Part shown: positions 1 to 64,000 of the stretch, piece by piece
How the letters are laid out: every line of letters starts with the position of its first letter
Position numbering within the stretch: the stretch's first letter is position 1
Assembly (NCBI RefSeq): GCF_003569045.1
Contig: NZ_BFCB01000003.1
Span: 1,922,001-1,986,000, forward strand
DNA: 64,000 nt
From: Aggregatilinea lenta
Lineage (GTDB): Bacteria > Chloroflexota > Anaerolineae > Aggregatilineales > Aggregatilineaceae
Direction of reading: 5' to 3'
Notes under the pieces: model-generated
What the model was told of the DNA's origin: nothing
Database searches by the model: none
The model's input: the letters and a program-made list of their open reading frames with translations, nothing else
Translations under genes and position numbers: made by a program

Positions 1-1
1 G

Positions 2-157
2 GCGGGCAACACGGCGATTACGTCGCTGGGGCGTATGGCCGGGACGCTGATCGGCCCGCCGCTGTTGGGTATTGGAATTCTGGCGAGCGGCGCGACGGCG
101 GCGCTCATCGATCTGGCCGCACTGGCGCTGCTGCTGGTCTATGTGAAACAAGAGTAA
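2..157 (+). CDS. C-terminal fragment of a membrane transporter (possibly MFS)
   Basis: The frame is open from the left edge to a TAA stop and encodes 51 residues, so only the C-terminus is visible. It holds a Gly/Pro-rich stretch (GTLIGPPLLGIGIL) followed by a second hydrophobic helix (LIDLAALALLLVYV) and a short charged tail (KQE). Paired helices of this kind with a GPP motif are typical of the last two membrane segments of major facilitator proteins. Family assignment is inference from hydropathy and this motif only. Confidence 0.5.
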   Translation, partial: AGNTAITSLGRMAGTLIGPPLLGIGILASGATAALIDLAALALLLVYVKQE

Positions 158-204
158 AGTGAAACACGAATAAATCGGCGCCGATACTCGCATCTACACC
201 TGCT

Positions 205-215
205 TTGTGGCACAA
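205..215. promoter_or_regulatory. Possible operator upstream of lutABC
   Basis: TTGTG-G-CACAA is a perfect 5-bp inverted repeat with a one-base centre in the 154-base gap before lutA. Lactate operons are often controlled by GntR-type regulators that bind short inverted repeats, but no regulator gene is visible and this site is short enough to occur by chance. Confidence 0.2.
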
Positions 216-311
216 TCGCACGCGGCGCATTTGCGCTAGAATAGGTCCAAACGCAGCACCACTAGAGTTTTTTTCCTCTTTTGTCCGGGATAAGCCAAAA
301 ACAGGCGGCTG

Positions 312-1043
312 ATGATGGCCGGATCCAAACGTATTGCATTCATGGTGACCTGCATCGTCGATCAGGTGATGCCGGAGGTAGGTATGGCTGCCGTCCGGTT
401 GCTGCGGCGGGCCGGGTACACGGTCGAGTTTCCCCAGGAACAAACCTGTTGTGGTCAGCCGTTTTTTAACAGCGGCTTCCGCGAGCGGGCGCTGCCGCTG
501 GTCAAGCGCGCAGTCGAGATCTTCGAGCCGTACGACGCGGTGGTTGCGCCGAGCGGCTCGTGCACGACGATGATGCGCGCGGAATACCCGCACCTGCTGG
601 AACCGTGGCCCGATTGGTATGCACGTGCCCAGCAGCTTGCCGCCAAAACCTACGAACTCAGCGAATTCCTGGTGCACCAGGCGCAGTGGCAGCCTGCGGC
701 GAACGCCCAAGCGCCGCGCGTGACCTATCACGACTCGTGCCACATGAACCGCATGCTGCACCTGTACAGCGAACCGCGTTCGTTACTGGCGGCGGCGGGC
801 TGCACGCTGGTTGAGATGGTCGAGCCGGAGCGCTGCTGCGGGTTCGGCGGCGTCTTCTCGATCCGCATGCCGGAAGTGTCCAATGCCATGACGGGCGAAA
901 AGCTGCGCCGTGCCGTGGCGACCGAAACCAACCTGCTGGTGACTGCCGATCCCGGCTGCCTGATGCAGATGCGTGGGCTGGCGGAGGGATCGGGGCTGCG
1001 CGTCGAGCACGTGGCGACGGTGCTGGAGGAGCTGACCCGATGA
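312..1043 (+). CDS. lutA: L-lactate utilization protein LutA (Fe-S/CCG-domain subunit)
   Basis: This 243-residue protein is the cysteine-rich (CCG-domain) subunit of the LutABC L-lactate oxidase, which converts cytosolic lactate to pyruvate. Two CCG motifs are visible, CCGQP near residue 46 and CCGFGG near residue 175, with further conserved pieces GSC (about 82) and HDSCH (about 140); these are expected to bind an Fe-S cofactor, as in the heterodisulfide-reductase CCG family. Length matches the family. The start has two adjacent ATGs (312 and 315) and only a weak ribosome site. Its stop overlaps the lutB start (ATGA), indicating translational coupling in a lutABC operon. Confidence 0.9.
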   Translation: MMAGSKRIAFMVTCIVDQVMPEVGMAAVRLLRRAGYTVEFPQEQTCCGQPFFNSGFRERALPLVKRAVEIFEPYDAVVAPSGSCTTMMRAEYPHLLEPWPDWYARAQQLAAKTYELSEFLVHQAQWQPAANAQAPRVTYHDSCHMNRMLHLYSEPRSLLAAAGCTLVEMVEPERCCGFGGVFSIRMPEVSNAMTGEKLRRAVATETNLLVTADPGCLMQMRGLAEGSGLRVEHVATVLEELTR

Positions 1044-2482
1044 GCGAACCCAATGTAGGCGCAACGTTCCCGCAGTTCCGCGCTCAGGCGATCAAGGCGA
1101 TCGGCGATCCGCTGCTGCAGCGCGCGATTGACGGCGCGACGCTGCACTTCCGCACCGGGCGGGCCGAAGCGCTGGCCGAGCTGCCCGACGCCGATGCCCT
1201 GCGCGACCATTTCAAGACGATTCGCTCATCGACGCTGGCGCGGCTGGCCGACCATTTGGAAACGTTCGAGCGTAATGCGACAGCGGCGGGTGCGCAGGTC
1301 CATTGGGCGCGCGACGCCGCCGAGGCGCGCGAGATCGTGCTCGGCATCGCACGGGCGCACGGGGCGGATCTGGCCGTGAAGTCCAAGTCGATGGCGAGCG
1401 AAGAGATTCACCTGAATCAGGCGCTCGACGCGGCAGGCATCGATCCGGTCGAGACGGACCTCGGCGAATGGATCATCCAGCTCGCGGGCGAAACGCCGTC
1501 GCACATCGTCGGCCCGGCGCTGCACAAGACGCGCGAGCAGGTCGCGGAGCTGTTCAGCGCGGAGGTGGGTCGCACGCTGCCGCCGGACGACATCCCCGGA
1601 CTGACCGAGATCGCGCGGGGCATCCTGCGTGAGAAATTCCTGGCGGCGGGTATTGGTATCAGCGGCGGCAACATCGCCGTCGCGGAGACGGGCACGATCG
1701 TGCTGGTCACCAACGAGGGCAACGGGCGCATGGTGACGAGCGCGCCGCCGGTTCACGTGGCCGTGGTGGGCATCGAGAAGATCGCGCCCACCTGGGACGA
1801 CGCGGCGGTGTGGCTGCAACTGCTGGCGCGCAGTGCGACGGGGCAGCCGCTCTCGATTTACACCACCGCGATTACCGGTCCCGCCCGCGCGGACGACCCC
1901 GACGGGCCGCAGGAAGTGCACGTCGTGTTCCTGGACAATGGCCGCAGCCGCCAGTTGGGCACACCCTACGAGGAAGTGCTGCAGTGCATCCGCTGCGGTG
2001 CGTGCCTCAACGCCTGCCCTGTGTACCAGGAGGTGGGCGGGCACAGCTACGGCCATGCCTACAGCGGCCCAATTGGCGCGGTGCTGGTCCCGCTGATGTT
2101 CGGGCTGGAAAAATACGCCGCGCTGCCACACGCGAGTTCGCTGTGCGGGGCGTGCCTGGAAGCCTGCCCGGTGCGCATCGACATTCCGCGGATGCTGCTG
2201 GCCCTGCGTGCCGAAGAAGTGCAGCGCCACGTGGTCAGCCGACCGGAACATTTTGTCGAGAGTGCGGCGGCCACCGTGATGGCCCACCGCCGCCTGTATA
2301 CGACCCTTACGGCGCTGGGACGTGTTTTCCAGCGCCCGTTTGTGCGCAACGGCGCGCTGCGCCCGCCGGGACCGCTCAACCTGGGCGGGGACCGTGCGCT
2401 GCCATCGCTGGCGAAGCGCTCGTTCCGGGCGCAGTGGGACGAATTGCAGCGGGAAGGGGGCAGTGATGGCCTCAGCGCGTGA
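1040..2482 (+). CDS. lutB: L-lactate utilization protein LutB (4Fe-4S subunit)
   Basis: The 480-residue protein is the iron-sulfur subunit of LutABC. It has an N-terminal LUD domain (about residues 60-300) and two ferredoxin-like clusters: CIRCGACLNACP at about 316-327 and CGACLEACP at about 369-377. These eight cysteines should hold two 4Fe-4S clusters that pass electrons from lactate. The C-terminal helical tail is typical of LutB. It overlaps lutA by four bases and runs 17 bases past the lutC start, so the three genes are one transcription and translation unit. Confidence 0.92.
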   Translation: MSEPNVGATFPQFRAQAIKAIGDPLLQRAIDGATLHFRTGRAEALAELPDADALRDHFKTIRSSTLARLADHLETFERNATAAGAQVHWARDAAEAREIVLGIARAHGADLAVKSKSMASEEIHLNQALDAAGIDPVETDLGEWIIQLAGETPSHIVGPALHKTREQVAELFSAEVGRTLPPDDIPGLTEIARGILREKFLAAGIGISGGNIAVAETGTIVLVTNEGNGRMVTSAPPVHVAVVGIEKIAPTWDDAAVWLQLLARSATGQPLSIYTTAITGPARADDPDGPQEVHVVFLDNGRSRQLGTPYEEVLQCIRCGACLNACPVYQEVGGHSYGHAYSGPIGAVLVPLMFGLEKYAALPHASSLCGACLEACPVRIDIPRMLLALRAEEVQRHVVSRPEHFVESAAATVMAHRRLYTTLTALGRVFQRPFVRNGALRPPGPLNLGGDRALPSLAKRSFRAQWDELQREGGSDGLSA

Positions 2483-3098
2483 CGAGATCATGGCCCGCGT
2501 GGCCGCGCAGCGCCGGGACGCGACCCCGCCACCTGTGTGGCGCTCGCGCCGTCACTTCGAGGATCTGCGCGACCGGTTTGAAGAATCGCTGCGCAAGGTC
2601 AAAGGCGAGACGATCCGCGCCGTATCATTGGACGAAGCGCTGGCCTGCCTGGACCGCGTGCTGGACGACCTGGGCGCGCGCTCAGTGGTGATCAACGACG
2701 AGCCGCTGCTGGCAGGGCTGGATCTGGCCGCGCGCTGGCCGGAGCGGGCGCTTCATCTTGTGGGGCAGACGCCGGGCGACCTGCGCGCGTTTTGCGCGTC
2801 CGCTGACGTGGGCCTGAGCACCGTGGACGCCGCGCTGGCCGAAACCGGATCGGTGATCGTGACCAGTGGGCCGGGGCGCAGCCGCCTGGCGACGCTGCTG
2901 CCGCCGGTGCATATCGCGCTGGTGCCGGTCTCGCGCCTGACGCCGGACCTGTTCACGTTCACGGCGGCGCGGTCCGGGGCGCAGCCCGCGATGCTGACCA
3001 TCATCAGCGGGCCGAGCAAGACGGCGGACATCGAGCAAACGATGGCGATCGGCGTGCACGGCCCCAAGCGATTTATCGTGATCCTCTTCGACGATTAG
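2466..3098 (+). CDS. lutC: Lactate utilization protein LutC
   Basis: This 210-residue LUD-domain protein is the third subunit of LutABC. Characteristic LUD sequence is visible in DVGLSTVDAALAETGSVIV and the following LPPVHIALV segment. The ATG at 2466 is preceded by a good purine-rich site (GGGAAGGGGG) inside the end of lutB, which decides the start; the reading frame extends further upstream, but that part is only the shadow of lutB. The LUD domain is shared with LutB, and LutC is a known essential part of the complex in Bacillus. Confidence 0.88.
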   Translation: MASARDEIMARVAAQRRDATPPPVWRSRRHFEDLRDRFEESLRKVKGETIRAVSLDEALACLDRVLDDLGARSVVINDEPLLAGLDLAARWPERALHLVGQTPGDLRAFCASADVGLSTVDAALAETGSVIVTSGPGRSRLATLLPPVHIALVPVSRLTPDLFTFTAARSGAQPAMLTIISGPSKTADIEQTMAIGVHGPKRFIVILFDD

Positions 3099-3144
3099 TC
3101 CGCATGGCGGCGGGCAACTGCCGCCTGCTCACGGCAGGTCGAAA

Positions 3145-3153
3145 TGATATAAT
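3145..3153 (+). promoter_or_regulatory. Extended -10 promoter for acyl-CoA dehydrogenase
   Basis: TGATATAAT contains a perfect TATAAT with a TG one base upstream, which fits an extended -10 element; there is no good -35 at the right distance. The start point would be near 3160, leaving a leader of about 84 bases before the ATG at 3244. Confidence 0.55.
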
Positions 3154-3243
3154 GTGGCAGGGGAAGGGAGCAGCCTAGATGCCCGCATGGGTGTTGGCAT
3201 CGGGTCCACTATCTCCGCTCGCACTCAAAAGGATGTTTGTAAG

Positions 3244-4458
3244 ATGGACTTCTCGCTTTCCGAAGAGCATGTGATGGCCCAGCAAATGGTCCGCGATTTT
3301 GCCCAGCGCGAGATCTATCCCACCATCAAGGAGTGGGACCGCAAACAGCAGCCCCATCCCCGCGTATTACCTCGCATGGCCGAACTGGGCATTTTGGGTA
3401 TCAATATTCCGGTCCGTTACGGCGGCCAGGGCTTCGACTACCTGACGCTGGCCCTCGTCTGCGAGGAGCTGGAGCGAGTCGATACCAGCCTGCGCGTGGT
3501 GATGTCGGTGCACATGGGCCTGAACAGCATGGCCCTGCTGCAATGGGGCACGGAGGCTCAGAAGCAACGCTTTTTGGTCCCGCAGGCGCGGGGTGAAAAG
3601 ATCGCCGCGTTTGCGCTGACCGAGCCGGACGCGGGCAGCGATCCGGTTAGCATGCGCGCGACGGCGCGGCGCGAGGGGGACGTGTATGTCCTCAACGGCG
3701 AAAAGATGTGGATCAGCCTGGCGACCAAGGCCGACCATATTCTGGTGTTCGCCAAAACCGATCCGGGCGCGCTGCCCGCGCACAAGGGCATCAGCGCGTT
3801 TATGATCACGCGCGATATGAAAGGCGTGACCACAGGCGACATTCACGGCAAGCTCGGCGTGCGCGCCGGGTCGACCGGCTGGGTGGCGATGCAGGACGTG
3901 GAGGTGCCCGCCGAAAACCGCATCGGTGAAGAGGGCGAGGGCTTCTACGTCGCCATGAGCTGCCTGGACAACGGGCGCTACACGGTCGGCGCGGGCGCGG
4001 TGGGCCTCATCCGCGCGTGCCTGGAAGACAGCATCAAGTACTCGCTGGAGCGCCACACTTTCGGCAGGCCGATCGGCGAGCACCAGCTCATCAAGCAGAA
4101 GATCGCGTACATGCAGCAGTGGTACGACGCCGCGCGGCTGCTGATACTGCGCGCCGGGTGGATGAAAAACGAGGGCGAGCGTAACACGCGCGAGACGGCG
4201 GTCGCCAAGTGGTTTGCGACCGACATGAGCGTCAAGGCGGCCCTGGAAGCGATCCAGGTGCACGGCGCGTACGGCTTCAGCGACGAGTACGACGTGGAGC
4301 GCTATCTGCGTAATGCCAAGGGCGCGGTCATTTACGAAGGCGCGAGTGAGATCCAGCAGTTGATCCAGGCGGATTACGCACTCGGCTTCCGCGAGGATCG
4401 CCCGCTGCGCTGCGAGCTGCCCGCGTACGACGCGGACTTTTGGCAGGACGAAGAGTAG
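3244..4458 (+). CDS. Acyl-CoA dehydrogenase
   Basis: The 404-residue protein is an FAD-dependent acyl-CoA dehydrogenase, which makes the alpha-beta double bond of an acyl-CoA and passes electrons to ETF. Visible signatures are FALTEPDAGSD (about 123-133), which packs against FAD and substrate, and YEGASEIQQ near the C-terminus, whose Glu (about 365) matches the catalytic base of the butyryl/medium-chain group. The start at MDFSLSEEH is chosen because AAAGGA lies about 9 bases upstream and homologues begin this way. etfB and etfA follow directly, which supplies the electron acceptor. Substrate chain length cannot be read from the sequence; glutaryl-CoA dehydrogenase is an alternative. Confidence 0.88.
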   Translation: MDFSLSEEHVMAQQMVRDFAQREIYPTIKEWDRKQQPHPRVLPRMAELGILGINIPVRYGGQGFDYLTLALVCEELERVDTSLRVVMSVHMGLNSMALLQWGTEAQKQRFLVPQARGEKIAAFALTEPDAGSDPVSMRATARREGDVYVLNGEKMWISLATKADHILVFAKTDPGALPAHKGISAFMITRDMKGVTTGDIHGKLGVRAGSTGWVAMQDVEVPAENRIGEEGEGFYVAMSCLDNGRYTVGAGAVGLIRACLEDSIKYSLERHTFGRPIGEHQLIKQKIAYMQQWYDAARLLILRAGWMKNEGERNTRETAVAKWFATDMSVKAALEAIQVHGAYGFSDEYDVERYLRNAKGAVIYEGASEIQQLIQADYALGFREDRPLRCELPAYDADFWQDEE

Positions 4459-4475
4459 GGTTGTTTGGCCGTTAA

Positions 4476-4485
4476 TAAACGTTTA
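4476..4485. promoter_or_regulatory. Possible operator palindrome before etfB
   Basis: TAAACGTTTA is a perfect 10-base palindrome in the 47-base gap between the acyl-CoA dehydrogenase and etfB, about 10 bases upstream of the AGGAGGG ribosome site. It resembles the core of LacI-family operators, but no regulator gene is nearby. Confidence 0.2.
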
Positions 4486-4505
4486 CAAAACAAGGAGGGA
4501 GTCAC

Positions 4506-5285
4506 TTGCACGTTGTCGTAGTCACCAAAAACACGCCGGACACCGAAGCCACGATCACCGTGGACGCGAACGGCGGTGTCAATTGGGGCGACAAGATGGT
4601 GGTTAACCCCTGGGATGAATATTCGATCACCGAAGCGGTGCTGCTCAAGGGCGCGCACAACGTCAAGACGACCGTTGTGACCGTGGGTACGGAGCAGCAC
4701 GCCGAGGCGCTCAAGCATGGACTGGCGATTGGCATTGACCAGGCGATCCGCATTTGGGACCCCGCGCTGGAAGGCGACGACAGTCTGGTCTATGCGCGCG
4801 CGGTCACGGCAGCGATCAAGAAGCTCGGTGACGTGAGTCTGATCATTTTCGGCAAGGAGTTTTCTGACAGCGCCTCTGATGCGCACATTTATCAGGTGGC
4901 GCGGCTGTTGGGCTGGACGATGCTCGGCTTCGTCGCCAAGATCGACGCGGTGGACTTCGCGGGCGGCACGATCCGCGTGCAGCGCCTGACCGAGCAGGGC
5001 ACGCAGACGGTCAGCAGCAAACTGCCCGCCGTGATCAGCGTGGTGAAGGACATCAACGAGCCGAAGTACCCGACCTTTATCGGCATTCGCAAGGCCGCCA
5101 AGGCTGATATCCCGGTGTGGAGCGCGGCGGACCTGGGCGTGGACCTGGGGAGCGGCAAAGTGAAAGTGGAGCGCTACCAGGAACTGCCCAAGCGCGTGGG
5201 CCAGGTCGAGCTGATCGAAGGCGCGACGGCGCAGGACAAGGCCGGCGCGCTGGTCGATAAGCTGATCGAGGAGAAGGTGCTATGA
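4506..5285 (+). CDS. etfB: Electron transfer flavoprotein subunit beta
   Basis: This 259-residue protein is the AMP-binding beta subunit of ETF, the soluble carrier that takes electrons from acyl-CoA dehydrogenases. The N-terminus [19 protein letters not shown], the [12 protein letters not shown] segment and the KEFSDSASD region match the family. Translation begins at TTG (4506): it sits seven bases after an AGGAGGG ribosome site and the frame has no better start. It follows an acyl-CoA dehydrogenase and overlaps etfA by four bases (ATGA), forming a coupled pair. Confidence 0.92.
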
Positions 5286-6256
5286 GCGGCGTGTGGGTCT
5301 GGATCGAACAGGCGGACGGCCAGCCGCTTTCGGCCTCGCTGGAGGCGCTCGGATTGGCGCGCGCGCTTGCGGGAAACGATCCCGTGACGGCGCTGGTGTT
5401 TGGTCAGAGCGTGGACGGCGTGGCACAGGCGGCGATTCAGTCCGGCGCCGATGCTGTCATCAAGGCTGACGATCCGACGCTGGCGTTGGTCCGGTTCGAG
5501 CCGTACATCGCGCTGCTGGCAAAACTGGTCGCGGAGCAGCAGCCCGCCGTGGTGCTGGCCGCCGCGACCCTGGACGGGCGCGAATTGATGGCCGGAGCCG
5601 CTGCCGATGTGGACGCCGGGGTGTTGACCGACGTCACCGAGCTGGCGCTGGACGGCGACACGCTGCGTGCTTTGCGTCCCGTGACTGGCGGCAAGGTGCT
5701 GCGCGTGGAAACGATTCAGGACAGCGGACCGAAGTTCGCCACGCTGCGCGCGCGGGCGTTCAAGGCGCTGGAACCGGACGCGAGTCGTACCGGGACGATC
5801 ACCGAAGTTGCGCCCGTGCTGGCCGAAGATGCCGTCTCGACCAAGGTGGAGAGCGTCGAGCAGCACGCAGGTGGTGTCAGCCTGACCGACGCCAGCATCG
5901 TCGTTTCGGCAGGGCGCGGCGTCGGGGGGGCTGACGGCTTCGATCCTGTGCGCAAGCTGGCGGACGTGCTGCACGGCGCGCTTGGCGCGAGTCGCGCGGC
6001 GGTTGACGCGGGCTGGATTCCCTACGAGCATCAGGTCGGGCAGACGGGTAAGACCGTGTCACCGGATCTGTACATCGCCATTGGTATTTCCGGCGCGATC
6101 CAGCATCAGGCCGGGATGCGCACGGCAAAAGTGATCGTGGCGATCAACAAAGACCCGGACGCGCCGATCTTCAAGCTGGCGCGCTACGGCATCGTGGGCG
6201 ACCTGTTCGAGATCGTGCCCGCGCTGACCGAGGCGTTCCGCAAGCGCCTGAACTAA
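5282..6256 (+). CDS. etfA: Electron transfer flavoprotein subunit alpha
   Basis: The 324-residue alpha subunit binds FAD through its C-terminal domain (about 200-324). Visible signatures there are the [10 protein letters not shown] loop, the [18 protein letters not shown] segment and [12 protein letters not shown], which contact the flavin. The start overlaps the etfB stop. Together with the upstream acyl-CoA dehydrogenase this gives a fatty-acid or amino-acid oxidation module; the membrane ETF:quinone oxidoreductase that would complete it is not in the window. Confidence 0.92.
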
Positions 6257-6284
6257 TCTCTTGGCTTGTAACAGGGTAAAATGG

Positions 6285-6316
6285 ACAGGTCTTCCGCTCG
6301 CGGAGGGCCTGTTTTT
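6285..6316 (+). terminator. Rho-independent terminator after etfA
   Basis: A 13-bp stem (6285-6297 with 6300-6312, two G-U pairs, two-base loop) is followed directly by a run of T. It separates etfA from coaBC, so coaBC must have its own promoter or depend on read-through. Confidence 0.85.
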
Positions 6317-6337
6317 GTTCACAGGGAGGGCAAGATC

Positions 6338-7594
6338 ATGCAGGAAGCGATCACGGTCGTGCAGGACAGGCGCATCATCCTGGGCGTGACGGGCAGCATC
6401 GCCGCGTATAAGGCCGCCGATCTCGCCAGCAAGCTCACCCAGGTGGGCGCGCAGGTGGACGTGATTATGACTGATGCGGCGCAGCGGTTCATCACGCCGC
6501 TGGCGTTCCAGGCGGTGACGGGCCGTCCGGTGTATACATCGATGTGGCAGCCCGATGCTGGTGGCGGCCTGCCGACGCACATCGCGCACGTAGGCCTGGG
6601 CGAGGGCGCGGATCTGCTCGTGATCGCGCCCGCGACGGCCAACACACTGGCTAAATTGGCGCACGGGCTGGCCGACGATCTGCTCTCGGTGACGGCGCTG
6701 GCCGCGCGCTGCCCGGTGGTCGTTGCACCCGCGATGGATGGCGGCATGTACACGCACCCCGCGACGCAGGCCAACCTGGACGTGCTGCGCGCGCGCGGCG
6801 TGGTCGTGATCGAGCCGGACGAGGGACGGTTTGCGTCCGGCTTGGTGGGCAAGGGTCGCCTGCCGGAGACTCAGGCGCTGCTCGGCCAGATCCGGCGCGT
6901 GCTGGGACGCGAGGGATCGCTGGCGAGCTGTCGGGTCGTGGTGACGGCGGGCGGAACGCGCGAGTCGATCGATCCCGTGCGGCAGGTGACGAATCGCTCT
7001 AGCGGCAAGCAGGGCTATGCGCTGGCGCAGGCCGCGCTCGACGCGGGCGCGGACGTGACGCTGATCAGCGCGGCGTCCGGGCTGCCGGTCCCGGTAGGCG
7101 CGGAACTGATCCCGGTGACGACCGCCGAGGAGATGCAGCACGCGGTGCTGGCGCACGTCGAGCGCGCGGACGTACTGATCATGGCGGCGGCAGTCGCGGA
7201 TTTCCGCCCGGCGACCGTCGCGGCGCAGAAGATCAAGAAGTCCGGTGACAACGAGGCGGGCCTGACAATCGCGCTGGAACGCACGCCCGATATTCTGGAA
7301 GCGGTCAAGGTGGCGCGCGCGGATCACGGCTGGCCTCGCGTGGTGATCGGCTTCGCGGCGGAGAGCCGCGATCTGCTGGAAAACGCGCAGGCCAAGCTCG
7401 CGCGCAAGGGCCTGGACCTGATCGCCGCCAACGACATCAGCGCGACGGACGCCGGGTTCGAGGTGGACACCAACCGCATCGTGCTGCTGGACGCGGACGG
7501 CGGCGTGACCGAGCTGGGCCTGACGAGCAAGGCGGCGGTAGGCGAGGCGGTCGTGCGCCGCGCGGCGTCGCTGCTGCGGGCCCAGAGGGATTGA
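6338..7594 (+). CDS. coaBC: Bifunctional phosphopantothenoylcysteine decarboxylase / phosphopantothenate-cysteine ligase
   Basis: CoaBC carries out two steps of coenzyme A synthesis, joining cysteine to phosphopantothenate and decarboxylating the product. The N-terminal FMN-dependent CoaC half (about 1-185) shows GVTGSIAAYKAADL, IAPATANTLAKLA and PAMDGGMYTHP; the C-terminal CoaB half (about 190-418) shows VVTAGGTRESIDPVRQVTNRSSGK, AAAVADFRP and the KIKKSG lysine. The ATG at 6338 follows AGGGAGGG at good distance and lies just after the etfA terminator, which rules out the longer upstream frame. coaX lies convergently downstream, so two CoA genes are clustered. Confidence 0.93.
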   Translation: MQEAITVVQDRRIILGVTGSIAAYKAADLASKLTQVGAQVDVIMTDAAQRFITPLAFQAVTGRPVYTSMWQPDAGGGLPTHIAHVGLGEGADLLVIAPATANTLAKLAHGLADDLLSVTALAARCPVVVAPAMDGGMYTHPATQANLDVLRARGVVVIEPDEGRFASGLVGKGRLPETQALLGQIRRVLGREGSLASCRVVVTAGGTRESIDPVRQVTNRSSGKQGYALAQAALDAGADVTLISAASGLPVPVGAELIPVTTAEEMQHAVLAHVERADVLIMAAAVADFRPATVAAQKIKKSGDNEAGLTIALERTPDILEAVKVARADHGWPRVVIGFAAESRDLLENAQAKLARKGLDLIAANDISATDAGFEVDTNRIVLLDADGGVTELGLTSKAAVGEAVVRRAASLLRAQRD

Positions 7595-7621
7595 CGGCGT
7601 TTCGTGTAGTGAGAGAAAGCG

Positions 7622-7686
7622 CGTAGGGGCGGAGCTTGCTCGGCCCGCGAAGAGAAAAACCGGGTAGAGCAAGCTCTACCCCTACG
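7622..7686. repeat. Palindromic intergenic repeat (GTAGGGGC family)
   Basis: Two 20-base arms (7622-7641 and 7667-7686) are inverted copies with two mismatches, beginning CGTAGGGGC and ending CCCCTACG. Inside the right half lies a perfect 9-bp hairpin (7662-7670 with 7673-7681, loop AA). It sits between the convergent coaBC and coaX genes and could end transcription from either side. Similar palindromes occur at 42690, 51482 and 54065. Confidence 0.75.
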
Positions 7687-7706
7687 GGAAAACCCCCGGA
7701 TTGCCT

Positions 7707-8468
7707 TTACCGGTTCCGCTCCCCGATCAGGCGCAGGCCGTCGAGCGTCAGCCACTGATCCACGGCGTCGAAGCAGTCGGTGTGCTGGCCGAGCACGTTC
7801 GAAAGGCCGCCCGTCGCGATCACCGTCGCGCCGCCCAACTCACGCTTGATGCGCACCACCATGCCCTCGACCATCGCCAGATGCCCCAGCACCAGCCCGG
7901 CCTGCATCGCTTCGACCGTGTTGCGCCCGATCGCGTGCGCGGGCGGGACCAGTTCGACGTACGGGAGCTGCGCGGTGCGGCGCACCAGCGCATCCACCAC
8001 GGTGGATAGACCGGCAGAGATGGCGACGCCGCGCAAAATTCCCGGCTGCTCCACGGCGGTGAAGGTCGTCGCCGTGCCGAAATCTACCACGATGCAGTTG
8101 CCCTGCACGCGCTCGTAGGCGGCCACAGCGTTGGCGATCAGGTCGCTGCCGACGCGCTCCGGCTGTTCGGTGAGCACCTGGATCCCGGTGTTCACCTTCG
8201 CGCTGACGATGACGGGCGGGTGGCCGGTGTGCTGCTCGACCATGCCCGCCAGCCCGCGCGTGAGCTGCGGCACGACGCTGCTGAGCACCGTCTGCTCGAT
8301 ATCGCCCAGGTCCAGCCCGGCCTGATTGAGAAAGTTGCGGAAGAACACCGCGTGTTCATCCGGCATGCGCTCGCGCACCGTCTGCACGCGCCAGTGATGC
8401 GTCCACTGGGCGCCGTCGTGCAGGCCAAAAACGATGTTGGTATTGCCGATGTCGATTGCGAGCAGCAT
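7707..8468 (-). CDS. coaX: Type III pantothenate kinase
   Basis: CoaX phosphorylates pantothenate, the first step of CoA synthesis. The 253-residue protein has the actin-like ATPase motifs of this family: DIGNTNIVFG at the N-terminus (phosphate-binding loop), NCIVVDFGTATTF at mid-protein (DFGTAT motif), and GLSTVVDALVRRTAQLP. GGAGGA precedes the ATG. A perfect TATAAT on the minus strand at 8519-8524 is a possible -10 element, though without a convincing -35. It faces coaBC, and the two together cover three steps of the pathway. Confidence 0.93.
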   Translation of the reverse strand: MLLAIDIGNTNIVFGLHDGAQWTHHWRVQTVRERMPDEHAVFFRNFLNQAGLDLGDIEQTVLSSVVPQLTRGLAGMVEQHTGHPPVIVSAKVNTGIQVLTEQPERVGSDLIANAVAAYERVQGNCIVVDFGTATTFTAVEQPGILRGVAISAGLSTVVDALVRRTAQLPYVELVPPAHAIGRNTVEAMQAGLVLGHLAMVEGMVVRIKRELGGATVIATGGLSNVLGQHTDCFDAVDQWLTLDGLRLIGERNR

Positions 8469-8578
8469 GCGGGATTTTCCTCCACTATGGGCGTGCTCCG
8501 GGTTCCAAAGCGGGGTAGATTATAGGCGATAGAAGGCTTCTTCCGCGAGATTTAGGCACGCACACAGGACAAACACAC

Positions 8579-9559
8579 GTGGAAAATTCGACCATTACGG
8601 CGATTGAGGGAATTCGCGTTGGACATGCGCACAATGTGAACGGGCCGACCGGCTGCACGGTGATCCTGTGTCCGCCGGGCACGGTGGGCGGGGTGGATCA
8701 GCGCGGCGGTGCGCCCGGTACGCGCGAGACGGACCTGCTGCGGCCCGGCCACCTGGTGCAGCACGTCAACGCGATCCTGCTGGCGGGCGGCAGCGCCTAC
8801 GGGCTGGGCGCGGCGGGTGGCGTGATGCGTTATCTGGAGGCGCAGGGGCAGGGCCAGCCGACCCCGGCGGGTGTCGTACCGATCGTCCCGGCGGCGATCT
8901 TGTATGACCTGGACCTGGGCGACGCGCAGATCCGGCCCGACGCGGCGATGGGCTACGCGGCGTGCGAGGCCGCGTCCACCGGTCCGGTCGCGGAAGGCTG
9001 CGTCGGGGCCGGGACTGGGGCGCGCGTCGGCACGATGCTGGGACTGAGTTATGCGTGCAAGTCGGGCATCGGCAGCGCCATGATCGAGACGGAGAGCGGG
9101 ATCAAAGTCGGCGCGCTGGTGGCGGTGAACGCGGTTGGGGACGTGCTGGACGAACGCGGCGCGATCCTGGCCGGGGCGCGCGTGCCACCGGACGGGGTCG
9201 GCTTCGCGGACAGCATGGCGCTGCTGCGCGCCGCGATCACGATGAATCCGGCGAGCGCGGGCAACACCGTGATCGGCGTGGTGGCGACCAACGCGGCGCT
9301 GAATAAAGAAGAAATCAACAAGGTCGCGCAGATGGCCCATGACGGGCTGGCGCGGGCAGTTCGTCCGGCGCATACGCTGTTTGATGGCGATACGCTGTTT
9401 GCGCTGGCGACCGGATCGGGCGGTTGGGCGAATGTCAGCGCGGTCGGAGCGCTGGCCGCCGATGCAGTTGCCGCCGCGATCCGGCGCGCGGTGCGGGCCG
9501 CGACCTCGCTGGCCGGGCTGCCCGCGATCCGCGATCTCGGCGCAAACGATCAGGGTTGA
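8579..9559 (+). CDS. P1 family peptidase (DmpA/S58-like)
   Basis: The 326-residue protein resembles the P1/S58 aminopeptidase family, Ntn-type enzymes that cut themselves to free a nucleophile and then hydrolyse amide bonds of peptides. Family features visible are the N-terminal ITAIEGIRVGHA, the glycine-rich LLAGGSAYGLGAAGGVMRYLE, the VGAGTGARVG segment and NTVIGVVATNAAL (about residues 226-238), where self-cleavage and the nucleophilic Thr/Ser are expected. Translation starts at GTG (8579) behind a weak AGGA. It is transcribed divergently from coaX. The natural substrate is unknown. Confidence 0.82.
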   Translation: MENSTITAIEGIRVGHAHNVNGPTGCTVILCPPGTVGGVDQRGGAPGTRETDLLRPGHLVQHVNAILLAGGSAYGLGAAGGVMRYLEAQGQGQPTPAGVVPIVPAAILYDLDLGDAQIRPDAAMGYAACEAASTGPVAEGCVGAGTGARVGTMLGLSYACKSGIGSAMIETESGIKVGALVAVNAVGDVLDERGAILAGARVPPDGVGFADSMALLRAAITMNPASAGNTVIGVVATNAALNKEEINKVAQMAHDGLARAVRPAHTLFDGDTLFALATGSGGWANVSAVGALAADAVAAAIRRAVRAATSLAGLPAIRDLGANDQG

Positions 9560-9566
9560 GGCCGGC

Positions 9567-9947
9567 CTAACGACCGGACAGGTGCTCGCGCGCCAGTCGG
9601 TCGTACGCCTGCTCGGTGAGCGTCGAAAGCTCAGCCAGGAGCGGCTCGTCCACATTCTTGAAGTTGAAGCACGACTTGCCCTGCATGCGCTTCTTCAGAT
9701 TGTTCGAGAGGCCATCCAGCAGATCCGGGTACATGTAGACCGGCATCAGGTGATAGCTGACGTAGTTCTTTTTGATCTGCACCGCGCCGAAAAACAGCGG
9801 CTTCTTGTTGGGGCCATTGATGGGCGTGTCGAGATAATAATTGCCGGGCGTATCATGCACGACGACCATGTCCGGCGCGTGGCGCGCGAGCACCGCGCGA
9901 AGGCGGTTGAAGACGGCGTCGAAGTCGAGGGCTGAATTGGCGGGCAT
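9567..9947 (-). CDS. Uncharacterised DUF1801/YdhG-like protein
   Basis: This 126-residue protein has no membrane segment or signal peptide. The central KKPLFFGAVQIKKNYVSYHL and the later GKSCFNF segment recall small DUF1801/YdhG-like proteins of unknown function; the family name is tentative. It ends only seven bases from the convergent P1 peptidase. Upstream on its own strand are a TATAAT -10 (9982-9987) and a LexA-like palindrome covering the -35 position, so it may belong to the DNA-damage response. Confidence 0.6.
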   Translation of the reverse strand: MPANSALDFDAVFNRLRAVLARHAPDMVVVHDTPGNYYLDTPINGPNKKPLFFGAVQIKKNYVSYHLMPVYMYPDLLDGLSNNLKKRMQGKSCFNFKNVDEPLLAELSTLTEQAYDRLAREHLSGR

Positions 9948-9981
9948 GGGGGAGCGCTCCTTTTTACTTCTATTTCTGTCT

Positions 9982-9987
9982 ATTATA
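9982..9987 (-). promoter_or_regulatory. -10 element for the DUF1801-like gene
   Basis: A perfect TATAAT on the minus strand lies 35 bases upstream of the gene start at 9947. The -35 region would fall at about 10004-10010, inside the LexA-like palindrome, and is itself weak. Confidence 0.5.
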
Positions 9988-10005
9988 CGAAGTTTATGCC
10001 GGAAA

Positions 10006-10019
10006 CGAACATAAGTTCG
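10006..10019. promoter_or_regulatory. Candidate LexA (SOS) box
   Basis: CGAACATAAGTTCG is an inverted repeat of CGAAC with a four-base spacer, the pattern CGAAC-N4-GTTCG bound by LexA in Bacillus and related groups; A and T also pair at the flanks (10005 and 10020). It overlaps the -35 position of the minus-strand gene ending at 9567, an arrangement expected for a repressor. Confidence 0.5.
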
Positions 10020-10074
10020 TATTAAGGCGGGCGCAGCATTGCTCGGATGATTCCATTTTGGCCTTTTTCGGTGC

Positions 10075-10104
10075 TTGACATGCCGTCTGAGGCCGTGCTA
10101 TACT
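10075..10104 (+). promoter_or_regulatory. Sigma-70 promoter of the leader ORF/ABC exporter transcript
   Basis: A perfect TTGACA (10075-10080) is followed after 18 bases by TATACT (10099-10104). Transcription should begin near 10111, about 24 bases before the leader ORF. Confidence 0.8.
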
Positions 10105-10134
10105 GCCAACAGCTTATGAAAGGAGAAGGCGCAA

Positions 10135-10221
10135 ATGGCTATGTATACCACAAAAGTCTTGGCACATCGTTTTGACGGCATCGGAGCTGTTCCTTGTCGT
10201 ATTGCGCCTACTCGCCAATAG
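10135..10221 (+). CDS. 28-residue leader peptide before ABC exporter
   Basis: A short frame with ATG at 10135 follows AAAGGAG at ideal spacing and ends at TAG (10219-10221). It encodes 28 residues, starting MAMYTTKVLAHRF and ending CRIAPTRQ; a second in-frame ATG lies at 10141. It has no hydrophobic segment. It stands between a strong promoter and two terminator hairpins, the layout of a ribosome-mediated attenuator, so it is more likely a regulatory leader than a free protein. Its 3' end (TTGCGCCT, 10202-10209) is complementary to AGGCGCAA (10127-10134) beside its own start, so its translation may also be self-regulated. No homologue is recognised. Confidence 0.6.
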   Translation: MAMYTTKVLAHRFDGIGAVPCRIAPTRQ

Positions 10222-10242
10222 GTAACCTGTAAAGAGGTTCAT

Positions 10243-10272
10243 GGCCGTGGGCGCAAGCCCACGGCCTTTTTA
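10243..10272 (+). terminator. Terminator 1 of the exporter leader
   Basis: A perfect 10-bp stem (GGCCGTGGGC at 10243-10252 with 10257-10266, loop GCAA) is followed by TTTTTA. It lies 21 bases after the stop of the leader ORF and before the ABC genes, so transcription should end here unless the hairpin is prevented from forming. Confidence 0.85.
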
Positions 10273-10296
10273 TTTCCCCTTCGAGGGATCCAAGCC

Positions 10297-10333
10297 AAGC
10301 CGTGGGCACTTGCTCGCGGCTTTTTTGTTTTTT
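10297..10333 (+). terminator. Terminator 2 of the exporter leader
   Basis: An 8-bp stem (10297-10304 with 10315-10322, one G-U pair) leads into a long T-rich run. Its left arm includes GCCGTGGGC (10299-10307), which is exactly complementary to GCCCACGGC in the right arm of terminator 1 (10257-10265). That pairing would break both hairpins at once and so could act as an antiterminator. Confidence 0.7.
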
Positions 10334-10412
10334 CGCACAAGGATGGAATGCAGTGGAACACGGTCAGTTTGCAGAACCAGTTCTCGACGTGACCAGAGAA
10401 GGATTAGCAGCT

Positions 10413-11348
10413 ATGCGCAACCAGATTGATTCGTCGGTGCCCGCGCTCGTCGTGAACGATGTCGTGAAGCGCTTTCATGTGGCCTCTACCCCGTGGTGGC
10501 GGCAGATGCTGCGCGCCGGGAAGGGCGATCACAAGGGGGATCACAACGGGAGCGCCAGCAACGGTGAGACGCTCAAGGCGCGGCGCGGTAAGGAGATCAC
10601 CACCGCCGTGGACCACGTGTCTTTCGAGGTCCGGCGGCGCGAGATCTTCGGCGTGCTAGGGCCGAACGGCTCCGGCAAGTCCACGCTGATCCGGCTGCTC
10701 TCGACGCTGCTGCTGCCCGACGAGGGCACGATCGACGTGTTTGGGCTGGACGTGGTCCGGCATGAGATGCAGGTGAAACGCCTGATCAACCGCGTTTCGG
10801 TTGAGGCGGCGTTCTTCAAAAAGCTGAGTCCGAAGGAAAACTTGCTCTACGGCGCGCGGTTGTACGGCGTCTCGGGCAAGGAAGCGGACATCAAAGCACG
10901 CGAGATCCTGGGGCGGTTGGGCCTGCGTGGCAACGCCTACACCAGCCCGATGGAAGATATGAGCCGGGGCATGCAGCAGAAGGTCGCCATCGCACGCGCC
11001 TTCCTGACCCAGCCGATCCTGCTGCTGCTCGACGAGCCGACGACCGGCCTCGACCCGCGCTCGAAAATGGAAGTGCAGACGTTTGTGAACGAGCTGCGCG
11101 ACGTGCACGACGCGACGATCCTGATCACCACGCACGACATGAACGAGGCCGATGCGCTGTGCGACCGGATCGCCATTCTGGATGACGGCAAGATCGTGGC
11201 GATGGACACGCCCGCCGAGCTGAAGCGGTTGGTGCGCCGTAACGGGCACGAGCCGACGCTCGAAGAGGTGTTCATGGAGCTGACTGGCAAGAACCTCATC
11301 CAGGATGAAGACGTCGAAGACGCCGCGCCCGAAGCGGCCCAGGGCTAA
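10413..11348 (+). CDS. ABC-2 type exporter, ATP-binding subunit
   Basis: The 311-residue protein is the ATPase of an ABC exporter of the drug/polysaccharide (DrrA-like) type. It shows Walker A GPNGSGKST, a signature loop MSRGMQQKVAIA, Walker B LLLLDEPTTGLDP and the switch THD. A lysine-, glycine-rich insert lies before the core (about residues 30-65). GAGAAGGA precedes the ATG at 10413; an in-frame GTG at 10353 also has an AAGGA site and would add 20 residues. It is followed after 14 bases by its permease. Expression appears to be controlled by the leader and tandem terminators upstream. Confidence 0.9.
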   Translation: MRNQIDSSVPALVVNDVVKRFHVASTPWWRQMLRAGKGDHKGDHNGSASNGETLKARRGKEITTAVDHVSFEVRRREIFGVLGPNGSGKSTLIRLLSTLLLPDEGTIDVFGLDVVRHEMQVKRLINRVSVEAAFFKKLSPKENLLYGARLYGVSGKEADIKAREILGRLGLRGNAYTSPMEDMSRGMQQKVAIARAFLTQPILLLLDEPTTGLDPRSKMEVQTFVNELRDVHDATILITTHDMNEADALCDRIAILDDGKIVAMDTPAELKRLVRRNGHEPTLEEVFMELTGKNLIQDEDVEDAAPEAAQG

Positions 11349-11362
11349 GGAGGGCAGCAACG

Positions 11363-12193
11363 ATGATTCAGAACCTTCAGCTTGAAGCGCGTCAGTCCTA
11401 TGCGTTCGTGGCGCGGAACTTCAACCTCGTCAAGCGCTATTGGGGCTGGGAAGTGGTCTGGCTGTTTTACTCCATCGCCAATGCCCTTTCGGTGACCTTC
11501 ATCGGGGCGGGCGCGAGCGAGATCACGGGCCAGCAGTCACTCGACACGAATTTCCTGATCACGTACCTGTTGGTAGGTACGCTGGTGTGGCACTTTTTAT
11601 CCGGCATCTTTAACAACGTGAGCGAGATGATCGCCTGGGAGCGGTGGGAAGGGACCATCGAGTATACCTTTATGGCCCCGGTCCGGCGCTTCAACCAGAT
11701 GATCGGCCAGACACTGTTCGCCGTGCTGTATGCATTCATGTTTACGGTGGTGATTGGCGTCGTGGTCGCGTCGTTCTTCGACCTGCACTTCTACGGTGCG
11801 GATTTCGTAAGCGCGGCGGGTATCTTGCTGGTCGGCAGCGTGTCGTTCGTGGGTATCGGCGTGGTGGCATCGATTTTGCCCCTCCTGTACCCGGAGCGCG
11901 GCGCGCAGATGACAAACATCGTGCAGGCGTTGTTCTTGCTGGTTTCTGGCGTGTATTACCCGGTGAGCGTGCTGCCGGACTGGCTCCAGGTGCTGTCGCG
12001 GCTGTCGCCTGCGACCTACGTCCTGGAAGGTATGCGCGCGGCGCTGCTCCCGGATCAATCCACCGCCGCTCCGACTCATTACGTGTGGCCTTTACTCTTA
12101 ATGGGCATTGTGATGCTCCCGCTGGGCGTCTACCTGTTCCAGCGCGCGGAGCGTTATACGAAGCGCACGGGAAAGCTGAAACGCAACGGTTAG
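11363..12193 (+). CDS. ABC-2 type exporter, permease subunit
   Basis: The 276-residue membrane protein has about six hydrophobic helices and the features of ABC-2 permeases: an N-terminal amphipathic segment (SYAFVARNFNLVKRYWGWE), central helices, and the late motif FLLVSGVYYPVSVLPDWLQ with the following LSPATYVLEGMR. AAGGAGGG precedes the ATG. It pairs with the upstream ATPase. Substrate is unknown; the type is used for drugs, lipids or polysaccharide precursors. Confidence 0.88.
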   Translation: MIQNLQLEARQSYAFVARNFNLVKRYWGWEVVWLFYSIANALSVTFIGAGASEITGQQSLDTNFLITYLLVGTLVWHFLSGIFNNVSEMIAWERWEGTIEYTFMAPVRRFNQMIGQTLFAVLYAFMFTVVIGVVVASFFDLHFYGADFVSAAGILLVGSVSFVGIGVVASILPLLYPERGAQMTNIVQALFLLVSGVYYPVSVLPDWLQVLSRLSPATYVLEGMRAALLPDQSTAAPTHYVWPLLLMGIVMLPLGVYLFQRAERYTKRTGKLKRNG

Positions 12194-12239
12194 GCCGCTG
12201 CACAGCTTGCCCGTGATGCCGACGAAAGGAACTGTCGCC

Positions 12240-13040
12240 GTGAGTACGTTAACGATGACCACGACCGACATAAAACTCGACAAAGCGAATAGTGCATGGA
12301 CCCGCCAGGTGGCGGCAGGTTGGGCGCGCCGGATGATGTCCGGTGGCTCGCCAGGCACATGGGCACAGAATACCGAACACGAGGTTCAGTTTGCAGTACG
12401 CGCGCTCGGCCTGCATCCCGGCGACCGGGTGCTGGATCTGGGCTGCGGGTGGGGGCGTCACAGCTTGCCGCTCGCCGCGTACGGGCTGAATGTTACCGGC
12501 CTGGACCTTTCACGAGACTTGCTATCCGTCGCGCGCTACAACGCACGGCGGCATGGACTGGCCGTCAACTGGGTGGAAGCCAACGTCATGAACCTGCCGC
12601 TGAGCGGTGCGTTCGACGCGGTGGCCCAGTTTTGCGGCAACCTGCTGACGTGGTTCTCTAGCCGGGAGCAGGCGCTCTACGCGCTGGAGAACGTCGCGGC
12701 CCTGCTGCGACCCGGCGGGCGCGTCCTGCTCGGCGCAAGCGACTGGCAGCACGAGCTGCCGAAACGCGCGCAGGACTGGGACGAGTGGGATGGCGGGGCG
12801 GCGATCTACCGCTACCGCTTCGACCGCCGCGAACGTTTCTACGAGGCGCAGACGGTCGTCTTCGGCCCGGAGCACCGGCGCGCGGAGTTCTGGCGCCGGG
12901 CATGGTGGCCGTCGGCGGAAGACATGGAAGACCTGTTCGACGAGGTGGGGCTGCGGGTTCTGCTGCGCGCGAATGGGTGCAGCCAGGCATCGTACGACCC
13001 AAACGCGGAAGGCTTAGTCTACGTCCTGGTGCGGGAATGA
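12240..13040 (+). CDS. Class I SAM-dependent methyltransferase
   Basis: The 266-residue protein has the SAM-binding motif RVLDLGCGWGRHSLPLA, an acidic loop GLDLSRDLL, and VNWVEANVMNLPL, typical of class I methyltransferases acting on small molecules. The start is taken as GTG (12240), nine bases after AAAGGA; an ATG 33 bases upstream lacks a ribosome site. It follows the ABC permease by 46 bases in the same direction, so it may modify what the exporter carries, or a cell component linked to it. It does not show rRNA dimethyltransferase (Erm) features. Confidence 0.82.
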   Translation: MSTLTMTTTDIKLDKANSAWTRQVAAGWARRMMSGGSPGTWAQNTEHEVQFAVRALGLHPGDRVLDLGCGWGRHSLPLAAYGLNVTGLDLSRDLLSVARYNARRHGLAVNWVEANVMNLPLSGAFDAVAQFCGNLLTWFSSREQALYALENVAALLRPGGRVLLGASDWQHELPKRAQDWDEWDGGAAIYRYRFDRRERFYEAQTVVFGPEHRRAEFWRRAWWPSAEDMEDLFDEVGLRVLLRANGCSQASYDPNAEGLVYVLVRE

Positions 13041-13053
13041 TCCCGCGCCAGGC

Positions 13054-14016
13054 TTATGGCACCTCCGAGCGTGCCATCTCACGCGGGGAGTCGGTGGGGA
13101 TCGCCAGATTCTGCACCGACTTCTTGCTCATCCAGTCGTCCAGCGAGACGCAGATCTCCGCGCCCAGCAGCACGATGATCGCCGTGAGGTAAATCCACAG
13201 CATGGTGATGATCAGCGTGGCGACTGGGCCATACACGGCGTTGTAGGACGCGAAGTTATCCAGGTACCAGGCGAACAGCCGCTTGGCGATCTCCCAGGAG
13301 GACCCGGCGAGGAAGGCCGCGACCCAGATCGCGTCCCAGCGGACGCGGCGGCGCGGCACGAAGCGGTAGAGGAAGCCGAAGATCGCCACGCTGAGGCTGA
13401 GCGGCACGATCAGCGCGCCCATTGACAGCCACGACGACGCGTTGTAGAACATCAACAGGTCGAGCAGGCCGAAGAGCAGCGAGGTCGCCAGCGACGCAAC
13501 GAGCAGTGACCCCAGCGACACCACGATCACCAGGCCGAACAGCCGCTGCTGCCATGTGTTGCGTGGGTTCGTGTCGCGGAAGGTGCGGCTGAGCGCCGAC
13601 GACAGCCCCGAAAACAATCCCAGCCCGGACCACAGCAGTGAAATCGCGGCCACGATCCCGAAGCCGCTGCGCTGCTTGAGCGCCTCCGCGATGTTGTCCT
13701 GAATGAAGCTGGAGGTGGACGCCGGCAGGAACAGCCGCAGCACGTCGTTCATCTGGTTGTGGGCGGCGGCAGGGCCGAGCACCGTGCCGATCGAGATCAG
13801 CAGCAGCAGGATCAGCGGGAATAACGAAAAAATGGCGTAATACGACAGCGCAGCCGCCTCGCGCAGGCCCTGCTTGCTGAAGCGGTAAATTGCACGCCAT
13901 AAGTGGTAGAGCAGGCCGTCGGTCATGGCGTTGGCCAGAATCCACCAGCGCTCGTAGAACCGCAGGGCGTTGCGGTCCGTGCTGCGTGTCGGGATTTTTT
14001 CTGCCGTTGATGTCAT
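13054..14016 (-). CDS. YihY/BrkB family membrane protein
   Basis: The 320-residue protein has six predicted membrane helices and the conserved YihY/BrkB opening, with a WRAIYRFSKQGLREAAALSYY segment (about 39-59) followed by a helix rich in Leu and Ile, and a C-terminal YGPVATLIITMLWIYLTAIIVLLG segment. Older annotations call this family ribonuclease BN, but that activity belongs to another protein; the function of YihY is not settled, and export of small molecules has been suggested. It is convergent with the methyltransferase. Confidence 0.85.
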   Translation of the reverse strand: MTSTAEKIPTRSTDRNALRFYERWWILANAMTDGLLYHLWRAIYRFSKQGLREAAALSYYAIFSLFPLILLLLISIGTVLGPAAAHNQMNDVLRLFLPASTSSFIQDNIAEALKQRSGFGIVAAISLLWSGLGLFSGLSSALSRTFRDTNPRNTWQQRLFGLVIVVSLGSLLVASLATSLLFGLLDLLMFYNASSWLSMGALIVPLSLSVAIFGFLYRFVPRRRVRWDAIWVAAFLAGSSWEIAKRLFAWYLDNFASYNAVYGPVATLIITMLWIYLTAIIVLLGAEICVSLDDWMSKKSVQNLAIPTDSPREMARSEVP

Positions 14017-14221
14017 GAACTCATGCCTGCTGCCTGGATCACCCTTGTGCTATAGTTAGTAGAGAGCGCCGCGACGCGGATGGGTCGCGCGTGCGGCCTC
14101 CGATGCGCCACCCCAGCGGATCACTTTCCTCGACAGGCGCAAGCGCCGGTGGGGTCGAAGAATTGAACGTACCTTGATGTTCCATGATCTTGCTTAAGCA
14201 GACTTTAACACAAACCGAGTC

Positions 14222-14833
14222 ATGATTAAAGCGCTCATCCTTGATTTTGGCGGCGTGATCGTGCGGACTGAAGACTATGCGCCGCGCTACGCCTGGGACC
14301 ACCGGCTGAATCTGCCGCCCGGCAGCGCGGAGCGGGCCGTGCATGGCAGCGACGCGTGGATGCAGGCGCAGTTGGGCCATTTGGACGATGCGGCGTACTG
14401 GAACGCGGTCGCGGCGGCGCTGGGACTTGCGCCGGACCTGATCCCGGATTTTGCGCGCGACTACTTCAGCGGCGACCGGCTGAACGCCGAGCTGATGGAC
14501 CTCGTGCGCGACCTGCGCAGGCGCGGACTGCGCACGGCAATTCTCAGCAACGACCGGCCCCAACTGGCCGAGAAGATTCGCGGGCTGGGCGTCGGGCCGC
14601 TGTTCGACGCAATCGTCATTTCTTCGCACCTGGGCGTGATGAAGCCCGACCGGGACGCATACGATGCGGTGCTGGCCGCGCTGGATGTCGCGCCGGGCGA
14701 GAGCGTATTCGTGGACGACGCGCCGCGCAATGTGGAAGGCGCGCGGACGGTGGGTATGCACGCGATCCACTACCGGGACAACGCCGGGGTGCGGGCTGCG
14801 CTGGACCGGCTGCTGGTGGAGCAGGGTGCATGA
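14222..14833 (+). CDS. HAD-superfamily phosphatase (IA variant 3, YihX-like)
   Basis: The 203-residue protein is a HAD hydrolase. Motif I is LDFGGVIV, in which the usual second Asp is Gly, as in YihX-type sugar-phosphate phosphatases; motif II is AILSND, motif III the Lys of MKPDRDAY, and motif IV FVDDAPRNVEGA. A helical cap lies between motifs I and II. The ribosome site is weak. The stop overlaps the start of the next gene (ATGA), so the two are translated together. Substrate is unknown, probably a small sugar phosphate. Confidence 0.82.
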   Translation: MIKALILDFGGVIVRTEDYAPRYAWDHRLNLPPGSAERAVHGSDAWMQAQLGHLDDAAYWNAVAAALGLAPDLIPDFARDYFSGDRLNAELMDLVRDLRRRGLRTAILSNDRPQLAEKIRGLGVGPLFDAIVISSHLGVMKPDRDAYDAVLAALDVAPGESVFVDDAPRNVEGARTVGMHAIHYRDNAGVRAALDRLLVEQGA

Positions 14834-15636
14834 CTGAACCGCGCCGGGTGGTCGAGACGTTCGACGGGGATTGGTCCGCGCGCTGGTCGCCGTGGACCGC
14901 CGGATGCGGTACGGTGGATCCGGTGGACGGCGCGCTGCGCTGCACGATGGACGGCGCAACCGCGCAGCAGTACAGCGACGCGCAGATCACCGACTATGCC
15001 GGGCTGGCGCGGCGCGACTACCCGTGGCGGCCTCCGTTGCGCCTGACAGTGCGGGCGTGGTTGTCGCATCCGCAGGACGCGCTGCGGGGCACGGCAGGCT
15101 TCGGTTTCTGGAACCAGCCGTTCGTCCCGTCGATCCATGCGCTGCCGCGTCTGCCGCGCGCGGCGTGGTTCTTCTTCGGATCGGCACCCAACGACATGGC
15201 GCTGGCACAGGGCGTGCCCGGCTGGGGCTGGAAGGCCGCCGTGCTGGACGCCAGCCGCCCTGCCTTTCTGGCGCTGGCCCCCTTTGCGCCGTTGGGCTTC
15301 CTGCTGATGCGCGTGCCTGCGCTATACCGCCGCCTGTGGCCGGTTGGACAGCGCGCGCTGGGCGTCGCGGAGGCGCTGCTGCCCGTGGACCTTGACACGC
15401 CGCACATCTATACGCTGGAATGGCGGCGCAGCGGGGTGCGGTTCGCGGTCGATGGGCAGCCCGTGCTCGATACGCCCCGCTCGCCGCGCGGCCCGCTGGG
15501 CTTCATCGCATGGGTGGACAATCAGTACGCGGTCGTGACGCCGCAAGGCCGCTTCAAATTCGGCTGTTTGACCCCGCCGGGCGCGCAGTGGCTCGCCCTG
15601 GACCGCATCGAAATCGAGCCTTTACCGCCTCATTAG
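14830..15636 (+). CDS. Uncharacterised protein, possible concanavalin-like beta-sandwich
   Basis: The 268-residue protein has no signal peptide. It is rich in Trp and beta-strand-like segments (VVETFDGDWSARWSPW; FGFWNQPFVPSI; AWFFFGSAPNDMAL; HIYTLEWRRSGVRFAVDG; GPLGFIAWVDNQ), a pattern seen in LamG/GH16-like lectin folds, where the strand pair before the end often reads YTLEW...VDG. A hydrophobic helix occurs at about 150-170. It is coupled to the HAD gene upstream. No family is recognised with certainty and no catalytic motif is evident. Confidence 0.55.
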   Translation: MTEPRRVVETFDGDWSARWSPWTAGCGTVDPVDGALRCTMDGATAQQYSDAQITDYAGLARRDYPWRPPLRLTVRAWLSHPQDALRGTAGFGFWNQPFVPSIHALPRLPRAAWFFFGSAPNDMALAQGVPGWGWKAAVLDASRPAFLALAPFAPLGFLLMRVPALYRRLWPVGQRALGVAEALLPVDLDTPHIYTLEWRRSGVRFAVDGQPVLDTPRSPRGPLGFIAWVDNQYAVVTPQGRFKFGCLTPPGAQWLALDRIEIEPLPPH

Positions 15637-15711
15637 GGTTGTAATCTCATAGCAGCCCCTTTCTCACAGCGCCGCATCTATCCCGGCACATCCACCAGCG
15701 AAGGACCGTCG

Positions 15712-16491
15712 ATGGACACTTCTATGCGTTTCAAAGGCAAGGTCGCGCTGATCACCGGCAGCGGGCGCGGCATCGGCAGGATGATTGCGCTGCGCTTCGC
15801 GCGTGAAGGCGCGGATGTGGTGATCAACTATTTCCGCAACCGCACACCCGCCGAAGAAACTGCCGCCGAAGTCGAGGCGCTGGGCCGCCGGGCGCTCATC
15901 GTACGTGCGGATGTGGGCGAGCCGGAGGACATCGCGCGGCTGGTGGACGAGACGGCGGCGCGGTTGGGCGGCCTGGACATTCTGGTGCACAACGCCGCGT
16001 CCGGCTACAACCGCCCGGTGATGGATCAGCGCGTGAAGGGCTGGGATTGGACGCTAAACATCAACGCGCGCGCGGCGTTGTTCCTGGCGCAGCGGGCCGC
16101 GCCGCACATGCAGGCACGCGGCGGTGGCGCGATGGTGACGATTTCGAGCGTTGGGGCGGTGCGCGTGCTGCCGGAGTACGTGGTGGTTGGCGCGTCGAAG
16201 GCGGCCCTGGAGGCGGTGACACGCTACCTGGCCGTAGAGTTGGCGCCGATGAAGATCGTGGTCAATGCGGTGTCGGCGGGCATGGTTGAAACCGACGCGC
16301 TGAAGCACTTCCCCAATCTGCGCGAGCACTTTGAGGAACAGTTCGCCTATGCGCTGGAGCACACCCCGGCGGGGAAGGTCGTCACGCCGGAGGATATCGC
16401 CTCGGCGGTGGCGTTTTTATGCTCGCCGGACGCGTTTATGATCCGGGGGCAGACGCTGCTGGTGGATGGCGGCGCGACGCTGGGCTTTTAG
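15712..16491 (+). CDS. fabL: Enoyl-[acyl-carrier-protein] reductase FabL-like (SDR)
   Basis: The 259-residue short-chain dehydrogenase has the NADP site TGSGRGIGRMIAL and the catalytic order Ser (SSVGAVR), Tyr (YVVVGASK) and Lys (SKAALEAVTRYLA). Segments such as HNAASGYNRPVMD, WDWTLNINARA, NAVSAGMVETDALKHFPN and MIRGQTLLVDGG follow Bacillus FabL closely, and this suggests the NADPH enoyl-ACP reductase of fatty acid elongation rather than a general FabG. GAAGGA precedes the ATG at 15712; a second ATG at 15724 is possible. Its stop overlaps by three bases the end of the convergent kinase gene. Confidence 0.78.
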   Translation: MDTSMRFKGKVALITGSGRGIGRMIALRFAREGADVVINYFRNRTPAEETAAEVEALGRRALIVRADVGEPEDIARLVDETAARLGGLDILVHNAASGYNRPVMDQRVKGWDWTLNINARAALFLAQRAAPHMQARGGGAMVTISSVGAVRVLPEYVVVGASKAALEAVTRYLAVELAPMKIVVNAVSAGMVETDALKHFPNLREHFEEQFAYALEHTPAGKVVTPEDIASAVAFLCSPDAFMIRGQTLLVDGGATLGF

Positions 16492-17639
16492 ACGGTCGGT
16501 GACGCGCCGTTGCCGGACGCAAGCACGCGCGGCAGCCGGATCGTAACGATCGTGCCGTGGTCCGGCTCGCTGGACAGCTCGATCGTGCCCTGGTGCGCCG
16601 TGACGATGCCACGCGCGATGGGTAGGCCCATGCCCGCGCCCTGCTGCTCGTTTTGTCCCCGATTGGACTGGATCAGCACATCCCAGATATCCGGCTGGTG
16701 CTCCGGCGGGATGCCCGATCCCCGATCGGTGATGCGCAGCACGACGAAGTCGGCATCCTCGAAAACGTCGAGATCCACCTGCTGGCCGGGCGATGAGTAC
16801 TGGATCGCGTTGCGAACGATTTCGCTGATGGCGCTGACCAGCAGGTCGTGCACGCCCTGGACGAGCAGCGGCCCGTCGACGGACGCAGACTGCTGGAAGG
16901 TGATCTCACGTTCTTTGCCGAGCTTGTGGTGCGCGGTCAACGCGTCGTAGGCCAGGCTGTCCAGCTCCAGCGGCTCCGCCAGATCATGAATCTGCTCCAC
17001 GACGTAGCCGCTGACAATCTGCGAGTAGAGCACCATTTGCTCCGCGAGACGGTTCAGGCGCTGCGTGCCATTTTGAATCAGGCTGAGGCTGATGTCGATG
17101 TCGCTCTGAGTGAGCGAATTGGCCGACCCATTCAATTCCTCGGCCAGCAGCGCGAAGCCGCCCGTCACGTACGTGAGCGGCGTGCGCAGTTCGTGCGAGA
17201 GGAGTTGCACCAGCATCTGCCGCGCATCGTCCAGCTTCTGCGTGACCCCGGCGCGCATGACCTCCGCGCGCCGCAGCTTGTTCTCGATCGCGATCAGAAA
17301 ATCTTCCGGGTCGAACGGCTTGACCAGATAATCGTCGACGCCGAGCTGTTTGCCGGTGGAGATGTCCTGGCGGGAGCTGCGCGCCGTGAGGAAGATGAAT
17401 GGTACGCCCCGCAGTTGCGGCACCTGCTGGATGGCCTCGAACAACTGGTAGCCATCCATGCGCGGCATCATGATGTCGCTGACGATCAGGTGCGGCTGAA
17501 ATCCCTGCGCCAGCAGATCGAGCGCCTCGCGCCCGTCCGAAGCCAGACGGACGTCGTAGCCTTCCATCTCCAGCACAAGCGCAGCGTTCTTCCGCAGATC
17601 TTCGTTGTCTTCTACAAACAGTATCGTTGCGTCTGGCAT
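16488..17639 (-). CDS. Receiver-histidine kinase hybrid (cytosolic)
   Basis: The protein (383 residues from ATG 17639; GTG at 17660 would add seven) has an N-terminal receiver domain with phospho-acceptor Asp in LIVSDIMMPRMDGYQ and the conserved Lys in DYLVKPFD. A HisKA domain follows with the phosphorylatable His in LLSHELRTPLTYV, then a HATPase domain (EIVRNAIQYSS, ITDRGSGIPP, GAGMGLPIARGI). There are no membrane segments, so it senses its input through another protein's phosphorylation of the receiver. No partner regulator gene is adjacent. It converges on fabL. Confidence 0.9.
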   Translation of the reverse strand: MPDATILFVEDNEDLRKNAALVLEMEGYDVRLASDGREALDLLAQGFQPHLIVSDIMMPRMDGYQLFEAIQQVPQLRGVPFIFLTARSSRQDISTGKQLGVDDYLVKPFDPEDFLIAIENKLRRAEVMRAGVTQKLDDARQMLVQLLSHELRTPLTYVTGGFALLAEELNGSANSLTQSDIDISLSLIQNGTQRLNRLAEQMVLYSQIVSGYVVEQIHDLAEPLELDSLAYDALTAHHKLGKEREITFQQSASVDGPLLVQGVHDLLVSAISEIVRNAIQYSSPGQQVDLDVFEDADFVVLRITDRGSGIPPEHQPDIWDVLIQSNRGQNEQQGAGMGLPIARGIVTAHQGTIELSSEPDHGTIVTIRLPRVLASGNGASPTV

Positions 17640-17779
17640 TGGTACCTGCACGCGGCTCACAGCCTACCTGGCGCTGCTCCCGTGCTCAACGCTGCTGAGC
17701 TTATAGGGAGAGGCATGAGGACTATGATTATATTACAGCGGGCCATACATTATGGATGCAGTATACCATATGACGGGCC

Positions 17780-17796
17780 AAACGATAATATCGTTT
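17780..17796. promoter_or_regulatory. Operator-like palindrome in AT-rich gap
   Basis: AAACGATA-A-TATCGTTT is a perfect inverted repeat of 8-base arms around one base, in an AT-rich 228-base gap upstream of the receiver-kinase hybrid. Its symmetry and length fit a dimeric repressor site. A minus-strand TATAAT is present at 17727-17732 about 50 bases nearer the gene. Confidence 0.4.
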
Positions 17797-17867
17797 AGGG
17801 TGAATTTTTATTGAAAAATCGCATGGAAAAATTGCGCCGAAAAAAGGGGAGCCGACCAGCCGGTTGC

Positions 17868-18743
17868 CTAGCACACCTTGCCCGCGCCGTCGTTCGTTTT
17901 TTCGCTCAACCGAAACTCTTCGTAGATCCGGTCCAGCCCCAGTTTGATCCGGCGCTGGACGTGCTCCCCCTCCGATTCCGGCACAGGGAACATTTCGAGC
18001 ATTTCCGCGACGAGCGTGGATGTATCGGCGCGCGGGCGACCGAGGCGGTACAGGCTGTAGACGCGCCGCCGGGCTAGCCGCAGGTAGTTCGACACGAACT
18101 CGGTGGCGTCCTTCGTGGTCGGCTCGCCGCGCCCCGGCACGATGGAGTCGGCGGGGAAGCGCGCGCGGCGCAGGGCGGTCAGGTTATCCAGCCAGTTCTT
18201 GGTGCACGCTCCGGAGATGTAAAGGTGCTGGTTGGTCAGCACGCTGTCGCCCGCGAACAAAATGCGCTGGTCGGGCAGGTGCACCCACAGGTTGCCGGTG
18301 GTGGGACCGGCCATCGCCAGCAGTAGGATTTCGTGCTGGCCGTAGCGCAGTTGCATGCGCTGCGTGAAGCCCACCGACGGCAGCCGCACGCGCATCCCGC
18401 TGAGCTGGTTGCGATCGATGGAGGTCGCGTTGAACGTCTCGACGGCGGCGTCGGCCAGGTTCGGCGGGATCTGCTGGGTATGCGCGATTGTGTCTGCGTG
18501 CGCGACGACCACCTGTGGATTGAACCAGCAGTTGCCCAGGATCCGGTCGCGGTGGCAGTCCGTGTTGATCACGGCGAGGATCGGCTTATCCGACAGGTCC
18601 GCCAGCAGCGCGCGCCACTGCTGCGCGTCGTCGGGGAAGGGCGGCGTGTCGATCAAGACGAAGCCATCTTTCGTCAGAATGGCGCCGACGGTGACGCGCC
18701 GGAAGCGGGTTTCGACAAAGATATCAGGGGCCAGTACGTGCAC
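17868..18743 (-). CDS. Metallo-beta-lactamase-fold protein with degenerate metal site
   Basis: The 291-residue protein keeps the MBL fold order: GAILTKDGFVLIDTP, then the region normally holding HxHxDH, a GDSVL loop, and a PGRGE loop. The zinc ligands are largely replaced: the first motif reads NTDCHRDRILGN, the third-His loop reads AGPTTGNLWVH, and the last His loop is IVPGRGEP where family members have PGHG. Only one His and the Asp residues remain. It may be a non-catalytic or differently metallated member. Translation starts at GTG eight bases after GAAGGA. The gene ends 16 bases after the AlaX gene upstream, so the two are probably co-transcribed. Confidence 0.75.
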   Translation of the reverse strand: MHVLAPDIFVETRFRRVTVGAILTKDGFVLIDTPPFPDDAQQWRALLADLSDKPILAVINTDCHRDRILGNCWFNPQVVVAHADTIAHTQQIPPNLADAAVETFNATSIDRNQLSGMRVRLPSVGFTQRMQLRYGQHEILLLAMAGPTTGNLWVHLPDQRILFAGDSVLTNQHLYISGACTKNWLDNLTALRRARFPADSIVPGRGEPTTKDATEFVSNYLRLARRRVYSLYRLGRPRADTSTLVAEMLEMFPVPESEGEHVQRRIKLGLDRIYEEFRLSEKTNDGAGKVC

Positions 18744-18759
18744 GATGCTATCCTTCGCT

Positions 18760-19965
18760 CTACTGGAGGGCTTGCAGCGCCGATTTTAGCGCGTTTTCCA
18801 CGTCGGCCAGCGACGCGGACGCGCCGCCGCCTTGCGCAAATGAGGGACGCCCGCCGCCGCGATCCACGCCCCAGATGGCTAGACCGCGCTTGAGCACGGG
18901 CACCATGTCGAACGGCAGATCGTCCGAGCGTGCGGCGATGAGCTGAGCCTTATCGCCCGCCACACCGCACAGCGCGACCGTCGCGGGATGCCCGACAACC
19001 ATCTGCGTAAACTGCCGGACTTCCGCCGCATCGCGGTCCTCGAACGCCTTCACGACCAGCGTATAGCCATCACGGCGTTCGGCGGCCTGCCAACTGGCGG
19101 CGGCGTCGGTTTCCAGCGCGGCGGCGCGCAACGCGCGGACCTCGCGCCGCAAGTCCTGCGCCTCGGCGCGCAGCCGTTCCACCGCCGCCGGGACTTCCCA
19201 AAAGCCCACGGTCAGGTCTGCCGCAAGCTGGTTCATCAATGCGTTCTTTTGCCGGTAGTCCAGCAGCGCCCGCTGCCCGCAGCGGAACTCGACGCGCGAC
19301 GTATCGCCGCGCCGGTCGATGCGCAAAATCTTGATGAGGCCCACCTCGGCGCTGTGCGCGACGTGCGTGCCGCCGCAGGCCGTGCGGTCGTAGCCGCCGA
19401 TGTCCACCACGCGCAGCCGTCCCTCTACGGGCGGAATCTTGCGCAGGCCCAGTGCCGGGATCTCATCTTCGGCGGGGAACAGGACGCGCACGGGCCGGTT
19501 TTCGGCCACGATCGCGTAGGCGCGGCCCTCGACGGCGGCGGTTTGCGCGGCATCCGGCGGCAGGATGTTCAGGTCGATCGTGACGCTGTCCGCACTCAGG
19601 TGAAAGCCGATCGTTTCCGCTTCAAGCAGCTCAATGAACGCCTGGGAGAGGATGTGCTGGCCGGTGTGGTGCTGCATATGGTCGAAGCGCCGCGCCCAAT
19701 CGATCTGCGCGTGAACCGGGCCAAGCGGCAGGTCGCCGTCCAGCACGTGCAGCACCGCGCCGTCCGATTCACGGATGGCGACGTCCACCACGGGTACGCC
19801 GTCGATCTGGCCGGTGTCGTGGGGCTGACCGCCGCTGGTCGGATAGAAATAGCTCTGGTCGAGCACGACCGCCGAGATGCCGTCAAGCGATGTGCGCTCG
19901 ATCACTGCGGCGTGGAACGAAACAGTATACGAGTCAGTGTAATAAAGGCGTTGTGTCATCATCAC
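18760..19965 (-). CDS. alaX: Alanyl-tRNA editing protein AlaX (long form)
   Basis: AlaX removes serine or glycine wrongly attached to tRNA-Ala. The 401-residue protein has the full editing-domain zinc site, HHTGQH (about 98-103) and CGGTHV (about 197-202), after an N-terminal strand region SGGQPHDTGQ, and a C-terminal DHHA1-like domain with the glycine-rich GGGRPSFAQGGG. This is the long AlaX-L form; it lacks the alanyl-tRNA synthetase aminoacylation domain. The first codon may be GTG (19965) or one of the two ATGs immediately after it. It precedes the degenerate MBL gene in one transcript. Confidence 0.9.
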   Translation of the reverse strand: MMMTQRLYYTDSYTVSFHAAVIERTSLDGISAVVLDQSYFYPTSGGQPHDTGQIDGVPVVDVAIRESDGAVLHVLDGDLPLGPVHAQIDWARRFDHMQHHTGQHILSQAFIELLEAETIGFHLSADSVTIDLNILPPDAAQTAAVEGRAYAIVAENRPVRVLFPAEDEIPALGLRKIPPVEGRLRVVDIGGYDRTACGGTHVAHSAEVGLIKILRIDRRGDTSRVEFRCGQRALLDYRQKNALMNQLAADLTVGFWEVPAAVERLRAEAQDLRREVRALRAAALETDAAASWQAAERRDGYTLVVKAFEDRDAAEVRQFTQMVVGHPATVALCGVAGDKAQLIAARSDDLPFDMVPVLKRGLAIWGVDRGGGRPSFAQGGGASASLADVENALKSALQALQ

Positions 19966-20091
19966 TCTGATTGCACAGCAGAAGGCCGACGCTTATTGTA
20001 GCATCTTGCCGCGCAAAAGTGGAGCGCATTTTGAGGGTTGCCCCAGTGCACGGGGGCACAGAGGCGTTTGGTGCAGGCTCGCAGGGGGGCG

Positions 20092-21339
20092 CTAGCTGAT
20101 CTGCTGTGGCAGCCAGTCACGCCACGCGGCATCGAGATCGTCGAAGCTGACGCCCAAAGCGTCCTGGGTGGCGTCCTCGACCGCTGTGCTCTTGGCGATG
20201 GCTTGCAGCCACGCGTTGCGCGCTTCCGCGCCGTGCTCCTCGTGAATGTACAGCAGCAGCGTGTACGCCTGCTCGACCGCGAACTGCCGGTCGGCGCGGC
20301 TGAGATCTGGCTCGGCGGCCAGCGTGGCCCACGGGATGAGGTTGGCCGTCGAGGTGCTGGTGCCCCCGGCGACTGCCGCGATGCGTTCCAACACGCGGCT
20401 GCGTTGGCTGAGCGTACGGAACAGGGACGCGCCGTACTCGCCCATGCCCTGTTCCACCCACCACGGATACGGCGCTTCGCCGCCTGCCATCGCGTAGAGC
20501 ACGTGGCGGGTGTATTCGCGCGCGACCTCGGATACTTCGGGCGCGGTGCTATAGGGGCCGTAGGTCAGTTTGAGCGCCTCGCCCGGCGCGGTCCACTGTG
20601 ACAGGGCGGGCATCGACATGCGCGTCATCGTTTGCAGCATGGCGGCGCTGTCGTACAGCTTGATCGGGGCCGGATCGTCTGGCGTGAAGTCCAGCTCGCG
20701 CGTGATGCGGGTGTACACGGCGGGCAGATCTTGCAGCAGGATCTCGGCCTGGCGCTGGTTGTCGGCCAGAGACGATTCGAGGTAGTGCAGCACAAAGCCG
20801 TCCGTGTCCAGGGTTTGCCAGTCTTCCCCGGCGAATAACCAACTCTCCCCGCTGCGCCGGAAAACGGCGGTGATCGTGGTGCCGCCCGACGAATCGCTGC
20901 GCGAGGCGTCTACCTGCGTCCACAGGATCGTGGTGCGCGCGGTGACGGCATCGGGATCGGTGCTGTCGATGCGTGACAGGTTGATTTCGAAGTTGCCCAG
21001 GGGAGATGCCTGCCAGTCCTCCGCCCACGCACGCTGTTCGTGAACGAAGATGGGATCGTCCGGCCAGACGGTGGTCATGTAACGCTCGACGTCGCCGTCC
21101 ATGACGGCCTGTTCCATCCCGGCGGTGACGCGGCTCAGCTCCAGCTCGACGTCATTGAGCGGAGTGGGCGTCGCCGTGGTGCGCGGCGGACGGGTGGGCT
21201 GCGCGAACAGTGTGTTGGCGGCCTGGATGCTCTCCTGATTAGGAGTGGGGGTAGCGGGAGCTTCCGCCTTCTGGCAGGCGGCCAGTGCCGCGATCAGGAT
21301 CGCTCCCAGGCTGAGGGCAACGTTCGGGCGCAGTCTCAT
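20092..21339 (-). CDS. Lipoprotein with degenerate peptidase-MA-like domain
   Basis: The 415-residue protein has a signal peptide with lipobox LAAC (Cys about 22) and a Thr/Pro-rich linker, so it should be anchored outside the membrane. An NTF2-like segment (about 65-190, ending in SGESWLFAGEDW) precedes a domain like the peptidase MA family, where HExxH and WxxEGxxEY are usual. Here the first motif reads REYTRH and the second PWWVEQGMGEY, so the zinc-binding helix is altered and activity is doubtful. GGGAG precedes the ATG. Function is unknown. Confidence 0.7.
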   Translation of the reverse strand: MRLRPNVALSLGAILIAALAACQKAEAPATPTPNQESIQAANTLFAQPTRPPRTTATPTPLNDVELELSRVTAGMEQAVMDGDVERYMTTVWPDDPIFVHEQRAWAEDWQASPLGNFEINLSRIDSTDPDAVTARTTILWTQVDASRSDSSGGTTITAVFRRSGESWLFAGEDWQTLDTDGFVLHYLESSLADNQRQAEILLQDLPAVYTRITRELDFTPDDPAPIKLYDSAAMLQTMTRMSMPALSQWTAPGEALKLTYGPYSTAPEVSEVAREYTRHVLYAMAGGEAPYPWWVEQGMGEYGASLFRTLSQRSRVLERIAAVAGGTSTSTANLIPWATLAAEPDLSRADRQFAVEQAYTLLLYIHEEHGAEARNAWLQAIAKSTAVEDATQDALGVSFDDLDAAWRDWLPQQIS

Positions 21340-21405
21340 CCATTCACTCCCATCCGGCGAAAAAGGGCACTTTAGTTAGTTATACGCCGGAGCAGGGGAA
21401 CCCGA

Positions 21406-22371
21406 TCAGCGGATGCGCAGATAGGAAATGGCCCCATCCTGGAACCCGGCAGCCTGATAGAAGGCGCGGGTCGCGTCGCCGCCGCGCGCCGTGTTGACGT
21501 AGAGGTGGGTGAGGTTGAGCCGGTTCGCGTGGCGCAGGGCCGCTTCGAGCAGGGCTGCGCCGACGCCTTCGCCCCGGTAATCGACCGCGACAGCCATGTC
21601 GTCGATCCAGCCGCGTCCCCCGGTCAGCGTCTGCATCAGTGACAGCGCCACGAAGCCGATCGTATCGTGCGGCTCGCGGCTGGTTTCCGCCACGAACACG
21701 CTCATCGTCTGGCGCTCGGCCAGCCGCAGCATCGCGGCCCGGCACTGTTCCTCGCTGAGGTCCTGATTGGCGTCCACCAGCTTGAGCAGGTCGAGGATGG
21801 CGGGCGAATCGGCCTGTTCCGCCTGCCGGATCACGTACAGCTCGTTGGCTTCGCGCGCGATCTGGCGCTGCTGCTGGAGTGTCTGCCAGCGCTGAAGCAC
21901 CTGCTGGTGGGTGCGGAAGGGCATGTCGGGCACGGCGTCGGGCGGGAAGACGCGCACTTCCTGTGCGTCGTCCCCGGCGCGCAGCATCCCGCCGACCGGG
22001 TGCGCGCGGTAGAAGACGATGATACCGCTGGACGGCGGGCCTTCGGGGAAGGAGTACACACCCAGCAGGTCGATCAGCTCGACGTCCAGCCCGGTTTCCT
22101 CGCGGCTCTCGCGCACGGCGGCTTCTTCGACACTTTCGTCCTCTTCGATGTAGCCGGACGGAAACGCCCAATGGCCGGTCTTGACGCTGCCGCCGCGCTT
22201 GACGAGGATCAAGCCGCCGTCCATCTCGATCACGAGACCGACAGAGGGTACGGGATTCTGGTAGTGGACGTATCCGCAGGCGGGGCAAAACAGGCGCTCT
22301 CGCCCTCCGGCGGACCGGTGGGCGAGAGGATCACCGCAAACAGGACAGTAGGTCAGTGCCTTGGTGGACAT
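21406..22371 (-). CDS. Nudix hydrolase-GNAT acetyltransferase fusion
   Basis: The 321-residue protein begins with a zinc ribbon (CPVCGDPL...CPACGYVHY), as in NudC-like pyrophosphatases, followed by a Nudix domain with a perfect box from GYIEED through REETGL (about 72-94). A second domain (about 165-321) is a GNAT acetyltransferase with the acetyl-CoA loop YRGEGVGAALLEAA. The two activities in one chain are unusual; the substrate of each is unknown. It ends a run of minus-strand genes downstream of an unrelated lipoprotein gene and lies 26 bases after rpoD. Confidence 0.82.
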   Translation of the reverse strand: MSTKALTYCPVCGDPLAHRSAGGRERLFCPACGYVHYQNPVPSVGLVIEMDGGLILVKRGGSVKTGHWAFPSGYIEEDESVEEAAVRESREETGLDVELIDLLGVYSFPEGPPSSGIIVFYRAHPVGGMLRAGDDAQEVRVFPPDAVPDMPFRTHQQVLQRWQTLQQQRQIAREANELYVIRQAEQADSPAILDLLKLVDANQDLSEEQCRAAMLRLAERQTMSVFVAETSREPHDTIGFVALSLMQTLTGGRGWIDDMAVAVDYRGEGVGAALLEAALRHANRLNLTHLYVNTARGGDATRAFYQAAGFQDGAISYLRIR

Positions 22372-22397
22372 AGCGGCTGCCGAAGCTACGTCAATCG

Positions 22398-24113
<1,716 letters not shown>

Positions 24114-24157
24114 GGATTCTGGCGCTTTCACTGCGCCGCTCGCCAGAAAGGCGCTGG

Positions 24158-26191
24158 CTACACATTGCGGGCAAAGTGTCTCGTCTGAAGCGCTTTTGCG
24201 ATACGCTCTCGGGCACGCCGATTCGCCTCAACTGTGGCTTGATAATCCCATTCTGTCAAGTCGCCTCCCTGGGCCAGGGCGTCCTCCTGCAAAAAGTATA
24301 GTTCAGCCAGTTCGCGCTCGATCCGGCTGTGCCGCAAAGTCAGCGCTTCGCGGATGAGCAGATCGGTGCTGAGTTCGGGTGTCATGCTCAGGCGCGCCTG
24401 CTCGCGCAGCACAGATTGTAGCTCGATACGCAGCGACCCCTGCAGGCCCTGTTCCAGCCGTTCCAGCGGCGATGCGTCCAGTTCGTCCACAAACGCGATA
24501 AGCGCGGGCGGGAGGTGGCGATACAGGTATTCCAGCGGCTCGTCGTCGTCCTGGTAGAGCGACTGCTCCAGATAGCTGAAGATGACCTGATGCTCAGGCC
24601 GGGTGAAGTCTTCCGGACCGAGTTTCCTGAGCGCCTCGCTCAGCGCGCCGTCGTCACCCTGCAGCTCACGCAGCTTGCGATTCGCCGCGAAGAGCTGTTC
24701 GGGCTGCCGGAGTAGCTGGTACAGGCAGAAGCCTTCCCAGAAGGTCGATTGGCCGGGTGGGCCGCTGGTCGCCGGTGTGCGGTCCGCCGGGACGTCGGCC
24801 AGGCGGCGCTGCTGCCGGATAGAGGGGACGGTGCGCGTCTTCGGTGCGCGGCGGCGCTGCGTCCACTCGATCAAGGTCCGCTCGTCGATGCGCACACGCC
24901 GCGCCAACGCCTGAATATTGACGTTGCGCTGAAAATCGCTTTCCGTCGCAGTGAGAAGGGGTAACAGTTTGCGGGCAGCGGCTTCTCGCTCGTAGTACGA
25001 CGACTGGCTGCTGAGGTGAGCGGTGCCCTGCTCGATGACATAGACTGCCACCGGAACTGCCCGTTCGATGAGCTGCTCCCACGCCCCCGGATTTTCGCGG
25101 ATCAGGTCGTCCGGATCTTGCCCCTCCGGCAGTGTGACCACGCGCAAATCCATGTCTACCGTGCCAGTGTAACGCATGATGCCACGCGGATCAAACGTCA
25201 TCGCCTCGTCGCCGCCGAGCGTCTGCCGGGCGACGTCCAGGCCTCGCAGCGTGGCGCTCGCCCCCGCCGCGTCGGGGTCCAGGGCCAGGATCAGCCGTGT
25301 GGCATACTTGTCGAGTTGGCGGAGCTGGTCTTCGGTCAGGGCGGTGCCCATCTGCGCGACCACGTTGTGGAAGCCCGCCTGGTGCGCCTGAATCGCGTCC
25401 ATGTAGCCTTCGACCACGACCACCGTCTCCGTCTCGCGGATTGCGCGGCGCGCCATGTCGAGGCCGTAGAGCAGGCGGCTCTTGTCGAACAGCGGCCCCT
25501 GCGGTGAGTTCAGGTACTTGGGCACGGCGTCCTTGTCGAGCGCGCGCGCGCCGAAACCGACGGTCCGCCCGCGTCCGTCGCGGATCGGGATCATCAGGCG
25601 ATGGCGGAAGCGGTCGTAGACGCTGCCCTTGTCCTCGTTGAGGATGGCGACTCCTGCTTCAACGATCTCGTCCTGCTTGTAGCCCAGCATTTGTAGGTGC
25701 TGGAGCGCCTGCCGCCAGTCGTCGGGCGCGTAGCCAATGCTGAATGCGTCGATCGTTTCGGCGTTCAGGCCGCGCCGCGCGACGTACTCGCGCGCGCCTT
25801 GCGCGCCGGGTGCTTTGAGCAACTGCGTATGGAAGAACTGGGCCGCTTCGTTGAGCAGGCCCAGCATCCGGTCGTTGGCGTCCTGGCGTTCGGCTTGCTG
25901 GGGTGTGAACGGTTGAAGCTCGACCCCGGCACGTTCCGCCAGGATACGCAGCGCTTCGGCAAAGTCCCAGCCCTCGGCTTTCATGACGAAGCTGAAGACG
26001 TCGCCGCCTTCACCACACGCGCCGAAACAACGCCAGGTTTGGGTTTCTGGAAAGACGATGAAGGAGGGGGTACGTTCCTGGTGGAAGGGGCACAGCGCCT
26101 TGAAGTTCCGGCCCGCTTTGTGCAGGTTCGTATAGCCCGAAACCACTTCAACAATGTCGAGGCGGGCTTTTACGTCATCTACGACAGACAT
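24158..26191 (-). CDS. dnaG: DNA primase
   Basis: DnaG makes RNA primers at the replication fork. The 677-residue protein has the zinc-binding domain ([11 protein letters not shown], then [14 protein letters not shown], about 34-69), a TOPRIM core with [13 protein letters not shown] and [11 protein letters not shown] (Glu and Asp residues bind metal), and a C-terminal helicase-interaction region. A GGGG-containing site lies upstream of the ATG. It leads the dnaG-rpoD operon from the promoter at 26230-26258. Confidence 0.93.
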
Positions 26192-26229
26192 TAATGAGCT
26201 GCCCCACCATTCACTAAGGAGAGATTAGA

Positions 26230-26258
26230 ATTATAGGCGCGCGGTCACCAGCGCGCAA
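26230..26258 (-). promoter_or_regulatory. Promoter of dnaG-rpoD
   Basis: On the minus strand TTGCGC (26253-26258) is followed after 17 bases by a perfect TATAAT (26230-26235), giving a start near 26223, about 32 bases before dnaG. The spacer holds an inverted repeat, GCGCGC-GGTCACCA-GCGCGC. Confidence 0.65.
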
Positions 26259-26392
26259 ACCTGCGCCACTTTTCACAGGCACACGGCAGACTCGTGTAGG
26301 GCAGGCGTACGAGGCAAACGGCGCACGAACTGGCATAATCAGCGATAATGCTGCGCGCAGTGCGCCCGCCCGTCGTCCATTTGCGATCTCAT

Positions 26393-26421
26393 TTGACAAA
26401 GGTGGGAGCGTAGGGTAGCAC
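26393..26421 (+). promoter_or_regulatory. Possible promoter of ftcD
   Basis: A perfect TTGACA (26393-26398) is followed after 17 bases by TAGCAC, a poor -10. It is divergent from the dnaG promoter in the same 307-base gap. Apart from these two promoters I see nothing else in this gap. Confidence 0.35.
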
Positions 26422-26498
26422 TTGATGCGTTTTGGGGACGTTCAGGCGCACAACGAAAGGGGGCAGGCGTTCACCCGCAAGGGCGCGCGCCGCAGACC

Positions 26499-28091
26499 AT
26501 GTCACACCCATTGGTGGAGTGTATTCCCAACTTTAGTGAAGGGCGGCGGCCAGAGGTCGTCGAAGCGATTGTGACGGCCATTCGCCAGGCGGCGCCGGTC
26601 CACGTGCTCGATACCAGCAGTGACCCCGATCACAACCGCACGGTGGTCACGTTCGTGGGCACGCCGGAGGCGGTCGAGCGGGCCGCGTTTGCCGGAATTA
26701 AAGCGGCGGCGGAGCACATCGACCTGACGCAGCACAGCGGCGAGCACCCCCGGCTGGGCGCGGCGGATGTGGTGCCGTTCGTGCCGATCCGTGGTGTGAC
26801 GATGGCCGAGTGCACCGGCATCGCGCAGCGGCTGGGGCAGGCCGTCGGCGAGCAGCTCGACATCCCGGTCTACCTGTACGAAGCGGCTGCCACGCGCCCC
26901 GACCGCGAAAACCTGGCCGACCTGCGCAGCTCCAAATTCCAGTACGAGCAGCTGCGCGAGGTGATTGGGACCGATCCCGACCGCCTGCCGGACTTCGGCC
27001 CGGCGTCGGTGGGTACGGCGGGCGCGACGGTGATCGGCGCGCGACCTCCGCTGGTGGCGTTCAACGTCTACCTGGATACGAACAAGGTCGAGATCGCGGC
27101 CAACATCGCGCGGGCGGTGCGCCATTCGAGCGGCGGGCTGCGCTTCGTTAAAGCGGCGGGCTTCCTGGTCGAGGGGCAAGCGCAGGTCTCGATGAACCTG
27201 ACGCACTACCAGAAGACGCCCGTCTACCGCGTGGTGGAGATGATCCGGCGCGAGGCGGCGCGCTACGGCGTCAGCGTGACTTTCAGCGAGCTGGTCGGAC
27301 TGGCCCCGCAGGAATTCTTCGTCGAGGCGGCGCGCTGGTATTTGCAGCTCGACAAGTTCGAGCCGGACCAGATCCTCGAATACCGTATTCAGTCCGCCGA
27401 GGCCGCACCGGAGCCGCTGGCGGAGGCCGAGCCGCCCGTGCCGGAAGAAGCCACGCGCCATGTGGAAACGGTCGAGGTGCCGGCGCTGCTGCCACTGCCG
27501 TTCCTGAACGCGGTCGCCTCCGACGCGCCGGCGCCCGGTGGCGGGGCTGTCGCGGCCCTGTCCGGCGCGCTGAGTGCTGCCCTGGCCGAGATGGTCGCGG
27601 GGCTGACGGTGGGCAAGAAACAGTATGCCGACGTCGAACCGGCCATGCGCGCCATCGTGGCGGCAGGCGGTGACCTGCGCCAAAAGCTCACGGCGGCAAT
27701 CGAGGACGATATTCTGGCGTTCAGCGCCGTGATGGAAGGCTACCGGCTGCCCAAAGATGACCCGGAGCGCCCGGCAGTTATTGAGCGCGGCATGATTCGG
27801 GCTGCGGACGTGCCGCTGACCGTGGCGCGGCTGTCGCTCGAAGCGATGCAGCTGGCGGAGCAGGTCGCCCTGCAGGGCAACCGCAACGCCGCCAGTGATG
27901 CCGCTTCTGCCGGGTTGATCGGGCTGGCCGCGGTGGAGAGCGCCGCGCTGAACGTGCGCGTGAACGCCGCCAGCCTCGCAGACGAGGACATGGCTGCGCG
28001 CTACCGCAACGACATCGGCGCGATTGTCAGCCAGGCGCGCGCCGTGCGCGACCGCGTGGTCCAGGCCGCCGAAGCGCGTGCAGGACTTTAA
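26499..28091 (+). CDS. ftcD: Fused glutamate formimidoyltransferase / formimidoyl-THF cyclodeaminase
   Basis: The 530-residue protein joins two enzymes of histidine breakdown and folate one-carbon supply. Residues about 1-300 are the formimidoyltransferase (ECIPNFSEGRRPEVVEAI, the EHPRLGAADVVPFVP loop with the catalytic-region His, and VGLAPQEFF). A Pro/Glu-rich linker (about 303-325) leads to the cyclodeaminase (about 330-530; APGGGAVAALSGALSAALAEM and GNRNAASDAASAGLIG). Many bacteria encode the two as separate proteins; the fused form is the one known from animals. No other histidine genes are nearby. Confidence 0.9.
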   Translation: MSHPLVECIPNFSEGRRPEVVEAIVTAIRQAAPVHVLDTSSDPDHNRTVVTFVGTPEAVERAAFAGIKAAAEHIDLTQHSGEHPRLGAADVVPFVPIRGVTMAECTGIAQRLGQAVGEQLDIPVYLYEAAATRPDRENLADLRSSKFQYEQLREVIGTDPDRLPDFGPASVGTAGATVIGARPPLVAFNVYLDTNKVEIAANIARAVRHSSGGLRFVKAAGFLVEGQAQVSMNLTHYQKTPVYRVVEMIRREAARYGVSVTFSELVGLAPQEFFVEAARWYLQLDKFEPDQILEYRIQSAEAAPEPLAEAEPPVPEEATRHVETVEVPALLPLPFLNAVASDAPAPGGGAVAALSGALSAALAEMVAGLTVGKKQYADVEPAMRAIVAAGGDLRQKLTAAIEDDILAFSAVMEGYRLPKDDPERPAVIERGMIRAADVPLTVARLSLEAMQLAEQVALQGNRNAASDAASAGLIGLAAVESAALNVRVNAASLADEDMAARYRNDIGAIVSQARAVRDRVVQAAEARAGL

Positions 28092-28114
28092 TCGTAAGCG
28101 CTCGACGCATCTGA

Positions 28115-29218
28115 ATGAAGGCAAGGTACCGGTCATTGCGAGGCATTCAAGGTCTTCGTATCGTATTGGCGGTCGGGCTGCTGGCTGCAACGCTGTTGTT
28201 GGCAGGCTGTGGGGAGCCGTTCGAGGTCGCACACACGTCGGCGGCGCAGGATCCGACCGCCAGCCCCGATTCGCTGTCGACGCAGGTGGCCATGGCGTTC
28301 ATGGCGACGCCTGTGCCCACGCTGACGCCCGCCGCCATGATGGTTACGGCGACGCCCCCGCCGGTGACGCAGGTCGCTCCGGGGTTCACGGTCTATCCCA
28401 CCAATACGGCACGTCCTGCGCCGCCCACACTCACGCCGACGACGCTGCTGCCGCGCGAGGATCACTACTGGTTTGATCGCTCCTTCCCGCGCGACCCGAC
28501 CAACCGGGTGGTCGATTACCTGTCGCGCACCTATCCGTACGGTTCGACCGGGGGCGGGCAGTATCAGGTGCACCACGGCGTGGACATCCCAAACGTGCTG
28601 GGCACGCGCATCCAGGCGGCGAACTCCGGCTGGGTGACCTACGCAGGCGACGACTACACGCGCAAGGTCGGGCCGCAGACAGACTTTTATGGCAACGTCG
28701 TGATCATTGAAAACAGCGTCCCCGCGCCGAACGGCCAGCCGATTTATACGCTCTACGGCCACATGTCACAGGTGTACGTGCAGGCCGGGCAGCGCATCAG
28801 CGCCGGGACCGAGATCGGCGAGGTCGGCGCGGAGGGCGTGGCGCTCGGCTCCCACCTGCACCTGGAGGTGCGCATTGGGGACCCGTTTGACTACGGCAGC
28901 ACGCTCAACCCGGATCTGTGGGTCAAGCCCTGGGACGGCTACGGCACGCTGGCCGGTAAAGTCACCGAGCCGGACGGCACGCCTGTCTACGATGCGACGG
29001 TGATCATCCGCGGCGACACCCCGCCGGACACGTATACTTACACCTACGCGGACGACACGGTGAACCCCGACCCGGTGTTCGGCGAGAACTTCACGCGCGG
29101 TGATCTGCCTGCCGGTCACTACCGCGTGTTCGTGCGGGTCGAGGGGGAAGTGCGCTTTCAGGCGGATGTGGATATCCTGCCGGGGAGAACCACCTGGCTG
29201 GACGCGGTGCTGAAATAG
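28115..29218 (+). CDS. M23 family metallopeptidase lipoprotein
   Basis: The 367-residue protein has a signal peptide ending in lipobox LLAGC (Cys about 32) and a long Thr/Pro-rich linker. The M23 LytM-like domain (about 125-275) keeps its zinc motifs HHGVDIP and GSHLHLEV, so it should cut peptide bonds of cell-wall or related peptides outside the cell. A carboxypeptidase-regulatory-like beta domain follows (GKVTEPDGTPVYDATV). The ATG at 28115 has no clear ribosome site; TTG 28136 with an upstream AAGG is an alternative. A strong terminator follows. Confidence 0.85.
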   Translation: MKARYRSLRGIQGLRIVLAVGLLAATLLLAGCGEPFEVAHTSAAQDPTASPDSLSTQVAMAFMATPVPTLTPAAMMVTATPPPVTQVAPGFTVYPTNTARPAPPTLTPTTLLPREDHYWFDRSFPRDPTNRVVDYLSRTYPYGSTGGGQYQVHHGVDIPNVLGTRIQAANSGWVTYAGDDYTRKVGPQTDFYGNVVIIENSVPAPNGQPIYTLYGHMSQVYVQAGQRISAGTEIGEVGAEGVALGSHLHLEVRIGDPFDYGSTLNPDLWVKPWDGYGTLAGKVTEPDGTPVYDATVIIRGDTPPDTYTYTYADDTVNPDPVFGENFTRGDLPAGHYRVFVRVEGEVRFQADVDILPGRTTWLDAVLK

Positions 29219-29239
29219 CAGCGCGAACGCGGTAGATCA

Positions 29240-29275
29240 AAAACGGGGCGACTGGATGCACAGCCGCCCCGTTTT
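29240..29275. terminator. Bidirectional terminator between M23 lipoprotein and amidohydrolase
   Basis: An 11-bp perfect stem (AAAACGGGGCG, 29240-29250, with 29265-29275) has A-tracts on one side and T-tracts on the other, so it can end transcription of both converging genes. Confidence 0.88.
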
Positions 29276-29299
29276 GCGTTTAGCGGAAAAGCAGGAGAT

Positions 29300-30910
29300 C
29301 TACCCGAATGTGCGGTGCTTCCACGCGCCGCCGACCATAGTGCCGAGCACCTGCGTCGCGAGGATCTCGTCCGGCGGGACGGCGTACAGGTCGCGGTCGA
29401 GCACGACGAGATCGGCCAGGAAGCCCGGCGCGAGCGTGCCGAGATCGTGTTCCAATCCGGCGGCGTAGGCTGGTCCTTGCGTGAAGCCGCGCAGTGTCAT
29501 GTCCATGTCCAGCCGCCCGTCAGGATACCACCCGTCTGGCCCCGGCGAGCCGTCAGGACGGCGGCGCGTCACGGCGGCATAAATGCCCTTGAGCGGTTCG
29601 AACGGCTCGACCGGCGCGTCGGAGCCGAAGGCCAGCACCGCGCCCGCGTCGATCTGCGTGCGCCAGTTGTAGCTCCACTTGGCGCGCGGACCCCAGTAGC
29701 GCTCGGCCATCTCCCAATCGGACGTGGCGTGGATCGGCTGCATTGAGGCGATGATTCCAAGCTGCCCCAGGCGGCCCGCGTCGTCAGGGTGGATGAGCTG
29801 CACGTGCTCGATGCGGTGCCGTCGCGCGCTGTGCGGGATGCCCGCTGCGGCTTCTTCGGCGCGCACGGCCTCGTACACGTCCAGCACGTCGTGCACGGCG
29901 CGGTCTCCAATAGCGTGTATGGTCGAGGGCAGCCCGGCAGCGCTGGCGCGGCTGACCAGCTCGACCATCTCTTCCTTGTCGGTGACGGCGATGCCCGTGT
30001 TGTCCGGCTCGCCCTCGTACGGCTCGATCATGTGCGCCGTGCGCGGGCCGAGCGCGCCGTCCGCGAAGATCTTCAGCCCGCCGATGCGCAGCCAGTGATC
30101 CCCGAAACCCCACCGCAGGCCGAGCGCTTGCGCGTGCTCGATCCACGGCACGTTGATGTTCTTCACCACGCGTAGGCCGTGCTCGCCGCGCTCGCGCAGC
30201 ACCTGCAGCGCGATGAGGCAGCTCGGCGGGTCGAAATCGTGCAGGCCGGTCAGCCCGGCGGCCCACGCGCGCTGCTGCGCCTCGCGCATCAAGTCGGCGG
30301 TTTCCTCAGGAGTCGGGGCAGGGATGTGGTTCCAGGCCAGCAGCATTGCCGGACCTTCGAGCAGCAGCCCGGTCGGCTGGCCGGAGGCGTCACGCTGGAT
30401 GCTGCCGCCCGCCGGATCGGGCGTGTGAGCTGTGATCCCGGCGTGCTTTAGTGCGTCGCTGTTGACCCAGGCGGCATGCCAGCTTTTGGCCATCAGGTAG
30501 ACCGGGTTATTCGGGGCCACGGCGTCGAGGTCGGCGGCAGTGGGGAAGGCCCGGTCGGGCCAGAAGTCTTGCGTCCAGCCGCGCCCGACCAGCCACTCGC
30601 CCGGCGCGACGGTTCGGGCCTGTTCCGCGACGCGGCGCAGCGCTTCCTGCTTGCTAGGCACCTCGAACAGGTCGATCTCGCGTAGACTGTGCGCGACCCC
30701 TTCCCAATGAATGTGCGCGTCGGTCAGGCCGGGAATCACCGCGCGGCCTCCGAGGTTGTCGATCACCGTGCCGGGACCGGCCAGGGCGCGGATCGTGTCG
30801 TCGTCTCCAGCGGCGGCGATGCGGTCGCGGCAGATTGCCAGGGCGGTGACCTGTGGCTGCGCCCGGTTCAGGGTGGTGATGTGCCCATTGAGCAGGATGC
30901 GGTCAATCAT
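29300..30910 (-). CDS. YtcJ-like amidohydrolase
   Basis: The 536-residue protein is a metal-dependent amidohydrolase of the YtcJ/N-substituted formamide deformylase group. The beta-barrel metal motif DAHIHWEG (about 66-73) and the later GDRAVHDVLD, HRIEHVQLI and GSDAPVEPFEPL segments are present. ATG 30910 is preceded by GGAGGA; the frame extends upstream but lacks such a site. It overlaps no neighbour and lies 34 bases after a PfkB-family gene on the same strand. Substrate is not known. Confidence 0.85.
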   Translation of the reverse strand: MIDRILLNGHITTLNRAQPQVTALAICRDRIAAAGDDDTIRALAGPGTVIDNLGGRAVIPGLTDAHIHWEGVAHSLREIDLFEVPSKQEALRRVAEQARTVAPGEWLVGRGWTQDFWPDRAFPTAADLDAVAPNNPVYLMAKSWHAAWVNSDALKHAGITAHTPDPAGGSIQRDASGQPTGLLLEGPAMLLAWNHIPAPTPEETADLMREAQQRAWAAGLTGLHDFDPPSCLIALQVLRERGEHGLRVVKNINVPWIEHAQALGLRWGFGDHWLRIGGLKIFADGALGPRTAHMIEPYEGEPDNTGIAVTDKEEMVELVSRASAAGLPSTIHAIGDRAVHDVLDVYEAVRAEEAAAGIPHSARRHRIEHVQLIHPDDAGRLGQLGIIASMQPIHATSDWEMAERYWGPRAKWSYNWRTQIDAGAVLAFGSDAPVEPFEPLKGIYAAVTRRRPDGSPGPDGWYPDGRLDMDMTLRGFTQGPAYAAGLEHDLGTLAPGFLADLVVLDRDLYAVPPDEILATQVLGTMVGGAWKHRTFG

Positions 30911-30944
30911 GGCTCCTCCGAGGCGGTTAATTTCACATGTCAGG

Positions 30945-31790
30945 TCAGAGCGCCAGGGCCTGCGCCGTTTCGTCCGGCGTGGGCACGCTGTCCCGGCCCA
31001 CACGCGTCACGGACAGGCCCGCGAGATAGGTGGCCGCGCGGATTGCCCGGTCCAGGTCGCCGGTCTGGGCCAGCGCGATGTGCAGCGCCGTCGCAAAGAT
31101 GTCGCCCGCGCCGGTCGGCTCGATTTGCTCGACGGGGTAGGCGGCAAAGTCGCGCGCAACGCCGCTCTCGTAAATAGTGCCGCCGTGCTCCGCGCGCGTG
31201 ACGACCATCAGCGGCGCGAGGTTCGCGAAGGCTTGCGCAGCGCCGGGCAGGTGGCGGATGTCCTCTTCACTCATCACGGTCAGCGCGGCGCGCGGCAGGA
31301 TGTCCGGCGCGGAGGTCCAGGGAATCGCGGTGACGCGCCCGTCCGCTTCGCGCTGGCGCATCCAGCCCTGGGGCGTGACGCAGACGCGCGCGCCATCGAA
31401 GGCCGTCATGAATGCCGGATCGACCTCATAGGCGATGGGCGCGAGATGCACCAGCGGCGCGCCTCGCCATGCGGGCGGCAGCAGTCCAGGGTGCAGGGTG
31501 TTGGCGCGGTGATACAGGTACTGGATGCGGCTGCTGCCCGTGTAGCGGTTGTCGAAGGTGGTCGTGTGTTCCGCCGGGGTGCTGAGCACTGCCGCTGCGG
31601 GCGGCAGATCGGCCAGCAGCGGCTCGGCTTTAGCACTGCTGGTCAGGATCGCGACGCGCAGGCCGAACGCCAGCGCCATCTGAGCCGCGTAGGACACCGT
31701 ACCACCCAGCATCGGACCGTTGGGCGTGACGTCGTGAGCGATGTGCCCGATCAGCAAATAATCAGGAATAAACGAGTCGGGATTGATCAT
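30945..31790 (-). CDS. PfkB-family carbohydrate/nucleoside kinase
   Basis: The 281-residue protein has the PfkB ATP-site motif EPTGAGDIFATALHIAL with the catalytic Asp, and an N-terminal substrate region, LIGHIAHDVTP...LGGTVSYAAQMALAFG. It is shorter than ribokinase proper. It precedes the amidohydrolase gene with a 34-base gap. Substrate cannot be assigned from sequence. Confidence 0.78.
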   Translation of the reverse strand: MINPDSFIPDYLLIGHIAHDVTPNGPMLGGTVSYAAQMALAFGLRVAILTSSAKAEPLLADLPPAAAVLSTPAEHTTTFDNRYTGSSRIQYLYHRANTLHPGLLPPAWRGAPLVHLAPIAYEVDPAFMTAFDGARVCVTPQGWMRQREADGRVTAIPWTSAPDILPRAALTVMSEEDIRHLPGAAQAFANLAPLMVVTRAEHGGTIYESGVARDFAAYPVEQIEPTGAGDIFATALHIALAQTGDLDRAIRAATYLAGLSVTRVGRDSVPTPDETAQALAL

Positions 31791-31837
31791 GGGCCAGCCA
31801 TCAGGTGTCAGAAAAGACAGTTAGGTGTCCGAAAGAA

Positions 31838-31867
31838 TAAGAAAATGCCGCGACACAGGCCGCGGCA
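31838..31867 (-). terminator. Terminator of the rpmH-jag operon
   Basis: On the minus strand a 7-bp stem TGCCGCG/CGCGGCA (31861-31867 with 31846-31852) with an 8-base loop is followed by TTTTCTTATTC. It lies 32 bases after the original jag stop at 31899. Confidence 0.8.
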
Positions 31868-31898
31868 AATGATAGTTGAGTCGCTGTGATCCGGCCAG

Positions 31899-32740
31899 TT
31901 AGCGCCGCTTGTTGTTCGGCACGATCGTCACCTTGCGGTGATCGCCTTCGCCCACGCTCTCTGTGGTGACGTCCGGGTTGCCGCGCAGCTCCAGATGCAC
32001 GATGCGTCGCTCGTAGGAGGCATCGGCTCCAAAGCGACGGTGCGGCTCAGGTCAATGGCCTGCTGTGCCATGCGCTGTGCCAGGCGGCGCAGCATCTCTT
32101 CGCGGCGGGCCTTATAGCCTTCCACGTCGATCACGATATTGGTGCGGCGCTGAAGCTCGCGGCTGGCGATCAGGCGCGTGATGTATTGGAGCGCGGTCAG
32201 CGTTTCGCCGCGCCGCCCAATCAGCGTGCCCAGGTCGTCGCCCTGAATTTGCAGCACCCACGGCGCTTGCTCACCTTGCTCGGCCTGTGCGCGGTACACG
32301 ACCACCGTCGCGTCGATCTCCATCTTTTCAAGCAGTTCTTGCAGCGTCGCCATGCCGACCCGCGCGTCGTCGTCCAGCTCGTCTTCAGAAGCCGGCGTCA
32401 TGCTGGCGGGAATGGACGACGTGTCGTCGTCCTCGCTGAATTCGTCCACTGGGGCCGGGCGTGGACGCTCAGCACGCGGCGCCGGGGGTTCCGGCGCGGG
32501 AGCGGGGCGGGCGGGCGCGGGAGCCGCTGCCGGAGCGGCGGGAGCTGTGTCGCGCGCCGGGGCCGCTGTCGTCAGGCGGATGCGTGCCTGCCGTGCGCCG
32601 AGGCCGAGCAGCCCACGGCTAGGCTCCTCAAGGATTTCGACGATCACGCTCTCGCGCGAGACACCCAGCTCTTTTAAGCCTTGCTCGATGGCGGTTTCAA
32701 TGTCGGCCCCAGTCGTTTCTACAGACCGCGTTTCACTCAT
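31899..32740 (-). pseudogene. jag: RNA-binding protein Jag (KhpB), frameshifted near its C-terminus
   Basis: Jag carries an N-terminal Jag_N domain (ETAIEQGLKELGVSRESVIVEI), a long Ala/Pro and acidic linker, a KH-like domain with GTLIGRRGETLTALQYI, and should end with an R3H domain. The frame is normal up to ALEPMPP; then one base is missing near 32015-32022. The protein reads through in a wrong frame to a stop at 31928. In the correct frame the R3H end ERRIVHLELR...NNKRR continues intact to TAA at 31899, just before a terminator. The gene is the last of the rpmH operon, after yidC. It is either a recent mutation, a sequencing error, or a programmed shift. Confidence 0.8.
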
Positions 32741-32769
32741 AAATGCATCCTCAGCTGGCTAAATGCAGG

Positions 32770-33723
32770 TCACTTTTTGGCTTTCGCACGCGCCGCGCGG
32801 GTGTCAGTGATGCCGGATCGCTTGGGCTTGATTACCGGGTCTTTTGTCGAGATACGCTTGGGCTTGCTGGTCTCGGCAGGGCGCTCGATGCGCTTGGCAG
32901 GCGCCTTGGCGGCGGCTTTTTCAGATTTTTCCACTTTTTCCTCGACCTTGACCGGCTTACCCTCCACGACGGCGGGCGCAGGCTCGGCGGACTTCATGCC
33001 CAGCATGCCCTTGACGTCGATCTTGCCCATCAGGGCGTACTGCACGATGCCGATCACGTTGGAGGCGATGAAGTACACCGACAGGCCCGATGCATATGTC
33101 AGCGCGAAGACGCCGAACATCAGCGGCATGATCGTGGTCATCTGGCGCGTCATCGCCGCGGTCTGGTCCGGCTTGTCGCCCGGTTGAGGGGCGGGAGTGC
33201 TGGGCATCAGCAGCTTCTGCTGGAGCCACATCGTCACCACCACCAGGACCGGCAGCAGGTACAACGGGTCGGGCACGGCCAGGTTCAGCCACATGAAGTG
33301 GTTTTGCAGCGGCACGATGTTCGACAGGTCTGGCACCCACAGGCGGTTGGACAGGTCGAGCAGCTCAAGCGGGGTTGCCGCCAGCGTTGCGATAATCGCG
33401 CGGTACAGGCCGATCATGATCGGGAACTGGATGATCAGCGGCAGGCAGCTTGCGAGCGGATTCACGCCAAACTCGCGGTAGAGCTGCATCTGGGCCTCGG
33501 CCAGTTTTTCTTTATCGTTCTTGTACTTCTCTTGCAGCTTCTTCATCTCGGGCTGGATCTTTTGCATCGCCTGCGCCGAGCGCTGCTGCTTCAGGGTGAG
33601 GGGGTAGGTGGCGAGCCGCACGAGGATCGTGAAGACGACAATCGCCAGCACCACGTTCCCGCCCAGAATCTTGTACAGGAACAGCAGTATCGTAATGAAA
33701 GGGTTGATGATGATGTCGAACAT
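32770..33723 (-). CDS. yidC: Membrane protein insertase YidC
   Basis: YidC inserts and folds inner membrane proteins. The 317-residue protein is the short form without the large periplasmic domain of proteobacteria. It has an N-terminal helix, the conserved cytosolic hairpin (LKQQRSAQAMQKIQPEMKKL), the CLPLIIQFPIMIGLYRAI helix and three further helices, and ends with a Lys/Ala-rich tail likely to bind ribosomes. It sits between a beta-propeller lipoprotein gene and jag in the rpmH operon. Confidence 0.93.
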   Translation of the reverse strand: MFDIIINPFITILLFLYKILGGNVVLAIVVFTILVRLATYPLTLKQQRSAQAMQKIQPEMKKLQEKYKNDKEKLAEAQMQLYREFGVNPLASCLPLIIQFPIMIGLYRAIIATLAATPLELLDLSNRLWVPDLSNIVPLQNHFMWLNLAVPDPLYLLPVLVVVTMWLQQKLLMPSTPAPQPGDKPDQTAAMTRQMTTIMPLMFGVFALTYASGLSVYFIASNVIGIVQYALMGKIDVKGMLGMKSAEPAPAVVEGKPVKVEEKVEKSEKAAAKAPAKRIERPAETSKPKRISTKDPVIKPKRSGITDTRAARAKAKK

Positions 33724-33766
33724 GAAGGTGTGCCTCTACACTCCTGCGCGGTACTCGCGGCGCGCC

Positions 33767-34942
33767 TCAGTCTTCGTTGGAATAACGCCAGTCCACTTCA
33801 CCTGAGGCGCTGTTGAGCGCCACGACGAGCGCGTCGTTCTCGGTGGTTCCCACGACCACGATGCCGGTGTCATCGCCGCCCGTCGACTCGATCGGGATGA
33901 TGCTGGTCAGCGCCGGGCCGGACGTCGTGGCCTTCCATGAGATTGCGCCGTCAGTCTGGCTCAGCGCGTAGACGGTCTTGTCTTCAGATCCGGCGATCAC
34001 CAGCCCGTTCGTCAGTGCCGGTGTGCCACGGATCGGCTCTTCGGCCACGGGCAGCTTCCATTTCTGCTGGAATCCGTCGTCCGTGATGCGCACAGCATAG
34101 ACGAAGCCCTTCAGATCGCCAAAGTATAACATATCATCGGCTATCGCTGGTTTGTCCCACAGCCAACCTTCGGCCTTGTAACGCGCCGCGATGCTCTCGC
34201 TGGACAGATCGATGGCGAGCATTTCCGACAGGAATGTACCCACATAGATCAGGTTGCGGTCCGCGTCGTACAGCATGTCGCCAGGGGCTGCCGCGCCGAG
34301 GTCGATGTCCCAGCGCTTGTTGCCCGTCTCCGGGTCCAGCGCGTAGAAGCTGTGATCGAGGGACGCCACGTAGAGCGTGGCTTCGCCGTCGTTGCCATCC
34401 GCATTGGCGGGCAGGTAGAGTGGTGAAGACCAGACGCCGTGGTCGGTCTCAAATTCCCAGTCGAGCGCGCCGGTTTCGCGGTCGAGCGCGATGACGTCGC
34501 GGCTGCCCATGCCCACGAATACGCGGTCTTCAGACACGGCGATCCCGGCGATGACGCGATCGGGCGCTTCCAGGGCCAGCGGGCCGATGAGCTTTTCAAT
34601 CTCGCGCTCGTAGATCCACTTCACCTGGCCGTCGTTGTCGATGGCATGCACGCGGCCCTTGTAGTCGCCGACGTACACCACGCCGTCAACCTCGACCGGT
34701 ATGGCGGAAAAGGTCGTGTCGCGGTCGTCTTTCGGCGGGTAATCCCAGATGCGCGCGCCGGTGGCCGAATCGATGGCCGCGATGCGCTGGCCGTATGAGA
34801 CGAGAATCTGCTCACCGCTCACGGTGATGCCTGGCCATGTTCCGGTATTGCCTGCGCCGCACGCCGTAAGCAGCACGGCAGCCACCAGCAGCACAGCCAC
34901 TGATGCGCGACGTGGGGAATGGAAGACGTGGATGAGTTTCAA
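33767..34942 (-). CDS. PQQ-type beta-propeller lipoprotein (BamB-like)
   Basis: The 391-residue protein has a signal peptide with lipobox LLTAC (Cys about 28) and repeated beta-propeller blades with a VYVGDYKGRVHAID pattern, then DRVFVGMGSRDVIALD, LYVASLDHSFYALD, IYVGTFLSEMLAID and VYAVR, as in BamB and PQQ dehydrogenases. It has no enzymatic motif. Translation begins at TTG (34942), seven bases after GGAG. It lies between yidD and yidC, so its product may work with membrane protein insertion. Confidence 0.8.
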   Translation of the reverse strand: MKLIHVFHSPRRASVAVLLVAAVLLTACGAGNTGTWPGITVSGEQILVSYGQRIAAIDSATGARIWDYPPKDDRDTTFSAIPVEVDGVVYVGDYKGRVHAIDNDGQVKWIYEREIEKLIGPLALEAPDRVIAGIAVSEDRVFVGMGSRDVIALDRETGALDWEFETDHGVWSSPLYLPANADGNDGEATLYVASLDHSFYALDPETGNKRWDIDLGAAAPGDMLYDADRNLIYVGTFLSEMLAIDLSSESIAARYKAEGWLWDKPAIADDMLYFGDLKGFVYAVRITDDGFQQKWKLPVAEEPIRGTPALTNGLVIAGSEDKTVYALSQTDGAISWKATTSGPALTSIIPIESTGGDDTGIVVVGTTENDALVVALNSASGEVDWRYSNED

Positions 34943-34972
34943 TCGTGCTCCTTCATTGCCGGTATGGCAGCA

Positions 34973-35182
34973 TCAAGGGACGGGATCGTGTCCCCCCGGG
35001 CCGAGCGGATGGCAGCGTGCGATGCGCCGGACACCCAGCCAACTGCCCTTGAAAAGTCCGTATTTGTCGATGGCTTGGTAGGTGTAGTGGGAGCAGCTAG
35101 GGTCGTACCGGCAGCTTGGGGGAAGAAGCCGCGAGAACGTTTGCTGGTAAACGCGGATCAGCACAAGGCCGAGATACTTCAT
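34973..35182 (-). CDS. yidD: YidD membrane protein insertion efficiency factor
   Basis: The 69-residue protein carries the YidD signature: LIRVYQQTFSRLLPPSCRY, the PSCSHYTYQAIDKYG segment and RIARCHPLGPGG. It helps insertion with YidC. The ATG at 35182 is preceded by GGGGAG and overlaps by four bases the end of rnpA. Confidence 0.92.
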   Translation of the reverse strand: MKYLGLVLIRVYQQTFSRLLPPSCRYDPSCSHYTYQAIDKYGLFKGSWLGVRRIARCHPLGPGGHDPVP

Positions 35183-35538
35183 GGCAGTTGCTCCCCAACA
35201 GGCGGCTTGCATAAGCCCGCCTGCTTCAGGCAGGTGACAGTCGCCTGCTCGATGGCTTGGTAGGGTTGCCCGACAATAGGGGGCCGGGCAACCAGCACAA
35301 CGTCAAACCCGTGAGCCAAGCTTGGGTCCGCCTGCCGGATCACCCCACGCAGCACGCGCCGGACCGTGTTCCGTACAACGGCATTGCCCAACCGTTTACT
35401 CGTCACAAACCCATACCGGTTATGTGACAAGGGGTTGGGCGCTACGCTCAAGGTGAGAAACGGATGCCGGTAGGTACGCCCGGCCTTCCGCATATGGGCG
35501 AAGTCTTCTTGCCGCCGGAGTCGCAGAGGGCGCTGCAT
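35179..35538 (-). CDS. rnpA: Ribonuclease P protein component
   Basis: RnpA assists the RNase P RNA in cutting tRNA 5' ends. The 119-residue protein starts RPLRLRRQEDFAHMRKAG and has GFVTSKRLGNAVVRNTVRRVLR, including the conserved RNR-type motif near residues 56-62. It follows rpmH by 24 bases, as in nearly all bacteria. Confidence 0.93.
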   Translation of the reverse strand: MQRPLRLRRQEDFAHMRKAGRTYRHPFLTLSVAPNPLSHNRYGFVTSKRLGNAVVRNTVRRVLRGVIRQADPSLAHGFDVVLVARPPIVGQPYQAIEQATVTCLKQAGLCKPPVGEQLP

Positions 35539-35562
35539 CGCGCGTGGATCGGCTGGTCGGCG

Positions 35563-35739
35563 CTAGGCGTTCCAGTCAACCTTCTTGACGTGATTGTTCA
35601 TCTTGGGCGTCAGCACACTGCGGCCACGGGCACGGCGCGCCTTGATAACCTTGCGTCCATTGGCCGAGCGCATGCGATGGCGGAAACCATGAACACGGAC
35701 ACGGCGGCGCTTCTTGGGCTGGTAAGTACGTTTTGGCAT
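35563..35739 (-). CDS. rpmH: 50S ribosomal protein L34
   Basis: The 58-residue protein has the L34 core [22 protein letters not shown]...RRARGR and then a C-terminal extension of about 14 residues ([16 protein letters not shown]) beyond the usual 44-46 residues. AGAGGATG precedes the ATG. It begins the rpmH-rnpA-yidD-yidC-jag operon. Confidence 0.92.
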
Positions 35740-35811
35740 GACACATCCTCTTCCAAAAAACGCGCACGGGGCGCGGTTCGGTTGACAAACGGTTGCGGAA
35801 CGCGAGGCGCA

Positions 35812-35840
35812 AGTATAGCGCATGGCCTGGGGCCGGTCAA
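35812..35840 (-). promoter_or_regulatory. Promoter of the rpmH operon
   Basis: Minus-strand TTGACC (35835-35840) is followed after 17 bases by TATACT (35812-35817). The start would be near 35805, about 66 bases before rpmH. The rest of the gap between rpmH and the plus-strand kinase (35841-36031) shows no DnaA boxes or other element I can name. Confidence 0.8.
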
Positions 35841-36031
35841 GCGTCGGCTTGCGCAAAAGGGCCGGAATGCGTGCCCTGGCGAGGGTGGTGATTGTAACTG
35901 GTCTATGCTAAATTCGACTCAATCGTTTTCGACTGGTTCCTTTCATGGCTTTGAGCCATCTCACCCCATCCCATGTTATCGTTCATAATTGCATAATTGT
36001 AGATTGTATTGGTCTTGCTGCCGATTGAGCT

Positions 36032-37957
36032 ATGATGCCCCAACTGCTCGTGCTCGCTGACGAAGAAAGCGATCTGCATCGCCTTCGTGATCGATTTGCG
36101 TCACAGTACCGTTTCGCGGTGATGGGATCCGATCTGTCGGTAGTGGACGATATCGATCTCTACGTGGTTGGGTCGCCCGTACTGTCCCACTATGCGCCGA
36201 TGCTGCGGGAAGCCAAGCAGACATTCGCGCCGCTGTTTCTGCCGGTGCTGGTCGTCACCGCGGAGGCCGGGGAGTGGGAGAAACTGGCCGACTTCCTGGA
36301 CGAAATCGTGGATGCCGTGTTGTTGATGCCGCCCGATCAGGAACTCATCGGCCTGAGCATTCGCGGCCTCTTGACCCAACGCAACCTCGCTCGCAAGCTG
36401 GTAGAGCAAACCCAGGCGCTCTCGCGCATCAACCTCGCGCTCGAATCCACCAGCGACGCCATCAGCATCAGCGACCAGAATGGGACGTCCATCTATCAAA
36501 ATCAGTCGTTTTCAGACCTGTACGGGTTCGACATCGACGACCTGGTGGTGCGCGGCGTCGAGCAGACGATGTTTACCGATCCCGCTGACGCCGAGTCGGT
36601 AGCGCATTCATTGGGGCGTGGTGATGCGTGGCAAGGGGAGGTCGATCTGCGCCGTAAAGACGGGCAGCGGATTCCAACGTTTGTGCGCATCAACCCGATC
36701 TATGATGCCAGCGGCAAGAACGTCGGCGATATCTACGTCTATACCGATATCCGCGACCGGCGGCGCGCCGAGGACGCCGAACAGGAGCAGCGTGTGTTCG
36801 CGGATGCGCTGCACGACACGGCTGCCGCGCTGACCAGCACGCTCGATCTGGAGATCGTGCTGGACCGCATCCTGCATAACATCCTGCGGGTGGTGCCGCA
36901 CGATGCGTCCAGCATCATGCTGATGAAGGACGGCACAGCATCGGTGGTGCGAAGCCAGGGCTACCAGGCTCTGGGGGTCGACCAGAAAATGCTGGAATCG
37001 GCCAACCTGAACGTGGACGAGGTAGCGGGACTGCACTGGATGGCCGATACGGGCCAGCCCCTGATTATCTCCGACGCGTACACCTATGCGGGCTGGTTTG
37101 GCAAGACCGGTATCCCCTGGCTGCGAGCGTATCTGGGGGCCCCAATCGTGCTCCAGGGTGTGACCCTGGGCTTTTTGAACATCAACAGCATCGAGCGTGG
37201 GGCGTTTGACGTGGCGCAGGCGGCCCGGCTGCAATTGTTTGCCGAGCAGGCGGCTATCGCCATTCAAAATGCGCAGATGCACGAAAAAACGCTGATCCTG
37301 GCCGGGATTCAAGAGCGGCAGCGCGTGGCGCGTGAGCTGCATGACGGGGTAAACCAACTGTTGTTCTCCGCGAGCATGATCGCCGAGTCGCTGTTGTACA
37401 CATCCGATCGCGGGCCGGAAAGCACCCAGAAGCGCCTGGCGCGCCTGCACCACTTGACACGCGGTGCGCTGATCCAGATGCGCATGCTGCTGGCCGAGCT
37501 GCGTCCAGAGGAGCTGATCGAGGCCCGACTGAGCGACCTTGTGCGCCAGATGGTGGCTGCGGTGGAAAGCCGGGCGTTCCTTCAGGTGGACCTCACTGTC
37601 GATGGCGACTATCGCCTGCCCGCCGCTGTTCAGATCGCCTACTACTACATCGCGCTCGAGCTGTTGAACAACGTGGTCAGCCATGCGCACGCCACCCAAC
37701 TGACGGTGCAGCTAGAGACCACCCTGCAGTCGGCGCGGCTGGTCGTCACAGACGATGGCAAAGGCTTCAACCCGGATCGGATTGCCGCATCCCAGGGCGG
37801 AATTAGTACAATCAACGAGAGAGTCGGTGAAATTGGTGCGACGCTCGATATTGATAGTCAACCTGGCATGGGAACTCAAGTGACGATATTGTGGGGTCTA
37901 GCCGAAAGGAACGTAACTCATGACCCAGACGGCGCCGATACGCGTGCTGATTGTTGA
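36032..37957 (+). CDS. NarL-type sensor histidine kinase (PAS-GAF-HisKA_3)
   Basis: The 641-residue cytosolic kinase has an N-terminal receiver-like domain that lacks the phospho-Asp (about 1-105), a PAS domain (about 135-250, DAISISDQNGTSIYQNQSF), a GAF domain (about 262-415), and a HisKA_3 dimerisation region with the phosphorylatable His in RVARELHDGVNQLLFSA, ending in a HATPase domain (LNNVVSHAHA, DDGKGFN). Two ATGs open the gene (36032 and 36035). The response regulator gene overlaps its end by 38 bases, a coupled two-component system. Confidence 0.9.
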   Translation: MMPQLLVLADEESDLHRLRDRFASQYRFAVMGSDLSVVDDIDLYVVGSPVLSHYAPMLREAKQTFAPLFLPVLVVTAEAGEWEKLADFLDEIVDAVLLMPPDQELIGLSIRGLLTQRNLARKLVEQTQALSRINLALESTSDAISISDQNGTSIYQNQSFSDLYGFDIDDLVVRGVEQTMFTDPADAESVAHSLGRGDAWQGEVDLRRKDGQRIPTFVRINPIYDASGKNVGDIYVYTDIRDRRRAEDAEQEQRVFADALHDTAAALTSTLDLEIVLDRILHNILRVVPHDASSIMLMKDGTASVVRSQGYQALGVDQKMLESANLNVDEVAGLHWMADTGQPLIISDAYTYAGWFGKTGIPWLRAYLGAPIVLQGVTLGFLNINSIERGAFDVAQAARLQLFAEQAAIAIQNAQMHEKTLILAGIQERQRVARELHDGVNQLLFSASMIAESLLYTSDRGPESTQKRLARLHHLTRGALIQMRMLLAELRPEELIEARLSDLVRQMVAAVESRAFLQVDLTVDGDYRLPAAVQIAYYYIALELLNNVVSHAHATQLTVQLETTLQSARLVVTDDGKGFNPDRIAASQGGISTINERVGEIGATLDIDSQPGMGTQVTILWGLAERNVTHDPDGADTRADC

Positions 37958-38561
37958 CGACCACGACATGGTGCGGAGTGGCCTGGAAGTATTTTTGGAA
38001 ACCTTCGAGGATCTGCTCCTGGTAGGTCAGGCATCCAACGGTGAAGAAGCGGTGCGCTTATGCGTGGACCTTCAGCCCGATGTGGTGCTGATGGACCTGG
38101 TGATGCCTGGTATGGATGGCGTAGCGGCGACTCGAAATATTCTGGGCGTGTGCCCGACTGTCAAGATTATTGCGCTGACGAGCTTCAAGGAAAAAGACCT
38201 TGTGCACGATGCGCTTCAGGCGGGGGCGATCAGCTATCTGCTGAAGAACGTGTCCATCGACGACCTGTCGAACGCCATCCGCAGCGCCAATCTGGGCCGT
38301 TCGACGCTAGCGCCGGAGGCGACCCAGGCACTAATCGAGGCCGTGACCCGTCCGCCGGGGCTGGGCTTTGACCTGACCGACCGCGAGCAGGAAGTGTTGC
38401 GCCTGATGACCGACGGCATGAGCAACCGCGAGATCGCCAGCCGCCTGATGATCAGCCATTCGACAGTCAAGAACCACGTCAGCAATATCTTTTCCAAGCT
38501 GGGGGTGACCAGCCGCACCGAAGCGGTGGCGCTGGCCGTGCAAAACAAGTTGGTCAACTGA
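37920..38561 (+). CDS. NarL/FixJ-family response regulator
   Basis: The 213-residue protein has a receiver domain with acidic pocket VDDHD and phospho-acceptor Asp in VVLMDLVMPGMDG, Lys in YLLKNV, and a C-terminal LuxR-type helix-turn-helix (LTDREQEVLRLMTDGMSN...STVKNHVSNIFSKLGV). It is the partner of the kinase whose gene it overlaps. Targets are not visible, though the redox gene cluster directly downstream is a candidate. Confidence 0.92.
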   Translation: MTQTAPIRVLIVDDHDMVRSGLEVFLETFEDLLLVGQASNGEEAVRLCVDLQPDVVLMDLVMPGMDGVAATRNILGVCPTVKIIALTSFKEKDLVHDALQAGAISYLLKNVSIDDLSNAIRSANLGRSTLAPEATQALIEAVTRPPGLGFDLTDREQEVLRLMTDGMSNREIASRLMISHSTVKNHVSNIFSKLGVTSRTEAVALAVQNKLVN

Positions 38562-38678
38562 CCTATACAAGTCTCCCCGCCCGGCCTACTTGAAAATCCC
38601 CTGGATCCCTCATGTGACACGGGCGACATTTTTTATAGTAGGGGGTACTTTGATGGAACGAACCGAGGAGGATTTGGA

Positions 38679-39263
38679 ATGGCTAAGGCTCTGAACGGCA
38701 AGAAAGTTGCGATTCTGGTTGCAAACGGCTTCGAGCAAGCCGAGCTTACCGAGCCGAAGCGCGCTCTGGAAGACGCGGGCGCGCAGGTGACGATCGTTTC
38801 GCCGGAACACGATCAGGTGAAGGGCTGGATACACCCCGATTGGGGTGACATGTTCAAGGTCGACCTTCAGATCGAACGCGCCGACGCCAGCGATTTCGAT
38901 GCGCTGGTGCTGCCCGGCGGCGTACAGAATCCCGACCATCTGCGCCGCCTGGAGGCGGTCCAACATTTCGTGCGCGCGTTTTTCGAGGCGGGGAAACCGG
39001 TCGCCGCGATCTGCCATGCGGCCTGGACGCTCATTGACGCGGGCGTGGTCGAAGGCCGCACGCTGACCTCGTACCACTCGCTCCAGACCGATCTGCGGAA
39101 TGCCGGGGCGCACTGGGTGGATCAGGAAGTCGTGGTCGATAACGGCTTGGTGACGAGCCGCGATCCTGACGATCTACCCGCCTTTAACCGCAAGCTGCTC
39201 GAGGAGATCGCCGAAGGCCGGCACGCGCGCCAGGCGACCCTGACCAGCAGCCCGCGTAGCTAG
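38679..39263 (+). CDS. DJ-1/PfpI family protein
   Basis: The 194-residue protein has the DJ-1/PfpI fold with the nucleophile elbow AAICHAAWTLIDAG (Cys about 112, followed by the usual His), and upstream Glu in NGFEQAELTEP. Members act as chaperones, glyoxalases or deglycases of stress-damaged proteins. A strong GAGGAGG precedes the ATG. It heads a run with two flavoprotein oxidoreductases. Confidence 0.87.
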   Translation: MAKALNGKKVAILVANGFEQAELTEPKRALEDAGAQVTIVSPEHDQVKGWIHPDWGDMFKVDLQIERADASDFDALVLPGGVQNPDHLRRLEAVQHFVRAFFEAGKPVAAICHAAWTLIDAGVVEGRTLTSYHSLQTDLRNAGAHWVDQEVVVDNGLVTSRDPDDLPAFNRKLLEEIAEGRHARQATLTSSPRS

Positions 39264-39277
39264 GTCGGAGCACATCG

Positions 39278-40513
39278 ATGGGCATACCGTACGTAATTTT
39301 GGGCGGCGGTGTAGCGGCTGGCTACGCCGCCCAGGAGTTTGTCGAGCAGGGCATCGAGCCGGATGATCTGTGCATCGTCACCGCCGACGAGCGCCTGCCG
39401 TATGACCGTCCGCCACTGTCCAAAAGCTACATGGCGGGCAAAAAATCTCGCGAAGACATCCTTATTAATCCCGAAAAGTTCTATGCCGACAACGGCGTGG
39501 ACGTGCGCCTCAAGACGCGCATCCGCGCGGTCGATCTCGGCAGCCGCCGCCTGTACGACGAAGACGGGCGCGACATCGAGTTCGACCAGTTGCTAATTGC
39601 GACCGGATCGAGCGTGCGTACGCTCGATGTGCCGGGTGGCGATCTGACAGGCGTGCACTATCTGCGCTCTAACGCCGACGCGGACGGCATTGTGGACGAC
39701 GCGAAAAACGGCCAGCGCGCCGTGGTGGTCGGCGGCGGCTACATTGGCATGGAAGTCGCGGCGACCCTGACCGGGCGCGGCGTCGAGGTCACGCTGGTGT
39801 ACGACGGCAAACGCCTGTTGGAGCGGCTGTTCACGCCTGAAATGTCCGCCTTCTTCGAGCAGTACTATACCGAGCGCGGCGTAAAGCTGATCGCCGGGCA
39901 GAAGGCGAAAGCCTTCGAGGGTGACGAGCGAGTGGAGCGCGTGAAGCTCGGCTCTGGCCAGACGCTGGAGGCCGATTTTGTCGTGGTCGGGGTGGGCGTC
40001 ACGCCCGCCACCGGGCTGTTCGGTGGCTCGGAGTTGCACATGCAGGACGGCGGGATCGTGGTCAACAAGTATCTGCAAACCAATCTGCCGGGCATCTATG
40101 CGGCGGGCGACGTGGCGATGTATTACGACGTGCTCTACCAGAAGCATCGCCGCATCGAGCACTGGGACAACGCCATGCAGCAGGGTAAGCACGCGGCCCA
40201 GATCATGCACGGCTCGCACGGCGAGTATATGCACCTGCCTTATTTCTTTTCGGACATTTTTGACCTGTCGTGGGAGTTCTGGGGCGACACCGACAACGCC
40301 GACGAAATTGTCTACCGCGGCGACCTCGACAGCGGCGAGTTCAGCGTATGGTGGCTGAACGGCTGGACGATCGTCGCGGCGTTCGTGATGAACCGTCCCG
40401 ACGACGAACGCGACCGCGCAGCGGAATGGATCCGTATGCACCAGCGCGTGAATCCCGACCTGCTGGCGAACGCGGATGTTTCTCCGGCGAAGGTTACCCA
40501 GCTCCGGGTGTGA
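39278..40513 (+). CDS. FAD-dependent NAD(P)H oxidoreductase
   Basis: The 411-residue protein resembles ferredoxin reductases and monodehydroascorbate reductases. It has an N-terminal FAD motif ILGGGVAAGYAAQEF, DERLPYDRPPLSK, an NAD motif VVVGGGYIGMEVAATL, and a FAD-binding end GIYAAGDVAMY. The C-terminal third (YFFSDIFDLSWEFWGD) fits the reductase-C domain that closes the active site. It follows the DJ-1-like gene by 14 bases. The electron acceptor, perhaps a ferredoxin or rubredoxin, is not in the window. Confidence 0.85.
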   Translation: MGIPYVILGGGVAAGYAAQEFVEQGIEPDDLCIVTADERLPYDRPPLSKSYMAGKKSREDILINPEKFYADNGVDVRLKTRIRAVDLGSRRLYDEDGRDIEFDQLLIATGSSVRTLDVPGGDLTGVHYLRSNADADGIVDDAKNGQRAVVVGGGYIGMEVAATLTGRGVEVTLVYDGKRLLERLFTPEMSAFFEQYYTERGVKLIAGQKAKAFEGDERVERVKLGSGQTLEADFVVVGVGVTPATGLFGGSELHMQDGGIVVNKYLQTNLPGIYAAGDVAMYYDVLYQKHRRIEHWDNAMQQGKHAAQIMHGSHGEYMHLPYFFSDIFDLSWEFWGDTDNADEIVYRGDLDSGEFSVWWLNGWTIVAAFVMNRPDDERDRAAEWIRMHQRVNPDLLANADVSPAKVTQLRV

Positions 40514-40586
40514 GGCCCGGCAGATCGTGAATTTCCCCGGCCTGTGTGCATGCCGCGCAGGCCATCCGTGAAAGGACATCAAACAG

Positions 40587-42014
40587 ATGGCAGCTGAGAA
40601 GTTCGACGCGGTGGTCGTCGGGTCCGGTCAGGGCGGGAATCCGCTGGCACTGGCGTTTGCACGATCCGGGCGTAAGACGGCGGTGATCGAGCGGGCGGAA
40701 GTGGGCGGCACCTGCGTCAACACCGGCTGTACACCGACCAAAACGATGGTTTCCAACGCCGAGATCGCACATGATGTGCGGCGCGCCGCTGACTTTGGCA
40801 TCCATGTCGGGTCGATTTCGGTCGATATGGCTGCCATCCGCGCGCGCAAGCGCGAGGTTGTGGAGCGTTTCCGCAGCGGCAGCCAGAGCCAGATCGACGA
40901 CACCGATAACGTAGAGCTGATTCGCGGCACGGCGCGCTTCACCGGGCGGAAGGTGCTGAACGTGAGTCTGAAGGACGGCGGGACGCGGGAGATTGAGGCC
41001 GACACGATTGTGCTCGACACCGGGACACGCTCGCGCGTACCGCCGATTCCGGGCCTGGATCTCGTCCCTTACCTGGACAACGCCTCGGTGATGGAACTCG
41101 ACACGCTGCCGTCGCACCTGCTGGTGGTCGGCGGGGGCTATGTCGGGCTGGAGTTCGCGCAGATGTTTTGCCGCTTTGGCAGCCAGGTGACCATCGTGCA
41201 GCGCTCGGACCAACTGCTCACGCGTGAGGACCCGGACATCGCGGAAGACGTCGCCAATATCCTGCGCGAGGACGGCATCACCGTGCTGCTGAACGCGGAT
41301 CTCAAACGCGTTGATGCTGCGCAGGGCGGGGGCGTCCGCGCAGTGATCGAAGCGCCGGATGGCAACCGCACGCTCGATGTCTCGCACCTGCTGCTGGCAG
41401 TTGGACGCGTGCCGAACACGGATGCGCTCAACCTGGAGGCCGCCGGGGTCGAGACGGACGAGCACGGCTACATCAAGGTCAACGACCGGCTCGAAACCAG
41501 CGCGTCCGGCATCTACGCGATTGGCGACGTGAAGGGTGGCCCGGCGTTTACGCATATTTCCTACGACGACTTCCGCGTGCTGCGCACGACGCTGATCGAG
41601 GGCGGGCAGGCGAGCATCAAGGACCGCATGGTCCCTTACGTGGTGTTCATCGATCCGCAGTTGGCGCGCATAGGCATGTCCGAAACGGAAGCGCGCAAAG
41701 CGGGCCACCGCGTTCAGATCGCCAAGATGTCCATGAGCCGCGTTGCCCGCGCCATCGAGACGGGCAATACGCGCGGCGCGATCAAGGCCGTGGTGGACGC
41801 GGACAACCAGCAGGTGCTGGGCTTCACTATCCTGGGCGTGGACGGCGGCGAGCTGATGAGCCTGGTGCAGGTCGCCATGATGGGCAGATTACCCTATACT
41901 GCACTACGGGATGGCATATTTGCGCACCCGACGCTGGCCGAGGCGGTGAACAACTTATTTTTGAACGTTGAGGATGCCGAGCGCGTCGCGCCTTCGACGC
42001 GACGAGTGGTGTAG
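40587..42014 (+). CDS. Pyridine nucleotide-disulfide oxidoreductase (MerA-like)
   Basis: The 475-residue protein is a flavin disulfide reductase. The redox-active pair lies in GGTCVNTGCTPTKT, as in mercuric reductase and dihydrolipoamide dehydrogenase; FAD motif VVVGSGQGGNPLALAFA and NAD motif VVGGGYVGLEFAQMF are complete. The C-terminal dimerisation domain lacks the paired Cys at the very end used for mercury binding, and there is no metal-binding N-terminal domain, so mercury reduction is unlikely. The LGVDGGELMSLVQVAMMG region is typical of the family. Confidence 0.83.
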   Translation: MAAEKFDAVVVGSGQGGNPLALAFARSGRKTAVIERAEVGGTCVNTGCTPTKTMVSNAEIAHDVRRAADFGIHVGSISVDMAAIRARKREVVERFRSGSQSQIDDTDNVELIRGTARFTGRKVLNVSLKDGGTREIEADTIVLDTGTRSRVPPIPGLDLVPYLDNASVMELDTLPSHLLVVGGGYVGLEFAQMFCRFGSQVTIVQRSDQLLTREDPDIAEDVANILREDGITVLLNADLKRVDAAQGGGVRAVIEAPDGNRTLDVSHLLLAVGRVPNTDALNLEAAGVETDEHGYIKVNDRLETSASGIYAIGDVKGGPAFTHISYDDFRVLRTTLIEGGQASIKDRMVPYVVFIDPQLARIGMSETEARKAGHRVQIAKMSMSRVARAIETGNTRGAIKAVVDADNQQVLGFTILGVDGGELMSLVQVAMMGRLPYTALRDGIFAHPTLAEAVNNLFLNVEDAERVAPSTRRVV

Positions 42015-42045
42015 TCAGGGATTTACGGGGAAAGGCGATCGAGCG

Positions 42046-42624
42046 ATGCCCGTCGATGACAAGCTCAAGATTTATCGTGAGAAGCGCGATTTCGAGCGCA
42101 CGAGTGAGCCTGCGGGCAGCGAGCGAGATCCCTCCGAGCAACCGCAATTCGTCGTGCAGAAACACGACGCCAGCCGCCTGCATTACGATTTCCGCATCGA
42201 GGTGGAGGGCGTGCTCAAGTCGTGGGCGGTGCCCAAAGGCCCCTCGCTCGATCCGCGTGCCCGGCGGTTGGCCGTGCCTACCGAGGATCACCCGTTCGAG
42301 TACATCGACTTCGAGGGCACCATCCCGGAGGGCGAATACGGCGGGGGCACGATGCTGGTGTGGGACACGGGCACGTACCGCAATCTGAAGCCCATCTCGA
42401 TGGAAGAGGGGCTGGCGAAGGGCCGGGTCGAGATCTGGTTGGACGGCCACAAGCTGCACGGCGGATTCGCGCTGATCCGCACGGGCAAGTCCGGGGACGA
42501 CAACTGGCTGCTGATCAAGATGAAGGACGAGCATGCCGACGCCGAGCGCGACATTCTGGAGGCGGAGCCGAACTCCGCGCTGACCGGGCGCTCGCTGGAG
42601 GACATCGCGGCGGGGAAGAAATAG
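42046..42624 (+). CDS. Stand-alone LigD 3'-phosphoesterase domain protein
   Basis: The 192-residue protein corresponds to the phosphoesterase domain of LigD, which trims 3'-phosphate or ribonucleotide ends during double-strand-break repair. Family sequence is clear in FVVQKHDASRLHYDFRIE, LKSWAVPKGPSLDPR, EYIDFEGTIPEGEYGGGTM (metal-binding Asp, His and Glu residues) and GFALIRTG. GGAAAGG precedes the ATG at 42046. It lacks the ligase and polymerase modules, which are not found in this window. Confidence 0.88.
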   Translation: MPVDDKLKIYREKRDFERTSEPAGSERDPSEQPQFVVQKHDASRLHYDFRIEVEGVLKSWAVPKGPSLDPRARRLAVPTEDHPFEYIDFEGTIPEGEYGGGTMLVWDTGTYRNLKPISMEEGLAKGRVEIWLDGHKLHGGFALIRTGKSGDDNWLLIKMKDEHADAERDILEAEPNSALTGRSLEDIAAGKK

Positions 42625-42689
42625 TGGTCGGACGTTAATTTTCAGTAATCAGTTCAGCCGAAAACAAGTCAATAAACTAGAGTGACGGT

Positions 42690-42713
42690 AGGGGCGTATC
42701 GCCATACGCCCCT
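42690..42713. repeat. Palindromic intergenic repeat (GTAGGGGC family)
   Basis: A perfect 10-bp stem, AGGGGCGTAT with ATACGCCCCT (42690-42699 and 42704-42713), lies in the gap between the LigD-PE gene and the convergent PfkB kinase. It can form on either strand and may end transcription. Confidence 0.7.
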
Positions 42714-42734
42714 TTGCATTGAAATGTGGAACTG

Positions 42735-43661
42735 TCATCCCGCGACGGCGCACCACTCGCGGAGTTGTGCCAGCGTGGGCGCGGCAGTGGCGCCGCCGAC
42801 CTTCGTCACCGACAGGCCGCCACACACGTTGCCGTAGCGCGCGCAAACGCTCAGCGGCGCCTGCTCGATCACGTAGCCGCGCAGGAAGCCCGCGTTGAAA
42901 CAGTCCCCCGCGCCGGTCGTATCGACCACCGGCCCGGCGTCGATGGCGGGCGAGTGAATAACCTCGCTGCCCGCGCCGATCCATGCGCCGTTGGCTCCGT
43001 CCTTGACCACGACCACCTTCGTCCAACCCATCAGCGTCTGGATCGCGGCGTCCACGGCACTGGTACCGGACACGATCAGCGCTTCGCGCGCGTTGGGCAC
43101 GAACACGTCCACCAGTGAAAGCAGGTCGCGCCATTCGCAGGCTTTGTGCAGGTTCGGCGCATCCTGGCAGTCCATCGAGATCGTTGCGCCGCGCGAGCGC
43201 GCCATGTCGGCCATCGGCTTGAGCAGTTCCATGCGCATCAGCGCGCCCAGGTGCAGGTGCTTGAAGGTACACTTTTCCATCGCGCCCAGCCAGTGGTCGA
43301 GGTGATCGGGCGGCAGCGGATCGGCATAGGTCAAAAACGCGCGCTCGCCCTGGTACGGGATCGACGTGGTGATGCGGCGGAAGGGGTGGTCCAGGCGGCG
43401 CGCCAGCGAGAGGTCGAGGCCCTGGTCTTCGGCCAGCCCACTGACATATTCGCTGTAGTAGTCGTTGCCGAAGGTCGCGGCCCAGGCCGGATGCAGGCCC
43501 AGCCGCGCCAGCGACACGGCGGTAATGTACATCGCGCCGCCCGTGGCAATCACGTCGTCGGCGTACAGTTCGCGCCCCAGCACCGGGAACTCCGGCAAGC
43601 CCCGGTAGATCAGGTCGAAGAAGTACTCGCCGGGCAGAAAGACGTCGTAGTCGGCGCGCAT
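42735..43661 (-). CDS. PfkB-family sugar kinase
   Basis: The 308-residue protein has the PfkB C-terminal ATP motif VDTTGAGDCFNAGFLRG with the catalytic Asp, and N-terminal substrate region GEYFFDLIY...GGAMYITAVSLARLG. It is the last gene of the minus-strand sugar operon and its start overlaps the GH4 glycosidase by one base, so it should phosphorylate a sugar from this pathway. Confidence 0.83.
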   Translation of the reverse strand: MRADYDVFLPGEYFFDLIYRGLPEFPVLGRELYADDVIATGGAMYITAVSLARLGLHPAWAATFGNDYYSEYVSGLAEDQGLDLSLARRLDHPFRRITTSIPYQGERAFLTYADPLPPDHLDHWLGAMEKCTFKHLHLGALMRMELLKPMADMARSRGATISMDCQDAPNLHKACEWRDLLSLVDVFVPNAREALIVSGTSAVDAAIQTLMGWTKVVVVKDGANGAWIGAGSEVIHSPAIDAGPVVDTTGAGDCFNAGFLRGYVIEQAPLSVCARYGNVCGGLSVTKVGGATAAPTLAQLREWCAVAG

Positions 43662-45037
43662 CAGTGCCAGTCACCCAGGTACGGTGCGTGCGCCTCGAAG
43701 TAGTCCTCCAGCAGCGCCTCCGCCAGCGGATAGGAGCCAATCAGCGGGTGCGCGACGAGCGCCTCGACGGCCAGCGCCCGGTCGTGCGCGAGGATTGCCT
43801 GCGACGCCAGCCGCTCGTACTGCTTGATGGTACGCATCAGCAGGTAGGGGCCTTCGGGAATGCTGCCGATGGTCACCGGGTGGATGCCTGTGCCGTCCAC
43901 CTCGCAGGTGACTTCCACCACGTCGTCGGGGCGCATCCCGGCGATGGCCGTGCCGTTGGCCACGTTCAGGCCGATGCGCAGCGGGCGATCCTGCGTGATC
44001 GCCAATCCGGCTCGCAGCGCGACGCCCGCATAGCCGCCGACTTCCTCGTGCGGGCGATGCACCGGCTCGGTTTCGGCGGTGGGATTGGTCCGCTGCTCGC
44101 GCAGGGCTTCGTCGGTTTCGGCGTAGGCCATGTAGCTGGCGCTGCGCCGCCGGTTATATGCGTCGTAGACGGCCAGCGCCTCGGCGGGCGGCAGGCCGCG
44201 TAACTGCTCGAACAGCTCGTGGTTGAGCGCCAGCACTTCCTCGCCGCGTGTGCGTTCCTCCCCCTGAATGCGCTGCACGGCCACGTCGCGGTAGTAGAAG
44301 TAAAACAGGTACTCGTTCAGGAACATACCCAGCCGCTCGATCAGCGACGGGTCGAAGAAGCGCAGGTGCGTGCTGTTGACGAACCCGTCCGCACGCAGCA
44401 GTTCCGGCAGCACGTCGCGCCCGTTGACGAGCGCTTTCCGCGTCCACGATAGATGGTTCAGGCCGTAGACTTCGGTCTTCACCGCGTCCACGGGCACGCC
44501 CAGGTAGCGCGCGGTTTCGTACTGCGCGGTATTGGCGCTGTCGCAGATGCCCGCCACGCGTCGGAAGCCCGCGTCATACAGCGTCTGCGCGACCAGTCCC
44601 GCCGGGTTGGTGAAGTTGAAGATCCAGGCGCGCGGCGCGAGGACCTGCGCGCGGTTGATGATCGCCAGCAGGGCAGGGATGTTGCGCATCGCCATCGCGA
44701 AGCCGCCCGCGCCGGTCGTCTCCTGGCCGAGCACGTTGCGCTTCAGTGCGATGCGCTCGTCGAACACGCGGCCCTGTTCCGTGCCGACGCGGATCGTGGT
44801 CACGATGAGGTCGGCGTCGCGCAAGGCATCGTCGAGGTTCGTCGTCTGGCACAGGCGGAACGGCGATCCTGCCCGGCGCACGATTTCCTCGCTTAACGGC
44901 GCGACAGCTTCCAGCCGCGCCGAATCGTTGTCCATCAGCCATAATTCATCGAGCTTCAGGTCCGCTGCAAATGCCAGCGCGCCCCGCACGAATTCCGGGG
45001 CACGCACGCTGCCGCCTCCGATTACCGTCAGTTTCAT
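43661..45037 (-). CDS. GH4 family glycosidase (6-phospho-beta-glucosidase-like)
   Basis: The 458-residue protein is a glycoside hydrolase of family 4, which uses NAD+ and a divalent metal. The NAD-binding start VIGGGSVRAPEF, the metal Cys region GICDSANTAQ (other members of the 6-phospho-beta-glucosidase group have CDSP) and GLNHLSW with its metal His are visible. Family members act on 6-phosphoglycosides or on unphosphorylated alpha-glycosides. Here it is linked to an ABC importer and a kinase, not a PTS. It lies 11 bases after the MalG-type permease. Confidence 0.85.
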   Translation of the reverse strand: MKLTVIGGGSVRAPEFVRGALAFAADLKLDELWLMDNDSARLEAVAPLSEEIVRRAGSPFRLCQTTNLDDALRDADLIVTTIRVGTEQGRVFDERIALKRNVLGQETTGAGGFAMAMRNIPALLAIINRAQVLAPRAWIFNFTNPAGLVAQTLYDAGFRRVAGICDSANTAQYETARYLGVPVDAVKTEVYGLNHLSWTRKALVNGRDVLPELLRADGFVNSTHLRFFDPSLIERLGMFLNEYLFYFYYRDVAVQRIQGEERTRGEEVLALNHELFEQLRGLPPAEALAVYDAYNRRRSASYMAYAETDEALREQRTNPTAETEPVHRPHEEVGGYAGVALRAGLAITQDRPLRIGLNVANGTAIAGMRPDDVVEVTCEVDGTGIHPVTIGSIPEGPYLLMRTIKQYERLASQAILAHDRALAVEALVAHPLIGSYPLAEALLEDYFEAHAPYLGDWH

Positions 45038-45048
45038 TGGTTCGACTC

Positions 45049-45909
45049 CTAACGTTTGACGCCGCTCATCGAAACGCCCTCGATGAAGTAGCGCTGTAGC
45101 AGCACAAACATCGCCAGCATAGGCACGGTCGCCAGGAACGATCCCATCATCAGCAGGTTCCAGGGCGTGCGGCGCTCGCCTTGCAGCAGGCTTAGCCCAA
45201 TCGTGATCACGCGCGTCGACGGAGCATTGGTGACGACCAGCGGGTATAGGAAATCATTCCACGCGGCCTGCACCGTGATCACCGCAAAGGCGGCCAGCGC
45301 GGGCTTGGACAACGGCAGCGTCACGTGCCACAGCACGCGCAGCGGATTCGCTCCATCAATGATTGCTGCTTCTTCGATCTCGATCGGGATCTGCATGAAC
45401 GCCTGCCGCAGCAGGAACAGCGCAAACGCGCTGAACGTGCCCGGAATGATGAGCGCATAAAACGTATTGTACCAGCCCAGGTTGCGGATGAGGATGTATT
45501 CGGGAATCAGGATGGCCTGGAATGGAATCATCAGCAGGCCGAGGCACAGCGCAAAAACGATATTCCTGCCAGGGAAGGGGAACCGCGCGAAACCGTAGGC
45601 GGCCAGCGAGCACATCAGCAGTTGGCCGAGCGTGCGCCCGACCGTCACCAACGCCGAGTTCACGAAATAGCGGTTGAAGTTGGGCGACAGGTCGTATAGC
45701 TCGTGCAGGTTCTGCACGCAGACCGGGTTTTCGGGAATCCAGCGCACGGGGAGCTGGTTCAGCTCGGTGGGCGGCTTGCAGGCCGTCGAGGCCATCCAGA
45801 GGAATGGCATGATCATGCCGAGCGCGCCAATCGCCAGGATAGTGTAGATCAGCGCGCGCACCGGCCAGGCGATCTCCCGGTAGGCGGGTTGTGGTTCGTG
45901 CGAGTTCAT
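45049..45909 (-). CDS. Carbohydrate ABC transporter permease (MalG type)
   Basis: The 286-residue permease has six predicted helices and the EAA loop EEAAIIDGANPLRVLWHVTLPLS, which contacts the ATPase. ATG 45909 follows AGGG at normal spacing; the longer frame upstream is out of family and ignored. It follows the MalF-type permease by four bases. The ATP-binding subunit is not in the operon, so a shared MsmX-type ATPase is likely. Confidence 0.9.
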   Translation of the reverse strand: MNSHEPQPAYREIAWPVRALIYTILAIGALGMIMPFLWMASTACKPPTELNQLPVRWIPENPVCVQNLHELYDLSPNFNRYFVNSALVTVGRTLGQLLMCSLAAYGFARFPFPGRNIVFALCLGLLMIPFQAILIPEYILIRNLGWYNTFYALIIPGTFSAFALFLLRQAFMQIPIEIEEAAIIDGANPLRVLWHVTLPLSKPALAAFAVITVQAAWNDFLYPLVVTNAPSTRVITIGLSLLQGERRTPWNLLMMGSFLATVPMLAMFVLLQRYFIEGVSMSGVKR

Positions 45910-45913
45910 CCGC

Positions 45914-46846
45914 TTACCCTTCCTCGGATTCGTAGTAGACCCAGTAGCGCTGCGTGCGCAGTTGGATGATCGTGACGGCGAGAATGATGACGAACAGCAC
46001 CAGCGCGACCGCCGAGGCGTAGCCGAACTCCGAATTGGTGAACGCGCGGCGATACAGGAAATAGGTGAGCGTGGTGGCGCTGCCACCGACGCCGCCCGGC
46101 ACGGTGCGCAGCGTCATGATGTACACCTGATCGAAGATCTGGAACGCGTTCACCACGGCCAGGACGGTGACCAGGAACGTCGTTGGGGACAGCATCGGCA
46201 GGGTGACGTGGCGGAAGCGCTGCCAGGTCGACGCGCCGTCGATCAGCGCGGCTTCGTACAGCACGCCTGGGATCGATTGCAGCCCGGCCAGGAACAGCAC
46301 CATGTCGAAGCCGACGCGCTGCCAGATAGCGACTACCGCGACCGGGATCAGCGCCAGACTCGGCTCGGTCAGCCACTTGATCTCGCCCACGCCAAACAGG
46401 CTCAGCGTGCTGTTGATGATCCCATAGCGTGGTTGGAAGATCCAGGTCCACACCACCGAGGCTGCCACCGTGGACGTAACCACCGGCAGAAAATAGGCCG
46501 CGCGGAAGAAGCTGCGTCCGGCCAGAGGTTGGTTGAGCAGGATTGCCACGCCCAGCGCCAACGCGATCTCCGCCGGGACGGTCATCAGCAGCAGCTTGAA
46601 CGTGTTTTCCAGCGCATTCCAAAAGGTGGGATCGTCCGCCAGCCGGGTGAAGTTGTCCAGGCCAATGAAGGTGGCGGGCTTGATCGCGTTCCATTCCTGC
46701 AAGGACGTCGAGAACGCCATGAGGACCGGAATGCCAAAGAAGAAGAACAGCCCTAATGTGTTGGGGGCTACCAGGGCGATCCCCCAGAGCGCCTTACGCC
46801 GGCTGAGCGGCGTAGGGCCGAGAAACCTTAACAGGGCAGACGACAT
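45914..46846 (-). CDS. Carbohydrate ABC transporter permease (MalF type)
   Basis: The 310-residue permease has six predicted helices and the EAA loop YEAALIDGASTWQRFRHVTLPML. The start is taken at ATG 46846, giving the normal charged N-terminus before the first helix (ALWGIALVAPNTLGLFFFFGI). It is followed closely by the MalG-type permease and preceded by the binding-protein gene, from which it is separated by an intercistronic hairpin. Confidence 0.9.
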   Translation of the reverse strand: MSSALLRFLGPTPLSRRKALWGIALVAPNTLGLFFFFGIPVLMAFSTSLQEWNAIKPATFIGLDNFTRLADDPTFWNALENTFKLLLMTVPAEIALALGVAILLNQPLAGRSFFRAAYFLPVVTSTVAASVVWTWIFQPRYGIINSTLSLFGVGEIKWLTEPSLALIPVAVVAIWQRVGFDMVLFLAGLQSIPGVLYEAALIDGASTWQRFRHVTLPMLSPTTFLVTVLAVVNAFQIFDQVYIMTLRTVPGGVGGSATTLTYFLYRRAFTNSEFGYASAVALVLFVIILAVTIIQLRTQRYWVYYESEEG

Positions 46847-46977
46847 GATGAGGTAGCAGCTTTCGACACCGGTCGCGGAGGGCGGCACGACGCACAGCAC
46901 AGAGGGCAATGACGGCGAACTGTGCGGGGGTGGGACTGACTCGCCAGGCGACTAAGTGCAGACATGGACTCAGAAAG

Positions 46978-47005
46978 GGAGGGTGGCGCCCAGGCGCCAC
47001 CCTCC
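46978..47005. terminator. Intercistronic hairpin between binding protein and permease
   Basis: A perfect 13-bp GC-rich stem (46978-46990 with 46993-47005, two-base loop) lies 20 bases after the binding-protein stop on the minus strand, with only a weak CTTTCT tail. Such hairpins often protect the binding-protein mRNA or reduce read-through so that the permeases are made in smaller amounts. Confidence 0.7.
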
Positions 47006-47025
47006 GGCGTTGGCGTGCGGATGGT

Positions 47026-48348
47026 TTATTGCGCTTCGAGCTGGGTATCGATGAACGCGCACGTGTCGGCCACGGCGTCTTCCACCGGCACGCCGAGGTC
47101 GAAGATCTGGACGACCAGTTCGCTGTTCATGGCGTCCCAGATCTCGTCAAAGACCGTGACGCCCTGGGAATCCTGCATCGCGTCGATGTAGGCCTGGATA
47201 TTCACGTCAGCGTCACCGAAGCTGTCGACCCAGATCTGCTGCAGGTCGGGGTTCGGGTTGGCCGGGGAGACACCGCTGCCCTCGGCGAAGAACTTCGCGC
47301 CTTCGTCGCTGACCAGGTACAGGATCAGGTTCGCGGCGAGGTCAGGGTTCTCGGTGCGGGCGGAGGCCACGTACCCGACGGCGTGCAGGATCGAACGGCT
47401 GCGCTCGGTGGTCGGGTTCTTGGGCAGCTGCACGACGTCCCAGTTGAAGGTCAGTTGGTCCACCGCATCCGGCAGCTTCCATGACCCGGCGGTGACCATC
47501 GCCACCTTGCCGGACGCGAAGAATGAGAAGGCGTCGTCTGCCGATGAGCCGCCGACGGTCGAGACGGTGGGCATCGCGCCTTCGTCAAGCAGGCCGCGCA
47601 GGAAGTTCAGCGCTTCCAGGCTACCTTCGTCGTCCAGCGTGCATTCGGTGCGCTCGGCGTTCACGACCGGGGTCGTGCCCGTCGCGGCGATCCAGTTCGG
47701 ATAACCGGCCTGGTATTCCATGTACACCAGCGCGCCGTACTGATCCGCTTCGGGGTTGGTCAGGGCGGTGGCCTTCTCGGCGAAGTCGTCCCAGGTCCAG
47801 TCGGCGGTTGGATACTCAACGCCCGCCGCATCGAACATGTCCTTGTTGTACATGATCGCGATGGTGTCCCAGTTCACGGGACCGGCGTACAGGTCCTGGG
47901 CCTCACCCCAGCGATAGGGATCGATCAGGCCCGTGCCCCACACCGTCGTGTCCACACCATACTGATCCCAGTAGGGCTGGAGGTCGAGCACGGCGTCGTT
48001 GTCGGCGTAGAAGAAGAAGCGGTCCTGCGACATGTTGAACACGTCCGGCATGTCACCACCGGAGGCGCTGGTCTTCAGCAGATCCCAGTACTGGCCCCAG
48101 GGCTGTACCTGGAGATCGACCGACGCACCGGCGCAGTAATCGGCGGTCCACTGGTCGATGGCGTCGCCAATGATGGCGGCCCAGTTTTCATCCCACACCC
48201 ACATGGTCAGGTCGCCCGGCTCGGCGCACGGCTCGGCCTGGATGGTCGCGTCGCCCTCATCGCCTTGCGCGAACACGGGAAGCGCGAACGCAGAGATGAG
48301 CAGGATGGTAATCAGAGCAACTGCAACGTGACGGTTCGTCCTTCGCAT
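47026..48348 (-). CDS. Sugar ABC transporter substrate-binding protein
   Basis: The 440-residue protein has a signal peptide (cleavage near ALPVFAQG) and the fold of family 1 solute-binding proteins, with FDAAGVEYPTADWTWDDFAEKATALTN, a classic motif of sugar-binding members. The mature protein begins with an acidic stretch. AAGGAG lies 10 bases before the ATG. It starts the sugar operon SBP-permease-permease-GH4-kinase. Confidence 0.92.
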   Translation of the reverse strand: MRRTNRHVAVALITILLISAFALPVFAQGDEGDATIQAEPCAEPGDLTMWVWDENWAAIIGDAIDQWTADYCAGASVDLQVQPWGQYWDLLKTSASGGDMPDVFNMSQDRFFFYADNDAVLDLQPYWDQYGVDTTVWGTGLIDPYRWGEAQDLYAGPVNWDTIAIMYNKDMFDAAGVEYPTADWTWDDFAEKATALTNPEADQYGALVYMEYQAGYPNWIAATGTTPVVNAERTECTLDDEGSLEALNFLRGLLDEGAMPTVSTVGGSSADDAFSFFASGKVAMVTAGSWKLPDAVDQLTFNWDVVQLPKNPTTERSRSILHAVGYVASARTENPDLAANLILYLVSDEGAKFFAEGSGVSPANPNPDLQQIWVDSFGDADVNIQAYIDAMQDSQGVTVFDEIWDAMNSELVVQIFDLGVPVEDAVADTCAFIDTQLEAQ

Positions 48349-48656
48349 TCCTTTATTCTCCTTCTACTTAAACAAAGCTTCTAAGCAGAGAAACCGTCGG
48401 TGCTTAAGGTACGGCGCATGCACAGAGGCATCGCCCGCACCGCCGGGAGTCCCGAAAAACATCCCCCGCCGGGCCAAAAACCCACCGCGGGAGAGCGGGA
48501 GCGGGCCTCGTTCTGAAACACGCGCTCCTTAGCGGGGCACGAGAGGTCCCTTCAGCGCTCATTATAGAAGAAACCGATTAATCTCGCAGTGGACTAATGA
48601 CACGTTGTGCGAAATTGATCGGCGATTTCCCTGAAAAGTGCCGCACCAGGCGTGGA
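48349..48656. other. Intergenic region upstream of the sugar operon
   Basis: This 308-base gap holds a minus-strand TATAAT (48561-48566) with no convincing -35, giving a long leader of about 200 bases before the binding-protein gene. GATTAATC (48576-48583) is a small palindrome just upstream of it. No other element is recognised. Confidence 0.35.
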
Positions 48657-49298
48657 TTATCCACGCGCGACGTTGGCCGCCCGGTTGAACTCGTCAATCG
48701 CCAGCTGCGACAGCTCGTGATCACCCATCGCCAGGATCAGGTCGAGCGCCACGGTGATATGGTGCGCGCCGGAGAGTAGCGCCGCCATCGCCTCGTCGAC
48801 GGTCTTCAGGCTGGCCGCCAGGATTTCCGTCGGCGTGCCCTCGACGATGCGCCGGATGTCGCGCACAACGCCCAGGCCATCGCCCATCTGGCGCGTGAGC
48901 CGGTTGACATAGGGTGCGACGAACTGCGCGTTGATCTGCGCGGCGATGTACGCCTGGGCGGGGGCGGAGACGGCGGTCACGCAGATTTCGATGCCCGCGT
49001 CGGTCAGGCGGTGCGCCAGCGTCATATTTTCGGTCGTGGCGGGAATCTTGATCACCACCTTGTCGGGGCGCATCTCGTGCGCTTCCCAGGCCTGGTCCAG
49101 CCGCTGCTCGACGGTGCTGCCCGTGACCTGATAAAACACGTGCCCGTCGAACGTTTCCAGCAGTTCGGCCAGCACGTCCAGGCCGGGACGGCCCGTTTCC
49201 GCGAGCAAGCTGGGATTGGTGGTGACGCCGTCGATAAACGCAAGCTCCTGGGCGCGGCGTGCGTGCTCAGGAAAGGCGGAGTTGAGATAGATTGCCAT
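48657..49298 (-). CDS. Small transaldolase / fructose-6-phosphate aldolase
   Basis: The 213-residue protein is in the short transaldolase group (FSA/TalC length), with GVTTNPSLLAETGR, the Schiff-base Lys in KVVIKIPATTENM (about 87) and CVTAVSAPAQAYIA. ATG 49298 follows GAGGG; the frame further upstream has no start site. It may be transaldolase or fructose-6-phosphate aldolase; the sequence alone does not settle it. It belongs with the sugar genes around it. Confidence 0.87.
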   Translation of the reverse strand: MAIYLNSAFPEHARRAQELAFIDGVTTNPSLLAETGRPGLDVLAELLETFDGHVFYQVTGSTVEQRLDQAWEAHEMRPDKVVIKIPATTENMTLAHRLTDAGIEICVTAVSAPAQAYIAAQINAQFVAPYVNRLTRQMGDGLGVVRDIRRIVEGTPTEILAASLKTVDEAMAALLSGAHHITVALDLILAMGDHELSQLAIDEFNRAANVARG

Positions 49299-49451
49299 CG
49301 TTGCCCTCGCAGGTGCTCCTTTTGACCAGCGGCGTGCCCGGTCGGGTGCCGCGCCGAGATTATGCCCCAAAACGGCGATTTTTGCCGTGCCTTTTTTGCG
49401 ACGGCGTGCGGCTGTCACGACTGTACAGGCCGGAGGGTAGGGGTGATCGGG

Positions 49452-49457
49452 TATAAT
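49452..49457 (+). promoter_or_regulatory. -10 element for the HAD phosphatase gene
   Basis: TATAAT lies about 80 bases before the HAD gene without a clear -35. Confidence 0.4.
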
Positions 49458-49534
49458 GGCAATGTTGCCGCTTCAGGGCCGCCGCCGCCCGGCAACGTGT
49501 CTCGTTCCGCTGCCTTCGACAAGGATATGTGCAC

Positions 49535-50197
49535 ATGATTCGTGGTGTAATCTTCGACTTTGACGGGCTGGTGATGGACACCGAAATGCCCGATTACCAG
49601 GCGTGGTGCGAGGTCTACGACCAGTACGACGCCGAACTGCCGATGGAAGAGTGGATGAAGTGCGTTGGCACGTACGCCGAGGCGTTCGATGCCTGCGAGT
49701 ATCTGGAAGCGGCGATTGGCCGTTCCCTGGAAGACCGTAAAGGCATCCAAGATGCCGTGCACCGGCGCCGCCTGGAGATCATCGCCGCGCAGCAGGTGCT
49801 GCCCGGTGTGGAGAACTACCTGAGCGAGGCGCGTCGCCTGGGGCTGAAGATCGCCGTCGCGTCCAGCTCGACGCACACCTGGGTCGATGCGCACCTGGAA
49901 CGCCTCGGCCTGTTGGACACGTTCGACTGCGTGCGGTGCCGCGAAGACGTCGAGGTCATCAAGCCGGACCCGGCGCTATATCTGGCCGCGCTGGACGGTC
50001 TGGGCCTGACCGCCGACGAAGCTTTCGCGCTGGAAGACTCGGCCAGCGGCGTCCTGGCGGCCAAGCGCGCCGGGCTGTACTGCGTCGCGGTACCCAATAC
50101 GGTAACGCGTTTGATGGACCTCTCGCACGCGGATCGTATCATCGACTCGATGGCCGGCGTGCCGTTCGAGGATCTGCTGGCGTCGCTGCCTGTTTGA
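49535..50197 (+). CDS. HAD-IA sugar-phosphate phosphatase (beta-phosphoglucomutase-like)
   Basis: The 220-residue protein has motif I DFDGLVMDTE, motif II VASSST, the motif III Lys in VIKPDPALY and motif IV LEDSASGVLAAKRAG. The helical cap and DTE match the beta-phosphoglucomutase/2-deoxyglucose-6-phosphatase group. ATG 49535 is nine bases after AAGGA; a GTG six bases earlier is too close. It lies upstream of nagA on the same strand. Confidence 0.87.
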   Translation: MIRGVIFDFDGLVMDTEMPDYQAWCEVYDQYDAELPMEEWMKCVGTYAEAFDACEYLEAAIGRSLEDRKGIQDAVHRRRLEIIAAQQVLPGVENYLSEARRLGLKIAVASSSTHTWVDAHLERLGLLDTFDCVRCREDVEVIKPDPALYLAALDGLGLTADEAFALEDSASGVLAAKRAGLYCVAVPNTVTRLMDLSHADRIIDSMAGVPFEDLLASLPV

Positions 50198-50308
50198 GGG
50201 CAGTTTGCGGCCAAATCGCGTTGGCCTGCGCCTCCGCAGGGAGTATCATAAAACAGGTGGGCGCGAGGTGGCGTCCAGGGGTTATTTCTCAGCTAAGGTG
50301 AGCAAACG

Positions 50309-51460
50309 ATGCTTTTCCATAATGCCCAGGTGATGGCACCGACCGGGCGGCTGCCGAAAGGCTGGCTGCTGGTCGACGGAACGCGGATTGCGGCGATGGG
50401 CGCGGGCGATCCGCCGGAGTTTTCAGATCACGAGTCCATTGACGCGCAGGGCCTGACCCTGCTGCCCGGCTTCGTGGACATCCACGTGCACGGCGGCGGC
50501 GGCGCGGAGGCGATGGACGCCACGCCGGACGCGCTGCGCACGATGGCGCGGCTCTACGCGCAGCACGGCGTCACGGCCTTCACTGCGACGACATGGACCG
50601 ACTCCGATGCACGCATCACCGCCGCGCTGGAAGTCATCCTCGAAGTGCAGGGACGCCAGCCGGACGGCGCGACGCTGCTTGGCGCGTATCTCGAAGGTCC
50701 GTACCTCAACCCGATCCGCTGCGGCGCGCAGAGCACGGTGCACATTCGCACCGCGCCGCGCGACGAAGCGACCGCGTACCTGGATATGGGCGTGATCCGG
50801 CTGGTCGCGCTCGCGCCGGAATTCGAGGAAAACGGCTGGCTGATCGAAGAATGCGTCCGGCGTGGGATCACCGTCTCGGCGGCGCACACGGCGGCAACGT
50901 ACGATCAGATGGTCGCAGCGGTGGCGCGCGGCCTGACGCACGCCACGCACAGTTACAACGCGATGACCGGGCTGCACCACCGTGAGCCGGGCACACTGGG
51001 TGCAGTGATGGCCCTGCCGGAGATTCGCGCGGAGTTGATCGCGGACAACATCCACGTGCATCCTGCCTCGATGCGCATCCTGTACAAAGCGAAGGGGCCG
51101 GATGGTTTGGTGCTGATCACGGACGCAATGCGCGGCGCGGGTATGCCGGAGGGCGAATATCCGATCGATGAGCGCACGGTGATCGTTAAGGACGGTGCGG
51201 TGCGCCTGCCCGATGGTACGCTGGCGGGCAGCATCTTGAGCCTGGATCGTGCGCTGCACAACCTGATGCAGGCCACGGGCGAGTCGCTGGACGTGCTGTG
51301 GCCCACGAGCAGCCTGAACGCCGCGCGCCAGATCCACGTCGCGGATCGCAAGAGCAGCCTGGAAGTCGGCAAGGATGCCGACCTCGTGCTGGTCGATGCG
51401 GACGTAAACGTGCGGCTGACGGTCGCGGAAGGCACCGTCGTGCACCGCGCGGAGATTTAG
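50309..51460 (+). CDS. nagA: N-acetylglucosamine-6-phosphate deacetylase
   Basis: NagA removes acetate from GlcNAc-6-phosphate. The 383-residue protein has the metal site start GFVDIHVHGGGGAEAMD, Glu in AYLEGPYLNP, His in VSAAHTAATYDQM and HSYNAMTGLHHREPG, and catalytic Asp in LITDAMRGAG. TAAGGTG precedes the ATG. nagB is not adjacent, so the next step must be elsewhere. Confidence 0.92.
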   Translation: MLFHNAQVMAPTGRLPKGWLLVDGTRIAAMGAGDPPEFSDHESIDAQGLTLLPGFVDIHVHGGGGAEAMDATPDALRTMARLYAQHGVTAFTATTWTDSDARITAALEVILEVQGRQPDGATLLGAYLEGPYLNPIRCGAQSTVHIRTAPRDEATAYLDMGVIRLVALAPEFEENGWLIEECVRRGITVSAAHTAATYDQMVAAVARGLTHATHSYNAMTGLHHREPGTLGAVMALPEIRAELIADNIHVHPASMRILYKAKGPDGLVLITDAMRGAGMPEGEYPIDERTVIVKDGAVRLPDGTLAGSILSLDRALHNLMQATGESLDVLWPTSSLNAARQIHVADRKSSLEVGKDADLVLVDADVNVRLTVAEGTVVHRAEI

Positions 51461-51481
51461 CGTATCGTCAATAGTGACAGA

Positions 51482-51510
51482 GTAGGGGCGTATCCGCAAT
51501 ACGCCCCTAC
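51482..51510. repeat. Palindromic intergenic repeat (GTAGGGGC family)
   Basis: A perfect 12-bp stem, GTAGGGGCGTAT (51482-51493) with ATACGCCCCTAC (51499-51510), lies 21 bases after nagA. It probably works as a transcription terminator despite having no T-run. Confidence 0.7.
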
Positions 51511-51558
51511 GTGAACTGTTTCGGTTGTGTTGCCAGATGTGGAAAAGGTGAATTTGGG

Positions 51559-51873
51559 GTGGACATCGATGCCGCAATTCATCATTTAGAAGTGGAATGG
51601 GATCGCGTCTACTCGAAAGGATTCTTTGGCAAGCTTTTGATGGGAGTTTTCGATGCTGAGGGCTTCGAGCGAGTGAAAGACCTCCTGAATGCCGCCGAAA
51701 TGCCCGATGGCGCAGCGATCGATCGTCGATTTGTCGAGGTGACGTGGTTTATCCCTACCTATATGAGGTGGCAGCGGGATGCATGGCATCTTGATGGGAG
51801 GGAGACAGCAGAACTTGATCGGGCTATCGACTACTTTGAACAGCGATTGACGACGATCCTGGGGCTTCCCTAG
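51559..51873 (+). CDS. Uncharacterised small protein
   Basis: The frame encodes 104 residues from GTG 51559, which follows AAAAGG; a GTG at 51511 overlaps the palindromic repeat and is less likely. The protein is rich in Trp, Tyr and acid residues, with VEWDRVYSKGFFGKLLMGV and RDAWHLDGRETAELDRAIDYFE; no signal peptide or membrane helix. Its codons are less GC-rich than its neighbours. No family is recognised. Note that it lies between nagA and the 2-hydroxyacid dehydrogenase on the same strand. Confidence 0.55.
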   Translation: MDIDAAIHHLEVEWDRVYSKGFFGKLLMGVFDAEGFERVKDLLNAAEMPDGAAIDRRFVEVTWFIPTYMRWQRDAWHLDGRETAELDRAIDYFEQRLTTILGLP

Positions 51874-51921
51874 AAGATCCTCTGTGTCACTGGTGTAAAC
51901 GCGCTGATCGGAGCCGCACTC

Positions 51922-52914
51922 ATGACGAAACCGACCGTGTACGTGACGCGCCGCATCCCCGACGAGGGGCTGGACCTGCTGCGCGAAACCTGCGAAGTGC
52001 GCGTGTGGGAAGGATCGCTGCCGCCTGCGCGCGAGGTGCTGTTGCGTGAGGTGGCGGATGCGGCGGGCGTGCTGACCATGCTCTCGGATCGCGTGGATGC
52101 GGCGTTCTTTGATGCGGCTCCCACGCTGCAAGTTGTCAGTAACTACGCGGTTGGCTTCGACAACATCGACGTGCCGGAAGCCACACGGCGCGGGATTCCG
52201 GTGGGCAACACGCCCGGCGTGCTGACCGGCACCACCGCCGATCTGGCCTTCGCGCTGCTGATGGCCGCCGCGCGCCGTATCGTCGAGGGAGCGCAGTACG
52301 TACAGTCCGGCGCGTGGAAGACCTGGGGACCGATGACGCTGCTCGGCCAGGACGTGCACGGCGCGACGCTGGGCATCGTCGGCATGGGGCGCATTGGGCA
52401 GGCGATGGCGCGGCGCGGGCGCGGCTTCGACATGCGCGTGCTGTATAGCGGCGGTCAGCCTGACGAGCAGATGGAGGCGGAGCAGGTCGAACTGGACGAT
52501 CTGCTGCGCCAGTCGGACTTCGTGAGCCTGCACGTTCCTCTGACACCAAAGACGCGCGGCTTGATCGGCGCGCGCGAGCTGGCGTTGATGAAGCCGACCG
52601 CGATCCTGATCAACACGGCGCGCGGCCCGATCGTGGACTCGGCAGCGCTGCACGACGCGCTGGCGAATGGCACGATCGCGTACGCGGCGCTCGACGTGAC
52701 CGACCCGGAGCCAATCCCGCCGGACGATCCGCTGTTGGCGCTGGATAACTGCCTGATCATCCCGCACCTGGGCAGCGCCAGCCACGCCACGCGCGGCAAG
52801 ATGGCGCGCATGGCGGCTGAAAACCTGCTGGCCGGGCTGCGCGGCGAGCGCCTGCCAACGTGTGTAAATCCGGGCGTGTACGGGGACCAGGCCCGCGCCG
52901 CCTGTGACGACTGA
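51922..52914 (+). CDS. D-2-hydroxyacid dehydrogenase (glyoxylate/hydroxypyruvate reductase-like)
   Basis: The 330-residue protein has the NAD motif [16 protein letters not shown] and the catalytic Arg, Glu and His in [18 protein letters not shown] and [11 protein letters not shown]-terminal [13 protein letters not shown] is typical of glyoxylate reductases. GGAG lies eight bases before the ATG. It precedes the sugar-acid kinase by 32 bases, so both may act on a hydroxyacid or sugar-acid pathway. Confidence 0.88.
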
Positions 52915-52946
52915 CCCCCACTTAGTTTAAGGAGATTGTGTTGTCC

Positions 52947-53984
52947 ATGTCGAAAAAAGTGATCACGTTTGGCGAGATCATGATGCGCCTGTCTCCGCCC
53001 GGCCATCTGCGGTTCGCGCAGACCAACACTTTTGACGTGACCTATGGCGGCGGTGAAGCGAACGTCGCCGTGTCGCTGGCGAATTACGGCGTGCCGGTGG
53101 ACTTCGTAACGCGTCTGCCCAAGAACGACCTGGGCGACGCGGCAATCCAGTCGCTGCGCGGGTATGGCGTCGGGACCGGGTACATCGCGCGCGGCGGGGG
53201 CCGCGTGGGCATTTACTTTTTGGAGCACGGATCGATGCAGCGCGGCAGCAAGGTCGTGTATGATCGCGCCGGGTCGTCGATTGCCACCATCGAGCCGGGT
53301 ACGATCGATTGGGCGAGCGTCTTCCAGGGTGCGGACTGGTTCCACTGGACTGGCATCACGCCTGCGATCAGCGAGGGCACGGCGGCGGTGACGGCGGAAG
53401 CGATCCGCGCGGCCAAAGACGCCGGGCTGACCGTCTCGTGCGACCTGAACTACCGCAAGAAGCTGTGGGGCTGGGGCCGCACGGCCAGCGACGTCATGCC
53501 GGAGCTGGTGCAGTATTGTGATGTCGCCATCGGCAACGAGGAAGACGCCGAGAAGGTGTTCGGCATCCAGGCGCCCGAAACGGACGTGACGGCGGGCAAG
53601 GTCGAGGCGGACAAGTACCGTTTTGTGTGCGAGGCCCTGCACGAGCGCTTCCCCGCGCTGAAGACGGTGGCGATCACACTGCGCGGCTCGATCTCGGCCA
53701 GCCACAATACGTGGTCCGCCGTGCTGTGGCATGAGGGCGCGTTCCACACGGGCCGCCAGTATGACATCACGCACATCGTCGATCGCGTGGGCGGCGGTGA
53801 CTCGTTCATGGGTGGGCTGATTTACGGCCTGCGCACCTACGGCGAGGATCGCCAGAGGGCGCTGGAGTTTGCGATCGCGGCGTCATGCCTCAAGCACTCG
53901 ATTTTTGGAGACGTCAACCTTGTGACGGTGGACGAGGTCGAGAAGCTGATGGGCGGCGACGCGTCGGGGCGTGTCTCGCGCTAG
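52947..53984 (+). CDS. 2-dehydro-3-deoxygluconokinase-like PfkB kinase
   Basis: The 345-residue protein has the PfkB motif VDRVGGGDSFMGGLIYGL (with GGGD in place of GAGD) and KDG-kinase-like segments GEIMMRLSPPGHLRFAQT, YGGGEANVAVSLANYG and CDLNYRKKLWG. The start may be ATG 52947, TTG 52941 or GTG 52938; the AAGGAG site is best placed for TTG. A strong bidirectional terminator follows. The likely substrate is 2-keto-3-deoxygluconate. Confidence 0.82.
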   Translation: MSKKVITFGEIMMRLSPPGHLRFAQTNTFDVTYGGGEANVAVSLANYGVPVDFVTRLPKNDLGDAAIQSLRGYGVGTGYIARGGGRVGIYFLEHGSMQRGSKVVYDRAGSSIATIEPGTIDWASVFQGADWFHWTGITPAISEGTAAVTAEAIRAAKDAGLTVSCDLNYRKKLWGWGRTASDVMPELVQYCDVAIGNEEDAEKVFGIQAPETDVTAGKVEADKYRFVCEALHERFPALKTVAITLRGSISASHNTWSAVLWHEGAFHTGRQYDITHIVDRVGGGDSFMGGLIYGLRTYGEDRQRALEFAIAASCLKHSIFGDVNLVTVDEVEKLMGGDASGRVSR

Positions 53985-54012
53985 GCGAACTCAGGATTCT
54001 CACGGCACACGA

Positions 54013-54039
54013 AAAAACGCCAGGATAACTGGCGTTTTT
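54013..54039. terminator. Bidirectional terminator between KdgK-like gene and pckA
   Basis: An 11-bp stem AAAAACGCCAG (54013-54023) with CTGGCGTTTTT (54029-54039), loop GATAA, has A- and T-tracts on opposite sides, so it serves both converging genes. Confidence 0.9.
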
Positions 54040-54064
54040 GATTCTGCGAGTACTATGGCTTTTG

Positions 54065-54093
54065 GTCGGGGCGTATTAGAGGTACGCCCCGAC
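54065..54093. repeat. Palindromic intergenic repeat (GGGGCGTA family)
   Basis: A perfect 11-bp stem, GTCGGGGCGTA (54065-54075) with TACGCCCCGAC (54083-54093), lies next to the terminator at 54013 in the same convergent gap. It shares the GGGGCGTA core with the copies at 42690 and 51482. Confidence 0.65.
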
Positions 54094-54122
54094 GGGATGT
54101 GATCGGTGTCGATTTGCATTTC

Positions 54123-55784
54123 CTACGCGCCAGCCGCAGAACTTTCTTCCACGACCGGCCCAGCGGCGCGGACTTCCGGCGAGCAGGCGTCCTCGAACTT
54201 AGCAAAATTCTCGGCGAAACGCGCCGCCAGCTCGCGGTACTTCTGCCAGTAGGTGTCCTGGCTGGCCCATGCCTGGGCAGGGTAGAGCACGTCTTCCGGC
54301 ACGCCAGGGGCGAACTTGGGCACCTCGAAGCCGAAGATTGGGTCCTCGTAATATTCCACGGCGTCCAGCAGCCCGTCGAGCGCGGCGTTCAGCAGTGCGC
54401 GTGTGTGTTGGATGCTGATGCGGTGTCCGACGCCGAACGGCCCGCCGACCCAGCCCGTGTTGAGCAGCCAGCAGGTCGCGCCGTGGCGCTCCAGTTTGTC
54501 CTTGAGCAGCGCGGCGTAGGTGCTGGGGTGGTGGACCATGAACGGTGCGCCGAAGCATGTGCTGAACGTGATCTGCGGCTCCTTGCCCAGACCCACTTCC
54601 GTTCCGCCGACTTTGGACGTGTAGCCGGAAATGAAGTGGTAGAGCGTCTGGTCCGTCGAGAGCCGCGCGATGGGCGGCAGCACGCCTTGCGCGTCGCAGG
54701 TCAGCAGCACGATGTCCTTCGGATGCCCGCCGCGCTTTTCGTCCACCGCGTTGGCGATGTAGTCCAGCGGGTAAGACGCACGCGTGTTTTCGGTGATCGA
54801 AGCGTCGTCCAGATTTACGCGGCGCGTGACAGGGTCGTACGCCACATTTTCGAGGATCGTGCCGAAGCGTCGCGTTGCCGCGTAGATTTCCGGCTCGGCG
54901 GTGAGCGAGAGCCGGATCACTTTGGCATAGCAGCCGCCTTCGAAGTTGAACACGCCGTTCTCGCTCCAGCCGTGCTCGTCGTCGCCGATGAGGCCACGCG
55001 ACGGGTCGGCGGAGAGAGTGGTCTTGCCTGTGCCGCTGAGGCCGAAGAACAGCGCGGAGCCGCCGTCCTGGCCGATGTTGGCCGCGCAGTGCATGGTCAT
55101 GACGTTTTGCAACGGCAGCAGGAAGTTCATCAGTGTGAAGACCGACTTCTTGATCTCGCCGCTGTAGCCCGTGTCGCCGATAATGCACATGCGCTTGGCG
55201 AAGTTGAGCATAATGAACGTGCTGGAGCGCAGACCGTCGCGCTCCGGATCTGCTTTGAAGCCGGGCACGGCCACCACGGTAAAGTCCGGTACGTGGCTGC
55301 GGTACGCTTCTTCGCTGTCGGGCAGCAGAAACATGTTACGCGCGAACAGGCCGTGCCACGCGTATTCGCTGATCACGCGCACCGGCAACCGGTAGTCCGG
55401 GTCCGCGCCGACATAACAGTCCTGCACGAACAGCTCCCGGCCCTGCACGTAGTCCTGAATGCGGCTGTAGAGGCTGTCGAACGTCTCCGGGCTGACCGGG
55501 CGGTTCTGTTCGCCCCACCAGATTTTGTCTTCGGTACTCGGCTCGCGCACGATGTACTTGTCCTGCGCGGAACGCGCGGTGTGCTTGCCGGACGCGAGCA
55601 CGATCGGGCCGAGGTGGCTGAGGCTGCCTTCACCGCGCGCGATGATTTCCTCGTACAGCGTTGCGGTCGGCAGGTTCCAGTAGGCGGTTTTGAGATTGGT
55701 CAAGCCGTGACGATCCAATCCGTAGTCGCTTTTGGAGCCGACCTGATGGTGCGTTGGAGAGGTGCCGTGCAGCAGATCACTCAT
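54123..55784 (-). CDS. pckA: Phosphoenolpyruvate carboxykinase (ATP)
   Basis: PckA converts oxaloacetate to phosphoenolpyruvate, the first committed step of gluconeogenesis. The 553-residue protein has the kinase-1 motif GLSGTGKTTLSADP, kinase-2 DDEHGW, the oxaloacetate-binding region VRVISEYAWHGLFARNMF and the Arg- and Lys-rich active-site segments. It matches the ATP-dependent type. It lies two bases before the aminotransferase gene, so oxaloacetate from aspartate can feed it. Confidence 0.95.
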   Translation of the reverse strand: MSDLLHGTSPTHHQVGSKSDYGLDRHGLTNLKTAYWNLPTATLYEEIIARGEGSLSHLGPIVLASGKHTARSAQDKYIVREPSTEDKIWWGEQNRPVSPETFDSLYSRIQDYVQGRELFVQDCYVGADPDYRLPVRVISEYAWHGLFARNMFLLPDSEEAYRSHVPDFTVVAVPGFKADPERDGLRSSTFIMLNFAKRMCIIGDTGYSGEIKKSVFTLMNFLLPLQNVMTMHCAANIGQDGGSALFFGLSGTGKTTLSADPSRGLIGDDEHGWSENGVFNFEGGCYAKVIRLSLTAEPEIYAATRRFGTILENVAYDPVTRRVNLDDASITENTRASYPLDYIANAVDEKRGGHPKDIVLLTCDAQGVLPPIARLSTDQTLYHFISGYTSKVGGTEVGLGKEPQITFSTCFGAPFMVHHPSTYAALLKDKLERHGATCWLLNTGWVGGPFGVGHRISIQHTRALLNAALDGLLDAVEYYEDPIFGFEVPKFAPGVPEDVLYPAQAWASQDTYWQKYRELAARFAENFAKFEDACSPEVRAAGPVVEESSAAGA

Positions 55785-55786
55785 TG

Positions 55787-56998
55787 CTAATCCCTCACTA
55801 ATTTATGGTCTCCGACGTAAATTTCGTTCGGCTCTGACGGATCGAGCGCCCACTTGATGCGGCGGATGCCCTCGATCAGATCGTCCCGATTACCCGAAAA
55901 ACTCAGACGCAGGTGACCTTCGGCGCCGAACGCCTTGCCGGGCACCGTCACGACCAGCGCCTTGTGCAGCAGCAGGTCCGCCAACGCCTCCGAGCTGGGA
56001 TGGCAGGCGCTGAAGTCGGGCAGGCAGTAGAATGTCCCTGCCGGTTTGGTCACGCGCACGCCAGGAATGGCGCTCAGCTCGTGCAGCATGGCGTCGCGAT
56101 TGCCGTGCATGGTCCGGCGCAAATCTTCCACCACGTCCTGGGCGCCAGTCAGCGCGCCCTCGGCGGCGGCCTGGGTGAGCGGTGACGGGCAGGTGATGAT
56201 CTGCCCCTGGATGGCGGTCATCACTTCGACCACCTGCCGCGCGGCGACCGCCCACCCGATGCGAAACCCCGTCATGCCATACGACTTCGAGATGCCGTTG
56301 ATGACGATAATCGTGCTGTCGTCCACGTCGCGCTGTGTGTAACGGTAAGCGGACGGTGCGTTGTTGCCATCGAACACCAACCGGTGGTAGATGTCGTCCA
56401 TGATCAGGTAGAGGGCGTGACGCTCTGCCAGATCGACCAGGGCGGCGATGAAATCCCCGGAGTAAACCGCGCCGGACGGGTTGTTCGGGCTGTTAACGAT
56501 GATCGCTTTAGTCGCGTCCGTCAAGGCCGCCTCGACTGCCTCGATCTGCGGCTCGAAAGCCGCGTCGTGCAGCGGCACGATCACCGGCACGCCGTACACC
56601 AGCCGGATCATCTCCGGGTAGCTGACCCAATAGGGCGCCAGCACGATCACCTCGTCGCCCGGATTCACGATCGACAGCAGCGCATTGTAGATCGACTGTT
56701 TCGCACTGGCGGAGACGATCGTGTTGTCGGGCGCGACATGCCGCCCATAAAAGACGCCGGTATAGCCGACGATGGCTTCTTTGAGCGATGGCTGCCCGGC
56801 GGTGGGACCATACTTGATGTGGCCCTCGTCCAGCAGCGCCGATGCGCGTTCGATAGCGGCGCGCGGCGCTTTGTTCTTCGGCTCGCCTACGCCAAGATGG
56901 ATGACCGGCTCACCTTGTTCGCGGAGCAAGCGGGCCTGCTCGCTCAGGCGCAAGGTTGGCGAAGGTGCGATGGACCGGGCCATCTGACTGAGATTCAT
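55787..56998 (-). CDS. Class I/II aminotransferase (aspartate aminotransferase-like)
   Basis: The 403-residue PLP enzyme has NSPNNPSGAVYSGDF, the Schiff-base Lys in INGISKSYGMTGFRIGW and Arg in LRLSFSGNRDD. Its order of motifs fits aspartate/tyrosine/aromatic aminotransferases of fold type I. AGGAGGA precedes the ATG. It is transcribed first and followed by pckA, which would use the oxaloacetate made by transamination of aspartate. Confidence 0.88.
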   Translation of the reverse strand: MNLSQMARSIAPSPTLRLSEQARLLREQGEPVIHLGVGEPKNKAPRAAIERASALLDEGHIKYGPTAGQPSLKEAIVGYTGVFYGRHVAPDNTIVSASAKQSIYNALLSIVNPGDEVIVLAPYWVSYPEMIRLVYGVPVIVPLHDAAFEPQIEAVEAALTDATKAIIVNSPNNPSGAVYSGDFIAALVDLAERHALYLIMDDIYHRLVFDGNNAPSAYRYTQRDVDDSTIIVINGISKSYGMTGFRIGWAVAARQVVEVMTAIQGQIITCPSPLTQAAAEGALTGAQDVVEDLRRTMHGNRDAMLHELSAIPGVRVTKPAGTFYCLPDFSACHPSSEALADLLLHKALVVTVPGKAFGAEGHLRLSFSGNRDDLIEGIRRIKWALDPSEPNEIYVGDHKLVRD

Positions 56999-57539
56999 GG
57001 ACGCAGGTTCCTCCTGAGTGTATGCGACGCCAGACGCGAGACCTAGTGTAAATACTCCGCGTGCTTGGAGCCACTGCGCGCAAAACAGTGCGCAGGGTCC
57101 ATACGTTATAACATCAAACGCTTGCGGAAGGTTCTCGCCCTGGTGGAGTCGTCAGGAGGTCAACCTGGGGTGCTGCGTCCGGTTGGCCTGCCGTGGACAG
57201 TAGTGTGAGCTGGGGTGTAAACGGCGTCCAATCCAAGTTGGGTCCATTTTAGTGTACCTGTACAGCGCAAGGATATGTGGATTATCGACAACTGCGTTTG
57301 CGGCAGCGCGCGTGCAGCAGTGTGGTCCAGCGCGCTTGACCAGGTGGCCTATGCAAACTACCGACACGTGGCCTACCGTAATTCCCCCCGATCATCTCAT
57401 GTAGAGGCCCGGCATTTCCTCTAAAGTTATAGACGTAAGCTGATGAAGGGAATGACACATCACCCTTAGCACCAAACGCGATGTGACTGAAATTCAATGT
57501 AACGGGTTCCGTAGCGAACACACGAAGGGAGATTGTAAG
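56999..57539. other. 541-base intergenic region between aminotransferase and DUF1328 gene
   Basis: The aminotransferase leader (minus) and the DUF1328 leader (plus) are divergent. A short hairpin (57085-57090 with 57101-57106, CTGCGC/GCGCAG) is visible. No complete promoter, tRNA or other gene is recognised. Confidence 0.4.
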
Positions 57540-57704
57540 ATGTTAAGTTGGGCGTTGGCTTTCCTGGTGATTGCGATCATCGCAGCGATTTTCGGTTTTG
57601 GTGGTATTGCGGGCGCTGCGGCGTCAATCGCACAAATCCTGTTCTTCGTATTCCTGGTCCTGTTTGTGGTCGCGCTGCTGTTTGGCCGCCGAGTCATTAC
57701 CTGA
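57540..57704 (+). CDS. DUF1328 small membrane protein
   Basis: The 54-residue protein has two hydrophobic helices, [20 protein letters not shown] and a second ending in [11 protein letters not shown], with the Gly-Phe-Gly-Gly and Ile-Ala motifs of the DUF1328 (YtjA) family. GGGAG lies eight bases before the ATG at 57540; the frame upstream is not part of the gene. Function of the family is unknown. A good terminator follows at 57790. Confidence 0.82.
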
Positions 57705-57789
57705 CCCGACGGAACGGATTGTATTGGAACGTGGGCGCATAGGCACAGAGATGAGTTGGTAGCGCGCCCGCAGACGATAATGAACCAGT

Positions 57790-57830
57790 GGGCAGGGCAC
57801 CCGAAGGGTGCTCTGTCCGTTTTTGTTTTA
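57790..57830 (+). terminator. Terminator after the DUF1328 gene
   Basis: A 13-bp stem (57790-57802 with 57806-57818, two G-U pairs, loop GAA) is followed by a long T-rich run. Confidence 0.88.
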
Positions 57831-57901
57831 TGGGTCACGCTTGGAGGTAGGCCTATCTCTGATATAATGAGGGCGAGACCTTTTGCCGCCTTTCCCTCTG
57901 G

Positions 57902-58642
57902 ATGTCGTTAATGACCGCACTGTTCCCCATCATCATCTTGAATGGCCGCCCGGCTGCGGGTAAAAGTGAATTGCTGGCCTATCTGCGCTCCCTGCCTGCG
58001 GACCAACGGCGCGAGCGCCATCACATCGGCGAGCTGCACGAGATCGACGACTTCCCCATGCTGTGGACGTGGTTCGAGGAAGACGCCCTGCTGGAAGATA
58101 AATTCGGGCGGGCGCGCCTGCACACCACGCCCGACGGCGATTTTCTATACGAAGACCTGTGGCACCTGCTCGTCGAGCGCATGAACCTCGATTACACCAA
58201 GCTGGTCCGTGACGATCCCGGCGCGGCGAACGACACTACGCTGATCGAGTTTTCGCGCGGGTCAGAGCACGGCGGCTATCGCAAAGCCTACGCACACCTC
58301 AGCGAGACGATCCTGCGCCAGGCCGCGATCTTTTATATCGACGTGCCCTACGAAGAATCGCTGCGCAAAAACCGCCGCCGCTTCAACCCCGACAAGCCCG
58401 ATAGCATTCTGGAACACGGCCTGACGGACGCCAAGCTCGAACGCCTGTACCATGAGGTCGATTGGGAGCACGTGTCGGCGGGTGACCCGGAGGTCATCAC
58501 GATCAACGGCATCGACGTGCCCTATGCCGTCTTCCCGAACTCAGACGACGTGACGACGACGCTCGGCGAGGTCTTTGAGCAGCGCCTGGAGAATACGCTC
58601 GGCACGCTGTGGGCGCGGTATACGCGGCTGCACGCGGGCTAG
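57902..58642 (+). CDS. Uncharacterised P-loop NTPase
   Basis: The 246-residue protein begins with a Walker A loop, NGRPAAGKSE (about 14-23), and has a middle hhhD-like segment AIFYIDVPYEES, which fits small kinases. It is rich in Arg/Asp/His, without membrane helices. Two ATGs (57902 and 57911) are possible. No named family fits. It stands alone between two terminator/hairpin regions, with no operon partner. Confidence 0.6.
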   Translation: MSLMTALFPIIILNGRPAAGKSELLAYLRSLPADQRRERHHIGELHEIDDFPMLWTWFEEDALLEDKFGRARLHTTPDGDFLYEDLWHLLVERMNLDYTKLVRDDPGAANDTTLIEFSRGSEHGGYRKAYAHLSETILRQAAIFYIDVPYEESLRKNRRRFNPDKPDSILEHGLTDAKLERLYHEVDWEHVSAGDPEVITINGIDVPYAVFPNSDDVTTTLGEVFEQRLENTLGTLWARYTRLHAG

Positions 58643-58939
58643 AGGCTTTTATGAACTTTTGGAGCGAACAGAAGCGCGGAAAAAGAAACCTTACCCCTGC
58701 TCGCCGCCGCTCGTTTCCCCTTCTCCAATCCGAGTGGAGGGGGCCAGGGGGTGAAAGTGCGTGGCACGCCCTGGTCGGCGCGTTGAGTGTTCGTTAAATC
58801 AGGGTGGGGCGCGGGGCACGGTCTTATCGAGTTCTTGGCTTGCGCATCACCCATCGTCTGTTACACTCAGGTTAAATGGGCCGCTTGGCCCTGGTTGCAT
58901 CCGGTTGGCGCACTATTAGTCTTCAAGGAGAGCACCTAG
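58643..58939. other. Intergenic region with hairpin, upstream of phnD
   Basis: The region holds an imperfect palindrome of CCCCTTCTCC and GGAGGGGG (about 58721-58756), typical of dispersed GC-rich intergenic hairpins. A small GGGCC/GGCCC hairpin lies at about 58877-58890. A possible -35 TTGCGC and -10 TACACT, 16 bases apart, precede the phnD gene by about 75 bases. No gene is seen. Confidence 0.35.
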
Positions 58940-59974
58940 ATGAAGAAGGTCTTCCCAGTTTTAGTGGCTGCGGTCTTCACGCTGTCGGTACTGCTCGCGG
59001 TGCCGGTGACGTCGGCCCAGGGGGATTTGGGCAGCGAAGATAACCCGATCCAGGTTTACTTCGTACCCTCGACCGAAGCTTCAGTTATTGTAACCGGCGG
59101 CGAAGTCATGGCTGCCGCACTCGAAGAGGCTACCGGCCTGAACTTTGAAGTCTTCGTTCCGACCTCGTACGCGGCGACCGTTGAGGCGATGTGCGCCGCA
59201 CCGGACAGCTCGATGGGCTTCATCCCCGCGGCTGGCTACGTGATCGCCAACCAGCGCTGCGGCGTGGAAGTGTCGGCAGCAGCCGTGCGTTTTGGGTGGC
59301 CGGCTTACTGGGCGGAATACATCGTGCGCCGCGACAGCGACATCTACACCTTCGGCGATCTGGATGGCAAGACCTGGGGCTATGGCGACCCCGGCTCGAC
59401 CTCCGGCTACATCGTGCCGTCAGTTGAGCTGGCCGCGGCAGGCCTCACGCCCGGCTCCGAAGTGCAGACCGGCGGGCATAACCAGACCGTGCTGGCCGTC
59501 TACAACGGCGAAGTGGACTTCGGCACCGTGTTCTTCAGCCCGGCGCTGATGCCTGAAGGTTATGCTGCGTGGCAGACGGGCGACCTGCCTGAGCCGTACG
59601 ATCTGACCGTGGACGAGTCGTACATCGGCGACGATGATAACCTGTACGTCGGCGACATCCGCATCATGGACGCGCGCGCCAACGTGCGTGACACCGCCCC
59701 GGACGTGATCGAGCAGGTCCGCATCCTGCGCCTGAGCGCCCCGATTCCGAACGATACGCTCAGCTTCGGCCCTGAGTTCCCGGCGGAGCTGCGCCAGCAG
59801 ATCATGGACGCGCTGATCGCGTTCTCCGGCACGGAAGCATGGAACCAGTCCATCGGCAGCGAGGACTTCTACGCGTGGAGCGGCCTGGAGCCGATCGACG
59901 ACGCGGCGTACGACCCGGTCCGCCAGCAGATCGAGATCCTCGGCCAGAGCGAAGAGGATATCCTCGGCGGGTAA
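58940..59974 (+). CDS. phnD: Phosphonate/phosphite/phosphate ABC transporter substrate-binding protein
   Basis: The 344-residue protein has a signal peptide (cleavage near SAQGD) and fits the PhnD-like family of binding proteins for phosphonates, phosphite or phosphate, with VPSTEASVIVTGGEVMAAALEE, the GYGDPGSTSGYIVPS region of the anion pocket and FGTVFFSPAL. AAGGAG lies seven bases before the ATG. It begins the phn-type operon with phnC and phnE. Which oxyanion it binds cannot be told. Confidence 0.87.
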   Translation: MKKVFPVLVAAVFTLSVLLAVPVTSAQGDLGSEDNPIQVYFVPSTEASVIVTGGEVMAAALEEATGLNFEVFVPTSYAATVEAMCAAPDSSMGFIPAAGYVIANQRCGVEVSAAAVRFGWPAYWAEYIVRRDSDIYTFGDLDGKTWGYGDPGSTSGYIVPSVELAAAGLTPGSEVQTGGHNQTVLAVYNGEVDFGTVFFSPALMPEGYAAWQTGDLPEPYDLTVDESYIGDDDNLYVGDIRIMDARANVRDTAPDVIEQVRILRLSAPIPNDTLSFGPEFPAELRQQIMDALIAFSGTEAWNQSIGSEDFYAWSGLEPIDDAAYDPVRQQIEILGQSEEDILGG

Positions 59975-60005
59975 TGCTGCGGACGATGGCAGCATGAAAC
60001 ACCAG

Positions 60006-60034
60006 CGGGCAGAGGGGGGAATCTCCTCTGCCCG
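60006..60034 (+). terminator. Intercistronic hairpin between phnD and phnC
   Basis: A 10-bp stem CGGGCAGAGG (60006-60015) with CCTCTGCCCG (60025-60034) lies 31 bases after phnD and 24 bases before phnC. There is no strong T-run, so it probably reduces read-through or protects the phnD mRNA. Confidence 0.65.
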
Positions 60035-60057
60035 ATTTGTCACTTGGGGAGACCTGG

Positions 60058-60816
60058 ATGCTGAAGATAGAACATCTCACAAAAGTTTATGACAACGGGG
60101 TAGTTGCCCTCAAAGATGTGAGCTTTGAAGTGCCCGACGGCCAGTTTTTGGTGATCATCGGGCTCAGTGGGTCGGGTAAGTCCACGCTCCTGCGCTGCAT
60201 CAATCGCCTGATCGAGCCGACCGAGGGCCGCATTATCTGGGACGGGGTTGATATTACGGAGGCGACCGACGAAGAACTGCGCCAGATCCGCCGGCGCATC
60301 GGCATGATTTTTCAGCATTTCAATCTGGTCAAGCGCTCGTCCGTGCTGACCAACGTGCTGTCCGGTCGGTTAGGCTATACCAGCCCGCTGTGGAGCATCG
60401 TGAATCACTTCTCGCGCGAAGATCGCCAGAAGGCGCTGGAAAAGCTGGGGCGCGTGGGTATCGCGGACAAGGCTTCGATCCGCGCCGACCAGCTCAGCGG
60501 CGGCCAGCAGCAGCGGGTGGGCATTGCGCGCGCGCTGATGCAGGAGCCGGAACTGATGCTGGCCGACGAGCCGGTCGCCAGCCTGGACCCGGCCACCTCG
60601 CATTCGGTGATGAAGTACCTGGAGCGCCTCAACCACGAGGACGGTATCACGATTATGTGCAGTCTGCACTTCCTCAGCCTGGCGCGCGCCTATGGTGACC
60701 GCATTATTGCCTTGAAAGATGGCCGGATGGAGTTCGACGGCGATCCGGATGAGATTGATGACCAGCGGTTCCGTGACATTTACGGCGAAGACGCTGTGCG
60801 CGTCGAGATTTCATAG
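60058..60816 (+). CDS. phnC: Phosphonate ABC transporter ATP-binding protein
   Basis: The 252-residue ATPase has Walker A GLSGSGKST, a loop LSGGQQQRVGIARAL, Walker B LMLADEPVASLDP and switch His. Size and the MIFQHFNLVKRSSVLTNVLSGRLG segment match PhnC. ATG 60058 follows GGGGAG; the longer frame upstream has no family match. It lies nine bases before phnE. Confidence 0.92.
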   Translation: MLKIEHLTKVYDNGVVALKDVSFEVPDGQFLVIIGLSGSGKSTLLRCINRLIEPTEGRIIWDGVDITEATDEELRQIRRRIGMIFQHFNLVKRSSVLTNVLSGRLGYTSPLWSIVNHFSREDRQKALEKLGRVGIADKASIRADQLSGGQQQRVGIARALMQEPELMLADEPVASLDPATSHSVMKYLERLNHEDGITIMCSLHFLSLARAYGDRIIALKDGRMEFDGDPDEIDDQRFRDIYGEDAVRVEIS

Positions 60817-60825
60817 GAGCGCGGC

Positions 60826-62949
60826 GTGAATAACCAGACCCCCCGATCCTCTCGCTCGGCCCTGCGCGTCTTGCTCATCGTGCTGGCCGTGGCGGTCGCC
60901 CTGGTGGTGTACGCCTACGGCTGGACCACAACCGATATCAGCCTTGACGAAGTCCAGGATCCCACACGCACCACGAACGTGCAGCGCGCCCTGCGCGAGC
61001 TGTTCAACCCCGACCTGTTCGACCGTGACCGCGAGTCGAAGTCGTATTTTATGGACTTCTTCATCGGCTGCCCGGAAGAAGACCAGCGGAGTGGACGCGT
61101 TGACCTTGAAGACGACGCGTACGTTGTCGTGTCGCCCGTGTGCGCCGATCCCGACGACGTGATCACGGTGGAAGGCTTCAACTTCCCCGACAACGCCATC
61201 GCTGGCATCCGCCTCAACCGGGCGACCGGGCAGGCGCAGCCGTTCAGTATCATCAACGCGGCGGGCGTGAATACCCAGGAATCGGTGTTCGACGTCGACA
61301 ACACCGGTTACTTTAAGGTGAACGTGAAAGTGCCCCGCGCGCGCGGCCTGTCGGGCGAAACGCATCAGGTCGAGTTCCAGACGGTGTCGCCGTCGGGCTT
61401 GCCACACTTCAGCGAGACGGCCCGTACCGTCGGCGACAAGATGGTCGAGACGATCTTCCTGGCGTTGATGGCGACGACGCTCGCCGTACCGATCTCGGTC
61501 GTGCTCAGCTTCCTGTCCGCGCGCAACCTCATGCGCGAGATCGGTGTGCCGCTCGGCACGGTGCTGGTTGGCTTTATGCTGCTGCCGGTCGGCGCTGTCT
61601 TGGGCTGGGTACTGCTGGGTCGATTAGGCAAACTGGGCGTTGACTGGGGCGAAAAACCCCTGGCCGGGATTCTGGCTGCCGTCATTGCGCTGGCGGCCCT
61701 GGTCGTGGCCATGCGCGCCATCAATAGCATTGAGCTTCCTACGGGCACGCCCTGGCCGCGCCGCTTCCGCTCGCTGGTGATGAACGTCCTGCTGCTGACG
61801 GTGGGCGTGTTTGTGCTGGGTGCGCTGGGCGGTGTGCTGATTTGGCTGGGCGAGCAGCTTGATTCGGGTTTCGCGGAATACCTGGGCAATTTCGTCGGGA
61901 CGCTGGGCCAGCTCATCGATCTCACAATCGCCGGGGTCGGGGCCATCGGTGGGGCAGCGCTGCTCGGCTCGGTTGGCTCGAACTGGTCCGCCGACCTGCT
62001 GCGTCACGTGCAGGAGCCGTTCAGTAACATCTTGGGCGCGATCTTCGGCATGGTGTCCGGCGCGCTGCTGATGACGGTGGCAGCGTACATTGGCGGGCAG
62101 GCGGTGCTGCTCAGTCTGCTGAACGCGCTTGTCGCAGCGCTGCTAGGCGGCGAAGTTGCCGTGCTGGCGTACCAGCGCCTGTTCCAGACGCACGACGGTA
62201 AGCGGCAGGCCCACCACGAGGACACGCGCGGCGACGATGCATCGCGCACGCTGCTGTTCGTCATCGGCGCGGTGGCGGCGTTCCTGCTCACCGCGTGGAT
62301 CCTTGACCTGCTGCGCGCCGTGGTGGACGGTCGTCCGCCGTCGGAGCGTGAATGGGAGATCCTGGGCATCGGCATCCGCATCTACCTGGGCGAAGCCGCG
62401 ATCATCGGCGGAATCCTGGGGCTGATCGCGGGAGCGCTGGCCGGGGTGAACTCGACCTTCCCGCTGGGGCTTGCGGTATATAACACCTCGCGCACGATCC
62501 TCAACGCGCTGCGCTCCATCGAACCCCTGATCATGGGTATCGTGTTCGTGATCTGGGTCGGGGTAGGGCCGTTTGCGGGTGTGCTGGCGCTGACGCTGCA
62601 CTCCATCGCGTCGTTAGGCAAGCTGTACTCCGAACAGGTGGAGAGCATCGAGTCCGGGCCGATCGAAGCGGTCCAGGCGACGGGCGCGAACCGCCTGCAA
62701 ACCATCGTCTACGGCGTCGTGCCGCAGATCATCCCACCCTATATCGCGTTTACGATGTATCGCTGGGACATCAACGTGCGTATGTCCACCATCATCGGCT
62801 TCGTGGGCGGCGGCGGTATCGGCTTCCTGCTCCAGCAGCAGATCAATCTACTGCGCTACCAACAGGCGGGCGTCGCCGTGCTGGCGATCGCCATCGTCGT
62901 CTCCGTGCTCGATTACTCTAGCGCCGCGATCCGCGAGCGCTACGTGTAG
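60826..62949 (+). CDS. phnE: Enlarged phosphonate ABC transporter permease (PhnE-like)
   Basis: The protein is 707 residues, against about 260-290 for PhnE. It begins with one helix (about 14-30), then an outside domain of about 150 residues with an IPT/TIG-like pattern (DPDDVITVEGFNFPDNA, about 108-124). The first PhnE permease part is at about 200-237 (MVETIFLALMATTLAVPISV). A long multi-helix insertion (about 240-540) follows, and the rest of the permease with the EAA loop (EAVQATGANRLQTIVYGVVPQ) ends the chain. Translation starts at GTG 60826 after GGAGC. It is the only permease of this operon. Confidence 0.85.
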   Translation: MNNQTPRSSRSALRVLLIVLAVAVALVVYAYGWTTTDISLDEVQDPTRTTNVQRALRELFNPDLFDRDRESKSYFMDFFIGCPEEDQRSGRVDLEDDAYVVVSPVCADPDDVITVEGFNFPDNAIAGIRLNRATGQAQPFSIINAAGVNTQESVFDVDNTGYFKVNVKVPRARGLSGETHQVEFQTVSPSGLPHFSETARTVGDKMVETIFLALMATTLAVPISVVLSFLSARNLMREIGVPLGTVLVGFMLLPVGAVLGWVLLGRLGKLGVDWGEKPLAGILAAVIALAALVVAMRAINSIELPTGTPWPRRFRSLVMNVLLLTVGVFVLGALGGVLIWLGEQLDSGFAEYLGNFVGTLGQLIDLTIAGVGAIGGAALLGSVGSNWSADLLRHVQEPFSNILGAIFGMVSGALLMTVAAYIGGQAVLLSLLNALVAALLGGEVAVLAYQRLFQTHDGKRQAHHEDTRGDDASRTLLFVIGAVAAFLLTAWILDLLRAVVDGRPPSEREWEILGIGIRIYLGEAAIIGGILGLIAGALAGVNSTFPLGLAVYNTSRTILNALRSIEPLIMGIVFVIWVGVGPFAGVLALTLHSIASLGKLYSEQVESIESGPIEAVQATGANRLQTIVYGVVPQIIPPYIAFTMYRWDINVRMSTIIGFVGGGGIGFLLQQQINLLRYQQAGVAVLAIAIVVSVLDYSSAAIRERYV

Positions 62950-62976
62950 GTCAGGGCGTCTCCTTCCCGGTGATCC

Positions 62977-63015
62977 AGGCTCAGTTCCGCCTCCCTGTGG
63001 CGGCGGACTGAGCCT
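62977..63015 (+). terminator. Hairpin downstream of phnE
   Basis: A stem of AGGCTCAGT (62977-62985) with ACTGAGCCT (63007-63015) has an inner CCGCC/GGCGG pairing. It has no T-run and ends in the first base of the rpsL -35, so termination is uncertain. Confidence 0.45.
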
Positions 63016-63043
63016 TGACAGTCCCTGCTCGAACTGCTAATAT
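63015..63043 (+). promoter_or_regulatory. Promoter of the str operon (rpsL-rpsG)
   Basis: A perfect TTGACA (63015-63020) is followed after exactly 17 bases by TAATAT (63038-63043). The leader to rpsL is about 205 bases long. Confidence 0.85.
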
Positions 63044-63071
63044 CAGCGTCCTTAAAGCACGCGACACGCGG

Positions 63072-63198
63072 AGCTATCCCTGCCTGACAGGGCAATAGCT
63101 GCCGAACTTGGGTATCGACCGTGGGGCCATCAAGTGTGCCGGAGTTTAGATGGCCTCTCGTTCTGGAAAAAAGCGGGCGGTTCTTCGCCCGTTGTTTT
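63072..63198 (+). other. Structured leader of rpsL
   Basis: Two hairpins are visible in the 5' leader: AGCTAT-CCCTG...CAGGG-CA-ATAGCT (63072-63100), and a GCGGGCG/CGCCCGT stem (about 63172-63191) followed by TGTTTTG, which looks like a weak terminator. They suggest attenuation or ribosomal-protein feedback. Confidence 0.5.
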
Positions 63199-63255
63199 GC
63201 CAGGAACTCTTTGAAGTGTTTTACCGAACTCTGGCTTCAGTATGGAGGCAAATGG

Positions 63256-63684
63256 ATGCCGACAATCAACCAACTTGTTAGAAATGGTCGTCAGCCGAAG
63301 CGCAAGAAGAGCAAAGCGCCTGCGCTTCAGTACACGTTTAACTCGTATTCCCAGCAGCGTACGCACCAGCCCAAGGGCGCGCCTCAGAAACGCGGTGTGT
63401 GCACGCAGGTGAAGACGATGACCCCCAAGAAGCCGAACTCGGCGCTTCGGAAGGTCGCTCGTGTGCGTCTGACGAACGGGATCGAAGTCACGGCCTACAT
63501 CCCCGGCGAAGGCCACGGGTTGCAGGAGCACAGCGTCGTGTTGGTGCGCGGTGGCCGTGTGAAGGACCTGCCGGGTGTGCGCTATCACATCGTGCGCGGC
63601 ACGCTCGATGCGGACGGCGTGAAGAATCGCGGGCAGGCGCGCAGCAAGTACGGCGCGAAGAAATCGTCGAAGTCTAAGAAGTAA
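63256..63684 (+). CDS. rpsL: 30S ribosomal protein S12
   Basis: S12 forms part of the decoding site. The 142-residue protein has the usual [20 protein letters not shown] with Lys residues that are the sites of streptomycin resistance mutations (wild-type here), and [17 protein letters not shown]. Between APALQ and GAPQKRGVC lies an extra segment of about 17 residues ([15 protein letters not shown]) absent from most S12 proteins. GGAGG precedes the ATG at 63256. It is followed by rpsG after 18 bases. Confidence 0.93.
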
Positions 63685-63702
63685 ATCTGCGGGAGACACA
63701 GC

Positions 63703-64000
63703 ATGCCCAGAAGATACCGTCCACCTCAACGCGAAGTTGAACCGGATGTGAAGTACAACAACGTTCGCATCACGATGTTCGTCAACCGGATGATGTTCGG
63801 TGGCAAGAAGAGCACCGCGCTGCGCGTTGTGTACGATGCAATGGCGCTGATTGAAGAGCGGGCCAAGCGTGATCCGGTCGAAGTCTTCGAAACCGGTCTG
63901 CGCAACGCGACCCCTATGCTCGAAGTGAAGCCCCGCCGCGTCGGTGGCTCGACCTATCAGGTGCCGGTCGAAGTGGGCGCGGATCGCGCTAACTCGCTGG
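63703..64000 (+). CDS. rpsG: 30S ribosomal protein S7 (partial)
   Basis: The frame from ATG 63703 is open to the right edge and gives about 99 residues. The start PRRYRPPQREVEPDVKYNN, NRMMFGGKKSTALRVVYDAM and LEVKPRRVGGSTYQVPVEV are diagnostic of S7, which binds 16S rRNA and organises the small subunit head. GGGAG lies before the ATG. The C-terminus is outside the window; fusA and tuf would be expected next. Confidence 0.93.
   Translation, partial: MPRRYRPPQREVEPDVKYNNVRITMFVNRMMFGGKKSTALRVVYDAMALIEERAKRDPVEVFETGLRNATPMLEVKPRRVGGSTYQVPVEVGADRANSL

Follow-up and report, generated by a model that had tools for sequence, protein, structure and literature searches.

Permeases of type I importers are usually compact. 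MalF of E. coli has a large outer domain, P2, just before its permease core and MalG as a partner beside it; MalF is not known to have a helix bundle in the TM1-TM2 loop of its core. Neocarzinostatin-type and PGS Ig-like domains occur as free secreted proteins or as surface repeats. According to PMC3150292, P2 comprises MalF residues 91-271 and contacts MalE. The picocyanobacterial phnDCE system is described in the abstract of PMC10284923, according to which most strains are without C-P lyase and the system is hypothesised to be a phosphate transporter; permease architecture is not a subject of that abstract.

The phnDCE operon

The window (the whole stretch of DNA that was analysed, 64,000 nucleotides from Aggregatilinea lenta) contains three genes in the order phnD-phnC-phnE:

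58940..59974, + strand: phnD-type substrate-binding protein, 344 aa; PF12974 at 6.8e-43; signal peptide without a lipobox according to the lipobox scan
60058..60816, + strand: phnC-type ATPase, 252 aa, ATG start; TIGR02315 at 5.8e-104, 346.8 bits against a cut-off of 266.1
60826..62949, + strand: phnE-type permease, 707 aa, GTG start; TIGR01097 over the cut-off, homologues found

phnC ends 9 bp ahead of phnE, which is the last gene of the operon and is followed by two genes which, recognised by eye, we take to code for ribosomal proteins S12 and S7. With phnD and phnC directly upstream, phnE has a binding protein gene and an ATPase gene of its own, as a type I ABC importer does. The product of phnD passes the cut-off of the subfamily model TIGR01098 and does not reach that of the PhnD equivalog TIGR03431 (NCBIfam).

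The open reading frame at 60826-62949 encodes a PhnE-family permease of a phosphorus-compound importer from the Chloroflexota, more than twice the usual size. The initial annotation, made from the letters of the DNA, had called it an oversized PhnE, and both parts of this name hold: the 707-residue product scores 235.1 bits (8.5e-70) against the NCBIfam PhnE model TIGR01097, whose cut-off is 216.7 bits and whose length is 252 positions. It resembles other members of the family in this score, in the phnDCE operon and in the conserved C-terminal core, and differs from them in its length, in an outer domain (probably Ig-like) and in the additional helices that separate TM1 from TM2. Instead of one unbroken PhnE domain there are two TIGR01097 stretches about 285 residues apart, residues 190-238 corresponding to model positions 50-93 and residues 524-706 to positions 71-251. 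Pfam BPD_transp_1 (PF00528) is matched at 1.7e-16 (60.9 bits against a gathering threshold of 26.4) and is matched by all 38 members examined at E<=0.1.

Architecture of the permease

The permease is composed of the following parts, all on the + strand:

60850..60930, + strand: TM0 anchor helix, residues 9-35 (hydropathy and model)
60931..61419, + strand: outer region, residues 36-198, with a beta domain, probably Ig-like, at about 70-188 (model, Foldseek, alignments, profile)
61420..61533, + strand: likely core TM1, ending in SARNLM, residues 199-236 (PhnE model 50-93, invariant residues, 4yms_C match)
61534..62460, + strand: helical insert of about eight TM helices, residues 237-545 (309 residues)
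62116..62370, + strand: part of the insert absent from six-helix relatives, residues about 431-515 (alignment, numbers counted by eye)
62461..62946, + strand: core TM2 to the end, with an EAA-type loop E614-A615...G620, residues 546-707 (PF00528 at 532-700, alignment)

The conserved core is therefore interrupted at two loops: the outer loop ahead of TM1 holds the probably Ig-like domain, and the TM1-TM2 loop holds a bundle with a predicted even number of helices. An AlphaFold2 model built on a 38-row alignment (mean pLDDT 76.8, pTM 0.67) has a helix at residues 9-35 followed by a beta-rich domain at about 70-188, so the single helix and the beta-rich outer domain announced by the initial annotation ahead of the permease are reproduced. 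Eight long helices lie between residues 243 and 539, with 10-residue blocks at 81-96, except for 451-470 and 501-510 at 67-77. Hydropathy agrees on eight helices within the insert. The earlier statement that extra hydrophobic helices split the permease before the EAA loop can thus be refined to residues 237-545, which follow core TM1 (...ARNLM) and precede core TM2 on the predicted cytoplasmic side. The core itself had been thought intact, and PF00528 at 532-700, the conserved alignment and a core dN/dS of about 0.01-0.02 bear this out. In the model its block means are 47-71 from residue 561 on.

The helix in front of the insert (199-236) is likely core TM1. It was modelled at low confidence (helix 199-230, block means 34-70), and its assignment is based on conservation and on one structural match. 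T209, A213, L214, A216, S228, F229, A232, N234, L235 and M236 are invariant in the 38 alignment rows, and the best structural match of the model, the solved permease 4yms_C, spans model residues 190..671 (Z 11.0, rmsd 5.2, 164 aligned), a Z-score in the range, below about 13 for helical proteins, where the structure-search tool urges caution. The last helix of the insert is also matched by TIGR01097. Two other sets of structural matches were set aside: the highest-ranking Foldseek hits for the complete model, Wntless among them, reach E-values as low as 5e-5 with TM-scores of about 0.1, and the receptor channels found on residues 262-393 (Z about 7-8) are below the trust level of the tool for helical bundles. 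We regard the architecture as firm and infer the roles of the outer domain and the bundle.

The outer domain

The outer domain had been described as IPT-like. This description is supported in part: the fold looks Ig-like, and a sequence match to the Pfam IPT/TIG family was not seen. Foldseek finds the neocarzinostatin family with probabilities of 0.91-1.00, but E-values of 0.12-0.41. At E<=1, the NCBIfam Ig-like GxPGS family matches 6/30 outer domains (best 4.8e-4) and the chromoprotein family 3/30 (best 1.9e-4), Pfam Big_11 matches one of the 30, and the domain of the window itself matches none of these three families. Pfam IPT/TIG (PF01833) is absent from the matches at E<=1 for all 30 outer domains, and the IPT protein 5e7g_A reaches E 0.35 only. 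The domain is probably Ig-like, resembling neocarzinostatin-type and PGS Ig-like domains by these Foldseek probabilities and weak profile matches. It differs from them in its place: they are free or form repeats, whereas the outer domain encoded in the window sits inside a permease. The best VIA rows, MATH at Z 7-8, are below the trust level of the tool, and CD276 rows were rejected, as they pass only as summed weak repeats. Cysteines 82 and 106 are found in at least 90% of the alignment rows; most members have two cysteines, and L114-L118 and the Nitrospinota rows, for instance, have none.

A census of 196 different cores, in which a whole outer domain was defined as a profile score of at least 50 over at least 100 positions, found it in 81 of 97 permeases without an insert, 54 of 64 with inserts of 213-239 residues, 24/26 with 294-347, 6/6 with 171-172 and 2/3 with 146-147. 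The misses include L217 and L257, which have cut or short starts, and L082_511, which reached the score and not the coverage. Contigs labelled Spirochaetota, Nitrospinota and Armatimonadota also code for the domain. It is commoner than the insert and, as far as the rooted 135-row tree of sequences can tell, older. Since its profile also matches other proteins in these genomes, some of which carry it three times in succession, the domain probably serves as a portable module at the surface; the triple copies were seen in frames of about 498 aa in G024:C58, G030:C9, G035:C8 and G049:C338.

Some loci contain two consecutive phnE copies, E1 and E2. In all seven such loci with an insert in the first census, the outer domain is whole in E1 and missing from E2, an arrangement resembling MalF-P2 beside MalG. 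Both copies carry the domain in six tandem loci without an insert (L094, L095, L134, L135, L140, L145), so one domain per transporter is not a rule. L025, L029, L030, L049, L050 and others have a further N-terminal PhnE module with a PGLGQ-like motif; three members scanned have a weak likeness to TM2, DUF5683 or DUF6677, below the curated cut-offs.

Distribution, size classes and conservation of the insert

The whole-protein query has matches in 37 of 61 related genomes at E<=0.001, and full-length homologues at 45-65% identity are present in many genera. In the class-level draw 283/396 genomes match, many of the matches being weak or core-only; at the phylum level 65/301 match at E<=1e-20. 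The initial annotation had proposed a search for the same arrangement in relatives. The insert-only profile finds it in 24/61 genomes, in 25 places, every one of them inside PhnE, and detects no free-standing copy of the insert in the 61 related genomes. In all relatives with an insert, the bundle is at the same TM1-TM2 spot.

PhnE surroundings were taken from 100 places and the window. As the loci were hand-picked, mostly from the better matches, the class shares given here are not frequencies in nature. Of 121 rows, 73 have an excess length of about 0 between TM1 and TM2, one has 146, four have 171-172, 25 have 213-235 and 18 have 294-323; two core hits lacking a recognisable TM1 were left out of this count. 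Eighty named loci, some from the same genomes, add inserts of 146-147, 171, 218-239 and 294-347 residues. Inserts of about 146, 172, 213-239 and 294-347 residues fit four, four, six and eight helices, respectively. Aligned and averaged hydropathy gives eight, six, four and four helices by class, with seven for the E2 subset (two of its peaks are 19 residues apart). Single-sequence hydropathy is noisy: eight helices are seen in 16/18 eight-helix inserts, six in 12/18 and 3/7 six-helix inserts and four in 3/5 four-helix inserts. Ahead of their last helix, eight-helix inserts contain about 85 residues that six-helix inserts lack. Lys and Arg are commoner in the predicted inside loops of the eight-helix, six-helix and 172-residue classes, and have no inside preference in the 146-residue class (3.7 vs 3.4).

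No part of the protein is less conserved than the insert, whose mean identity is 42% vs 88% for the core (17 of 23 eight-helix relatives). Five close pairs gave insert dN/dS values of about 0.07, 0.11, 0.11, 0.07 and 0.31, compared with about 0.01-0.02 for the core. The low conservation is compatible with weak function too. Among 18 rows, the insert positions that are conserved hold mostly Gly, Ala, Leu or Pro. Within its predicted TM helices no polar residue, charged or uncharged, is at least 88% conserved, and the three conserved charged residues, R237, R497 and D501, are at the insert start or in a loop. This points to packing rather than to a second pore. Pfam and PDB gave no relative of note, and we attribute the leading PDB matches (GPR4, E 0.15) to chance.

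Possible roles of the outer domain and the bundle

With about even confidence, we propose that this is a working modular PhnE of a PhnDCE-type importer, in which the outer domain would dock PhnD, the bundle would form a lateral scaffold in the membrane and the cargo would be a small phosphorus oxyanion. PhnE is presumed to be a homodimer that lies between PhnD above it and PhnC beneath. On the outer face, the outer domain may touch PhnD and hold it in position, in the way that MalF-P2 acts on MalE. A docking or sensing role of this kind, also suggested by the initial annotation, is plausible from the position of the domain. Both MalF and the window permease are type I importer subunits with a large outer domain ahead of the core; MalF belongs to another permease family than PhnE, and the resemblance of the outer domains is one of position. 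The bundle would sit in the lipid beside TM1, entering and leaving at the cytoplasmic side, so that with both its ends cytoplasmic the core topology would be kept. Rather than being a second pore, it may stabilise or space the subunits. It might have arisen once, or up to three times, within PhnE without an insert, its size shifting mostly by helix pairs. We are more tentative about a wider claim, that PhnE of Anaerolineae represents stepwise polytopic growth, with a homologous bundle in a cytoplasmic loop that gained or lost helices by pairs to reach four, six or eight, about 13 predicted TM helices and a selected role in assembly or control; this seems possible and rather unlikely.

The strongest rival to the scaffold reading is near-neutral accretion, in which paired helices are tolerated at a lipid-facing loop and the bundle has little specific function. 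The lowest conservation in the protein, the prevalence of Gly, Ala and Leu, size classes in helix pairs and the many relatives without an insert (73/121 rows) all suit it, but the constraint in close pairs (insert dN/dS 0.07-0.31) and an insert length stable across many genera do not, and we consider this reading unlikely, if worth taking seriously. We find it improbable that the bundle controls the transporter as a sensor of a lipid, a partner protein or the state of the membrane. The conserved loop residues R497 and D501 and inner loops rich in Lys and Arg could be read in this way; however, the insert matches no known domain, and strongly conserved polar residues are absent from the inside of its helices.

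Relations and origin of the insert

The three large insert classes have hhalign probabilities of 91-100 among themselves and below 1 against the PhnE core, reversed-sequence controls for these comparisons giving 0.1-3.1. At the level of sequence profiles the three classes are homologous to each other and have no detectable similarity to the core. The 146-residue insert of L144 has profile probabilities of 90, 69 and 0.9 against the six-helix, eight-helix and E2 classes, and the 146-residue inserts of L262 and L272 have 71, 5.6, 11.5 and 20.7 against the six-helix, eight-helix, E2 and four-helix classes; L144 compared with L262/L272 gives 78.

All trees were quick searches. In the tree of TM1 and the core, all insert rows but one of the 48 group in a single branch with an SH-aLRT support of 94, or 99 without nine distant rows, and forcing all 48 together is not rejected (p-AU 0.488). 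A 135-row tree was obtained by adding 26 of the 80 named loci and removing from the first set 13 rows that were distant or had long branches. Here, 63 insert rows form one branch (97), with L144, L262 and L272 outside, and a single clade of all 66 has a p-AU of 0.33 at a log-likelihood lower by 16. Most inserts thus appear to belong to one clade, and a single origin is not rejected by these sequence trees. The eight-helix state is found in three places of the 135-row tree (the window clade, L247_587 and L236_730), which is compatible with either several gains or several losses. The insert clade includes rows whose contigs are labelled Acidimicrobiia or Actinobacteria; they could represent transfer or mis-binned contigs. 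Six loci (L236, L251, L253, L264, L269, L285), five of them in Acidimicrobiia-labelled contigs, code for insert-bearing PhnE of 730-789 aa, and five of the six have about 130-180 extra residues ahead of TM1.

PhnE with two cores in tandem within single genes of 687-908 aa is encoded at L111, L112, L130, L131 and L132; such double-core genes were also noted at L275, L277 and L283. The former, fused and found nearby, together with the resemblance of the last insert helix to PhnE TM1 in TIGR01097, might suggest that the insert descends from the first copy, now decayed, of a PhnE-PhnE tandem fusion. With the insert-versus-core profile probability below 1 and one core only in the permease, the second not being found, such an origin is very improbable.

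One genome, G028, has two PhnE copies (G028:C19, or L008, and G028:C1), one with two in-frame stops and the other matched in two separate frames. Despite these copies, an assembly chimaera or pseudogene is refuted for the window gene by its relatives, as the same architecture is open in many separate genomes, including on large contigs, and is under purifying selection.

PhnD, its lipid anchor and the cargo

The solved protein nearest to the PhnD of the window is the phosphite-binding PtxB (1.5e-16). PhnJ was not found in the genome of the window and is present in two of 61 related genomes, G025 and G032. In these, the PhnJ regions (L298, L299) each encode a separate PhnE of normal size (318 and 306 aa), and the large PhnE is located elsewhere in the genome, so a C-P lyase link of the large PhnE was rejected. 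In having phnDCE without PhnJ, the genome of the window resembles the picocyanobacterial strains of PMC10284923, most of which are without C-P lyase. PstC is over the cut-off in 54/61 genomes and PHO4 in 18/61. As the genome of the window has both, PhnDCE is not its only candidate for phosphate import, and we do not regard it as the primary phosphate importer. The cargo would likely be a small phosphorus oxyanion.

PhnD encoded beside eight-helix PhnE has no lipobox in any of 17 usable loci, compared with 4/55 without a lipobox in the other classes; PhnD frames cut at the 5' end or of at least 430 aa were left out of this count, and in L074, one of the four, the start was probably called too late. 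We considered a lost lipid anchor of PhnD as the reason for a docking domain and rejected it, as a control gave the same picture: none of 30 SBP_bac_1 proteins from six eight-helix genomes (L153-L182, the loci of best matches) has a lipobox in its signal peptide. The missing lipobox therefore belongs to the lineage and not to the enlarged PhnE. lgt was found in 61/61 genomes and lspA in 57/61. A separate PhnD-type frame of 704 aa at L097 (8477-10588, - strand), also without a lipobox, has a start that looks LysM-like by eye.

Other permeases of the lineage

Thirty loci were examined for sugar-type permeases beside binding proteins. All 17 complete ones have 302-334 aa; one further frame, outside the 17, is cut by the end of its stretch. 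Enlargement is therefore not general to ABC permeases in this lineage. PstA-type permeases, named by their place after PstC, are enlarged to 460-1530 aa in six of seven Pst regions, most of which were picked for long frames; the one in L297 has 285 aa. In L291-L296 the enlargement is mostly a long stretch before the core. The PstA-type permease in the genome of the window (L291 3596-5257) has 554 aa, and that of L296, with 1530 aa, has WD-like repeats by eye.

Implications

We recognised no description of an enlarged PhnE in the literature searched, which did not include preprints and most subscription papers. This is a real and widespread variant of PhnE, undescribed within that literature. 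The phnE name alone is no reason to annotate these genes as phosphonate genes. The outer domain may represent a docking device like MalF-P2 in a second permease family. Since a whole helix bundle is found at a single site of the permease, with size classes in living lineages, growth by helix pairs can be traced and tested.
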